Origin: Spirochaetae bacterium HGW-Spirochaetae-1 | GTDB lineage: Bacteria > Spirochaetota > UBA4802 > UBA5550 | Assembly (NCBI GenBank): GCA_002839375.1 | Contig: PGXY01000002.1 | Coordinates: 537,037-575,017, forward strand | Reading direction: 5' to 3' | Length of the DNA stretch: 37,981 nucleotides | Shown: positions 1-37,981 of the stretch, piece after piece | Numbering within the stretch: position 1 is the first letter of the stretch | Layout: every line of letters starts with the position of its first letter | The notes under the pieces: model-generated | Database searches by the model: none | Told to the model about the DNA's origin: nothing | The model's input: only the letters and a program-made list of their open reading frames with translations | Made by a program: the position numbers and the translations under genes

Positions 1-87
1 AAAAGGAAGCTTGTAAATATCCTTTATTTTCCCCAGTACGGATTTCACCGTTACTATAATACTATTCTTTATCTCAGTGATGTTCAT
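1..87 (-). CDS. Partial CDS, possible GspN-like protein (N-terminal 29 codons)
   Basis: An open frame starts with ATG at 87, 16 nt after the gspM stop, and runs off the window edge. The 29 residues begin MNITEIKNSI and contain no stop. The start has only a weak purine-rich stretch upstream. In many T2SS operons gspN, an AsmA-like inner-membrane protein, follows gspM, so position suggests GspN. The visible residues are polar or amphipathic, and the membrane anchor expected for GspN has not yet appeared. The identity therefore rests on gene order alone. It could be any later gene of the operon. Confidence 0.5.
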   Translation of the reverse strand, partial: MNITEIKNSIIVTVKSVLGKIKDIYKLPF

Positions 88-103
88 TTCGTTTTTCTAT
101 TTC

Positions 104-619
104 TCAGTCGATTTTATAGCTTTCAAATTTAATGGTGACATCATAATTATTGCGTTCTTTTAAGGCTTCATTAATCCTGAAATAACTCACTTTAATAAGC
201 TTGTTGGAATTTTCCATGTAATAGAGAAAATCCATAACACCCTTTATATTGACGCCTTCAAATTTAACATCAGTAGTGATTTTTTTAAATTTATTCTGGA
301 TGTTGCTCTCATTGTCACGGTTATAGGCCTTGTTGTCTATGATATTGGCCTTCCGGGCGTTGTCCTCCACGAGAGTGGAAACAGAGCGGGTGTCGCGCAA
401 AAGCTGGTCCATTTTATCGCGCTTTTCCTTAATATCACGGAACTGTTTATAGACAGAATCCATCTCATTCAGGCGCTGAATATTGGTTTCATATTTTTCA
501 TCTATGGACTGCTTTAGGTTTATTATGGGATTAATTATTCCATAGAACAGGACCAGTATGGCGAAGAAAACTCCCATTATCTGAATAAGTCTTTTTTCCC
601 GTGGAGTCAGCTTAATCAT
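104..619 (-). CDS. gspM: Type II secretion system protein GspM
   Basis: This is a 171-residue bitopic inner-membrane protein. A short cytoplasmic N-terminus with the PREKR segment is followed by one membrane helix at about residues 14-33, a coiled-coil-like charged stretch (about 35-90), and a small periplasmic ferredoxin-like C-terminal domain. This is the usual GspM/PilO plan. GspM pairs with GspL to hold the assembly platform that links the ATPase to the pseudopilus. Its ATG overlaps the gspL stop by 4 nt (ATGA type), which implies translational coupling. Sequence conservation in this family is low, so the call depends on topology plus position between gspL and the end of the operon. Confidence 0.8.
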   Translation of the reverse strand: MIKLTPREKRLIQIMGVFFAILVLFYGIINPIINLKQSIDEKYETNIQRLNEMDSVYKQFRDIKEKRDKMDQLLRDTRSVSTLVEDNARKANIIDNKAYNRDNESNIQNKFKKITTDVKFEGVNIKGVMDFLYYMENSNKLIKVSYFRINEALKERNNYDVTIKFESYKID

Positions 620-2241
620 TTAAGGTTACCTTTTACTTCTTCATTCTTTTTTTTCTTTATCGTCATGGAAAAACGTACTTCATTTTTTCTTGAGGATTTG
701 ATATCCAGATCGACCTTTTCAAATTTTCCACTCTGAGAAAGCTTTGATTTAAAATCATCGATATTCTGTGAAGAATTTATGGTACCGTCTATGCGTATGA
801 TGCTTTCATTTATTACCATGTTTTTAAGGCTGAAACTCTCATCCTTTGAAAAAAGAGAAAGTGAATCGTTCATGAGGTCCAGAATTGAGGAATTATCGGG
901 TACCAGTATGGTCAAATTTTCCAGTTCCGATTTTTCTTTTTTTAATTTTTTTCTGGCCGCATCAAGCGGGTCATCCGGTGTGCTGCGGTCGTTGAAATAT
1001 TTTCTGTAATTATTCATAAGAAGCGAATCGTAATACCTGTTAGATTGTGATGTCATGAAGAAGGATATAATAATATTAATCAACAAGACTAATGCGGACA
1101 GGCCCAGAAACATACCCGAGAGGTAATATATTTTTTTTGAAGAGCGCGCCAGGTCAGGGATGAACTCACCTTTTAAAAAATTTATATATGAATTCTTTTT
1201 ATTTATATATGCCAGGAGAAGGCCGAAGACGATGGGAAACTGGCTTCTTATTTTTTGATCTTTATAATCCTCCAGGAAGGGCATGGGCACAACGGTGATT
1301 TCCAGTTCCCTGGAGATCTGAGATGAGAGCCCATTGATATTGGATCCTCCTCCGGAAATCAGTATCCGGCTGAATTCTGCTGCGGGATTGTCGATTCGGT
1401 ATGCCCTGATGGTGAGCATCAGTTGTTCGTTAAGGTCGTTTATGACCTCTTCGGTGATGGAAGATATCTTTTTTAATTGAGGTTTTTTAAAATTCAGGTT
1501 TTTGTAATAGTCTCTGTCCAGAATATTTTCGTATGAAAGTATATCAGTATTAAGATTTTTAAAAAGAACAGCCGCTTCATTTTCCGCTACTTTAAGATAT
1601 TCGGCTATGGACTTATGGATGTCGTTCAGAGAAGTCGAAATAGAGCGTGTATATTGGAGACGTTTATTCTTAATTATATTAATGATGCTTTTATTATTAC
1701 CAATATCGAGCTGAATGATTGTTTCATCTTCAACGGTATTGAAGTAGTTGTAACACTCGAAAAGCGAATTTGCTTCAAGCCCCATCATGAAGGGGGTAAC
1801 AGTGTTATCCTTTAGAGAGCGTATAAAATCGTGAACCGTTTCCTTGTGAGCCGCTGCTAAAAGAATCTTTCCCTCTTCACGACTTTCACTTTTCAGAGAC
1901 TGGAAGTCCATGACAAGGTCGTCGATTTTAAAAGGAATATTTTCCTCTGCTTCGAAGGGAATGGCTTCGGCAATTTTTTGAACATCGCTGAATGGGAAGG
2001 AAATGTTCCTAATTATGGCCTTTTCCATGGGAAGGTTTGTCAGCACCTTGAATCCCTTGATCGGGTCTTCTCCAAGCATTTTCAGGATTGCATTGGAAAT
2101 GGCTTCATCCCTGTTGGGATTGTCAAGATCTATGTCTTCACAGGACAGGGACTTTATTTGAAAATCACTGAAACCGGTCCGTGCCTTGATCATTTTTACG
2201 GTTGTTGTTCCGATGTCTATTGCCGCGATATTCTCAAACAA
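616..2241 (-). CDS. gspL: Type II secretion system protein GspL (PilM-like actin-fold domain plus PilN-like tail)
   Basis: The N-terminus (IDIGTTTVKMIKA) is the phosphate-1 loop of an actin-fold, PilM-like cytoplasmic domain that extends to about residue 345. An ISGGG segment near residue 300 fits the second nucleotide-binding loop of the fold. The sequence INFLKGEF just before the membrane matches the short motif typical of GspL and PilN. One membrane helix lies at about 372-396, followed by a coiled segment and a periplasmic ferredoxin-like domain. The protein thus combines what PilM and PilN do separately in type IV pili. In T2SS, GspL recruits the GspE ATPase to the membrane and binds GspM. 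At 541 residues it is longer than the roughly 400 usual for GspL. It starts 18 nt after the gspK stop. Confidence 0.85.
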   Translation of the reverse strand: MFENIAAIDIGTTTVKMIKARTGFSDFQIKSLSCEDIDLDNPNRDEAISNAILKMLGEDPIKGFKVLTNLPMEKAIIRNISFPFSDVQKIAEAIPFEAEENIPFKIDDLVMDFQSLKSESREEGKILLAAAHKETVHDFIRSLKDNTVTPFMMGLEANSLFECYNYFNTVEDETIIQLDIGNNKSIINIIKNKRLQYTRSISTSLNDIHKSIAEYLKVAENEAAVLFKNLNTDILSYENILDRDYYKNLNFKKPQLKKISSITEEVINDLNEQLMLTIRAYRIDNPAAEFSRILISGGGSNINGLSSQISRELEITVVPMPFLEDYKDQKIRSQFPIVFGLLLAYINKKNSYINFLKGEFIPDLARSSKKIYYLSGMFLGLSALVLLINIIISFFMTSQSNRYYDSLLMNNYRKYFNDRSTPDDPLDAARKKLKKEKSELENLTILVPDNSSILDLMNDSLSLFSKDESFSLKNMVINESIIRIDGTINSSQNIDDFKSKLSQSGKFEKVDLDIKSSRKNEVRFSMTIKKKKNEEVKGNLK

Positions 2242-2259
2242 GGGAAGACTCCTGCGCGA

Positions 2260-3489
2260 TTATTCTTCACACCAGTATAATATTTTTTTAGTATCACGGT
2301 TATAAATTGCCGTAATAATAACCTTCGTTCTGCCCACAGCAGCAGTTGCCTGTATCTTGAAAATATAGGATTTTACTGTGATATACTTCTGGAGTATGTC
2401 AAATGCATCATCGTCATCAATAATTTCTTTAATTTCGTTTATTGAACGGAATGGCTGAATCAATCTTCTTCTTATTACTTCAGACACTTTATCATCGGTC
2501 ATATTTTCTGTCAATGCTGATATTATCCGGTATGGAGCCGTATTTATATTAATTTTATTGTATTCATGAAGGAAGTCGTCACGCTTTCCGTTAACCCTGA
2601 AATAATCAGGCAATGCACGACTTTTCTCTCTTCCGATTTCCTTGTCCTTCATTTCGGTGTCAGCTTTCCGGTTGTCAGGAGAGGTATTACTTTCAGTCAA
2701 CGACTGTATCTTGTCCATGTCAAGAGACACATCACCCGTGTTGCTATCGACTAGATTTTGCTCGAGCCCGGAGTTGCCTCCGCCGAGACCATAATAAATC
2801 TCTGGAGTCATATCCTTGAGCATAAGCACTTCATCAATACTGTCCATTGCCCCGTTTTTTGCCGAATACGAGGGATTTAATGAAAGATAATAATCGGAGG
2901 TTTCGGCTCCGTATGGCATCGGTGTATCATCAATATCGACCCAGTCATGCATGATGTCGGCAAAATCCATGGGAAGACCCATGTTGAGAAAAAATATCTG
3001 GGCCATGTAATAATATTTTGTTTTTTCCGTAAATTCATTGGCAAAGGCGCTTATATTAATTTTGGAATTTTCATCGGAGATTTTAATTTTCAGTGTGCCG
3101 TCATCTATGGGGATCGCGGGATAATCAACTGCCCAGAGATCATCGTAGGAATCAATATTTTTATCGGTTTCCTTACCTGTTATCATCTGGGCGGCAAGTC
3201 CCTTTTTATCGGCCTGGAGCATATATTCGCCAAGCTTGACACCCGATTTAGCCAGCATGCCGGCCTTCAGCCTGTGGTCGAATTTGCGCATATAATTGAT
3301 ACTTGTCTGGGATGTTACGATAAAATCAGCTGTTATTGAAATAAGGACGGTGGTGATAATAAGAACCAGTATGATAACGTATCCTCGGGAATTGGTAAAA
3401 TACCCGAATATTCCCTTCCGGTACAGTTTGTCCTTTCTTTCAAAATAATCTTCAGTAAAGGCGGCTGCCATGTCTCTAAGGCTTTTCAT
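2260..3489 (-). CDS. gspK: Type II secretion minor pseudopilin GspK
   Basis: The 409-residue protein has a prepilin-like segment in which Gly-Tyr precedes a hydrophobic helix (YVIILVLIITTVL, about residues 37-55). It lacks the Glu at mature position +5, a known hallmark of GspK. The large C-terminal part, with helix-hairpin-helix-like stretches such as NINTAPYRIISAL and RSINEIKEI, is characteristic of the T2SSK family. GspK caps the pseudopilus tip together with GspI and GspJ. The leader before the cleavage site is about 36 residues, which is long. An internal Met at residue 7 would shorten it only slightly. Gaps of 17 and 18 nt to gspJ and gspL place it firmly in the operon. Confidence 0.9.
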   Translation of the reverse strand: MKSLRDMAAAFTEDYFERKDKLYRKGIFGYFTNSRGYVIILVLIITTVLISITADFIVTSQTSINYMRKFDHRLKAGMLAKSGVKLGEYMLQADKKGLAAQMITGKETDKNIDSYDDLWAVDYPAIPIDDGTLKIKISDENSKINISAFANEFTEKTKYYYMAQIFFLNMGLPMDFADIMHDWVDIDDTPMPYGAETSDYYLSLNPSYSAKNGAMDSIDEVLMLKDMTPEIYYGLGGGNSGLEQNLVDSNTGDVSLDMDKIQSLTESNTSPDNRKADTEMKDKEIGREKSRALPDYFRVNGKRDDFLHEYNKININTAPYRIISALTENMTDDKVSEVIRRRLIQPFRSINEIKEIIDDDDAFDILQKYITVKSYIFKIQATAAVGRTKVIITAIYNRDTKKILYWCEE

Positions 3490-3506
3490 CTGAATGCCCG
3501 ATTCCC

Positions 3507-4205
3507 CTAGCTGCTCATATCGACGCGGGACAGGAAGATGAATTCTTCCTCCCTGCCGGTATAGGTTTTTACGCGAATTTTTGTTCTCATGGTTTCCGGG
3601 AAACGCTTTGTTTCCCGCGAGTCCCAGGTGTCAGTCCAGTCGTTGCGCATCTTGAATTCAATTTTAAAGCCCATGACATTTTCAAGGATTTTTGATTCGG
3701 AACCGCCGCTTTCCGGATCATCATCATAGTGGGGCTGTTCACGCCTTACCAGGTAGAATAATTCATGTATTTGCGGGTCTTCTTTGAGAAAATACCCGAT
3801 CTCATTGACATCACTGACATGGACTGGTTTTTTTATACTGCCCATAACATTAAAACTACGATGGTTTACCGTTACAAAATTAACCGTACTATTGTCTCCG
3901 GAAACGCTGCCGATAAAGGCGATTTTTGGATTATCCTTATTGAAAAAAGCGTTAGAAATGTCTGAATCAATTTTTGTCATGGCAAGATTGATATTTTCAT
4001 AGTATTCGGAATAGCCGGTTATATCCTGGATTGTTTTTATTATTGAATGATATGATGTGTAGACCATCACGAGAATTATGGAAGCAATGGTTGAGGCCAC
4101 TAATATCTCGATAAGAGTGAATCCGTCATGATTATGGCTAATACGGGACAGCCTCTTAATTCGTTGGATAAATGTATGATATGGAATATTCTTTTTCCCG
4201 ATCAT
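3507..4205 (-). CDS. gspJ: Type II secretion minor pseudopilin GspJ
   Basis: A class III prepilin signal is visible: G then FTLIEILVAS at about residues 28-38, with the conserved Glu at mature position +5, followed by a hydrophobic helix. The protein is 232 residues, in the GspJ range. GspJ forms the pseudopilus tip with GspI and GspK. The start at 4205 overlaps the end of gspI by 50 nt. A GGAGAG element lies about 5 nt upstream of this ATG. No other in-frame ATG precedes the cleavage site, so the overlap appears real. The 28-residue leader is longer than usual. GspJ was chosen over GspH by size and position. Confidence 0.85.
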   Translation of the reverse strand: MIGKKNIPYHTFIQRIKRLSRISHNHDGFTLIEILVASTIASIILVMVYTSYHSIIKTIQDITGYSEYYENINLAMTKIDSDISNAFFNKDNPKIAFIGSVSGDNSTVNFVTVNHRSFNVMGSIKKPVHVSDVNEIGYFLKEDPQIHELFYLVRREQPHYDDDPESGGSESKILENVMGFKIEFKMRNDWTDTWDSRETKRFPETMRTKIRVKTYTGREEEFIFLSRVDMSS

Positions 4206-4548
4206 TTTCTCTCCATGTCACCGTTATCTCTGTTTCCTTGGCCGGCAGGGGACCCAGGAGCGGATGTTCAAAACGCTGTGTCACCCTGTTAATGAAAAAA
4301 TTTTCATATTCCTCCACTGGTTCGTGATTCAGATCGGTCCCCCTCATTTTGCTGTCTATGAATTCATTCATTTTACTCTTCGCAATTATCATTGCCCGGG
4401 TATAATTTTTAGCTCCGCTCATTACATTTATGCTGGTTGATATACCTGAATAAATGCTTAATAGAATTATGGAAAGAATCGTTACGGCAATCAGGACCTC
4501 TATGAGGGCAAAACCGCTGCGACTGCTTTTTTTGTTCCACCGGGGCAT
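4156..4548 (-). CDS. gspI: Type II secretion minor pseudopilin GspI
   Basis: This is a 130-residue protein with a short basic leader, a Gly/Phe cleavage site and FALIEVLIAVTIL with Glu at mature position +5. The C-terminal part is a T2SSI-type domain of the expected small size. GspI nucleates the tip complex of the pseudopilus with GspJ and GspK. Its start lies 3 nt after the gspH stop and its 3' end overlaps gspJ by 50 nt, so the H-I-J genes are probably translated in a coupled manner. Confidence 0.85.
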   Translation of the reverse strand: MPRWNKKSSRSGFALIEVLIAVTILSIILLSIYSGISTSINVMSGAKNYTRAMIIAKSKMNEFIDSKMRGTDLNHEPVEEYENFFINRVTQRFEHPLLGPLPAKETEITVTWRENDREKEYSISYIYPTN

Positions 4549-4551
4549 GGG

Positions 4552-5160
4552 TTACTGAGCCCCCTCATCTTCAAATGATTTGTATTCCTTTGTAACCACC
4601 GGTTCCTTCAGGTACTTGTGAAGAATTACGGACCATCTGTCTTCATTATTTACAAGGACGTGGATGATGATATTGTCGGAATAACCCTGCTGATAGAAAG
4701 GAACCAGTATAGTCCCGTTTCTTGATATTTCTCCATTGGAGAAAAGAACCTCTTCAATCATGAAGGAGTCGGGGAAGCCACGGTGTTGCAGCATTTTCTT
4801 ATCGTTCTCAATAAATTTTCCGTCCTTAAGGTTGAGAACGGAAAGCCCATTGGTTCTGCTATAAATTTCTTTCATTACGGGATCGTCGGAATCGGAAAAT
4901 TCATCGCCGGTGCCGTGAAGATGTATGGCAAGAAAGTTGGTATGGCTGTTGAGAAAACTGTCGTCAAAGGTTTTAGCAATAATTCCTGTCAATATAGCCA
5001 TGTTTTCACGCTCACTGCTGAAAAAGGTTGTGAGCCTGGGTGTTACAGCCAGGGCCATTATTGATAATACTACGACAACAATGATTGTCTCAATCAGCGT
5101 GAATCCCCGGTTGTCAAAAAAATAGTTTCTAGTATGACGCATCGTTGTTGCCCGGGACAT
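4552..5160 (-). CDS. gspH: Type II secretion pseudopilin GspH
   Basis: The 202-residue pseudopilin has the cleavage region NRG then FTLIETIIVVVVLSIMALAVTPRL, with Glu at mature position +5. Position between gspG and gspI identifies it as GspH, the minor pseudopilin that links the tip complex to the GspG fibre. The start at 5160 has an AAGG element further upstream. An alternative ATG at 5142 (MRHTRNY) would give a shorter leader, and neither ribosome site is strong. The globular domain is longer than in some GspH proteins. Confidence 0.8.
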   Translation of the reverse strand: MSRATTMRHTRNYFFDNRGFTLIETIIVVVVLSIMALAVTPRLTTFFSSERENMAILTGIIAKTFDDSFLNSHTNFLAIHLHGTGDEFSDSDDPVMKEIYSRTNGLSVLNLKDGKFIENDKKMLQHRGFPDSFMIEEVLFSNGEISRNGTILVPFYQQGYSDNIIIHVLVNNEDRWSVILHKYLKEPVVTKEYKSFEDEGAQ

Positions 5161-5192
5161 GGTTATTGTGCATGCCTTGATAATGCAGGGTT

Positions 5193-5621
5193 TTATTCCC
5201 AGCTCTTCAAATCGGCATTGAATCCTTCTCCCCCTTCCTTTCCGTCAGCGCCCAGGCTCACGATCTCGAAATCAGGGTCATTCTCCCCGGGAGAACGATA
5301 CTGGTATTCATTTCCCCAGGGATCCTGCGGGATCTTCTTCATGATTTTTTCTGAAACCAGAACCTGCAGGCCCTCTTCGGTAGTAGGGAAGTTTCCTTTT
5401 TCGAAGGCGTATTTTTGCAGTCCCATTTCAAAGTTCTTCATCTGTTGTTTCGCAGCGGTAACTTTCGCTTTTTGCGGCATGTCCAGGAACCTCGGTACAA
5501 CCAGGGCTCCCAGGATAGCGATGATGGTTACAACAATCAGGATTTCAATCAAGGTCATACCTTCTTGGCCGGACATTGTCTTCCCGAACTGTTTAAATCG
5601 GCGAAATATTAGTTTTAGCAT
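5193..5621 (-). CDS. gspG: Type II secretion major pseudopilin GspG
   Basis: The 142-residue protein has the processing site QEG then MTLIEILIVVTIIAILGALVVP, with Glu at mature position +5. It carries the conserved GspG pattern through the globular domain: a DPWGN segment and an acidic calcium-loop region with LGADGKEGGEG near the C-terminus. GspG polymerises into the pseudopilus that pushes substrates through the secretin. It has the best ribosome-binding site of the operon, AAGGAG about 7 nt before the ATG. The 114-nt gap upstream of it contains a strong hairpin. Both fit a need for more GspG than its partners. Confidence 0.97.
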   Translation of the reverse strand: MLKLIFRRFKQFGKTMSGQEGMTLIEILIVVTIIAILGALVVPRFLDMPQKAKVTAAKQQMKNFEMGLQKYAFEKGNFPTTEEGLQVLVSEKIMKKIPQDPWGNEYQYRSPGENDPDFEIVSLGADGKEGGEGFNADLKSWE

Positions 5622-5695
5622 GTCATACTCCTTGTTTGTTGAAATAATTTCTGTTTTTGAAAAAATTAAATGTCATTTATTGGACAATTATAATG

Positions 5696-5714
5696 ATAAT
5701 CTGTTTCAGATTAT
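5696..5714 (-). other. Perfect 8-bp hairpin in the gspF-gspG gap
   Basis: Two perfect 8-nt arms (5696-5703 and 5707-5714) enclose a 3-nt loop. They sit in the only long gap (114 nt) inside the gsp operon, about 75 nt upstream of the gspG start. No T-run follows on the minus strand, so it does not look like an intrinsic terminator. A stabilising or processing hairpin that sets gspG mRNA level is a plausible inference. Confidence 0.55.
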
Positions 5715-5735
5715 ATTCACACACCGGTTATTGCA

Positions 5736-6986
5736 TTATTGCACCAGGAGGCTCATCTCCATAATAGGCAGCATAACCGAAAGGACAATTACACCGATAA
5801 TAATACCCATGACGATGATAATCAGCGGCTCAATAAGGCTCGTAAGACTGGTAATGGTTAAATCAATTTCTGTTTCATAGACCTTCCCGATGTTCAGAAG
5901 CATGGTATCAAGATTATCGCTGGCTTCACCGGCTGCTATCATTCCCAGGACCATGCGGGGAAGAAAATCGCTTTTCTGAAGAGCATTGGAGATAGAAGAG
6001 CCTTCGCGTATTTTTTTTGATGATTCGGCGATTTTTGCCTCAATCACCTGGTTTCCCACAATTTTTTGAACTATCTCAAAGGATTTTATAATATCAACCT
6101 TATTATTCATAAGTATGCCCAGGTTCTGGGTGAAACGCAGGACCAGCAGTTTGCGATACAGGTTTTTAATCAGGGGAAGTTTCAGTTTCAACTCATCGAT
6201 TTTCAGCCGTCCTTCAGGAGTCTGTATATATCTTCTGAAAAGGTAATACGCTGTAATTATAATAACGGGAATCATAAACCAGAAGTGTTTCAGTATATCG
6301 CTGATAAACATGACAATTTCCGTGGAAAAGGGAAGGTCCTTGTTCTGGTCTTTGAACATTTCCGAAATGGCCGGAATGATGCTGACCATGAGAAAGATGA
6401 CGACGATGGACGCAAAGGTAAACATGAAGAGAGGATAATAGAGTGCGGCTTGAACCTTGCTCTTCAGGATATTCTTTTTTTCCTCCATCTCTGCAAGGCG
6501 TTCAATGACATGATCCAGGGAACCCAGGTTTTCGCCTACTCTGACCATGTTGACATACATGTCCGAGAAAATGGGACGATGACGCAACAGAGCGTTTGAA
6601 AAAGAAGAACCCTCCTCGATTTTTTCTTTAATATCGGCCACAACATTACGGAAGTGTTTATTATCGATCTGGTCGATGATATCGGTAATGGCATGGGGCA
6701 GGGACATCCCGGCCTTAAGAAGCGTAGCCAGTTGACGCGAAAACAGCCCAATTTGCTTTGAAATAAAACGAATGCTTATCTCGTCACTTAACCGTTCCAT
6801 GAGGATCTTTATTTTCCCCATTTCCTGATGGGAAGATTCTTCACGGACCACATCATGCCGGGAGATTTTAACCAGATATAGGCCCTGCGCCCTGATTTTT
6901 GTCCGCGCCGTAGATTCAGACGAAGCATCAATATAGTCGGAAACGCTGTCTCCCTTCTGGTTCAGTGCCTGGTAATGAAAAATCAT
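5736..6986 (-). CDS. gspF: Type II secretion inner-membrane platform protein GspF
   Basis: The 416-residue polytopic membrane protein has two T2SSF domains (about residues 70-195 and 275-400). Each contains the family pattern of a LLKAG or LMNNK segment, a GSS(F/I)S-type motif and the glycine-rich turn before a membrane helix. Membrane helices lie at about 170-197, 220-245 and 378-408. GspF is the platform protein that contacts the GspE ATPase and transmits its motion to the pseudopilus. It starts 2 nt after the gspE stop. The length is typical of GspF and PilC. Confidence 0.96.
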   Translation of the reverse strand: MIFHYQALNQKGDSVSDYIDASSESTARTKIRAQGLYLVKISRHDVVREESSHQEMGKIKILMERLSDEISIRFISKQIGLFSRQLATLLKAGMSLPHAITDIIDQIDNKHFRNVVADIKEKIEEGSSFSNALLRHRPIFSDMYVNMVRVGENLGSLDHVIERLAEMEEKKNILKSKVQAALYYPLFMFTFASIVVIFLMVSIIPAISEMFKDQNKDLPFSTEIVMFISDILKHFWFMIPVIIITAYYLFRRYIQTPEGRLKIDELKLKLPLIKNLYRKLLVLRFTQNLGILMNNKVDIIKSFEIVQKIVGNQVIEAKIAESSKKIREGSSISNALQKSDFLPRMVLGMIAAGEASDNLDTMLLNIGKVYETEIDLTITSLTSLIEPLIIIVMGIIIGVIVLSVMLPIMEMSLLVQ

Positions 6987-6988
6987 TG

Positions 6989-8683
6989 TCAGGTAACCCT
7001 CAGAACTTCTTCCACCGATGTAATTCCTTCGATAACCTTATTAAGTCCGTCTTCACGCAGGGTCTGCATGCCCTGGCTTATGGCAAGATTTTTTATCTCT
7101 TCAGAGTCGGTCTGCTTAATAATCAGTCTTCTTATTTCAGTTGTCACCGGTAATAGTTCATAAATACCGGTACGGCCGGAATATCCCGTATTGAGACATT
7201 TATCACAACCTTTCCCGGCATAAAATTTCCCTTGTTTCAATTGTGACGGCTTTAGATTGAGCTCGGAAAGTACTTTGGGTGTCGGTTTATAAGACTCCTT
7301 GCAGTGTGGGCATATCCGACGTATAAGACGCTGGGCAAGAAACGCATTGACCGATGAGGCTATGAGAAAAGGCTCAATGCCCATATCAAGGAGACGGGTT
7401 ATTCCACTGGCAGCATCGTTGGTGTGAAGTGTTGAAAAAACCTGGTGTCCCGTCAGTGCCGACTGAACCGCTATTTCAGCTGTTTCCAGGTCGCGAATCT
7501 CACCGATCATTATAATGTCAGGGTCCTGGCGAAGTATGGATCTCAGACCCGTTGAGAAGGTGAGCTCTATCTTTGGTTTGACCTGCATCTGTCCGATACC
7601 GTGCAGCTGATATTCGATGGGATCTTCAACGGTAAGAATATTAACATCGTGCGTATTGAGACGCACGAGCACGCTGTAAAGAGTTGTGCTCTTGCCGCTT
7701 CCTGTCGGTCCTGTTACCAGGATGACTCCATGTGATTTTTTAATGAGTTCATTGAATACATCAAGATCCCTTTTTGAGAATCCCAGAGAGTCAAGATCAA
7801 ACTTCATATCTGTTTTATTGAGAAGCCTGAGCACGACCCGTTCCCCATAGTGGGTGGGGAAAATGGAAACCCTGATATCAATATCCTTGCCGCTGATCTT
7901 GAGCTGTATGCGTCCGTCCTGCGGCAGACGGTTTTCCGCTATGTTCAGGTTGGCCATTATTTTTATCCGGGAAATGACAGCTCCCTGATATTTTTTCGGC
8001 GGAGTAAACTGCTGATAGAGTATACCGTCTATACGGAACCTAACGATAAGGTCTTTTTCAAAGGGTTCTATGTGGATATCACTGGCCCGTTCATTCACTG
8101 CCTGTTTTATAATTGTATTTACAAGCCTGATTATGGGCGCATCATTCGCCATGTCAGAGATGTCTTCTGTCTCTGATATCTGGCTGGAAAGTATTTCGAA
8201 ATCGGACTCTTCCAGGTCTTCGATCACATCGTGGGTTGTTTCATCCTTCAGGACGTCATAGTGTGTATGGATGAGCCGCTGAATCTCATCCCCTATGGTA
8301 AGTACTGTTCTGAATTCAAATTTAGGGAAAAGCATTTTAAGATCGTCCAGGGGCTGGACATTCAGGGCATCAACGAGAGCGACGTGAATATATTGTCCCT
8401 TTTTCTTGAAAGGAACAATTCTGTTTTTATTTAAAAAGTGCGTGGGTATATTTCCGAAAAGATTGTCAGGATCGTCGAATTCGATATGAAGTTGCGTATC
8501 GATCCCATAGTGATCACCGAGTGCTTTCAAAATCTGTTCCTGGCTGCAGACGCCTTTTTTTATAAGGAGTTCACCAAGCCTGAGCGAAGAATTTTTCTGA
8601 AGAAGCAGCGCCTCCTGCAGCTGTTCAGGCGTAATTATGTTCTGCTCTACCAGTATTTTCCCAAAATGTTTTGTCTTTGCCAT
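6989..8683 (-). CDS. gspE: Type II secretion ATPase GspE
   Basis: This is the 564-residue hexameric ATPase that powers pseudopilus assembly. An N-terminal MshEN/T2SSE_N domain occupies about 1-140. The linker is followed by the N2 domain with the arginine-containing region (about 185-300). The Walker A motif GPTGSGKS lies at 325-332 and the Walker B/Asp-box region at about 389-398 (IMIGEIRD), with a His-box TLH near 418-420. A zinc-binding tetracysteine (C458, C461, C493, C496) marks this GspE/PilB subgroup. It lies 15 nt downstream of gspD. The operon context separates it from PilB. Confidence 0.97.
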   Translation of the reverse strand: MAKTKHFGKILVEQNIITPEQLQEALLLQKNSSLRLGELLIKKGVCSQEQILKALGDHYGIDTQLHIEFDDPDNLFGNIPTHFLNKNRIVPFKKKGQYIHVALVDALNVQPLDDLKMLFPKFEFRTVLTIGDEIQRLIHTHYDVLKDETTHDVIEDLEESDFEILSSQISETEDISDMANDAPIIRLVNTIIKQAVNERASDIHIEPFEKDLIVRFRIDGILYQQFTPPKKYQGAVISRIKIMANLNIAENRLPQDGRIQLKISGKDIDIRVSIFPTHYGERVVLRLLNKTDMKFDLDSLGFSKRDLDVFNELIKKSHGVILVTGPTGSGKSTTLYSVLVRLNTHDVNILTVEDPIEYQLHGIGQMQVKPKIELTFSTGLRSILRQDPDIIMIGEIRDLETAEIAVQSALTGHQVFSTLHTNDAASGITRLLDMGIEPFLIASSVNAFLAQRLIRRICPHCKESYKPTPKVLSELNLKPSQLKQGKFYAGKGCDKCLNTGYSGRTGIYELLPVTTEIRRLIIKQTDSEEIKNLAISQGMQTLREDGLNKVIEGITSVEEVLRVT

Positions 8684-8698
8684 GTTTGTCTTAATTTT

Positions 8699-10510
8699 TC
8701 ACCGGATTCTCAATCTGCTCTGACTGTCACGTTTCTGTTTGGTTATGGCGTCAATCCTGTCCTGCTTGGTGACGATATGAGGAGTAATAAATACAAGAAG
8801 ATTCGTCTTTTTATACTCCGTGGTTTTATGCTTGAAGAGCCATCCAAGAACGGGGATGTCACCAAGAAGAGGAACTTTTGTTTCCTGTACGGATTTATTG
8901 TTGGTTATAAGACCGCCCACAACTATGGTTTTACCATCGAGAACGGATACCTTGGTTTTAATGTCACGCTTGCCAAGTTTTGGAGGCACGGTGGAAGAAG
9001 TGTCTGTTGTAGTGCCGAGTACGGAATTTATTTCCTGGTAAAGGTCCAGGGTTATCCGATTGCTGTTGGTAATATGCGGCGTAATTTTGAGTTTAATACC
9101 CACTGATTTATATTCATAGGTATAGAACTGCGTACCAGATTCGCTGATACGGTTATTGGATGCTACGGGAATTTCCTCGCCCACATTGAGTTCAGCTTCC
9201 TGGTTGTCGATGGTAAGAAGCTGCGGTGTGGACAGGATATTAAAATTATTATCGGTACCGCTGGCATTGAGAAGGACAAACCCCAGCATGGAGGTATCGG
9301 ATAGATATCCAAGCTGTAGACCCGATGCAAGGGGGACCACAAGTTTTTTACCATTCACCGATGAAGTGGAATAATCGGGAGGCGACCCCATGATGGACGA
9401 TCCACCGAACATATTTGTGCCGGACTGTTGTCCCAGCATCCAGTCGATTCCGAAACCCCATCCATTTTCAGCATTGACTTCAATGATGAGCGCCTCAATA
9501 AGCACCTGCTCTCTCACGATGTCCAATTCCTTGATTATCCTGTTTATTTCTTTGAATTCTTCAGGCTTTGCCGTGATGATGAGTGAATTGGTTTCCTTGT
9601 TGGCAATGATGGAAAGTTTTGTTTTCTGCTGCTGACTGACAGGTTCGGTTTTAGTGACCCTTCTTGATTTGCTGGATGATTTAACTTTCTGCGGATTATT
9701 CGTTGATAAGGGAGTAGTGTCTATTTTTGCAGACTCGGAAAAAGGAATTCGCGATAATACTTCGGCCAGCTGAACAGCGTCGGCATTCTCAAGGTTGACA
9801 ACATTGATAAACCCCTTGGGTGTAGCCCCCTCGGGAAGGTCCTCGGCCTGTTTGTCCAGTGCCGAGGCAATCTTGATGAGACCGTCTATTTCCGAAGATG
9901 TGCCGCTCACAATGATGGTGTTCAACGGCATATATACGACGATGTCGGTCATTTTCGATTTCAGGGGTTTCAGGGTGTTGGCTATTTCCGTTGCATCGGC
10001 ATTTTTAATTTCGAGAAGAAAGGTGACTGAATTCTCTTTGTCAGGTGAGATGTTTTTCTTTTCGCCATCGACGATTATTTCAACATTTTTCTTTATAGCC
10101 TCCTGAATGGGGAGAACTTTAATCAGGTTGCCTGTTTCTACAACGGCAAGGCCTTTTACTTCCAGAATTGATTTCATTACATCATAAGCCTGAGATACGG
10201 GAACTTTCTTTGCGGAGCTGATGGATATCTTGCCCTTGACCTTGTCATCCATAATGATGTTTTTACCGATCAGCTGGCTCATGATGTTTAGGAATTCTGA
10301 AATTTCCACATCTTTAAAATTGAGAGCAAATTTTCTTTCTGCTTTTTTCCCTTTACTTGCCTGTTTTTCCTGGGCATCGGCAATGAAATATGAGCGCAGA
10401 ATGGATGAATCACAATGAAGGAGATCACGAGAGATAAGAGGTAAAAAAAATAGGGTGAGGACCGCAAACAGTGTTATTATTGCAATAGGATATGCTTTTC
10501 TTTTACCCAT
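8699..10510 (-). CDS. gspD: Type II secretion outer-membrane secretin GspD
   Basis: The 603-residue secretin has a signal sequence (hydrophobic helix about 7-25), an N0 domain starting near FALNFKDVEISEF, two ring-building repeats and a C-terminal secretin core. The core ends in the canonical VPLLGDIPVLGWLF segment and FITPHIV. A Ser/Lys/Gln-rich low-complexity linker interrupts the second repeat at about residues 255-300. I count fewer N-domains than the N0-N3 of enterobacterial GspD. The start at 10510 (MGKRKAYP) is chosen because AAGGA lies 7 nt upstream. A longer frame begins at 10543 but would overlap gspC. No pilotin gene is visible nearby. Confidence 0.95.
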   Translation of the reverse strand: MGKRKAYPIAIITLFAVLTLFFLPLISRDLLHCDSSILRSYFIADAQEKQASKGKKAERKFALNFKDVEISEFLNIMSQLIGKNIIMDDKVKGKISISSAKKVPVSQAYDVMKSILEVKGLAVVETGNLIKVLPIQEAIKKNVEIIVDGEKKNISPDKENSVTFLLEIKNADATEIANTLKPLKSKMTDIVVYMPLNTIIVSGTSSEIDGLIKIASALDKQAEDLPEGATPKGFINVVNLENADAVQLAEVLSRIPFSESAKIDTTPLSTNNPQKVKSSSKSRRVTKTEPVSQQQKTKLSIIANKETNSLIITAKPEEFKEINRIIKELDIVREQVLIEALIIEVNAENGWGFGIDWMLGQQSGTNMFGGSSIMGSPPDYSTSSVNGKKLVVPLASGLQLGYLSDTSMLGFVLLNASGTDNNFNILSTPQLLTIDNQEAELNVGEEIPVASNNRISESGTQFYTYEYKSVGIKLKITPHITNSNRITLDLYQEINSVLGTTTDTSSTVPPKLGKRDIKTKVSVLDGKTIVVGGLITNNKSVQETKVPLLGDIPVLGWLFKHKTTEYKKTNLLVFITPHIVTKQDRIDAITKQKRDSQSRLRIR

Positions 10511-10529
10511 GAATAGTTCCTTGTGATGT

Positions 10530-11396
10530 TTATTCTGTAACATTGAGATCGAAGGTAACCAGGCGGCCGCCCCGCTCTATATCAACCGTAATTTTATTTT
10601 CATTTTGAAGAGACTGCCACATTTTATATAATTTATCCGTGCTGTCGATCGTTTTTCCATTAACACGTTTGACTATATCACCGCTTCTTGCCCCAAGCTT
10701 GTAGAGGATATTGTATGGCCGGACCTTTTTCAGCTGATATCCAACAATTGCACCATTTTCCCTGTAGGGACCGGCCAGCAGTCCCTTCATGGCATTATCG
10801 AGGTCATTCATGACTTTTTGCTTGATCTCGGCCCTGCTAATATTCTTTTTTACAAGATTTCCGCTCGTGTCAGGCTGTGCCGTGGATTGGTGCTGTTGAG
10901 GTGTTTCCTTTTTTCCATAGAGTTCGAGAACACTTCTCTGCCCATTGAGGTCCAGGTGGACTCTATCAGTGCCAATCCTAATTAATTTATATCCGTATAC
11001 ATCATTGTTTATTTCACTGTTTATTTTGTAAAGGGCAAAAATCTGTGGTTCCTTTTCGCCTGCTTTCCTGACAAGGGCCCGGGCAATACTGGATGGTCCA
11101 GTTATGGTTCCCAGGAGCGTGAGACTGTCCAGCGAACCTGCTGAAGGAGCTGAAGATTCCACTGTTGACGCACCCGATGAGTCAGAAACCTTGAAAAAAC
11201 CCGATTCGATGATGGGATTATAATCTTCCAGGGATTTTACCGTTTTTTTCCGGGTTGTTTTCAGTTCCTTTTTTATAACAGGGGAATAGGATGGAGTCAT
11301 GTTATATTTGATTACATGATTGATAGTTGAAGCGGTGATATAAGAGAATATAATCACTGAGGCTATATTCATCATATGATATTTAAAATTCTGCAT
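10530..11396 (-). CDS. gspC: Type II secretion protein GspC (HR plus PDZ domains)
   Basis: The 288-residue protein has one N-terminal membrane helix (about 8-27), a Pro/Lys-rich linker and a homology region (about 60-160, LTLLGTITG then ALVR). A C-terminal PDZ-type domain (about 190-288) includes LGARSGDIVKRVNGKTI. GspC bridges the inner-membrane platform to the secretin N-domains and is thought to take part in substrate choice. The start at 11396 has AGGGG about 8 nt upstream. A second ATG at 11402 would leave only 3 nt. This is the first gene of the gsp run and lies about 76 nt after dedA on the same strand. Confidence 0.9.
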   Translation of the reverse strand: MQNFKYHMMNIASVIIFSYITASTINHVIKYNMTPSYSPVIKKELKTTRKKTVKSLEDYNPIIESGFFKVSDSSGASTVESSAPSAGSLDSLTLLGTITGPSSIARALVRKAGEKEPQIFALYKINSEINNDVYGYKLIRIGTDRVHLDLNGQRSVLELYGKKETPQQHQSTAQPDTSGNLVKKNISRAEIKQKVMNDLDNAMKGLLAGPYRENGAIVGYQLKKVRPYNILYKLGARSGDIVKRVNGKTIDSTDKLYKMWQSLQNENKITVDIERGGRLVTFDLNVTE

Positions 11397-11472
11397 CACC
11401 ATTACCCCTGGATAACCGACTGCTCATATCCCTTATCTTAAAACCAATCACGTCAAGCAATTAATCGAAACC

Positions 11473-12141
11473 TTACAACTGTGAATAAAATGTTTTTTTA
11501 AAAAGCTTATTCCAGAAGTAGAAAATACGTTTCCTGTTGAATAGTATTGCAATAAAAATAAAAAGTATAAATATGAGAATTTTATATCGATTAAGATAGG
11601 GGAAGATGATCCGATAGTTTTCCCCGAAAGAATAACCCAGATAGAATAGAATAGAAGAAGTGCAGACCAGGGCTATGAAATCTATCAAGAGAAATTTCTT
11701 AAATTTCATTTTGATAAGTCCCGCTGTCATGAAAAGCATGTTTCTTACACCAAATGGCACAAAGCGTCCGAAGAATAAGGTTTTGCTGCCATACTTATCA
11801 AAATACATCTCCAGCTTCCCAAGTCGTTCTTTTGAAAAATTCTTATTAAAGAATTTGATTTTGTATAGTCTGCTGCTGGCAAGAATTCTTCCGCCGGCAT
11901 ACCGTCCAATGGCATATGCTACAATGTCACTGGAATAGGCTCCCAGGAAGCATCCGGCAAAAATATAATAAGTGTTTTCAGGAATGATCGTGGCTGCTAT
12001 AGAGGCTGAAATAATAAATACAAGATCCTCTGATATGGGGAAACTGAATCCAGCCAGGACGAGAAGGGCAAAGGAAATAAAATGCACATACGGTGCCGCG
12101 TTGGTAAGTATAGTAGCTAATAATTCCATAGAATTTTCCAA
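11473..12141 (-). CDS. DedA-family (SNARE-associated, VTT domain) membrane protein
   Basis: The 222-residue membrane protein has about five hydrophobic stretches. The DedA pattern is visible: FPISED in the first re-entrant region, the GAYSSDIVAYAIGRYAGG segment, and FFGRFVPFGVRNMLFMTAG, which matches the family's FxRxxPxxR...AG motif. DedA proteins act in membrane homeostasis, and several work as polyprenyl-phosphate or phospholipid transporters. It lies between a small unknown gene (31-nt gap) and gspC on the same strand, so it may share transcription with the T2SS genes. The substrate cannot be told from sequence. Confidence 0.88.
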   Translation of the reverse strand: MENSMELLATILTNAAPYVHFISFALLVLAGFSFPISEDLVFIISASIAATIIPENTYYIFAGCFLGAYSSDIVAYAIGRYAGGRILASSRLYKIKFFNKNFSKERLGKLEMYFDKYGSKTLFFGRFVPFGVRNMLFMTAGLIKMKFKKFLLIDFIALVCTSSILFYLGYSFGENYRIIFPYLNRYKILIFILFIFIAILFNRKRIFYFWNKLFKKTFYSQL

Positions 12142-12172
12142 AAAATAAGTAATATGAATATAGTATTATCGA

Positions 12173-12511
12173 TCATTTTACGATGAAAGACTCGGAACAA
12201 ATGGCGGGCATGCCTTTCTTCACCCATACCCGGATTTTTGTAACGCTTTTGCCTTCATTGTTTGTGATAGTTCCCAGATCCTCTATGTTGCCGATAGTTT
12301 CAATGGAAAATTCATAGAATTTCTGTACATGATTGAACGAATCGGTCAGAAGAATTAAAACATTTTTATTTGTGGGATGCTTTTTAGGTATTCCCTCAAA
12401 AGAGGAGTGAGTCTCATGAATGTTTAATTCTCTTTTTCTGTCAAGATCATATTTTCCCGACATGGCAAGGAGTTTCTGGACATACTTACGGTCTTCCATT
12501 TTTTTTACCAT
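12173..12511 (-). CDS. Hypothetical protein, 112 residues
   Basis: I do not recognise this protein. It has no signal peptide or membrane helix. It is rich in Lys and Glu at the N-terminus, and the C-terminal two thirds alternate hydrophobic and polar residues in a pattern suggesting a beta-rich fold (NVLILLTDSFNHVQKFYEF, then TKIRVWVKK). The two starts available (12511 and 12499) both have poor ribosome sites. It lies 31 nt upstream of dedA on the same strand. The length, codon use and absence of overlap with another gene support it as real. Confidence 0.6.
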   Translation of the reverse strand: MVKKMEDRKYVQKLLAMSGKYDLDRKRELNIHETHSSFEGIPKKHPTNKNVLILLTDSFNHVQKFYEFSIETIGNIEDLGTITNNEGKSVTKIRVWVKKGMPAICSESFIVK

Positions 12512-12737
12512 TCTAATTAATAATAATTATTGAACTATGACTACTGCATGCATATCGTAAAAGTATTAAAGAAAGATGACACAAAGAACAATTATCTGGA
12601 AATTTAAGCAATTATTTGTAACAGAATATTTTAATCACTTCACAGAAAAATCTTTATAAAAGAACACCCTTGTAATAATCTATCGGGATTCCCTTATTAT
12701 CAAGCACAATATTTGCAATAAAATAATATACGCGACC

Positions 12738-12759
12738 CATTAAAATTGAATTTTTAATG
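12738..12759. repeat. Perfect 8-bp inverted repeat
   Basis: Arms 12738-12745 and 12752-12759 are exact reverse complements around a 6-nt loop. The element is AT-rich and sits in the middle of the 443-nt divergent region. It could be an operator or a weak hairpin. There is no adjacent T-run to make it a clear terminator. Confidence 0.4.
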
Positions 12760-12830
12760 TTCGATTGTGAAGGCAAGCGGCAGAAAAGATAGTTTTCAGC
12801 AAAATAATCAGGATAACGGAGGATAGTAAA

Positions 12831-12848
12831 ATGAATTTAATAATTTAA
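12831..12848 (+). other. Five-codon micro-ORF with strong ribosome-binding site
   Basis: An ATG at 12831 is preceded by CGGAGGA at an ideal 7-nt spacing. The frame reads M-N-L-I-I and then stops. The ribosome site is better than those of most real genes nearby. It may be a leader peptide or the remnant of a lost gene. Confidence 0.3.
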
Positions 12849-12872
12849 GTCGACCTGTGTTTTTTAATGTAC

Positions 12873-12900
12873 TTGACGCTATAAATAAACATTATATCAA
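12873..12900 (+). promoter_or_regulatory. Candidate sigma-70 promoter for the AsmA-like gene
   Basis: TTGACG (12873-12878), a 16-nt spacer and TATCAA (12895-12900) lie about 55 nt upstream of the start codon at 12955. The -35 box is strong and the -10 box matches four of six positions. Confidence 0.4.
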
Positions 12901-12954
12901 TTGAAAGAATTCATCATCCTGTAAGGCATTATTTCAAAAATAAAGAAAATAGAA

Positions 12955-15222
12955 ATGATTAAATTAAGAAGTAAAATTATTCTCATAGCGCTCACCTCCG
13001 TTCTTATTCTCATACTGCTCAGCCTTGTTTCGCTGACTATATATTTTAATGTCACCTATCCTGAGAATAGGTTGAGAGATTTTGTGTCCAATTTTTGCAA
13101 GGAGAACCTTGGAAAGGCTGTTAAATTTGAAGGAGTCTCCATCAAATACTCAGGAAATATAATTGTAAAAAAATTCAATCTGTCTATCAGCAGTGACTTC
13201 AATGATAATATAAGCTTTATACAATCAGAGGAGGCCGAACTGGACATCAATTTTCTAAATTTATTCAGGAATATAGTTAAGGTTGAAGGTGTTCACTTTG
13301 GGAAAAGCACCATTTCCATTCAGAAAACATTCGGAAAAGATTATGTAGAAAACTTTAAAAGCATTTTTTCTTTTATTGATACATTACAAAAACCAGGTTA
13401 TATAAACCTTGATAATTTCTATGTTACTTTTAAAAAAAGCGACCTGTTTTATCATGAGTTCTTTAAAGAGCATAAGCTGACCCTTGCATGCCGGAATGCC
13501 ATAATAAAATTAAGAAGTGATGAGAAAAAATTTACCTACTTTGTAGAAGGGATACTTCTGCCTTACAAAACAGAAGAAATAAAGGAAGGGGATATTTCCA
13601 TTTCGGGAAAATTCTACTATGACCGTGCAAAGGAATCAAAGACAAATATTGTCATCGATAATTTTGATATGTCAGTTTTCAGCGAATACATCATAGAAAA
13701 CCAGCTGAGCAAGATGCTCTTTACCGGCGGATTGTCCACTGATATAGTAATTCTTATGCGGGCAGATGAGTATGGTGTAAAAGGCGATGTGGAAACCAAT
13801 AATCTGTCCATAACATCAAGTGGAGCACAGCAGTATTCTCTTGTATCCAATGAAAATTTCAATGCTGAAGTAGATATGCGGTTCTCACGGGTAAAAAATT
13901 TTATCAATTTCAGGGAATTACATCTCTATGATGATGTTCTGGATATTGATTTTTCAGGCAAATATTCAGATTTCAAAGAGGACAGAAATCTGAAATTCAA
14001 AGTAGAAACCAATACTATCGATTTAGATGATTTATCACGATGCTTCTCTCCATATATGGATGTCAGTTATAAAGGCTCCTTCAATATCAAGGCCAGTGTC
14101 GATTATGATCTCGCAAAAAAACAGGCCAGGGAAGTCAATATAACGTCTCTCCTGGAAGGTTTTTCCATCATCAAAAGCGAGAAGGGCAAAACCCGTGAAT
14201 TATTGTCGAACGGCTCAATGAATTTAGCGCTTAACCAAAATACCATGGATATTAATTCGGAATTTAAAATTAATAACTCCGATTTCAGCATTAAAAGTAA
14301 GACAGCTGTAAAAGATTTTTATCCTCCTGTTTCCTCGACGACTGTGGGTGTTTCCTCAAAAAAACTGAGTACTGAACTGCTCTACGATGTCATCTCCCTT
14401 GGGCTGGATAAAATTTTCTTAAACGCCTATAAGGATCAGCAGAAGGGATATGACGAAATATTTTTTCTACAGAAACCTCTGGGATCTCTCGTTAACACTA
14501 ATAATTTTTCGCTCGAATGGAACGCCGATTCCCTGTTTCTGACAGGGAATGCAGAGTTAAAAAAAATGAATTGTGCCATCAAGTTGGAAAATGGCACACT
14601 TACCATGGAAGACTTTAATCTCGAAGGATACGATGCGCAATACCGTCTGGAACTCCAGGGATATTTCAACAGGGATTACCCTTTCTTGACCATAAAAGGG
14701 AATGTGGGACAGCTTGACCTGGGGAAAATGTCCAGAGATTTAAAGAGTGATTTTTCCATGGAGGGGAAGCTCAATATTGATTTTGACTATGAGCTTACCG
14801 CGTACCGGCTGTTTCAAATACTGCAGAATTCAAAAGGTAATGTTTCCATCAATGTTGGTGCTGGTAGGATTAAAAACACGGAAACTCAAAAAAGAATAAC
14901 ATCATTTTTGAAAAAGAACGGGCTTGAAGCAAATGATCTTAATGATCTTGAGATCAGCAATTTTTCTTTTGCATTATCTCAATCGGGCGAGAATTTCTAT
15001 GTCAGGAATTTTACACTCAATTCCAATTTTGTCAACTTTTCTGCATATGGAACATATGGCTATGATACGGGTCTCAGAATACCTTCATATGTATCGCTGA
15101 AAGATACTACAGGGAAAACAATAAGCGTCCCGATGGAAATTTCGGGACGCCTGGAGAAACCTGATATGCTGCTAAAATCAATCAGCAAAGAGCCGTTGAG
15201 TTTATTCCCGGACATCCAGTAA
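12955..15222 (+). CDS. AsmA-like family envelope protein
   Basis: The 755-residue protein has one N-terminal membrane anchor (about 6-30) and a long periplasmic part rich in beta-strand patterns. The N-terminal region after the anchor (NRLRDFVSNFCKENLGKAVKFEGVSIKYSG...) resembles the start of AsmA/TamB-type proteins. A C-terminal stretch (about 620-720, with NVSINVGAGRIKNTETQKRITSF) fits the AsmA_2-type domain. Such proteins form long lipid-carrying grooves or otherwise affect outer-membrane biogenesis. The ribosome site is weak (AAGAAAATAGAA). The last 21 nt overlap the end of the minus-strand cyclase gene. The exact subfamily is uncertain. Confidence 0.75.
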   Translation: MIKLRSKIILIALTSVLILILLSLVSLTIYFNVTYPENRLRDFVSNFCKENLGKAVKFEGVSIKYSGNIIVKKFNLSISSDFNDNISFIQSEEAELDINFLNLFRNIVKVEGVHFGKSTISIQKTFGKDYVENFKSIFSFIDTLQKPGYINLDNFYVTFKKSDLFYHEFFKEHKLTLACRNAIIKLRSDEKKFTYFVEGILLPYKTEEIKEGDISISGKFYYDRAKESKTNIVIDNFDMSVFSEYIIENQLSKMLFTGGLSTDIVILMRADEYGVKGDVETNNLSITSSGAQQYSLVSNENFNAEVDMRFSRVKNFINFRELHLYDDVLDIDFSGKYSDFKEDRNLKFKVETNTIDLDDLSRCFSPYMDVSYKGSFNIKASVDYDLAKKQAREVNITSLLEGFSIIKSEKGKTRELLSNGSMNLALNQNTMDINSEFKINNSDFSIKSKTAVKDFYPPVSSTTVGVSSKKLSTELLYDVISLGLDKIFLNAYKDQQKGYDEIFFLQKPLGSLVNTNNFSLEWNADSLFLTGNAELKKMNCAIKLENGTLTMEDFNLEGYDAQYRLELQGYFNRDYPFLTIKGNVGQLDLGKMSRDLKSDFSMEGKLNIDFDYELTAYRLFQILQNSKGNVSINVGAGRIKNTETQKRITSFLKKNGLEANDLNDLEISNFSFALSQSGENFYVRNFTLNSNFVNFSAYGTYGYDTGLRIPSYVSLKDTTGKTISVPMEISGRLEKPDMLLKSISKEPLSLFPDIQ

Positions 15223-17205
15223 TTCGTATATTTTTACCGGGAGTTCTTTTCCTTTGACTTTGATAAGGTCCAGTTCACGGACAACCACATTATCTTTTAC
15301 ATGTTCATAAGTGAATTCGCTGATAATTATATAGGTGCCGTATACCTTGTTCGTCCCTTCGAGACGTGCCCCGAGGTTAACATTATCACCCATGAGGGTG
15401 TAATCCATTCGTGACGAAGACCCCATGTTGCCCACAACCATATCACCCGTGTTGATACCGATACCTATGTTAAGCTCGGGTTTGCCTTCATTCCTCCAGT
15501 TTTCGTTCATTTTGTGAAGGACTTCCATCTGCTCGAGGGCGCATTTACATGCCATGAGTGCATGATTTTCCATCTCAATAGGAGCTCCCCAGAAGGCCAT
15601 AATTTCATCACCGACATATTTATCCAGTGTGCCGTCATATTTGAATACCATATCGGTCATGGCCTGGAGATAATGATTAAGATGTTCAACCAGCTTTTCC
15701 GGTGTCAGCTTTTCGGAAATGGAGGTGAACCCGCGGATATCGGAGAACAATACCGTAAGAATTTTCTTTTCACCGCCCAGCTTCAGCTTGTCTGGACTTT
15801 TCAGCAATTCATCAACGACTGATTTTGATACGAATTTTGAAAATGTCTGTCGTATATATTTCTTTTCCTGTTGCTCAGTGAGAACCCGGTAAGTAATTAT
15901 CAACGTAAAACTGAGACCGGTCTGTATTATGGGGGTCAGCATGGCATTGATAATACTTGATGAATCAAAAATAACATACGAAGCTACAAGGTAAATAATT
16001 GATATAAAAAATACAAAGATTGTAGACATGATAATTGATAACCGGGGAAGGAAAAAACCCAGGAGTATGGCAATTACCAGCATTATTATCAGGTTCTGCA
16101 TGGGCGACATTTTATAAAGAAAGTCCTGATTCAATATCGTATTGAGGGCATTGGCATGGTGCTCTATTCCGAAAGTCGTTCCATACGGTGATTTATGCTG
16201 ATCCGTCGCTATGCCTGTTGATGCATAGGCGGCAATAAGAACAATTTTATCCGTAAGGGAAGTATTTCCTTCCATAGTGCCTTCCCGGGCAAAGAGAAAA
16301 TAGGGATAGTGCTGAAAACTGCCGGAACCCCCGATGAAGTTTATATCCATAAATCCCAGTTCATCGACAGGTATGATTATTTCCCCGTTTTTGTTGGGTT
16401 TCGCCATTTTGTTCAAGGGGATATTTTTCAGCTTTAAATACTGACCCATCTTGATCTCAACATCATCCTTTCCAATGCCATAGTAATCCATGGCCAGGAT
16501 AAGATCAACATTGGGATAATACCAGCCGTTGAATTTTATCACCAGGGGCATCTGCCTGTTTATTTGGTCGATTGGATCGGGGAAAACATTGGCAAAACCG
16601 ACGCCGCGTGAGGCCTTGAGAAGATCGGGTGTGGGCGGAACCATTTCTTCAACGAGTTGAGGAGACGCATCAGCCGGATCAACGGGGAATCTCATACGGT
16701 TGAGGATATTTATGCGTTCTTTCTGATCATTATATTGTACATCGATTTCTTCCGTTTCAAAAGGATAGTCAAGGAAAACATTGCCGGCCTTTTTTATTGC
16801 CTTGGCAAGTTCCTTCTCGCCCTCTTTATGGTCAAGAAATGTTATATCAAAGAAAATTGACAATGGATTGCCGGTTGATATGAAATCTGTAAAAAGGGCA
16901 TGTATATCCCAGGGGAAGGGCCACTGCACCTGGCGGTCCGAGAAATCCCTGATAGTGGCTTCATCAATACCGAGAATGATGATATCCTTTCGGGCGCGGG
17001 GATTTATTCTGCCCATGCGGACGCCGTCATCGAGTTTAACGGATTTTTCCGATGGATCACGCAGAAAGAAGCGAAAGTCGATGGCCCCCCTTTCAACTAT
17101 ATCAAACAAAGTTGTCTGCGTATAAAGTGCCATGATAATAAGGAATATTACAAAGGTTATGATGAAACTGATGGTTCTGTTGCGGTCAAATTTTAAAAAT
17201 TCCAT
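15202..17205 (-). CDS. Adenylate cyclase with extracytoplasmic CHASE2 sensor
   Basis: The 667-residue membrane enzyme starts with a membrane helix (about 13-31). A large CHASE2 periplasmic sensor (about 32-355) follows, then three membrane helices (about 360-435) and a class III cyclase domain (about 480-660). The catalytic set is complete: metal ligands D489 and D533, adenine-selecting K529 and D601, and transition-state N610 and R614. The product is therefore predicted to be cAMP. CHASE2-3TM-cyclases are common in spirochaetes and cyanobacteria. The start at 17205 has GAGAGGT about 5 nt upstream and a promoter candidate just before it. The ligand of CHASE2 is unknown. Confidence 0.93.
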   Translation of the reverse strand: MEFLKFDRNRTISFIITFVIFLIIMALYTQTTLFDIVERGAIDFRFFLRDPSEKSVKLDDGVRMGRINPRARKDIIILGIDEATIRDFSDRQVQWPFPWDIHALFTDFISTGNPLSIFFDITFLDHKEGEKELAKAIKKAGNVFLDYPFETEEIDVQYNDQKERINILNRMRFPVDPADASPQLVEEMVPPTPDLLKASRGVGFANVFPDPIDQINRQMPLVIKFNGWYYPNVDLILAMDYYGIGKDDVEIKMGQYLKLKNIPLNKMAKPNKNGEIIIPVDELGFMDINFIGGSGSFQHYPYFLFAREGTMEGNTSLTDKIVLIAAYASTGIATDQHKSPYGTTFGIEHHANALNTILNQDFLYKMSPMQNLIIMLVIAILLGFFLPRLSIIMSTIFVFFISIIYLVASYVIFDSSSIINAMLTPIIQTGLSFTLIITYRVLTEQQEKKYIRQTFSKFVSKSVVDELLKSPDKLKLGGEKKILTVLFSDIRGFTSISEKLTPEKLVEHLNHYLQAMTDMVFKYDGTLDKYVGDEIMAFWGAPIEMENHALMACKCALEQMEVLHKMNENWRNEGKPELNIGIGINTGDMVVGNMGSSSRMDYTLMGDNVNLGARLEGTNKVYGTYIIISEFTYEHVKDNVVVRELDLIKVKGKELPVKIYELLDVRE

Positions 17206-17239
17206 AAATACCTCTCGATGAACTCATAAGTATGGGCAT

Positions 17240-17268
17240 ATACTATTCAGGATTAAAATAATTTTCAA
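17240..17268 (-). promoter_or_regulatory. Candidate sigma-70 promoter for the CHASE2-cyclase gene
   Basis: On the minus strand TTGAAA (17263-17268) and TAGTAT (17240-17245) are separated by exactly 17 nt and lie about 35 nt upstream of the start codon at 17205. Confidence 0.45.
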
Positions 17269-17371
17269 GCTATTAATTGCGAGCCGTGGAATTATTCATT
17301 TAAATTATCGGGAACCATGTTGGAGTAATTCCGTAATCAGAGGTACCCTATTTTTTAAGCCTTTTATATAG

Positions 17372-17401
17372 TTGACAAAAAAAAAATCCGTAACAGATAT
17401 T
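17372..17401 (+). promoter_or_regulatory. Candidate sigma-70 promoter for argS-cinA
   Basis: A perfect TTGACA (17372-17377) is followed by an A-rich 18-nt spacer and GATATT (17396-17401). The start codon is at 17470, giving a leader of about 60 nt. Confidence 0.45.
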
Positions 17402-17469
17402 GTTAATTTGTTCATTTAAAGAATTAAGACCGGCTTACCCATTATTTACTATAAAAAGGAGCGAACATT

Positions 17470-19140
17470 TTGACTGTTAAAGAAAAAATATATGCAATTC
17501 TTGAAGAAGCTCTCGGACAGGCAATTAAAGAGGGTGTATTCACCGATACGGGGTATCCGGCAATCAAAATTGAATATCCCAAAGATACAAAATTCGGTGA
17601 CTATGCCACGCCTTTTGCCATGGAATCGGCGCGGGTCTTGCGCCGTTCCCCCATGGACACGGGTAATGCACTAAAACCATATCTGGAAAATAATACCGGT
17701 ATCATAGATCGTGTTGATGTCGTTAAACCTGGATTCATAAATATTTTTATCTCCCATGATTATCTTTGCAGCAACCTGCAGGAGATACTTAATGAAGATA
17801 AAAACTATGGAAAAAGGAAAAAAGAAAATCCCCAGAGAATAAATATTGAATTTGTTTCAGCAAATCCCACGGGACCCATGAATGTTGTCTCCGCCCGGGC
17901 CGCGGCATTGGGGGATACTATAGGTAATCTTTTTGAGGCCTGCGGCGATGTGGTGGAAAGGGAATTTTACGTGAATGATTTCGGCAACCAGGTCAATCTG
18001 CTGGGCCAGTCAGTTCTGGCTAGAGTGAGAGAGCACCTCGGCAGAGACTTTTCCTTTCCGGAAGACGGATATCACGGAGAATATATTAAAGATATAGCCC
18101 GTCATATTATAGATTCCTTCTCAACTGAGTTTGAAGCCATTTCCGGAGAAGAGGACCTGATAACCTTCTGTTCTGAAAAGGCCGTGGAGTATAATGTAGG
18201 AGGACAGAAAAAAGATCTACAGGATTTTAATGTAAATTTCAGCCGCTGGTTTCATGAGCGAACCCTCCATGAGGAAGGCGCAGTTGAGGCGACATTCAAT
18301 GATCTCGAGAAGAATGATGTCATTTATGAGAGGGAGAACAAGAAATTTTTCCGATCCACCGATTATAATGACGACAAGGACAGGGTCGTGATACGGGATG
18401 ACGGCCGGCCAACGTATCTTCTGGCTGACATAGCATATCACAGGAATAAAATAAACCGTAATTATGACCGTATCATCGATATCTGGGGTCCCGATCATCA
18501 CGGCTACATTGCCCGTCTTGCTGGAGCCATGCAGGCATTGGGATTCCCACAGGACAGATTTAAAATTCTCATTTCACAGCAGGTGAACCTTGTCATGGAA
18601 GGCGAGGCCGTCAAGATGTCCAAGAGACTGGGAAGATTTTCCACCATGAGAGAACTGGTAGATGAGATTGGCGTGGATGTGGCCCGTTACTTTTTCCTCA
18701 TGCGTTCCATGGACAGTCATCTTGATTTTGATCTGGTGCTGGCCAAAAAGCAGAGTTCTGAGAACCCGGTTTTTTATCTGCAGTATGCCCATGCCAGGAT
18801 CTGTTCCATTTTCCGCGAAGCGGAGAAGAGGGGCATATCCTACAAACCCGGTATTATAAACAAGGAATTACTTAATAATGACGAATCGTCAGCGCTGATG
18901 AAACACATGATGAAGTATCCTGAAGAGGTTATTGACGCGGCAGAAACCATTGAGCCCCACAAGATACCCACATATCTTCTCCGGCTTGCCCAGGCCTTTC
19001 ACCGGTTTTACACCGAGCATCGCGTACTTTCCGAAGAGGCAGAGATGACTAATACCTATCTGACTCTTGCCGATGCCGTGAGAACCGTCCTGAGAAACGG
19101 GCTGAATCTTCTGGGAGTTTCGGCGCCGGAACAGATGTAA
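17470..19140 (+). CDS. argS: Arginyl-tRNA synthetase with altered HIGH motif
   Basis: The 556-residue class I synthetase charges tRNA-Arg in an ATP-dependent reaction. It shows the ArgRS N-terminal Add-1 domain, the SANPTGP segment leading into the catalytic Rossmann fold, DYNDDKDRVVIRDDGRPTYLLADIAYH, the WGPDHHGYI segment, a KMSKR loop at 382-386 and a C-terminal DALR anticodon domain. The HIGH signature expected as HVGH reads N138-V-V-S141, so both histidines are replaced. The start codon is TTG at 17470, supported by AAAAGGAG 8 nt upstream and by homology beginning there. cinA follows after 5 nt. Frame and length are intact, so it is probably functional. Confidence 0.96.
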   Translation: MTVKEKIYAILEEALGQAIKEGVFTDTGYPAIKIEYPKDTKFGDYATPFAMESARVLRRSPMDTGNALKPYLENNTGIIDRVDVVKPGFINIFISHDYLCSNLQEILNEDKNYGKRKKENPQRINIEFVSANPTGPMNVVSARAAALGDTIGNLFEACGDVVEREFYVNDFGNQVNLLGQSVLARVREHLGRDFSFPEDGYHGEYIKDIARHIIDSFSTEFEAISGEEDLITFCSEKAVEYNVGGQKKDLQDFNVNFSRWFHERTLHEEGAVEATFNDLEKNDVIYERENKKFFRSTDYNDDKDRVVIRDDGRPTYLLADIAYHRNKINRNYDRIIDIWGPDHHGYIARLAGAMQALGFPQDRFKILISQQVNLVMEGEAVKMSKRLGRFSTMRELVDEIGVDVARYFFLMRSMDSHLDFDLVLAKKQSSENPVFYLQYAHARICSIFREAEKRGISYKPGIINKELLNNDESSALMKHMMKYPEEVIDAAETIEPHKIPTYLLRLAQAFHRFYTEHRVLSEEAEMTNTYLTLADAVRTVLRNGLNLLGVSAPEQM

Positions 19141-19145
19141 GCGTT

Positions 19146-20390
19146 ATGAAGACCGTCTCGATTATATCAACCGGGAACGAGCTGCTGTATGGAGCAGTCG
19201 TTGATACCAACAGTGCCTATATAAGCCGGGCCCTTTTCCCCACGGATTTTATCATAAGTCGGCATCTGACCGTGGCAGATAGCAGTGTAGATCTGGCCGA
19301 CGCCATTGCATCCTGCCTTGAAAATTCCAAGGTTGTCATTATTTCGGGAGGGCTGGGACCAACCGAGGATGATCTAACGATTGAAGCCCTGCATGAATTA
19401 TATAATTTTAATATTGTAATCGATGAAAGTGCGTTGAATAAAATGCGGGATGTGTTCGGGAATATGGGCAGGACTGTTGATGAAGCCGATATAAAAATGG
19501 TCTCGATACCCGGGAATTCCATCGTAATAAAAAATGATTTCGGACTGGCACCCGGCTTTATCCTGGAGGTTGGAGATAAAAGCATTATCGCTCTGCCTGG
19601 AGTGCCGCGGGAAATTGAAGGGATGTTCGTCCAGGGAGTAGTGCCTTACCTGTATAAGCGATACGGGATGAAAGAAAAAAAATTTATTTCCATGACTATT
19701 GCCGGATTGAAAGAGAGTGAGATCAATGATAAAATTAAAATAATTAAATCAATTAATGGCTCCTTTCAGTGGGGCATGACCGCACGATCGGGTCTTGTCT
19801 CGATTACCCTTGTCGAAAAAATCGATGGAGCGGCTGGTGATAACACGATATACGGGGAGTTTGGTGATATTTTTAAAGAGAATTTGCTCCTTGAGGGGTT
19901 CACAAAACCTGAAGAAGAGATCGTTTATTTGCTGCAAAGATATAATCTGACTCTGGCCACGGCGGAATCCTGCACCGGAGGAATGATTGCTGCACGCATT
20001 ACCGATATTCCCGGATCTTCACGCGTTTTCAAGGGATCTGTCGTGGCTTACAACAATGATATAAAATCCAGGATACTTCATGTCCCGGATAAACTGCTTC
20101 AGGATTTCGGAGCGGTAAGTCAGCCCGTTGCCGGAAGCATGGTCAGGATGATCACTGAACACCTGAATGCCGATATCGGTGTATCGGTTTCAGGAATAGC
20201 AGGCCCCGATGGAGGGACTGAGGAAAAACCCGTTGGGACAGTTTGTTTCGGCTTTTACTTTTGCGGAGACCTGCAGACTGAGACAAAAATTTATCCTGGA
20301 GACCGGGAAAGAGTGAGACTGTTTTCTTCGCATTATGGCCTTGAAAGAATAAGAAGATATTTAAGGACTCTAAAAAAAGACGTTTTTTAG
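19146..20390 (+). CDS. cinA: CinA-family protein (MoCF-like domain plus nicotinamide-nucleotide amidase domain)
   Basis: The 414-residue protein has an N-terminal MoCF-biosynthesis-type domain (about 1-170, with STGNELLYG and ISGGLGPTEDD). A middle linker domain leads to a C-terminal CinA/PncC domain (about 258-405, with TAESCTGGMIAARI and SGIAGPDGGTEEKPVGTV). The C-terminal domain hydrolyses nicotinamide mononucleotide to nicotinate mononucleotide in NAD recycling. The N-terminal domain in relatives acts as an ADP-ribose pyrophosphatase. It starts 5 nt after argS and is followed by an intrinsic terminator. Confidence 0.95.
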   Translation: MKTVSIISTGNELLYGAVVDTNSAYISRALFPTDFIISRHLTVADSSVDLADAIASCLENSKVVIISGGLGPTEDDLTIEALHELYNFNIVIDESALNKMRDVFGNMGRTVDEADIKMVSIPGNSIVIKNDFGLAPGFILEVGDKSIIALPGVPREIEGMFVQGVVPYLYKRYGMKEKKFISMTIAGLKESEINDKIKIIKSINGSFQWGMTARSGLVSITLVEKIDGAAGDNTIYGEFGDIFKENLLLEGFTKPEEEIVYLLQRYNLTLATAESCTGGMIAARITDIPGSSRVFKGSVVAYNNDIKSRILHVPDKLLQDFGAVSQPVAGSMVRMITEHLNADIGVSVSGIAGPDGGTEEKPVGTVCFGFYFCGDLQTETKIYPGDRERVRLFSSHYGLERIRRYLRTLKKDVF

Positions 20391-20411
20391 GGTTTTGACT
20401 TATGGGCACCT

Positions 20412-20461
20412 AAAAAAACCAGGTTTTTCATTATTAATAAATTGAAAGAACCTGATTTTTC
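20412..20461 (+). terminator. Intrinsic terminator after cinA
   Basis: An imperfect inverted repeat (20420-20430 with 20443-20454, one bulged base) is followed directly by a run of five T. On the other strand the A-run at 20412-20418 provides a T-run as well, so it may work in both directions. It would end argS-cinA transcription. Confidence 0.55.
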
Positions 20462-20477
20462 CCATGTTTGTGCCAAC

Positions 20478-20515
20478 AAGGGAACATCCAAAACTCAATT
20501 TTTAGAGGTTCCCTT
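20478..20515. repeat. Perfect 8-bp inverted repeat upstream of the TPR gene
   Basis: Arms 20478-20485 and 20508-20515 are exact reverse complements, with a further short A/T pairing inside the 22-nt loop. It lies 38 nt before the TPR gene start and has no T-run. It may be an operator or a leader hairpin. Confidence 0.4.
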
Positions 20516-20553
20516 ATATTGCAGGAATTCGTGCAGGAGACAGACAATTTAAT

Positions 20554-23406
20554 ATGAAGAAGAGCATCCTGGCCATTCTGTTGATGATGACCTTTTTTTC
20601 CATGACCATCCTCCATAGTGCCCTGAACACCGAATCTCAGTTCAAGCAGGGTGTTGAAGCATTCCACTCTGGGAATTACGCCTCGGCTGAATTGATATTT
20701 AAAAGAATTATGGACTCCGATGACGAAGAATTGAAGGAACAGGCATGGTTTTTCCTTGCAAGGTCCATATATTATCAGAAAAATTATAAATCAGCACTGT
20801 ATGAATTTAACAGCTACCTGAATAAATGCCGTACAACGGCATTATGCAATGAGGCTCGTTACTGGATAGGCGAAATCTATTATTCTCAAAAAGAATATAA
20901 CAAGGCTATCGAGGAATATAAGCGTTATATTGACAAAACTAAAGAAGGTGGCCTGGTTGCCTTTGCGCATGATCGCATCGGTTCAATATATTACTCGCAA
21001 AACAGATATGACGAAGCGATCCTTGAATGGGAAAAATCCATTCAGGCCTGTGACGATAAAAATATGAATGCCCTGAGGGTCTACAATATAGGAGAAGCCC
21101 TGTTTAAAAACAACAAGCCGGAAGAATCCCTACAACGTCTGAGTCCCCTGCTCACATCCAAGGCAGATCCCAAAATTATTGCCCGTGCAAGAATAATATC
21201 GGGAAGAATTTACCAGCAGAATGAAAATCACAACCGTGCAATTTTACTTTTCAGCGGCGTCCCCAGAGACCTTTTGAAAATAACCCCCTATAGCGAGGTT
21301 CAATACTTTCAAGCCTTATCGCTTTTAAAAAAGGGAGATGTTAATTCGGCAAAATCTTTGCTGGAAATGTTTTCCCTGATTGGAAAGGATTCTGAATGGT
21401 ATCTGAATGCCCTGTTTGAGCTGGGCAAAATACAGGTCGAACAAAACGAGGAGGAAAAAGGCCTTCCTCTGCTGGAGGAAGTACGCCAGGCCATGGGAAA
21501 ACCTGAATTGAAAAAGGAGGCGGCCAGATTTCTTAGCCGTTATTACTTGAAGAAAGACCCTGCCAGGGCCATACCCTACCTGGAGGATTCCATTGCTTCC
21601 AGTACCGGTGATGACGACAGGGAATCGATGATTTTATTGGGGAAAGCATATGTCTCAGCCAACAGGTTCGATGAGGCGGAAAAAACTCTTAACAGTTATG
21701 CGAAAAAATATCCTTATGATTCGGAGATGGACCAGGTAAATTTTCTCCGTGCGAGGATATATCTCGAAAAAAATGAAATAAATCGCGCCATGGAACTCCT
21801 GCAAGAATTGAAAAGAGAAAATCCCTTCTCTAAATATCTGAATGAATCGAATTATTATCTTGGTATTGTTAATTTCAGGAAAAATGATTTTCAGAAGGCC
21901 GTCTCTTTTTTTAACAGCTATCTGAAGATCGGCGATATAGAGAACCGCTATGATGCCATGGTCTATCTGGTCAGGTGCCATATTGAACTCAAGGATCTCA
22001 AGCGTGGAGATGCTATTTTGAAAAATCTTTTACGTATTTATTCAGATAAAAATGAGGTCGCCGATATTCTTTTAGCCTTCATAATGGCGCTACGGGAAAA
22101 TGGGAAAAATAATGCAGCATATATAAATATCCTCATCTCCCGATTTCCTGAATCCGCATCGACCCTGCGCATATATTTCATCATGGCGAATGAATATTTT
22201 GCCGGTAAAAATTTTAAAAAGAGCGCTGAATTTTACCAAAAATATCTGGAAGGCAATCTGGCTCAGGAAAGAGGACTTTCATATTATAATCTACTTCTCT
22301 CTTTGTATAATATGGAAAAATATAACGAAGTAATAACGATCATTAAAAAGGGTGATATCCCTCCCATGGACGAGCAGCAATGGAAGGAAATCCCGCTCTT
22401 GCTGAGTCGTAGCAATTATAAACTCGGTGAATATGAAAAAGTATATAACCAGCTTATTACGGAGAACCTGGAAGTGCTGCCCGTTGATATCAAATATATT
22501 TTCTTTAAAAGCGCGGTTCATTCCGGGGATATTCAGACAGCCCTGAAGGCCATGGAGCTTTTCAGTAATGAGAAGGAATATACCGCTGAAGCTAACTACG
22601 ATATTGGAGACTACTACGCAAAGAATGGAGATATAGAAGAGGCAATGAGCCGGTATTCCCTGATTATTCGGGAATACCCCGATACCAAATATGTTGATTT
22701 TGCCAAAATCGGTTATGCCGAGATTTATCTTTCAAGAAACAAGTATGCGGAAGTGATCAGTACGCTGCAGGAAATAAAAAACAATGAATTGAGGAACAGG
22801 AAGAACGCGCTTCTTATTCTTTGCTATTTCAGCATGGAAGAGTGGAGCAATGCCGTTAACATTACGAATAAAGAGATACAACGGTTGCTGGGAAGCCCCT
22901 ATGGTGAATCCATTATAAGGGCTAATCTTAAATATTTTTACATGATTAAAAATGTTGCACAATTCCAGCGCTTTGCCGGCTATCTGTCAAAATTCCCCGG
23001 GAATGAAGTTTACCTGAATTATATGTACGGGAAAATATACTATGATATCAAGTCTTACAAGAATGCCTATTATTATCTTTACAAAATCAGCCTCAATGAA
23101 AATGACTACATGGATGAAACACTTTTTATTCTGGGAGAAATAAGCCTTTATATTTATAAAAACAAATCGCAGGCTCTCAAGTATTTTGAAAAGATAATCG
23201 ATGTAAATAAAGATAGTGAATTCGGCTACAGGGCCAGGCTGAAACTTTCTCTCCTTTACAATGAGGACGGCCAGCAGGAGAGGACCAGAGACATTCTCCT
23301 TGAAATATTAAAGAGCCCGCGAAAGAAAACATATAATATACAGGCCATGAATATTTATGAATATCTTGGTTTTGATAAGGCACTTTTAAAAGATGTTATA
23401 AATTGA
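20554..23406 (+). CDS. Periplasmic TPR-repeat protein, 950 residues
   Basis: A cleavable signal peptide (about 1-22, ending near LHSA) is followed by a protein made almost entirely of tetratricopeptide-like helix pairs. Recurring features are aromatic or Ala-rich patterns such as AWFFLARSIYYQKNYKSALYEF, ARYWIGEIYYSQKEYNKAIEEY and YYLGIVNFRKNDFQKAVSFF. TPR arrays of this size usually scaffold protein complexes in the periplasm or at the outer membrane. The nearest ribosome-like element, AGGAG, is about 14 nt upstream of the ATG, which is far. aroQ follows after 19 nt. The specific partner cannot be deduced. Confidence 0.85.
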   Translation: MKKSILAILLMMTFFSMTILHSALNTESQFKQGVEAFHSGNYASAELIFKRIMDSDDEELKEQAWFFLARSIYYQKNYKSALYEFNSYLNKCRTTALCNEARYWIGEIYYSQKEYNKAIEEYKRYIDKTKEGGLVAFAHDRIGSIYYSQNRYDEAILEWEKSIQACDDKNMNALRVYNIGEALFKNNKPEESLQRLSPLLTSKADPKIIARARIISGRIYQQNENHNRAILLFSGVPRDLLKITPYSEVQYFQALSLLKKGDVNSAKSLLEMFSLIGKDSEWYLNALFELGKIQVEQNEEEKGLPLLEEVRQAMGKPELKKEAARFLSRYYLKKDPARAIPYLEDSIASSTGDDDRESMILLGKAYVSANRFDEAEKTLNSYAKKYPYDSEMDQVNFLRARIYLEKNEINRAMELLQELKRENPFSKYLNESNYYLGIVNFRKNDFQKAVSFFNSYLKIGDIENRYDAMVYLVRCHIELKDLKRGDAILKNLLRIYSDKNEVADILLAFIMALRENGKNNAAYINILISRFPESASTLRIYFIMANEYFAGKNFKKSAEFYQKYLEGNLAQERGLSYYNLLLSLYNMEKYNEVITIIKKGDIPPMDEQQWKEIPLLLSRSNYKLGEYEKVYNQLITENLEVLPVDIKYIFFKSAVHSGDIQTALKAMELFSNEKEYTAEANYDIGDYYAKNGDIEEAMSRYSLIIREYPDTKYVDFAKIGYAEIYLSRNKYAEVISTLQEIKNNELRNRKNALLILCYFSMEEWSNAVNITNKEIQRLLGSPYGESIIRANLKYFYMIKNVAQFQRFAGYLSKFPGNEVYLNYMYGKIYYDIKSYKNAYYYLYKISLNENDYMDETLFILGEISLYIYKNKSQALKYFEKIIDVNKDSEFGYRARLKLSLLYNEDGQQERTRDILLEILKSPRKKTYNIQAMNIYEYLGFDKALLKDVIN

Positions 23407-23425
23407 TCAATGGCAGGATGGAAAA

Positions 23426-23875
23426 ATGAAAGAACCCTATACACTTATAGTGATCAATGGCCCGAATCTGAATATGCTCGGCACGAGAGAAAAAGACATA
23501 TATGGAACACTCGCGCTCGATGAAATCAGTAGCATGGTTGAAAGCTATGCAAGGGAGAATAACATCAAGGTAATTTTTTTCCAGTCCAATAGCGAGGGCG
23601 ATATTGTCTCTTTCATTCAGAGCAATCGCCATGCCCATGGCATGGTTATCAATCCTGCCGCCTATACGCACACGTCAGTGGCTATAAGGGACGCCATAGC
23701 AGCAGTCAATATTCCGGCAGTTGAAATACACCTCTCAAATATTCATGCCCGCGAGGAATTCAGGAAACATTCTTTTATCGCACCGGTATGTGTAGGGCAG
23801 ATCAGCGGTTTCGGATATAATTCATATATCCTGGGAATCCGTGCAATCATCGAGTACCTGGAAAGCAGAAAATAG
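23426..23875 (+). CDS. aroQ: Type II 3-dehydroquinate dehydratase
   Basis: The 149-residue enzyme converts 3-dehydroquinate to 3-dehydroshikimate in the shikimate pathway. The family landmarks are present: INGPNLNMLGTRE with the loop arginine R21, Y26 (general base), NPAAYTHTSVAIRDAI, EIHLSN and the RKHSFIAP region with the catalytic histidine. Length is typical of the dodecameric type II enzyme. It sits 19 nt after the TPR gene, with a GGATGGA element just before the ATG, and ends 34 nt before the convergent anti-sigma gene. Confidence 0.97.
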   Translation: MKEPYTLIVINGPNLNMLGTREKDIYGTLALDEISSMVESYARENNIKVIFFQSNSEGDIVSFIQSNRHAHGMVINPAAYTHTSVAIRDAIAAVNIPAVEIHLSNIHAREEFRKHSFIAPVCVGQISGFGYNSYILGIRAIIEYLESRK

Positions 23876-23909
23876 GCGAAGAAGCCTCATTGGGCGATGT
23901 TAAGCCTGC

Positions 23910-24896
23910 TTATTTTTTTATATCGATAATGAGCCTGACTTTTATTGTTTCCTCTTTGGGGGGTACCACCTGTTTGCTGTCAATGATCAGTCCTAGTGTT
24001 TTCAGCTGGGAAACCATGTTCAGGTAATTTTTTGAAGGCAGGCTGAAAATAATATAATACATTCCTTTCCTGCCTGTTTCATCGCGCTCTTCAGCAATGG
24101 TTCCATCAAGAATCGATATAAGGTTTCTTACCGAGGAAATATTTCCGGAATAAGGCTTGTCTGGTGCATCATCAGAGTCCTTGCCGGCAATCTCATCAGC
24201 AGGTTCTGATTTCAGGGATTTTGAAGGAGCCTGTACATCATAGCTCTCTTTCTTCTTTTCCATGCGGTTTATAGTTGCTCCGCTCAGGTTTTCACTGCTT
24301 TCCCGTTCAGTTGTAAATGCAGATCTTTCAGCATGAATCTCCATGGCAAGTTCATAGATGATGGGAGGTGAGGGCGGCTCCTTGAACCGAAGGGAACGTA
24401 CCTGCCTTTTTGCAGAGACCTTCCTGTCCTTCCCTTCTGCGGCAGGTACGGCATCATTTATTTTCCCGGAATTTAATGTTTCCGTGATAATGGATTCTTC
24501 CGCGAGACTCTTTTCATTTTCCGACACAAGGAAGGTCTCTTTCTGAATGAAATGAAAGGGTTTGAAAAAAAACACGATTATAAGAGAGACGGCCAGAACG
24601 CCTGCAGCTTCCAGGGGAAGTTTTATTTTAATGGGAAGAAACAGCAGGGCTGCCAGATGTTTTAATGATTTTTTTTCCTTTTTTTTGATGACGGTATGGA
24701 GTTCCGTCAGGAAATTTGCAGGCGCTTTTTTCTTTTCCAGGGATGATGTGAGGGAAAAATAGGTACGCAATGATTCATGTTCTTTTCTGCATGAGGCACA
24801 TGATTTTAGGTGCCGGTCAATCGATTGTTTAACCTCACCGTTAATTTCATCGGCGATATATTCCGGCAGAAGATTTTTTATATCATTACAGTTCAT
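23910..24896 (-). CDS. Zinc-finger anti-sigma factor, membrane-anchored
   Basis: The 328-residue protein begins with a zinc-binding anti-sigma domain (C3, H29, C33, C36; HxxxCxxC pattern) in the cytoplasm. One membrane helix (about 92-112) follows. The remaining 200 residues have a low-complexity, charged middle and a folded C-terminal domain from about 255 onward (RNLISILDG...YYIIFSLPSKNYLNMVSQL), which resembles the DUF4349-type extracytoplasmic region. It should hold the neighbouring ECF sigma factor until an envelope signal is sensed. The ATG at 24896 is preferred over a TTG at 24902. It overlaps the sigma gene by 11 nt, implying coupled translation. Confidence 0.88.
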   Translation of the reverse strand: MNCNDIKNLLPEYIADEINGEVKQSIDRHLKSCASCRKEHESLRTYFSLTSSLEKKKAPANFLTELHTVIKKKEKKSLKHLAALLFLPIKIKLPLEAAGVLAVSLIIVFFFKPFHFIQKETFLVSENEKSLAEESIITETLNSGKINDAVPAAEGKDRKVSAKRQVRSLRFKEPPSPPIIYELAMEIHAERSAFTTERESSENLSGATINRMEKKKESYDVQAPSKSLKSEPADEIAGKDSDDAPDKPYSGNISSVRNLISILDGTIAEERDETGRKGMYYIIFSLPSKNYLNMVSQLKTLGLIIDSKQVVPPKEETIKVRLIIDIKK

Positions 24897-25500
24897 TGCC
24901 AATAATACCTCGTAATTGTTCCCTGAGAATCTGGCGGGCCCTGGCGAGCCTCGATTTGACCGTGCCTGATTTCATATCAAGTATTTCGGCAATATCCTCA
25001 TATGTCCTGTCATCCATATCCTTCAGAATTACCAGGGACCTGAGCTCATCGGGGAGACTGCTGACGGCTTTCTGGATAAGGGTTTCCATTTCCTTCCTCT
25101 CATACAGTTTGTCGGGACGAGTCGAATTCCTTCTCGCGTCTCCGGAGGACTTAATTTCTGTCACCATCCCTTCAACATCCAGGGATTTATTGATCATGCG
25201 ACGGTGCGACAGAGAAAGATTGTTCTTGCATGTATTGACAGCTATTCGGTAAATCCACGTCATGAATCCGGACTGGAACCTGAAGCCTTTGAGGCTTCTG
25301 TATGCTTTATAGAAAGTGTCCTGGGCGCAATCCCTGGCGTCATCATAATCACCCATCATGCGGAAACAAAGATTGAATACATTATCCTGATACTTTAGAA
25401 CCAGGGAATCAAAGGCTGACATATCACCCTCCTGAACGAATTTCCTTATCAGGGCATAGTCCTCATCATCGGTTCCGGATTTTTTCTTTTCTTTATTCAT
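24886..25500 (-). CDS. ECF-type RNA polymerase sigma factor
   Basis: The 204-residue sigma factor has region 2 (about 24-90, with DNVFNLCFRMMGDYDDARDCAQDTFYKAYRSL and FMTWIYRIAVNTCKN). A linker is followed by region 4 (about 140-198, with LPDELRSLVILKDMDDRTYEDIAEIL and GTVKSRLARARQILR). It belongs to the RpoE/SigW-like ECF group and directs polymerase to a stress or envelope regulon. The anti-sigma gene follows with an 11-nt overlap. The ribosome site is weak. Target promoters cannot be assigned here. Confidence 0.95.
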   Translation of the reverse strand: MNKEKKKSGTDDEDYALIRKFVQEGDMSAFDSLVLKYQDNVFNLCFRMMGDYDDARDCAQDTFYKAYRSLKGFRFQSGFMTWIYRIAVNTCKNNLSLSHRRMINKSLDVEGMVTEIKSSGDARRNSTRPDKLYERKEMETLIQKAVSSLPDELRSLVILKDMDDRTYEDIAEILDMKSGTVKSRLARARQILREQLRGIIGNEL

Positions 25501-25593
25501 TTAGACAGACAAACAGGTATTATTGATCGAATTTTTTGTACACAATACCATTAAATTGTTGCGGGAATATAATCAATTCTTTTTCAATCATGT

Positions 25594-26430
25594 ATGAAGA
25601 TATCTCCTTATTTTAAAATAATAGCAGCCGCTGTTATCTTCGGGTCATCGGGCTCCTTTGTGAAATATCTTACTCTTCCCGTAGGTGTCATCACTTTTTT
25701 CAGGATGGCCATCCCGGCTGTTTTATTGTACCTGTATTTTGTCATAACACGGCACCGCATCCCCTGGAGGGGAAGTTCCGTCATGCTTGTGGCCTCAATG
25801 CTAAACGCATTACGCCTATATTTCTATTTTATGGGATACACGTATACCACTATTGGTAAGGCCGTTATACTTTTATATACCTGGCCCATTTTTGCCATGC
25901 TTTTCGGGATGATTATTTTAAAAGAAAAAATCAATGCAAGAAAACTGGTTCTGATAGTAACGGCTTTTTCAGGGGTTGTTCTGATATACAGTGGGAATGG
26001 CGCCGGCATGAGAAGCGATGAATACCTGGGACTTGCGGCGATTACATTTTCCGCCATGATTTATTCCATAACAGTGGTTCTTTTCAAGAAGGAATCAGTG
26101 AGATTTACAAGCTGGGAAACGGTTTTCTTCCAGAATCTCCTTGGTACCTTCATTTATTTCCCATTCCTTTTCCTGGTCGATTACCAGATGCAGGTAAATC
26201 AGGCCCTGGCTGTTACCGCATACGGCATGCTTATCGGGCTTGCCGGTTTTGGACTATTTTTTTCATCGTTGCAGGACCTGAAGGCTTCCACCGTATCTTT
26301 TCTCAATTATATAGAAGTGGTCAGCGCCATTACACTGGGAATTATCTTTTTTAATGAGAAGCTGACCATGGAAATGGTTATGGGTGGAGCACTTATTATC
26401 GCAGCAGCTACTTTAGTACAGAAGGAATAG
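25594..26430 (+). CDS. EamA/DMT-family membrane transporter
   Basis: The 278-residue protein has ten predicted membrane helices arranged as two EamA repeats (about 5-135 and 145-275). Examples are IIAAAVIFGSSGSFVKYLTLP, GYTYTTIGKAVILLYTWPIFAMLFG and the matching SFLNYIEVVSAITLGIIFFNEKLT. DMT transporters export amino acids, sugars or other metabolites, and the substrate cannot be predicted. It is transcribed away from the sigma gene with a 93-nt spacer. Its last 23 nt overlap the end of the minus-strand SGNH gene. Confidence 0.9.
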   Translation: MKISPYFKIIAAAVIFGSSGSFVKYLTLPVGVITFFRMAIPAVLLYLYFVITRHRIPWRGSSVMLVASMLNALRLYFYFMGYTYTTIGKAVILLYTWPIFAMLFGMIILKEKINARKLVLIVTAFSGVVLIYSGNGAGMRSDEYLGLAAITFSAMIYSITVVLFKKESVRFTSWETVFFQNLLGTFIYFPFLFLVDYQMQVNQALAVTAYGMLIGLAGFGLFFSSLQDLKASTVSFLNYIEVVSAITLGIIFFNEKLTMEMVMGGALIIAAATLVQKE

Positions 26431-27166
26431 AGGTCTTCCCCCTGGCTTTGCTGCTGCGAAGGCGGGGATTCCGGTTAGTCAGCTGCTTGATGGCATTGGA
26501 GAGTTTCGCGCAAATGATTTCCGCTCCTTCTCCATTATGATGATACTCGTCTACCACTATGCGGTCATAGTCATAATCATCATCGAAGGGCTGAATAAGC
26601 ATAACATTGGAATACGAGGAAGCCACTTCCCTGTAAATGGCGTTATATTTTTCTATGTTGATATACGCATAGGGACTTTTGGCCAGGAGATTTCTATTGG
26701 GCTTGGCCAGAAGAATCGCAATTATACGACAATCTATTTTAACGGCCCTGTCAAAATAATTTATAATATTCGATCTGAATTTTTCAGGACTGATATAGGT
26801 CGTTTCAGGTCTGCGGCCCCTGTGTCTTTTAATATAATCAATATAAGTCTTTTTAAAGCGCAGGGGAATGACATTCTGGAGAAACCAGTATTCAAAACCC
26901 TGCCTCCGGAAAAGCCGCGGTGCGGCATCAATCATACCGGCCTGCAGGATGACTATGTCCGGTGTGTACATTTCCAGAAGGTCCACGCCGCCGCCGCCGG
27001 CAGTAACCAGTCTTTCCGTGCTGAAGCCGCGTTCCGATTTGTCAATAATATCATACAGGGGAAACTTTGTCTTCAGCATGTGTATCCATGTTTCTTCGTA
27101 CGAAGTCACCGATCTGGGCATGGCCATGGAATCGGCGGCTATGAGTATTCTTAATCTTTCTTTCAT
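26408..27166 (-). CDS. SGNH/GDSL-like hydrolase
   Basis: The 252-residue protein shows an SGNH-hydrolase pattern. The block I nucleophile region reads AADSMA (Ala in place of the usual Gly before Asp-Ser). A LQAGMIDAAPR segment resembles block III in SGNH proteins of polysaccharide loci. The C-terminal DEYHHNGEGA provides the Asp and His of the catalytic dyad (block V). It has no signal peptide. It starts 1 nt after the Nudix stop codon, so it is probably translated by coupling. The likely activity is ester hydrolysis; the substrate is unknown. Confidence 0.75.
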   Translation of the reverse strand: MKERLRILIAADSMAMPRSVTSYEETWIHMLKTKFPLYDIIDKSERGFSTERLVTAGGGGVDLLEMYTPDIVILQAGMIDAAPRLFRRQGFEYWFLQNVIPLRFKKTYIDYIKRHRGRRPETTYISPEKFRSNIINYFDRAVKIDCRIIAILLAKPNRNLLAKSPYAYINIEKYNAIYREVASSYSNVMLIQPFDDDYDYDRIVVDEYHHNGEGAEIICAKLSNAIKQLTNRNPRLRSSKARGKTSIPSVLK

Positions 27167-27167
27167 G

Positions 27168-27680
27168 TTATGTATTCGCGTTTTTCAGTTCATTGAAATA
27201 ATTGATAATATTCTTAACGGATTCCAGTCCAATTTCATCAATATTAATATAGCCGGGATGGATAAAAGAAAAACCCGAGACATCATCGGCAGCCCTGATC
27301 CCAGACATGTCTTTTATGGAACAGCGGTATACCAGGTCAAGAGTAAAATAGACAAGGTCGTTGAAAAGATACCGGTTGGGAAAGGATTTAATATACCTTA
27401 ATTCCGAGATTTCAAGATTAAGCTCCTCATTGATCTCCCGTTTCAGCGCATCTTCCGCGCTTTCCAGAACATCGACAAATCCGCCGGGGAGATCAAGCAT
27501 GCCCCTGGCCGGCTCTTGGGAACGACGTGTGAAAAGAATTTCATCTTTCTCATTTTCGATAATGGCAGTGACTGCCGCACTGGCGTTGATATAATAATGC
27601 AGCGCACATTGTCCGCAGAGGAAGGACATATCCTCTTCGAGGGTAAATCGGTCCGATCCGCAACGCGGACAGAATTTCAT
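27168..27680 (-). CDS. Nudix hydrolase with N-terminal zinc ribbon
   Basis: The 170-residue protein has a CxxC...CxxC zinc ribbon at the N-terminus (C4, C7, C22, C25) and a Nudix domain with the box GGFVDVLESAEDALKREINEEL. All the acidic catalytic residues are present, and the usual Gly near the end of the box is Asn. This architecture occurs in NADH pyrophosphatase-like and ADP-ribose pyrophosphatase-like proteins. The start at 27680 (MKFCPRCGSD) is preferred, with CGGGAAA about 6 nt upstream. An ATG at 27707 adds nine residues but has no ribosome site. It lies between the ParA and SGNH genes. Confidence 0.9.
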   Translation of the reverse strand: MKFCPRCGSDRFTLEEDMSFLCGQCALHYYINASAAVTAIIENEKDEILFTRRSQEPARGMLDLPGGFVDVLESAEDALKREINEELNLEISELRYIKSFPNRYLFNDLVYFTLDLVYRCSIKDMSGIRAADDVSGFSFIHPGYINIDEIGLESVKNIINYFNELKNANT

Positions 27681-27728
27681 TATTTTCCCGGGGTAGAACT
27701 GTTCCATGGAAGGGTGAAACCTTGACTA

Positions 27729-28478
27729 TCAGGGCTCAAACTGCTTAATAATTTCCTTTGTAAGATCCATGTAATCCTTTGCTCCTTTACTGTCAGGCTT
27801 ATATTCAAAGATGGTCTTGCCCCAGCTTGGAGCCTCCTGGAGAGAAACATTTTCCCGTATTATCGTTTTAAAGAGCTTTCCGGGAAGACGCAATTCCGTC
27901 TCCTCAAGGACCTCCCTGTTGATAGCCTTGCTGGCATTGTACATGGTGCCGATAATTCCCGTTATCTCCAGGTCCTTATTCAATCTTTTTTTTACCATCT
28001 GGACTCCCTCGAAAAGATTGTACATTCCGTGAAAGGGGAGAAACTGGAGCTGGAGTGGAATAAAGATTTCCGTTGAGAAACAGAGAGCATTGAGTGTCAG
28101 AATGCCCAGAGAAGGGGGGCAGTCTATGAGAATGAAATCATAACCTTTGATCCCGTCCAGGGCTTCTTTGAGAAGAAATTCCTTAGCGGGGAAAGGAAGA
28201 AAATCCAAATCCTTAAGGTCATGCTTTGCCGGGAGAACGTCAATGCCGTCGCGATTCACCAGGATATCGGTATAGGAAAGTTCACCTTTGAGAACCTCAA
28301 AAATACTTCGCTCAAGGTCCTTGGGATTGATGCCCAGGTGATACGTGGCCTGCGCCTGATGATCGATATCGATAATCATAACTTTTTTTTGTAACAGGCT
28401 TAAGGCAGCGGCAATGTTTACAGTGCTCGTGGTTTTGCCCACTCCGCCCTTGTTATTGGAAATGGAAATAATTCTCAT
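27729..28478 (-). CDS. ParA/Soj-family ATPase, no ParB partner in the window
   Basis: The 249-residue P-loop ATPase has the deviant Walker A motif KGGVGKTT with K10 and K15, switch region IDIDHQAQATYHLG, and LIDCPPSLGILTLNAL. In the switch region the usual DPQ is DHQ. ParA proteins form ATP-dependent dimers on DNA or membranes to segregate chromosomes or position cell structures. No parB or parS-like cluster is visible, so this is an orphan. The ribosome site GGGGG lies 4 nt upstream. It follows the AMP nucleosidase gene by 36 nt and precedes the Nudix gene. Confidence 0.92.
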   Translation of the reverse strand: MRIISISNNKGGVGKTTSTVNIAAALSLLQKKVMIIDIDHQAQATYHLGINPKDLERSIFEVLKGELSYTDILVNRDGIDVLPAKHDLKDLDFLPFPAKEFLLKEALDGIKGYDFILIDCPPSLGILTLNALCFSTEIFIPLQLQFLPFHGMYNLFEGVQMVKKRLNKDLEITGIIGTMYNASKAINREVLEETELRLPGKLFKTIIRENVSLQEAPSWGKTIFEYKPDSKGAKDYMDLTKEIIKQFEP

Positions 28479-28514
28479 AAAGCCCCCATAATTTTACAGC
28501 ATCTGTAAAACTCG

Positions 28515-29300
28515 TTACCATTCGAATTTGCTCTTGCTAAAGGAATTTTTCTTAATTTCTTCAAGAACCTTTAATCCGATATGGAGATGCTGTTCTGCAT
28601 ACTTTTGAAAGACCTTTTCCGCGCTTTCCTTGCTTTTGATACCGCCTTTTTGAAGTGGCATATCAGAAATGAGCATGATTGCTCCAATAGGAATGTTCAT
28701 GGCATAGGCGACCGAGAAAAGCGTGGCGATCTCCATATCAATGGCAAGTATCCTATGCTGCATGATATAGTCAATGAATTCTTGGTCAAATTCCCACATG
28801 CGGTAATCGGTTGTCATCATAATTCCCGACTTGGGGTTTATATTCAATTCTTTTTTAATGGTTTCTTCGCAAATACGATTAATCCAGAAAGTGGGTTGAG
28901 CCGGTACATTAGGATGGAGATAGTGTTTACTCGTACCTTCATCCCTGACGCTGGCCGTGGGGATAAGAAGTTCTCCTATTTCCAGTTCGTCATCGATACC
29001 GCCGCACATGCCCAGCATTATTGCGCACTGAAGTTGATCAAGGTAGGCAAGGCAGTGGGCAATAATTCCCGCCGAGGGTGATCCCACCCCGTAATTGATG
29101 ATTGAAATATCGGACTTTTTGTCATGGGCAACGGACCAGTATCCTTTATGCAGTACTGCTCCTGTCATGGCGGCAAAATCCTCCACGTATCGGGGGAAGT
29201 TTACCAGGAGGATGGAGGAACAGAATTCATTTATGCCTGAACCAGTATAGCGTTCAAGAGTATTCCGGGCATAGGTGTCGGGACGAAGCGTCTGGCTCAT
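28515..29300 (-). CDS. amn: AMP nucleosidase (short form)
   Basis: The 261-residue phosphorylase-fold protein has the nucleoside phosphorylase landmarks GVGSPSAGIIAHCL, MLGMCGGI, and MEIATLF followed by LISDMP. These match the short AMP nucleosidases that split AMP into adenine and ribose 5-phosphate. A related nucleoside phosphorylase specificity cannot be excluded. The start at 29300 (MSQTLRPD) has AGAGGT about 5 nt upstream. A longer frame beginning with TTG at 29345 has no support and would reach back to the preceding gene. ParA, Nudix and SGNH genes follow on the same strand. Confidence 0.85.
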   Translation of the reverse strand: MSQTLRPDTYARNTLERYTGSGINEFCSSILLVNFPRYVEDFAAMTGAVLHKGYWSVAHDKKSDISIINYGVGSPSAGIIAHCLAYLDQLQCAIMLGMCGGIDDELEIGELLIPTASVRDEGTSKHYLHPNVPAQPTFWINRICEETIKKELNINPKSGIMMTTDYRMWEFDQEFIDYIMQHRILAIDMEIATLFSVAYAMNIPIGAIMLISDMPLQKGGIKSKESAEKVFQKYAEQHLHIGLKVLEEIKKNSFSKSKFEW

Positions 29301-29353
29301 AATAGACCTCTGGTATGTTTTAAAAGACTTGTCATCATCCTTCAAGGGCAGCT

Positions 29354-30181
29354 TTATAATATTGTTATATGGTAACAGCTTTGTCGTTTTTCAAATATAG
29401 CATAGATAATCCCTTCATTCTGGAGCTCAATAAGTGTATCTGACAATACTGCGCGAAATTGTCGTCTCAATGAATCCCCCAGCATAAATCCGCATTTTTT
29501 CCGGAACTGTTCGAATAAGGGTTCTGCGAGCCAGGGTATTTTGTCATAAACAGGCAGTATGACATAAAAATCGTCATAGAAAACATCGAAGCTCCTGCCG
29601 TATGAATGTGTTGATTCATCGGAGGCGTTTTTATTACTCCCTTTCAGGTTTTTCTGATAGGCTCCCGGGCGTAAAACCGAGGATACGGCTATTTTGACCG
29701 GCGGAACAGGTGCCCTTAATCTGAGCTTCTCCTGGAACCGGTTCATCACCGTTTCCAGGCCTTTTTTGGTGGCGTCCGTTGCATAACGATATTTTTGCGG
29801 AACATTATAAAAAAAATAAAAATCATCAACACCGGGATCAAGGGGGACAAGAAGGCCTTTTTTTACAAATTCGTTGATATCACTATCCTGAGAGAGAGGC
29901 TGAATATCCCCGGACCTGACTGCACAAAGGTGATCAGGGAGAAGATGTTTGCGAAGCTCCATTTCCATTCCCGGTGTCACATGATCGGAATAGATGGGAT
30001 ACTTTTCTATGAAAAGGCGCTCAATCCCGTATATGATCGTGCCATACTCATGAAGTCCCCGAACTGTTGCCGTAATCCCACTGTAATAAGCGAGAAAGGA
30101 GGCAGCCATGGAGAATATTAATACGGCAGAAGCAGATAGAAGGATTGCTCGTTTGTTTGAAATGAAACCGGGTTTATTCAT
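29354..30181 (-). CDS. DUF5715/M15-like putative metallopeptidase, membrane-anchored
   Basis: The 275-residue protein has an N-terminal membrane anchor or uncleaved signal (about 12-33) and an extracytoplasmic domain. VSSVLRPGAYQKNL, SNKNASDESTHSYGRSFDV and a C-terminal CYHITI are visible. The SxHxxGxxxD arrangement and the late histidine match the zinc ligands of M15/VanY-type D,D-peptidases and of the DUF5715 family. A cell-wall peptidase role is an inference from fold motifs. Its leader contains a promoter candidate and a marked hairpin. The ribosome site is weak. Confidence 0.7.
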   Translation of the reverse strand: MNKPGFISNKRAILLSASAVLIFSMAASFLAYYSGITATVRGLHEYGTIIYGIERLFIEKYPIYSDHVTPGMEMELRKHLLPDHLCAVRSGDIQPLSQDSDINEFVKKGLLVPLDPGVDDFYFFYNVPQKYRYATDATKKGLETVMNRFQEKLRLRAPVPPVKIAVSSVLRPGAYQKNLKGSNKNASDESTHSYGRSFDVFYDDFYVILPVYDKIPWLAEPLFEQFRKKCGFMLGDSLRRQFRAVLSDTLIELQNEGIIYAIFEKRQSCYHITIL

Positions 30182-30209
30182 GTTTATAAATTAAAGGGTC
30201 CTTTTATCA

Positions 30210-30239
30210 CAGCATTTTCCTGAAAACAGTGAAATGCTG
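30210..30239 (-). other. Strong leader hairpin upstream of the M15-like gene
   Basis: Perfect 8-nt arms (30210-30217 and 30232-30239) enclose a 2x2 internal loop, a 3-bp inner stem and an AAAA/TTTT tetraloop. It lies 29 nt before the start codon and downstream of the candidate promoter, and has no T-run. Confidence 0.5.
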
Positions 30240-30267
30240 CATTCTTTTCCATGGCGGTATAAAGAGG

Positions 30268-30295
30268 AATGTAGATAATTTTTCCCTGTTGTCAA
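30268..30295 (-). promoter_or_regulatory. Candidate sigma-70 promoter for the M15-like gene
   Basis: On the minus strand a perfect TTGACA (30290-30295), a 16-nt spacer and TACATT (30268-30273) lie about 90 nt upstream of the start at 30181. Confidence 0.4.
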
Positions 30296-30336
30296 TTAAA
30301 AAGTGAATTATACAGCCTGGAGTTGGGAGGTATTTT

Positions 30337-31368
30337 CTATAATTCGAAGGTAAAATTGCGCTCTTCAAAGAGTTTGATGCAGGCATCGGCTACATCGGGG
30401 TCATACAGTTTATTACGATTGCGTTTTATCTCTTCGAGGGCGATATCGATGCCCAGGGCTGCCCGGTAAGGCCGATGTGTGGCCATGGCTTCCACTACAT
30501 CGGCAACGCTGATTATCTTAGCTTCTATGAGAATCCGGTCACCGGTAATTCCGCCGGGATAGCCTGATCCGTTTATTCTCTCATGATGCTGTAAAACAAT
30601 ATCGGCTATGGGCCAGGGGAATTCAATGGTCTTCAGTATATCATATCCAACGGTAGGATGGGTTTTTATAATGTCAAATTCGGCCTCGCTGATGCGGCCT
30701 GGTTTGCTGAGTATTTCCGAGGGTACATATATTTTCCCAAGGTCATGGATGAGGCCGGCCATTCGTATCGCATCGAGATGATCCTGCGTGAGTCCCATCT
30801 CAACAGCGATGGCTTCGGCGATAATGGCAACCTTTTTCTGATGCCCGGCTGTATAAGGGTCACGTGCCTCGATGGTGAGCATCATGGCATTTATTATCCC
30901 ATCCATGGTCTTATGAAGCTTTATCAGGCTCTCACTGCTTTTTTTCTCAGCAGATTTGCGTTCTGTTATATGATTCCATTCGCGGAGGGCCCGTTCGGCG
31001 ATATGGGGCATATCGAGCATGGAGTTTTCAGATTTTACCACATAATCCAGTGCTCCTGCCTTCATGGCTTCCACGGCGATATGCTCATCTCCGTGGCTAG
31101 TAATAACTATGAAGGGAAAAGAAATATCCTCGGTATCCATGGGAAGGATGTCCATGGCTATTCCGTCGGGCAGCAAATAATCTGAAATGACCAGATCGGG
31201 CTTTACATCGGCAATTATTTCTCTGGCCTTGGCCAGGGTTCCTGCAATCAAAACCTCAATATCCCGAGACTTGGCTCTGAAGGCTCTCTTCACCAGAATG
31301 GCGTGATCCTCTTCATCTTCAACAAGAAGGATTTGCAGCTTTCGTTGCTTGGTCTCTGTGGTTTCCAT
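30337..31368 (-). CDS. Response regulator with HD-GYP phosphodiesterase output
   Basis: The 343-residue protein has a receiver domain (about 11-128) with the acidic pocket E17/D18, phospho-acceptor D63 and conserved K112. A short coiled linker leads to an HD-GYP domain (about 155-335) with H208-D209, H261-H262-E263 and G269-Y270-P271. The family degrades cyclic di-GMP on phosphorylation of the receiver, as in RpfG. No histidine kinase is adjacent. The start at 31368 (METTETK) is chosen over an in-frame TTG at 31374. A good promoter candidate lies upstream. Confidence 0.94.
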   Translation of the reverse strand: METTETKQRKLQILLVEDEEDHAILVKRAFRAKSRDIEVLIAGTLAKAREIIADVKPDLVISDYLLPDGIAMDILPMDTEDISFPFIVITSHGDEHIAVEAMKAGALDYVVKSENSMLDMPHIAERALREWNHITERKSAEKKSSESLIKLHKTMDGIINAMMLTIEARDPYTAGHQKKVAIIAEAIAVEMGLTQDHLDAIRMAGLIHDLGKIYVPSEILSKPGRISEAEFDIIKTHPTVGYDILKTIEFPWPIADIVLQHHERINGSGYPGGITGDRILIEAKIISVADVVEAMATHRPYRAALGIDIALEEIKRNRNKLYDPDVADACIKLFEERNFTFEL

Positions 31369-31436
31369 GTACAAAATTTTTAACTTTGCTATAATGATTA
31401 TTAAAGATGTAAAATAGGCTTTTCTCTATTTATGTA

Positions 31437-31465
31437 AGTATGCGTCAATTTTGATGATTTGTCAA
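31437..31465 (-). promoter_or_regulatory. Candidate sigma-70 promoter for the REC-HD-GYP gene
   Basis: On the minus strand a perfect TTGACA (31460-31465) and CATACT (31437-31442) are separated by exactly 17 nt. The start codon at 31368 would follow a leader of about 60 nt. Confidence 0.5.
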
Positions 31466-31482
31466 GAGGGAGGGGGAATAAT

Positions 31483-31551
31483 ATGGAGTCATTTTTTTTC
31501 GATCATTCTTCTATGGGCACCTCTGTCGAAATCGTTCAGGATAAGCCATAA
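31483..31551 (+). CDS. Candidate 22-residue micro-ORF with strong ribosome site
   Basis: An ATG at 31483 is preceded by GGGAGGGGG at 6-nt spacing, better than the ribosome sites of most genes in the window. The peptide is MESFFFDHSSMGTSVEIVQD plus KP. It does not resemble anything I know. It lies about 140 nt upstream of the radical SAM gene on the same strand and could be a leader peptide, a small protein or a gene remnant. A ribosome site alone is not proof of translation. Confidence 0.3.
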   Translation: MESFFFDHSSMGTSVEIVQDKP

Positions 31552-31693
31552 GGGCCCTGCCAAATAATGATTTATGAAGGTTCCCGTATGTTTAAAAAAG
31601 GTTGCGTTTTTATGTCTTAAAAAAATAGTGTATCAATTACCTGACCATGGGACTAATGTATATTTGCAGGATCAGACAAGATGAGGTTTTTTT

Positions 31694-32572
31694 ATGAGAT
31701 ATGAAGGAGCTATTTTTCGGCCGTTTAGCGAAGCAAGCAGCTACCTTTTACAGTGCACGATAGGATGTTCGCATAATAAATGTACATTTTGCGGCATGTA
31801 TAAAGATAAAAAATACAGGGTCAGAGCCCTGGATGAAATAATTGATGATATTCATGCTGCAGGCAGACATTATCCCGATACCGAGAAGGTCTTCCTCATA
31901 GACGGGGATGCCATTGAAATGGAAACTGATGCCTTGATGGCCATTCTCCATGAATTAAAGGCTGTATTTCCGCTGCTCCGGCACGTGGGGACTTATGTAG
32001 GTCCCCTGAGCACGCTTAAAAAGTCACTACCCGAATTAAAAGCCCTGAGAGAGCAGGGACTTACCAAGGCGTACCTGGGCGTTGAAACGGGTAATGATAA
32101 ACTTCTGGAAGAGATTCATAAGGGTGTAAATCGTGCCGATATGTTAAAAGCGGGTCAGAACCTTGTGGAGGCGGGAATCAATCTTTCGGCCATGGTGCTG
32201 CTGGGGATTTCAGGTGAGGACAAAGCAAGCGTGGATCATGCAATTGATACGGCGGAAATCTGCAATGCCATGAGGCCAAACTATCTTGCGGCTCTCACCG
32301 TGACTCCCGTTCCCGGAACAATTCTATACAACCGGGTCAGAAACGGCACTTTCCATGTTCTGGAACCTCTGGAAACATTGAAGGAAATGAAAATGATGTT
32401 TGAAAATATAACCATCGATAATCTTAAATTCGTTGGAGTCCATGCGTCGAACTACCTTCCCGTAAACGGCACTCTTCAGCGGGATAAGAAAAAAATGATT
32501 GAGACTGTCGACAAGGTGCTCAGAGAGGGTGATCGGGCCATACTGAGAGATGAATCCATGCGGGGACTGTAA
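31694..32572 (+). CDS. Radical SAM protein
   Basis: The 292-residue protein has the cluster-binding motif C25-x4-C30-x2-C33, preceded by another cysteine (C21). It continues with a SAM-binding TIM-barrel pattern: VFLIDGDAIEM, KAYLGVETGNDKLLEEI, and the later INLSAMVLLGISGEDKASVDHAI. The CX4CX2C spacing, with a GCSHNKCTFCGMY sequence, differs from the common CX3CX2C but recurs in this uncharacterised subfamily as far as I recall. The reaction is unknown. A TGAGGT element lies 7 nt before the ATG. Its last 249 nt are also covered on the opposite strand by the M23 gene's extension. Confidence 0.88.
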   Translation: MRYEGAIFRPFSEASSYLLQCTIGCSHNKCTFCGMYKDKKYRVRALDEIIDDIHAAGRHYPDTEKVFLIDGDAIEMETDALMAILHELKAVFPLLRHVGTYVGPLSTLKKSLPELKALREQGLTKAYLGVETGNDKLLEEIHKGVNRADMLKAGQNLVEAGINLSAMVLLGISGEDKASVDHAIDTAEICNAMRPNYLAALTVTPVPGTILYNRVRNGTFHVLEPLETLKEMKMMFENITIDNLKFVGVHASNYLPVNGTLQRDKKKMIETVDKVLREGDRAILRDESMRGL

Positions 32573-33553
32573 TTCCATCATGACAATAAATTCATCGGGG
32601 TTAAGGGCCTTGTTGCTGCGGCGTACCTCGAAATGAAGATGGGCCCCCGACGAGAGTCCCGTTGTTCCCACCTTACCGATGAGATCCCCTTTTCTCACCC
32701 TGATGCCGGGTTTTATGAGAATTTCCGAGAGATGGCCATAATACGTGGTAAGGTCTTTTTCGTGCTCTACTACGATAAGATTGCCGTAGCCATTGCGGTT
32801 GAACTCAGCCTTACGGATGATGCCGTCGGCCGCGGCCTTTACCGGTGTGCCGATAGGGGCGGCAATATCAATACCCTTGTGAAAGGATTGCCGTTTCTTT
32901 GTGACGGGATGAACTCGATATCCGAAATTGCTGCTTCTTTTTCCTTCAATGGGCAACAGGAGGGTACTTTGTTTTCCTGTTGATTCTTTTTTTTCCGAAT
33001 CGTCGGGCTTTGCGAGGTCTTTTTTATCAGCTGGTATATCCTTCTGGATAAAGGCGCCGAATGCCCAACCCTCGTCATTGTTCTCTCTTTTTACCAGGAA
33101 CCATCGTGCTGCCACACCGTTTATCGTTTCATTCTCTTCGGATTGAGCCAATAGTTGAACTTTTTCTCTGAATGTCAGATTACCCACAACTTCACTGGAC
33201 GTGGTCTGCCATGATCGCAGGCGTACGGAATCGGTATTCACATAGGCATAGACCGGCTCAGGGACCTTTTTTTTCGAGTGGATATGATCCGTATCCGTGA
33301 TATCGGTAATCTTGTCGAGATCCACGGGATTATCAATCTGGGTATGACTGTCCTCGCCCAGACGTCCGTTAATATCATTCATGAATGCTTTCATTTTTTT
33401 CAACAGATCCTGTTTTCTTTTCATATCCTGTGTATATTGTTTATTCACCATATCTTTTTGTTTTTTCCGCTGAGCTTCAAAAATTGTTTCGGAATGAAGC
33501 ATAAGAGGCATGGCCAGTAAAAGAATTATGGAAAGGACCTGTTTTAGTTTCAT
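32324..33553 (-). CDS. M23 (LytM) peptidase with SH3-like domain and an odd antisense tail
   Basis: The 409-residue exported protein has a signal peptide (about 1-21, MKLKQVLSIILLLAMPLMLHS) and a basic coiled segment. A bacterial SH3-like domain follows (about 105-172, VNTDSVRLRS... to GWAFGAFIQ), then an M23 domain (about 195-325) with HKGIDIA and HLHFE zinc ligands. It should cut peptidoglycan cross-bridges or activate amidases. The start at 33553 has GGGAG about 9 nt upstream. A longer frame from 33598 lacks this. Homology should end near LNPDEFI. The last 82 residues or so read antisense through the radical SAM gene and look non-native. A TGA occurs in the adjacent frame exactly at the junction. 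Confidence 0.88.
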   Translation of the reverse strand: MKLKQVLSIILLLAMPLMLHSETIFEAQRKKQKDMVNKQYTQDMKRKQDLLKKMKAFMNDINGRLGEDSHTQIDNPVDLDKITDITDTDHIHSKKKVPEPVYAYVNTDSVRLRSWQTTSSEVVGNLTFREKVQLLAQSEENETINGVAARWFLVKRENNDEGWAFGAFIQKDIPADKKDLAKPDDSEKKESTGKQSTLLLPIEGKRSSNFGYRVHPVTKKRQSFHKGIDIAAPIGTPVKAAADGIIRKAEFNRNGYGNLIVVEHEKDLTTYYGHLSEILIKPGIRVRKGDLIGKVGTTGLSSGAHLHFEVRRSNKALNPDEFIVMMELQSPHGFISQYGPITLSEHLVDSLNHFFLIPLKSAVYGKVVRRMDSNEFKIIDGYIFKHHFHFLQCFQRFQNMESAVSDPVV

Positions 33554-33576
33554 GTATTTATTTCTCCCGCTCATGT

Positions 33577-33598
33577 ATGTATTTATCATCGAATACAT
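33577..33598. repeat. 7-bp inverted repeat upstream of the M23 gene
   Basis: Arms 33577-33583 and 33592-33598 are exact reverse complements around an 8-nt loop. It lies 24 nt before the M23 start codon in the divergent spacer. It is a possible operator. Confidence 0.3.
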
Positions 33599-33640
33599 GC
33601 ATATATTTCTTTACTGAAGAAAAGTCGTTCCTGAATATAC

Positions 33641-33671
33641 TTGACATAAAAGCCGCTGAGGACTGTTTAAT
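33641..33671 (+). promoter_or_regulatory. Candidate sigma-70 promoter for the outer-membrane-like gene
   Basis: A perfect TTGACA (33641-33646), a long 19-nt spacer and TTTAAT (33666-33671) lie upstream. The position leaves too little room for the ATG at 33687 and favours the start at 33705. Confidence 0.4.
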
Positions 33672-33704
33672 ATATCATTATACCTTATGAATGCCGGAAT
33701 GACA

Positions 33705-34358
33705 ATGAAAAAACCGTCAGCATATTTACTCCACTGCAGCATTGCAGTATTATTTATTCTGGTGCCTCTGCAGCGGAGCGGTATGGCCATGGAGCAGATT
33801 ATCATGGGCAGGACCGCATATATCCCCCTCAGCCACCTGGAACTCAACCGTGAGTACCGGGTTGCCGGCAGTACCGATACTCTCCCGGAAAAATCCTTCG
33901 ATTTCAATGGTTTCGGTTTCAAGGTGGAATACAACCGGAGGTACGGAAGATTCTGTCTCAGCACCGGTCTCGAGTGGGATGTTCTTCTGGGGCTTAATGA
34001 AAACAGCGGCATCCGGATACACTATTTCATTCCCGATGTTTCCGTGAAACTGTTCCTGATCAAGAACATTGACTTCTATTTCGGCGCAGGACTGGCAGCC
34101 AGGGTTCCGGTAAACAAGGTGCAACTGGGGCCCATAAATTATGACCGGCACACCGATCTATGGGGCAGGTTTATCCTGGGATATTCATATGAGCTCATAA
34201 AGGGGATTGTGGTAAACGCAGAATTCAATTATGATACGGTCATCACCTTCAGTCAGTGGTCCACGGGAAAACGCGAGAGCGATGGGGCAGCTGTCCGCGT
34301 CATTCCCGATTATGCCTATGATGTGAAATTGTATATCGGAGTGGGGCGAAAAATCTGA
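33705..34358 (+). CDS. Small outer-membrane beta-barrel-like protein
   Basis: The 217-residue protein has a signal peptide (about 1-28, MKKPSAYLLHCSIAVLFILV...) followed by alternating beta-strand patterns with aromatic girdle residues: FGFKVEYNRRYGRFCLSTGLEW, IDFYFGAGLAARVPV, WGRFILGYSYELIKGIVVNAEFNY. It ends in a strand followed by VGRKI. This is typical of an 8-stranded barrel such as an OmpW/OmpA-like or surface lipocalin-type protein. No specific family is recognised. The start at 33705 is preferred over 33687 and 33699 on ribosome-site and promoter grounds. It converges with the deacetylase-like gene 33 nt downstream. Confidence 0.75.
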   Translation: MKKPSAYLLHCSIAVLFILVPLQRSGMAMEQIIMGRTAYIPLSHLELNREYRVAGSTDTLPEKSFDFNGFGFKVEYNRRYGRFCLSTGLEWDVLLGLNENSGIRIHYFIPDVSVKLFLIKNIDFYFGAGLAARVPVNKVQLGPINYDRHTDLWGRFILGYSYELIKGIVVNAEFNYDTVITFSQWSTGKRESDGAAVRVIPDYAYDVKLYIGVGRKI

Positions 34359-34391
34359 GGGGACTTCTAAAAATTAAGTTGATTCCCATAA

Positions 34392-35171
34392 TTACATCGC
34401 AAGACCGCCGTTTATGCCTTCAATGAGGGCCAGTGCATTTAGTCCCAGGTCCGGCACAAAATATCCTCCCTCGAGAATGCTGAAAACCCGTCCCCGGCAG
34501 ATCCTTCCGGCGAATTCTCCCGCGATAATACCGATCGTCCTGTAATCTTCCGTAGAAAGATTGCTGCCCCAGTCCTTTTCGTACTGGTCGAAACCTGCGC
34601 TGATGCCGATGATGTCAGCTTCGGCTATTTTTTTCAGTTCATTTCTGGTCTCATCAATGAATTCCCGGGGAGTGGATGACTGAATATTGATGACCGATAC
34701 ATTGTTGTCGTATTTAAAAATATTATCCGTGCCGTCGCCGAAATGCAGGTCTATATCGAGTATTACCGCTTTGCCGATTTTTCCCGTATTGATAAGCCTG
34801 GATATGGCGATTGCCATATTGTTAAAAAAGCAGAATCCCCAGTTCTGATCAGGACTGGCATGATGGCCCGGCGGACGAATGATGCCGAAGGCGTTGATAC
34901 CTTCCATGGCAAGTTCGCTGCAGAGTATGGCACCCCCGGCAGAAAGACAGGCCACTTCATATCTGCCGGAATCCTGTTTTTCCGATTCCAAAAGGCCGCG
35001 GGAATGGCAGAGCAGGATATCGTCTTCACTGCAGGGACCTGGTTCGATAACGGGAAAATGATCCATGAGAGTCTGGAATATCGAGGTTACCCTGTCGGGT
35101 TTTTCACAGGACGCCGTTGAATAATGGGTCGCATAACGGGAATGATAAATTAATCTTGTTTCCACGCTCAT
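34392..35171 (-). CDS. Histone deacetylase-family hydrolase (AcuC/acetylpolyamine amidohydrolase-like)
   Basis: The 259-residue enzyme has the deacetylase fold. The catalytic pair H103-H104 lies in RPPGHHASPDQNWGFCFFNN. Zinc ligands D141, H143 and D195 (DIDLHFGDGT and SAGFDQYEKD) are present. A conserved EGGY motif follows near residue 229. Bacterial members act on acetylated lysines or acetylpolyamines, and the substrate here is unknown. It is shorter than AcuC (about 380). The start at 35171 has GGAGG 5 nt upstream, in contrast to a longer frame from 35201 without such a site. rsmE is upstream on the same strand after an 84-nt gap. Confidence 0.9.
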   Translation of the reverse strand: MSVETRLIYHSRYATHYSTASCEKPDRVTSIFQTLMDHFPVIEPGPCSEDDILLCHSRGLLESEKQDSGRYEVACLSAGGAILCSELAMEGINAFGIIRPPGHHASPDQNWGFCFFNNMAIAISRLINTGKIGKAVILDIDLHFGDGTDNIFKYDNNVSVINIQSSTPREFIDETRNELKKIAEADIIGISAGFDQYEKDWGSNLSTEDYRTIGIIAGEFAGRICRGRVFSILEGGYFVPDLGLNALALIEGINGGLAM

Positions 35172-35255
35172 ATATGCCTCCGGGTAATAACATCCTGGCA
35201 ATGCAGTTATTGATAATCCCCGGGGCCGGTTTTGTCAATGTATTTTAGGCCGGGG

Positions 35256-35963
35256 CTAAAAGAGACGTCCAAGAATCACGGGCAGGGCATATTCAACACG
35301 CATTATTCTCTCTCCCAGTTCAACGGGCACAAATCCTGTCTGCTTCAGGAGGTCTATCTCATAGGGGATGAATCCGCCTTCGGGTCCGATAGCCAGCGTA
35401 ACAGGCGTTGTGACATTACGGGGACAGGAATGGCTCTCATAGGGATGGGCAACCAGCGCAAGAGTTCCTGCTGCTATTGAGGGAAGTTCATCTTCCACGA
35501 AGGGCTTGAAGAGAGGTCGAAGATTGACCATTGGAAGAATGGTGTCCCTGGCCTGCTCCAGTCCCAGTATAAGCTCTTCTGCGATGGTATCGGGAGAGAG
35601 AAGGGGGCTCTGCCAATAGCTTTTTTCAACGCGCCATGACCTGATTAGGTATATATTTTTTATGCCCATGGTGGAGGCGCAGTGAAGTACTTTCTTCAGC
35701 GTCTTGGGCCTGGGAAGGGCCAGAACCAACGTAACGGGAAGGGCTTCGGGAGGCGGAGTATCAAGCGTTACTTCCATGAGCGCGTACTTGTCTTGCAGTT
35801 CAATGATGTGCCCTGTTCCACGGAGGCCGTTTAGTTTTCCCACTTTCAATGTATCATAAAGCCCGGCGCCATGAATATCAACGAGATGACGAAACCGCCG
35901 GTCTTTGAGCCGCACCCTGGTTTCGGAGATAAAATCATTTTCGAAAAGTATTATCTGGTTCAT
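35256..35963 (-). CDS. rsmE: 16S rRNA m3U1498 methyltransferase
   Basis: The 235-residue protein has the RsmE organisation: an N-terminal PUA-like RNA-binding part (about 1-75) and a C-terminal SPOUT knot methyltransferase domain. Its landmarks are VLALPRPKTLKKVLHCASTMGIKNIYLIRS, IGPEGGF and LGERIMRVEYALPVIL. In the last motif a Tyr replaces the usual Thr. It methylates U1498 of 16S rRNA using S-adenosylmethionine in the 30S subunit. It lies between the RRM gene (272 nt upstream, with a terminator) and the deacetylase-like gene. Confidence 0.93.
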   Translation of the reverse strand: MNQIILFENDFISETRVRLKDRRFRHLVDIHGAGLYDTLKVGKLNGLRGTGHIIELQDKYALMEVTLDTPPPEALPVTLVLALPRPKTLKKVLHCASTMGIKNIYLIRSWRVEKSYWQSPLLSPDTIAEELILGLEQARDTILPMVNLRPLFKPFVEDELPSIAAGTLALVAHPYESHSCPRNVTTPVTLAIGPEGGFIPYEIDLLKQTGFVPVELGERIMRVEYALPVILGRLF

Positions 35964-36173
35964 GACAAGTCATGCTTGCGTATTATGGGTTCCACATCAA
36001 GATATTTATAGACTGTAATGATCAATTATTTTGTCAGACGATGATAAAGACCACATCGTTGACGGTCATGTCATACCTGAATTATTTGAGGGGCAGAAGA
36101 ATCTGCGATGAAAATTGCGGGGGAGAGAGAGCGCTATTCGGATATCTGACATCTGAGTAGTATGCCCGGACAT

Positions 36174-36227
36174 AAAAAAAAGAACAAATAATGCCATCCT
36201 ATGCATTTTGATCTGCTGATGGCATTA
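36174..36227 (-). terminator. Intrinsic terminator after the RRM gene
   Basis: On the minus strand a perfect inverted repeat (36189-36198 and 36218-36227; 10 bp) is followed after a short spacer by a run of eight T (A-run at 36174-36181 on plus). It begins 9 nt after the RRM stop codon and should end that transcript before rsmE. Confidence 0.75.
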
Positions 36228-36235
36228 AAATTACA

Positions 36236-36520
36236 TCATGCTTGTGCCGATGGCTGCTGATCTTTTTTGGGAAAACGGGGTTTCGCAAAATTTACACGGA
36301 TATTCCTTCCCATGATTTCATTGCCGTCAAGCTGTGCAATGGCTGTGTTTGCATCATTTTCACTGGCCATCTCAATAAAGCCGAACCCCTTGGATCTGCC
36401 GGTATACTTGTCTATGATGATCTTGGCAGATTTTACCTCTCCATGTGATTCGAAGAGATTTTTCAGCGAATCCTCTTTCATGTCATAGGACAGGTTTCCC
36501 GCATAGAGATTTACTGACAT
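36236..36520 (-). CDS. Single-RRM RNA-binding protein
   Basis: The 94-residue protein is one RNA recognition motif with a short basic tail. RNP2 is visible as LYAGNL (about 5-10) and RNP1 as RSKGFGFIEM (about 42-51, with aromatic residues on the central strand). Small bacterial RRM proteins of this kind bind single-stranded RNA and are often cold-induced. The ribosome site TGAGGT lies about 6 nt before the ATG. A strong promoter candidate, a leader of about 165 nt with inverted repeats, and its own terminator suggest a separately regulated monocistronic gene. Confidence 0.95.
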   Translation of the reverse strand: MSVNLYAGNLSYDMKEDSLKNLFESHGEVKSAKIIIDKYTGRSKGFGFIEMASENDANTAIAQLDGNEIMGRNIRVNFAKPRFPKKDQQPSAQA

Positions 36521-36549
36521 ACAAGTACCTCATAAAAATATGATTTTGT

Positions 36550-36639
36550 AACTTCTTTAAGGGGAAAAGCCGCTGTTGATATTTGTGTATAACGGGCTGA
36601 AGTGTGGTTGGTAATCCAGAATTTCTCGATAAAGAAGTT
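36550..36639 (-). promoter_or_regulatory. Long-range inverted repeat in the RRM-gene leader
   Basis: Perfect 10-nt arms (36550-36559 and 36630-36639) are separated by 70 nt. The downstream arm ends about 30 nt before the start codon and shortly before the ribosome site. Pairing would close a large leader loop and could control access to the ribosome site. Confidence 0.5.
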
Positions 36640-36658
36640 TTCTGAATGAAAGATCGGC

Positions 36659-36678
36659 GCATTTTAAAAGTGAAATGC
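36659..36678 (-). other. Stem-loop at the predicted 5' end of the RRM mRNA
   Basis: Arms 36659-36664 and 36673-36678 form a perfect 6-bp stem with an 8-nt loop, a few bases after the predicted transcription start near 36685. Such a 5' hairpin could protect the mRNA. Confidence 0.4.
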
Positions 36679-36691
36679 AAATATATAATAT

Positions 36692-36720
36692 CTTATAGTA
36701 AGACAGTAAGATAAAGTCAA
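36692..36720 (-). promoter_or_regulatory. Strong sigma-70 promoter candidate for the RRM gene
   Basis: On the minus strand TTGACT (36715-36720) and TATAAG (36692-36697) each match five of six consensus positions and are exactly 17 nt apart. This is the best promoter match I found in the window. Confidence 0.65.
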
Positions 36721-36728
36721 GAAAAAAA

Positions 36729-37685
36729 TTATTCCAGACCAGGCATATGAGTCATGAATGATTTTAAAAAACCTTCACTGTTGAAATCCGATTTTTCTTT
36801 GATAATGCCCCCGGCCATGTCGGCATGACCTCCGCCAAAACCGATCCCCCTGAGTACGTCCTGGATAATTTTAGACGCATTCCAATCCTGTCGCTCGCTC
36901 CGTACAGAGATGTTGATCTTGTCTTCATTGTCTGCACAAAGAATAACGAAATCAACCTCTTCGAGAGCCAGGATGAAATCCCCCAATATTCCCAGCAGGT
37001 TCTGATTGCACCCCTGGGGAAAATAACAAAAGGCAACACTTTGTTCAATTTTAAGATTGTCTATTGCGTATCGGTAAAAGTTCAGATCCTTTGTCTGTAT
37101 GTAGTTGCGCAGAAGGGAGTTCACCTGCGACACGTTAGCTGCGCTGTAGAGGTTGGCGTAAGCGTCGATATCATCCTCACTCACACCGCGGGTGAGAAGC
37201 GCAGTGTCCATGTTGATACCTATAAGCAGCACCGTTGCCGTGTCGCGATTTATCACAACATTACAATCACGAAAATATGAATAAATAATTGTTGAACATG
37301 CACCGTATCCCGGCCTGATGTCGATAAGCGGCACGTCTTCCGGCGAAATAACGTTGTGGTGGTCAATAACGGCAATTTCATCGCCTATGAGGTCCGTAAC
37401 GTTTTTGTTTCCCTTGCACCCGTCGACGATTACTATCCAGTCATCCTCTCTGAGTTCGTATTCCGATGCATTGCGGATATCAATGCCGAAATCGTTTATC
37501 ATTTTTTTAAGGGAGTCACGCTGCAATTCTCCCTCAAAAATTATCGATGTCCTTATGGCGAACTCCGAAAGGAGTTTCTGAAGTCCATATGCTGATGCCA
37601 CGGCATCATGATCAGGGAAATTGTGTGTCTGAATGTATATATGGTCTTTTGCTTTCAGGTGGTCTATGAGGTTTTGTATAAACAT
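36729..37685 (-). CDS. DHH-family phosphoesterase (NrnA-like)
   Basis: The 318-residue protein has the DHH domain with N-terminal D25-H26-D27 metal motif, VDGC near residue 90, and DHHN near residue 109 (motif III). A C-terminal DHHA1 domain ends with GFGGGHADMAGG (about 288-299). This is the plan of NrnA-type oligoribonuclease/pAp phosphatase enzymes, which clear short RNAs, pGpG or pAp. Other DHH/DHHA1 enzymes such as exopolyphosphatase-like proteins are possible. The ribosome site is not recognisable. It lies downstream of pntB but is separated by a terminator and a promoter candidate. Confidence 0.88.
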   Translation of the reverse strand: MFIQNLIDHLKAKDHIYIQTHNFPDHDAVASAYGLQKLLSEFAIRTSIIFEGELQRDSLKKMINDFGIDIRNASEYELREDDWIVIVDGCKGNKNVTDLIGDEIAVIDHHNVISPEDVPLIDIRPGYGACSTIIYSYFRDCNVVINRDTATVLLIGINMDTALLTRGVSEDDIDAYANLYSAANVSQVNSLLRNYIQTKDLNFYRYAIDNLKIEQSVAFCYFPQGCNQNLLGILGDFILALEEVDFVILCADNEDKINISVRSERQDWNASKIIQDVLRGIGFGGGHADMAGGIIKEKSDFNSEGFLKSFMTHMPGLE

Positions 37686-37746
37686 GGTATTATAATCGAT
37701 GAAAGAAACAAAGTGATAGTGATAATCTGCATTCTATCCTTAATAT

Positions 37747-37775
37747 ATTTCAGGCTTTTTAAATGCAGACGTCAA
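37747..37775 (-). promoter_or_regulatory. Candidate sigma-70 promoter for the DHH gene
   Basis: On the minus strand TTGACG (37770-37775) and TGAAAT (37747-37752) are 17 nt apart. They lie just downstream of the pntB terminator and about 60 nt upstream of the start codon. Confidence 0.4.
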
Positions 37776-37778
37776 GAT

Positions 37779-37812
37779 AAAAAAAGGCCGTTCTTTGTAA
37801 AAAAAACGGCCT
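37779..37812 (-). terminator. Intrinsic terminator after pntB
   Basis: On the minus strand perfect GC-containing 8-nt arms (37805-37812 and 37785-37792) around a 12-nt loop are followed immediately by a run of seven T (A-run 37779-37785 on plus). It begins 32 nt after the pntB stop codon. Confidence 0.85.
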
Positions 37813-37844
37813 GTCACGTAAGAGATGATTGGTAATCGATAATT

Positions 37845-37981
37845 TTAAATAGCGTTGATAATTGTATCGAGCGTATCTTTTGCATCACCCAGAAGCATGG
37901 TGACATTGGTTTGTGAATACAGGGAGTTTTCCACGCCGGAATATCCCGGCTTCGTGTCTCTGTTGCAGACGATAACGTTTT
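37845..37981 (-). CDS. pntB: NAD(P) transhydrogenase subunit beta, C-terminal end (partial)
   Basis: The last 44 codons of a minus-strand gene enter the window. The segment contains NVIVCNRDTKPGYSGVENSL and GDAKDTLDTI. It matches the end of the NADP-binding domain III of transhydrogenase beta (pattern VIV.KR....GYAGVxNPLF...MLxGDAK). The enzyme couples hydride transfer between NADH and NADP to proton movement across the inner membrane. The 5' part lies beyond the window. The stop at 37845 is followed by a strong terminator. Confidence 0.88.
   Translation of the reverse strand, partial: NVIVCNRDTKPGYSGVENSLYSQTNVTMLLGDAKDTLDTIINAI

Follow-up and report, generated by a model that had tools for sequence, protein, structure and literature searches.

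The RRM gene and its distant promoter

In bacterial phyla without Hfq, ProQ or CsrA, RRM proteins are coming to be recognised as global RNA-binding regulators, yet to our knowledge hardly anything is known of how their own level is controlled. The locus described here raises that question, as a gene for a small RRM protein is preceded by a promoter that lies unusually far from its start codon. It lies within the window, by which we mean the whole 37,981-nucleotide stretch of DNA that was analysed, and the elements on which the question turns are as follows.

36236-36520, minus strand: RRM gene from the open reading frame list, with a product of 94 aa and a single RRM
36715-36720, minus strand: -35 element TTGACT, read directly; TTGAC recurs in orthologous leaders
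36692-36697, minus strand: -10 element TATAAG after a spacer of 17, the whole promoter having 10/12 consensus matches
36521-36684, minus strand: predicted 5' leader of ~164 nt, placed by the promoter position, with a putative start
36527-36531, minus strand: Shine-Dalgarno (SD) sequence GAGGT, read directly, with a counterpart in orthologues

The protein falls within the Pfam family RRM_1 (PF00076), scoring 80.7 bits against a curated cut-off of 20.7 (E=7e-23), and both of the characteristic motifs can be read directly, RNP2 as LYAGNL and RNP1 as KGFGFIEM. Among its nearest solved relatives are HuC/HuD/HuR, PUB1, PUF60 and Sex-lethal, all of them binders of poly(U), U-rich or AU-rich RNA. The source genome, of 5.2 Mb, has three RRM genes, besides which it encodes two cold-shock-domain proteins.

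The promoter that the sequence-only reading had placed at 36692-36720 is indeed present on the minus strand as TTGACT-17-TATAAG, but the claim that no other in the window is better does not hold, for two sites reach 11/12 and about 30 reach at least 10/12. Its distance from the gene stands: transcription is predicted to start at ~36684, which we infer from the promoter position. The leader up to the ATG at 36520 would then be ~164 nt long, and on the same strand it contains no sigma-70-like site scoring 9/12 or more. The next gene upstream, on the same strand, encodes a DHH/DHHA1 phosphoesterase (36729-37685), and 8 nt separate its end from the -35 element.

Repeats and folding of the leader

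Two structures had been noticed in the leader, a terminal stem-loop and a perfect inverted repeat of 10 nt with a 70-nt loop, and both were recovered where they had been reported.

36659-36678, minus strand: 5' terminal stem-loop GCATTT-CACTTTTA-AAATGC, 6 bp with an 8-nt loop, from the minimum-energy fold
36630-36639, minus strand: 5' arm of the SD-proximal helix, AACTTCTTTA, from the repeat search and predicted fold
36550-36559, minus strand: 3' arm of the SD-proximal helix, TAAAGAAGTT, with the SD 18 nt downstream, from the repeat search and predicted fold

The inverted repeat formed by AACTTCTTTA and TAAAGAAGTT can be extended to 18 nt at 83% pairing. It goes only modestly beyond chance: of 300 shuffles that kept the dinucleotide content of the 165-nt leader, 5 also contained a perfect inverted repeat of at least 10 bp. 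Folding of the whole window leader gave z = -1.9, with 5 of 200 shuffles folding equally well, and the region from -120 to -18 gave z about -4 (-4.2 in the control comparison described below), for an interval that was picked after the folds had been seen. A blastn search of the window leader against the genomes of the family returned the source genome only.

A layout shared by related RRM leaders

Comparison was made across a set consisting of the window gene and 17 RRM genes related to it, all from the same order and with GAGGT as ribosome site, one of the 17 being a paralogue in the source genome (L001); a protein tree did not resolve the order of the 17. The leaders of these genes are 100-340 nt long and the distant promoter, as judged by promoter-like sequence, is kept in 17 of the 18. 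At a distance of 90-380 nt upstream a TTGAC is found in 17/18 leaders, and nearer in 0/18 (shuffles: mean 4.5, maximum 9), and in 14 of the 18 it is followed by a -10 element matching at least 4/6 positions (shuffles: mean 1.6, maximum 5). The upstream neighbours are often in divergent orientation to the RRM gene and vary from one genus to another, and for this reason the promoter can be taken to belong to the RRM gene itself. These sequence comparisons indicate that long leaders and far-upstream promoters have been conserved among these RRM genes.

A second conserved feature is found directly next to the ribosome site.

36532-36547, minus strand: U/AU-rich tract, AAAATCATATTTTTAT, immediately preceding the SD and of conserved composition; a candidate standby site for the RRM protein or the ribosome

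In the 16 nt before the SD, which itself appears as (T/C/A)GAGGT in the orthologues, the 18 orthologues average 87% A+T and 56% T, and the corresponding values for 50 intergenic genes used as controls are 63% and 35% (p about 1e-5 for A+T and 1e-4 for T); the controls were genes of the window and of other loci, with start codons predicted by simple rules, and the control set from the source genome itself was small. Folding of the region from -120 to -18 is also better in the orthologues, with a mean z of -1.63 as compared with -0.21 for 38 upstream regions serving as controls (p 6e-5), whereas whole orthologous leaders of 165 nt fold no better than controls (p 0.26). Predicted accessibility of the SD is 0.26 in the orthologues versus 0.38 in controls, and with a difference of only p 0.04 sequestration of the SD was rejected as a general principle. 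The motif U4-NN-TGAGGT was also tried as an RRM-specific signature; it occurs once in the source genome, at the RRM gene, but was set aside as it recurs before ATG codons in genomes of the family.

A covarying hairpin in a sister genus

The clearest structure is seen in six leaders of a sister genus (L011, L012, L013, L014, L017 and L019), each of which has a hairpin directly upstream of the U-tract. Its arms differ from species to species, being AATTATACC/GGTATAATT, AATTAATCC/GGATTAATT, AATTATTCC/GGAATAATT, AATCATTCC/GGAATGGTT, AAATAATCC/GGGTTATTT and CATCC/GGATG. With the register set by hand and anchored at the loop, pairing holds in 50 of 54 cells and double-sided changes occur in five of the nine pairs, while registers slid along the arms pair at most 26 cells; an arm generally pairs better with its own partner than with one swapped in from another species. 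Two leaders from two other genera, L005 and L009, have hairpins at the equivalent place, and they share with the sister genus a convergent downstream neighbour gene, which apparently encodes a siroheme-synthase-like protein.

The outcome for the covariation that the sequence-only reading had proposed to look for in orthologous leaders is divided: the hairpin at the corresponding place covaries in the sister genus in the hand-set register, but RNAalifold on a sequence-only MAFFT alignment of the sister-genus hairpin found no consensus structure. The window helix corresponds to this hairpin in position only, its loop of 70 nt being much larger than those of the sister genus. Because the distant promoter is conserved and the sister-genus hairpin covaries, the leader is supported as a cis-acting RNA, and that part of the earlier proposal of an undescribed cis-regulatory RNA can be retained.

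The sister-genus leaders have further features of their own, among them conserved blocks of sequence towards the 5' end. Farther upstream, L011, L012, L014, L017 and L019 have conserved G-runs (GGGGATTGGGGATT) and a GCAGATTTCCCCCCC block, and these can pair with each other. The heptamer GTTCTTT stands directly after the predicted transcription start in L011, L012, L014 and L019, some 300 nt before the ATG, and is also seen in L110 and L128. It resembles the boxA of these organisms' own rRNA leaders (AGCTCTTTGAAAACTG / AGTTCTTTGAAAACTG), and on long RRM leaders it may possibly be an antitermination element. A boxA near the 5' end was set aside, as GTTCTTT is lacking in the window and the heptamer matches the organism's own rRNA boxA (ATAGCTCTTTGAAAACTG) only in part.

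A model of autoregulation and its alternatives

The leader most likely lets the RRM protein, or the conditions of the cell, control how much RRM protein is produced. The best reading, to which we would give a probability of roughly 0.4, is that the gene has its own promoter and a module of helix, U-tract, SD and ATG through which the RRM protein regulates its own translation. Transcription from the promoter at 36720-36692 would yield a leader of ~164 nt, and the working module would lie beside the start codon, made up of the helix (36639-36630/36559-36550), the U/AU-rich tract (36547-36532), the GAGGT and the ATG. The helix would leave the U-rich tract single-stranded and exposed next to the SD; when abundant the RRM protein would bind the tract and keep ribosomes off, and would thereby limit its own synthesis. 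Transcription as predicted, binding of the protein to the leader and translational repression by that binding are all three things that we infer. If true, such a module, conserved and adjoining the start codon, would provide an operator open to direct testing.

Autogenous control is suggested because the layout of hairpin, U-tract and SD adjoins the gene for a probable U/AU-rich binder, and the conserved tract together with analogy to known systems makes autogenous translational repression plausible. The nearest analogue is RbpB of Bacteroides thetaiotaomicron, likewise a single-RRM protein, for which a preference for AU-rich sequence around ribosome sites and a binding site on its own mRNA are reported, implying autoregulation (PMC11697453). 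The passages on RbpB describe no long structured leader module, and binding by the window protein would be presumed from the likeness. Autogenous operators such as ribosomal-protein leaders and Csr/RsmA-type sites similarly place a hairpin and a single-stranded protein site by the SD of the gene for that protein; the proteins there are of families other than RRM, and in the window binding and repression would be assumed by comparison. The autoregulatory side of the earlier proposal accordingly gains in plausibility from the U-tract, from the U/AU-binding RRM relatives and from RbpB.

The same module might be read as a constitutive aid to translation, with the U-tract acting as a standby site or enhancer for the ribosome (S1) and the hairpin merely keeping the tract open or guarding the 5' side of the mRNA against decay, with neither sensing nor feedback. 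To place AU- or U-rich sequence ahead of the SD is a general way of raising initiation, a hairpin fixed in position and variable in sequence would suit a spacer or protective role, and the SD accessibility of the orthologues barely differs from that of controls. It leaves unexplained, however, why leaders of 100-340 nt with a far-upstream promoter should be found in 17 of 18 genes and why the 5' blocks of the sister-genus leaders are conserved, and we regard it as rather unlikely. Less probable again is that the leader is a plain long 5' UTR whose inverted repeat and terminal stem-loop arose by chance in an AT-rich intergenic region. The 10-nt repeat does turn up in shuffles of the leader (5/300), the terminal stem-loop is a mere 6 bp and the leader sequence is absent from other genomes of the family; against this the orthologous leaders as a group fold better at the same place, the sister-genus hairpin covaries, and both the promoter distance and the U-tract are conserved.

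The sequence-only reading had also suggested a cold-shock leader like that of cspA or a thermosensor, in which refolding with temperature would control access to the SD or the stability of the mRNA. What speaks for it is that a long leader precedes a gene for a small RNA-binding protein, as in cspA-type leaders, and that cyanobacterial class I RRM genes have conserved cold-response boxes in their 5' UTR, with Rbp1 needed for cold adaptability (PMC9333190). Those rbp genes encode a single-RRM protein of similar size and their long 5' UTR has conserved elements, but the window has neither their conserved blocks nor a downstream rpsU, and a cold response here would be by analogy; when the blocks shared by five RRM-gene leaders from cyanobacterial plasmids were compared with the window leader only chance matches of 9-10 nt were found. 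With the Rfam covariance models, including cspA, ROSE and fourU, nothing in the window reached the gathering score and nothing in 36480-36760 matched up to E=5, and the window protein is an RRM rather than a cold-shock domain. Folding of the leader with 40 nt of the gene predicts an SD that is mostly paired, with a probability of being unpaired that rises from 0.01 at 10 C to 0.18 at 45 C, yet this opening is small and gradual and its direction varies among the orthologues when folded over 10-45 C. Separate cold-shock-domain proteins are present in the source genome and its relatives, for which reason the idea that the RRM protein replaces a cold-shock protein was rejected. With no Rfam match, no cyanobacterial cold boxes and no convincing temperature switch, and with two cold-shock-domain proteins in the genome, the cold or thermosensor part of the earlier proposal is unsupported and would seem improbable.

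It is harder still to credit that a translated leader frame opens the start region by translational coupling. There is a frame on the minus strand at 36662-36483, with an ATG at -142, also a TTG at -160, and an end at +38 inside the RRM gene; counted from the ATG it runs for 59 codons without a stop, crossing all of the leader and overlapping the start of the RRM gene. It has no SD and nothing in its sequence suggests a real protein, and as the frame is not conserved in the orthologues a leader peptide was rejected.

RRM leaders elsewhere in the phylum

The autoregulatory reading can be widened, more tentatively and with some doubt, to the proposal that RRM genes of this class share an undescribed autoregulatory element of hairpin, U-tract and GAGGT, in which layout and pairing would be kept while the hairpin sequence is free to turn over, and that other families of the phylum may reach the same end through elements of their own. 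In those other families the RRM genes are without the U-tract and have lineage-specific leaders, several of them structured; Rfam searches of these leaders gave nothing relevant. Such diversity would offer material for studying the turnover of autoregulatory RNA sites across a phylum.

One genus of the phylum has a 16S nearest to that of Treponema saccharophilum among plasmid-borne 16S records (82%, the next record at 76%), by which the phylum would be Spirochaetota. Treponema-like genomes have a conserved leader in which TTCAGATTACGGTATTCAGAAAACGCAGATTGCAGCTGGCATCAGCA is followed by a G+C hairpin at the SD. Matches to it were found in 10 of 145 genomes, one in each, and in all nine for which both positions are known the match is at the RRM gene; a single match per genome at that gene is as expected for a cis element, and from its sequence the Treponema-like RRM leader is a candidate RNA family. 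RNAalifold on a MAFFT alignment of the Treponema-like leaders gave one hairpin of 4 bp with zero double changes. In L108-L111, L113-L115 and L121 this leader is ~150 nt long and has strongly conserved blocks, including GCAGCTGGCATCAGCA, and in L119 its small hairpin shows a compensatory change from T-A to A-T.

Other arrangements place pairing around the SD itself. In L130-L133 a GTTGGCA that stands upstream of the SD is paired across the start codon with TGCCAAC, leaving the SD in the loop, and this arrangement is identical in four species. Another family has GAGAA-GGAAT-TTTCTC around the SD, and in L117, L118 and L120, where the leader is very short, the SD is masked by a ATTCCTTGC/GCAAGGAAT hairpin.
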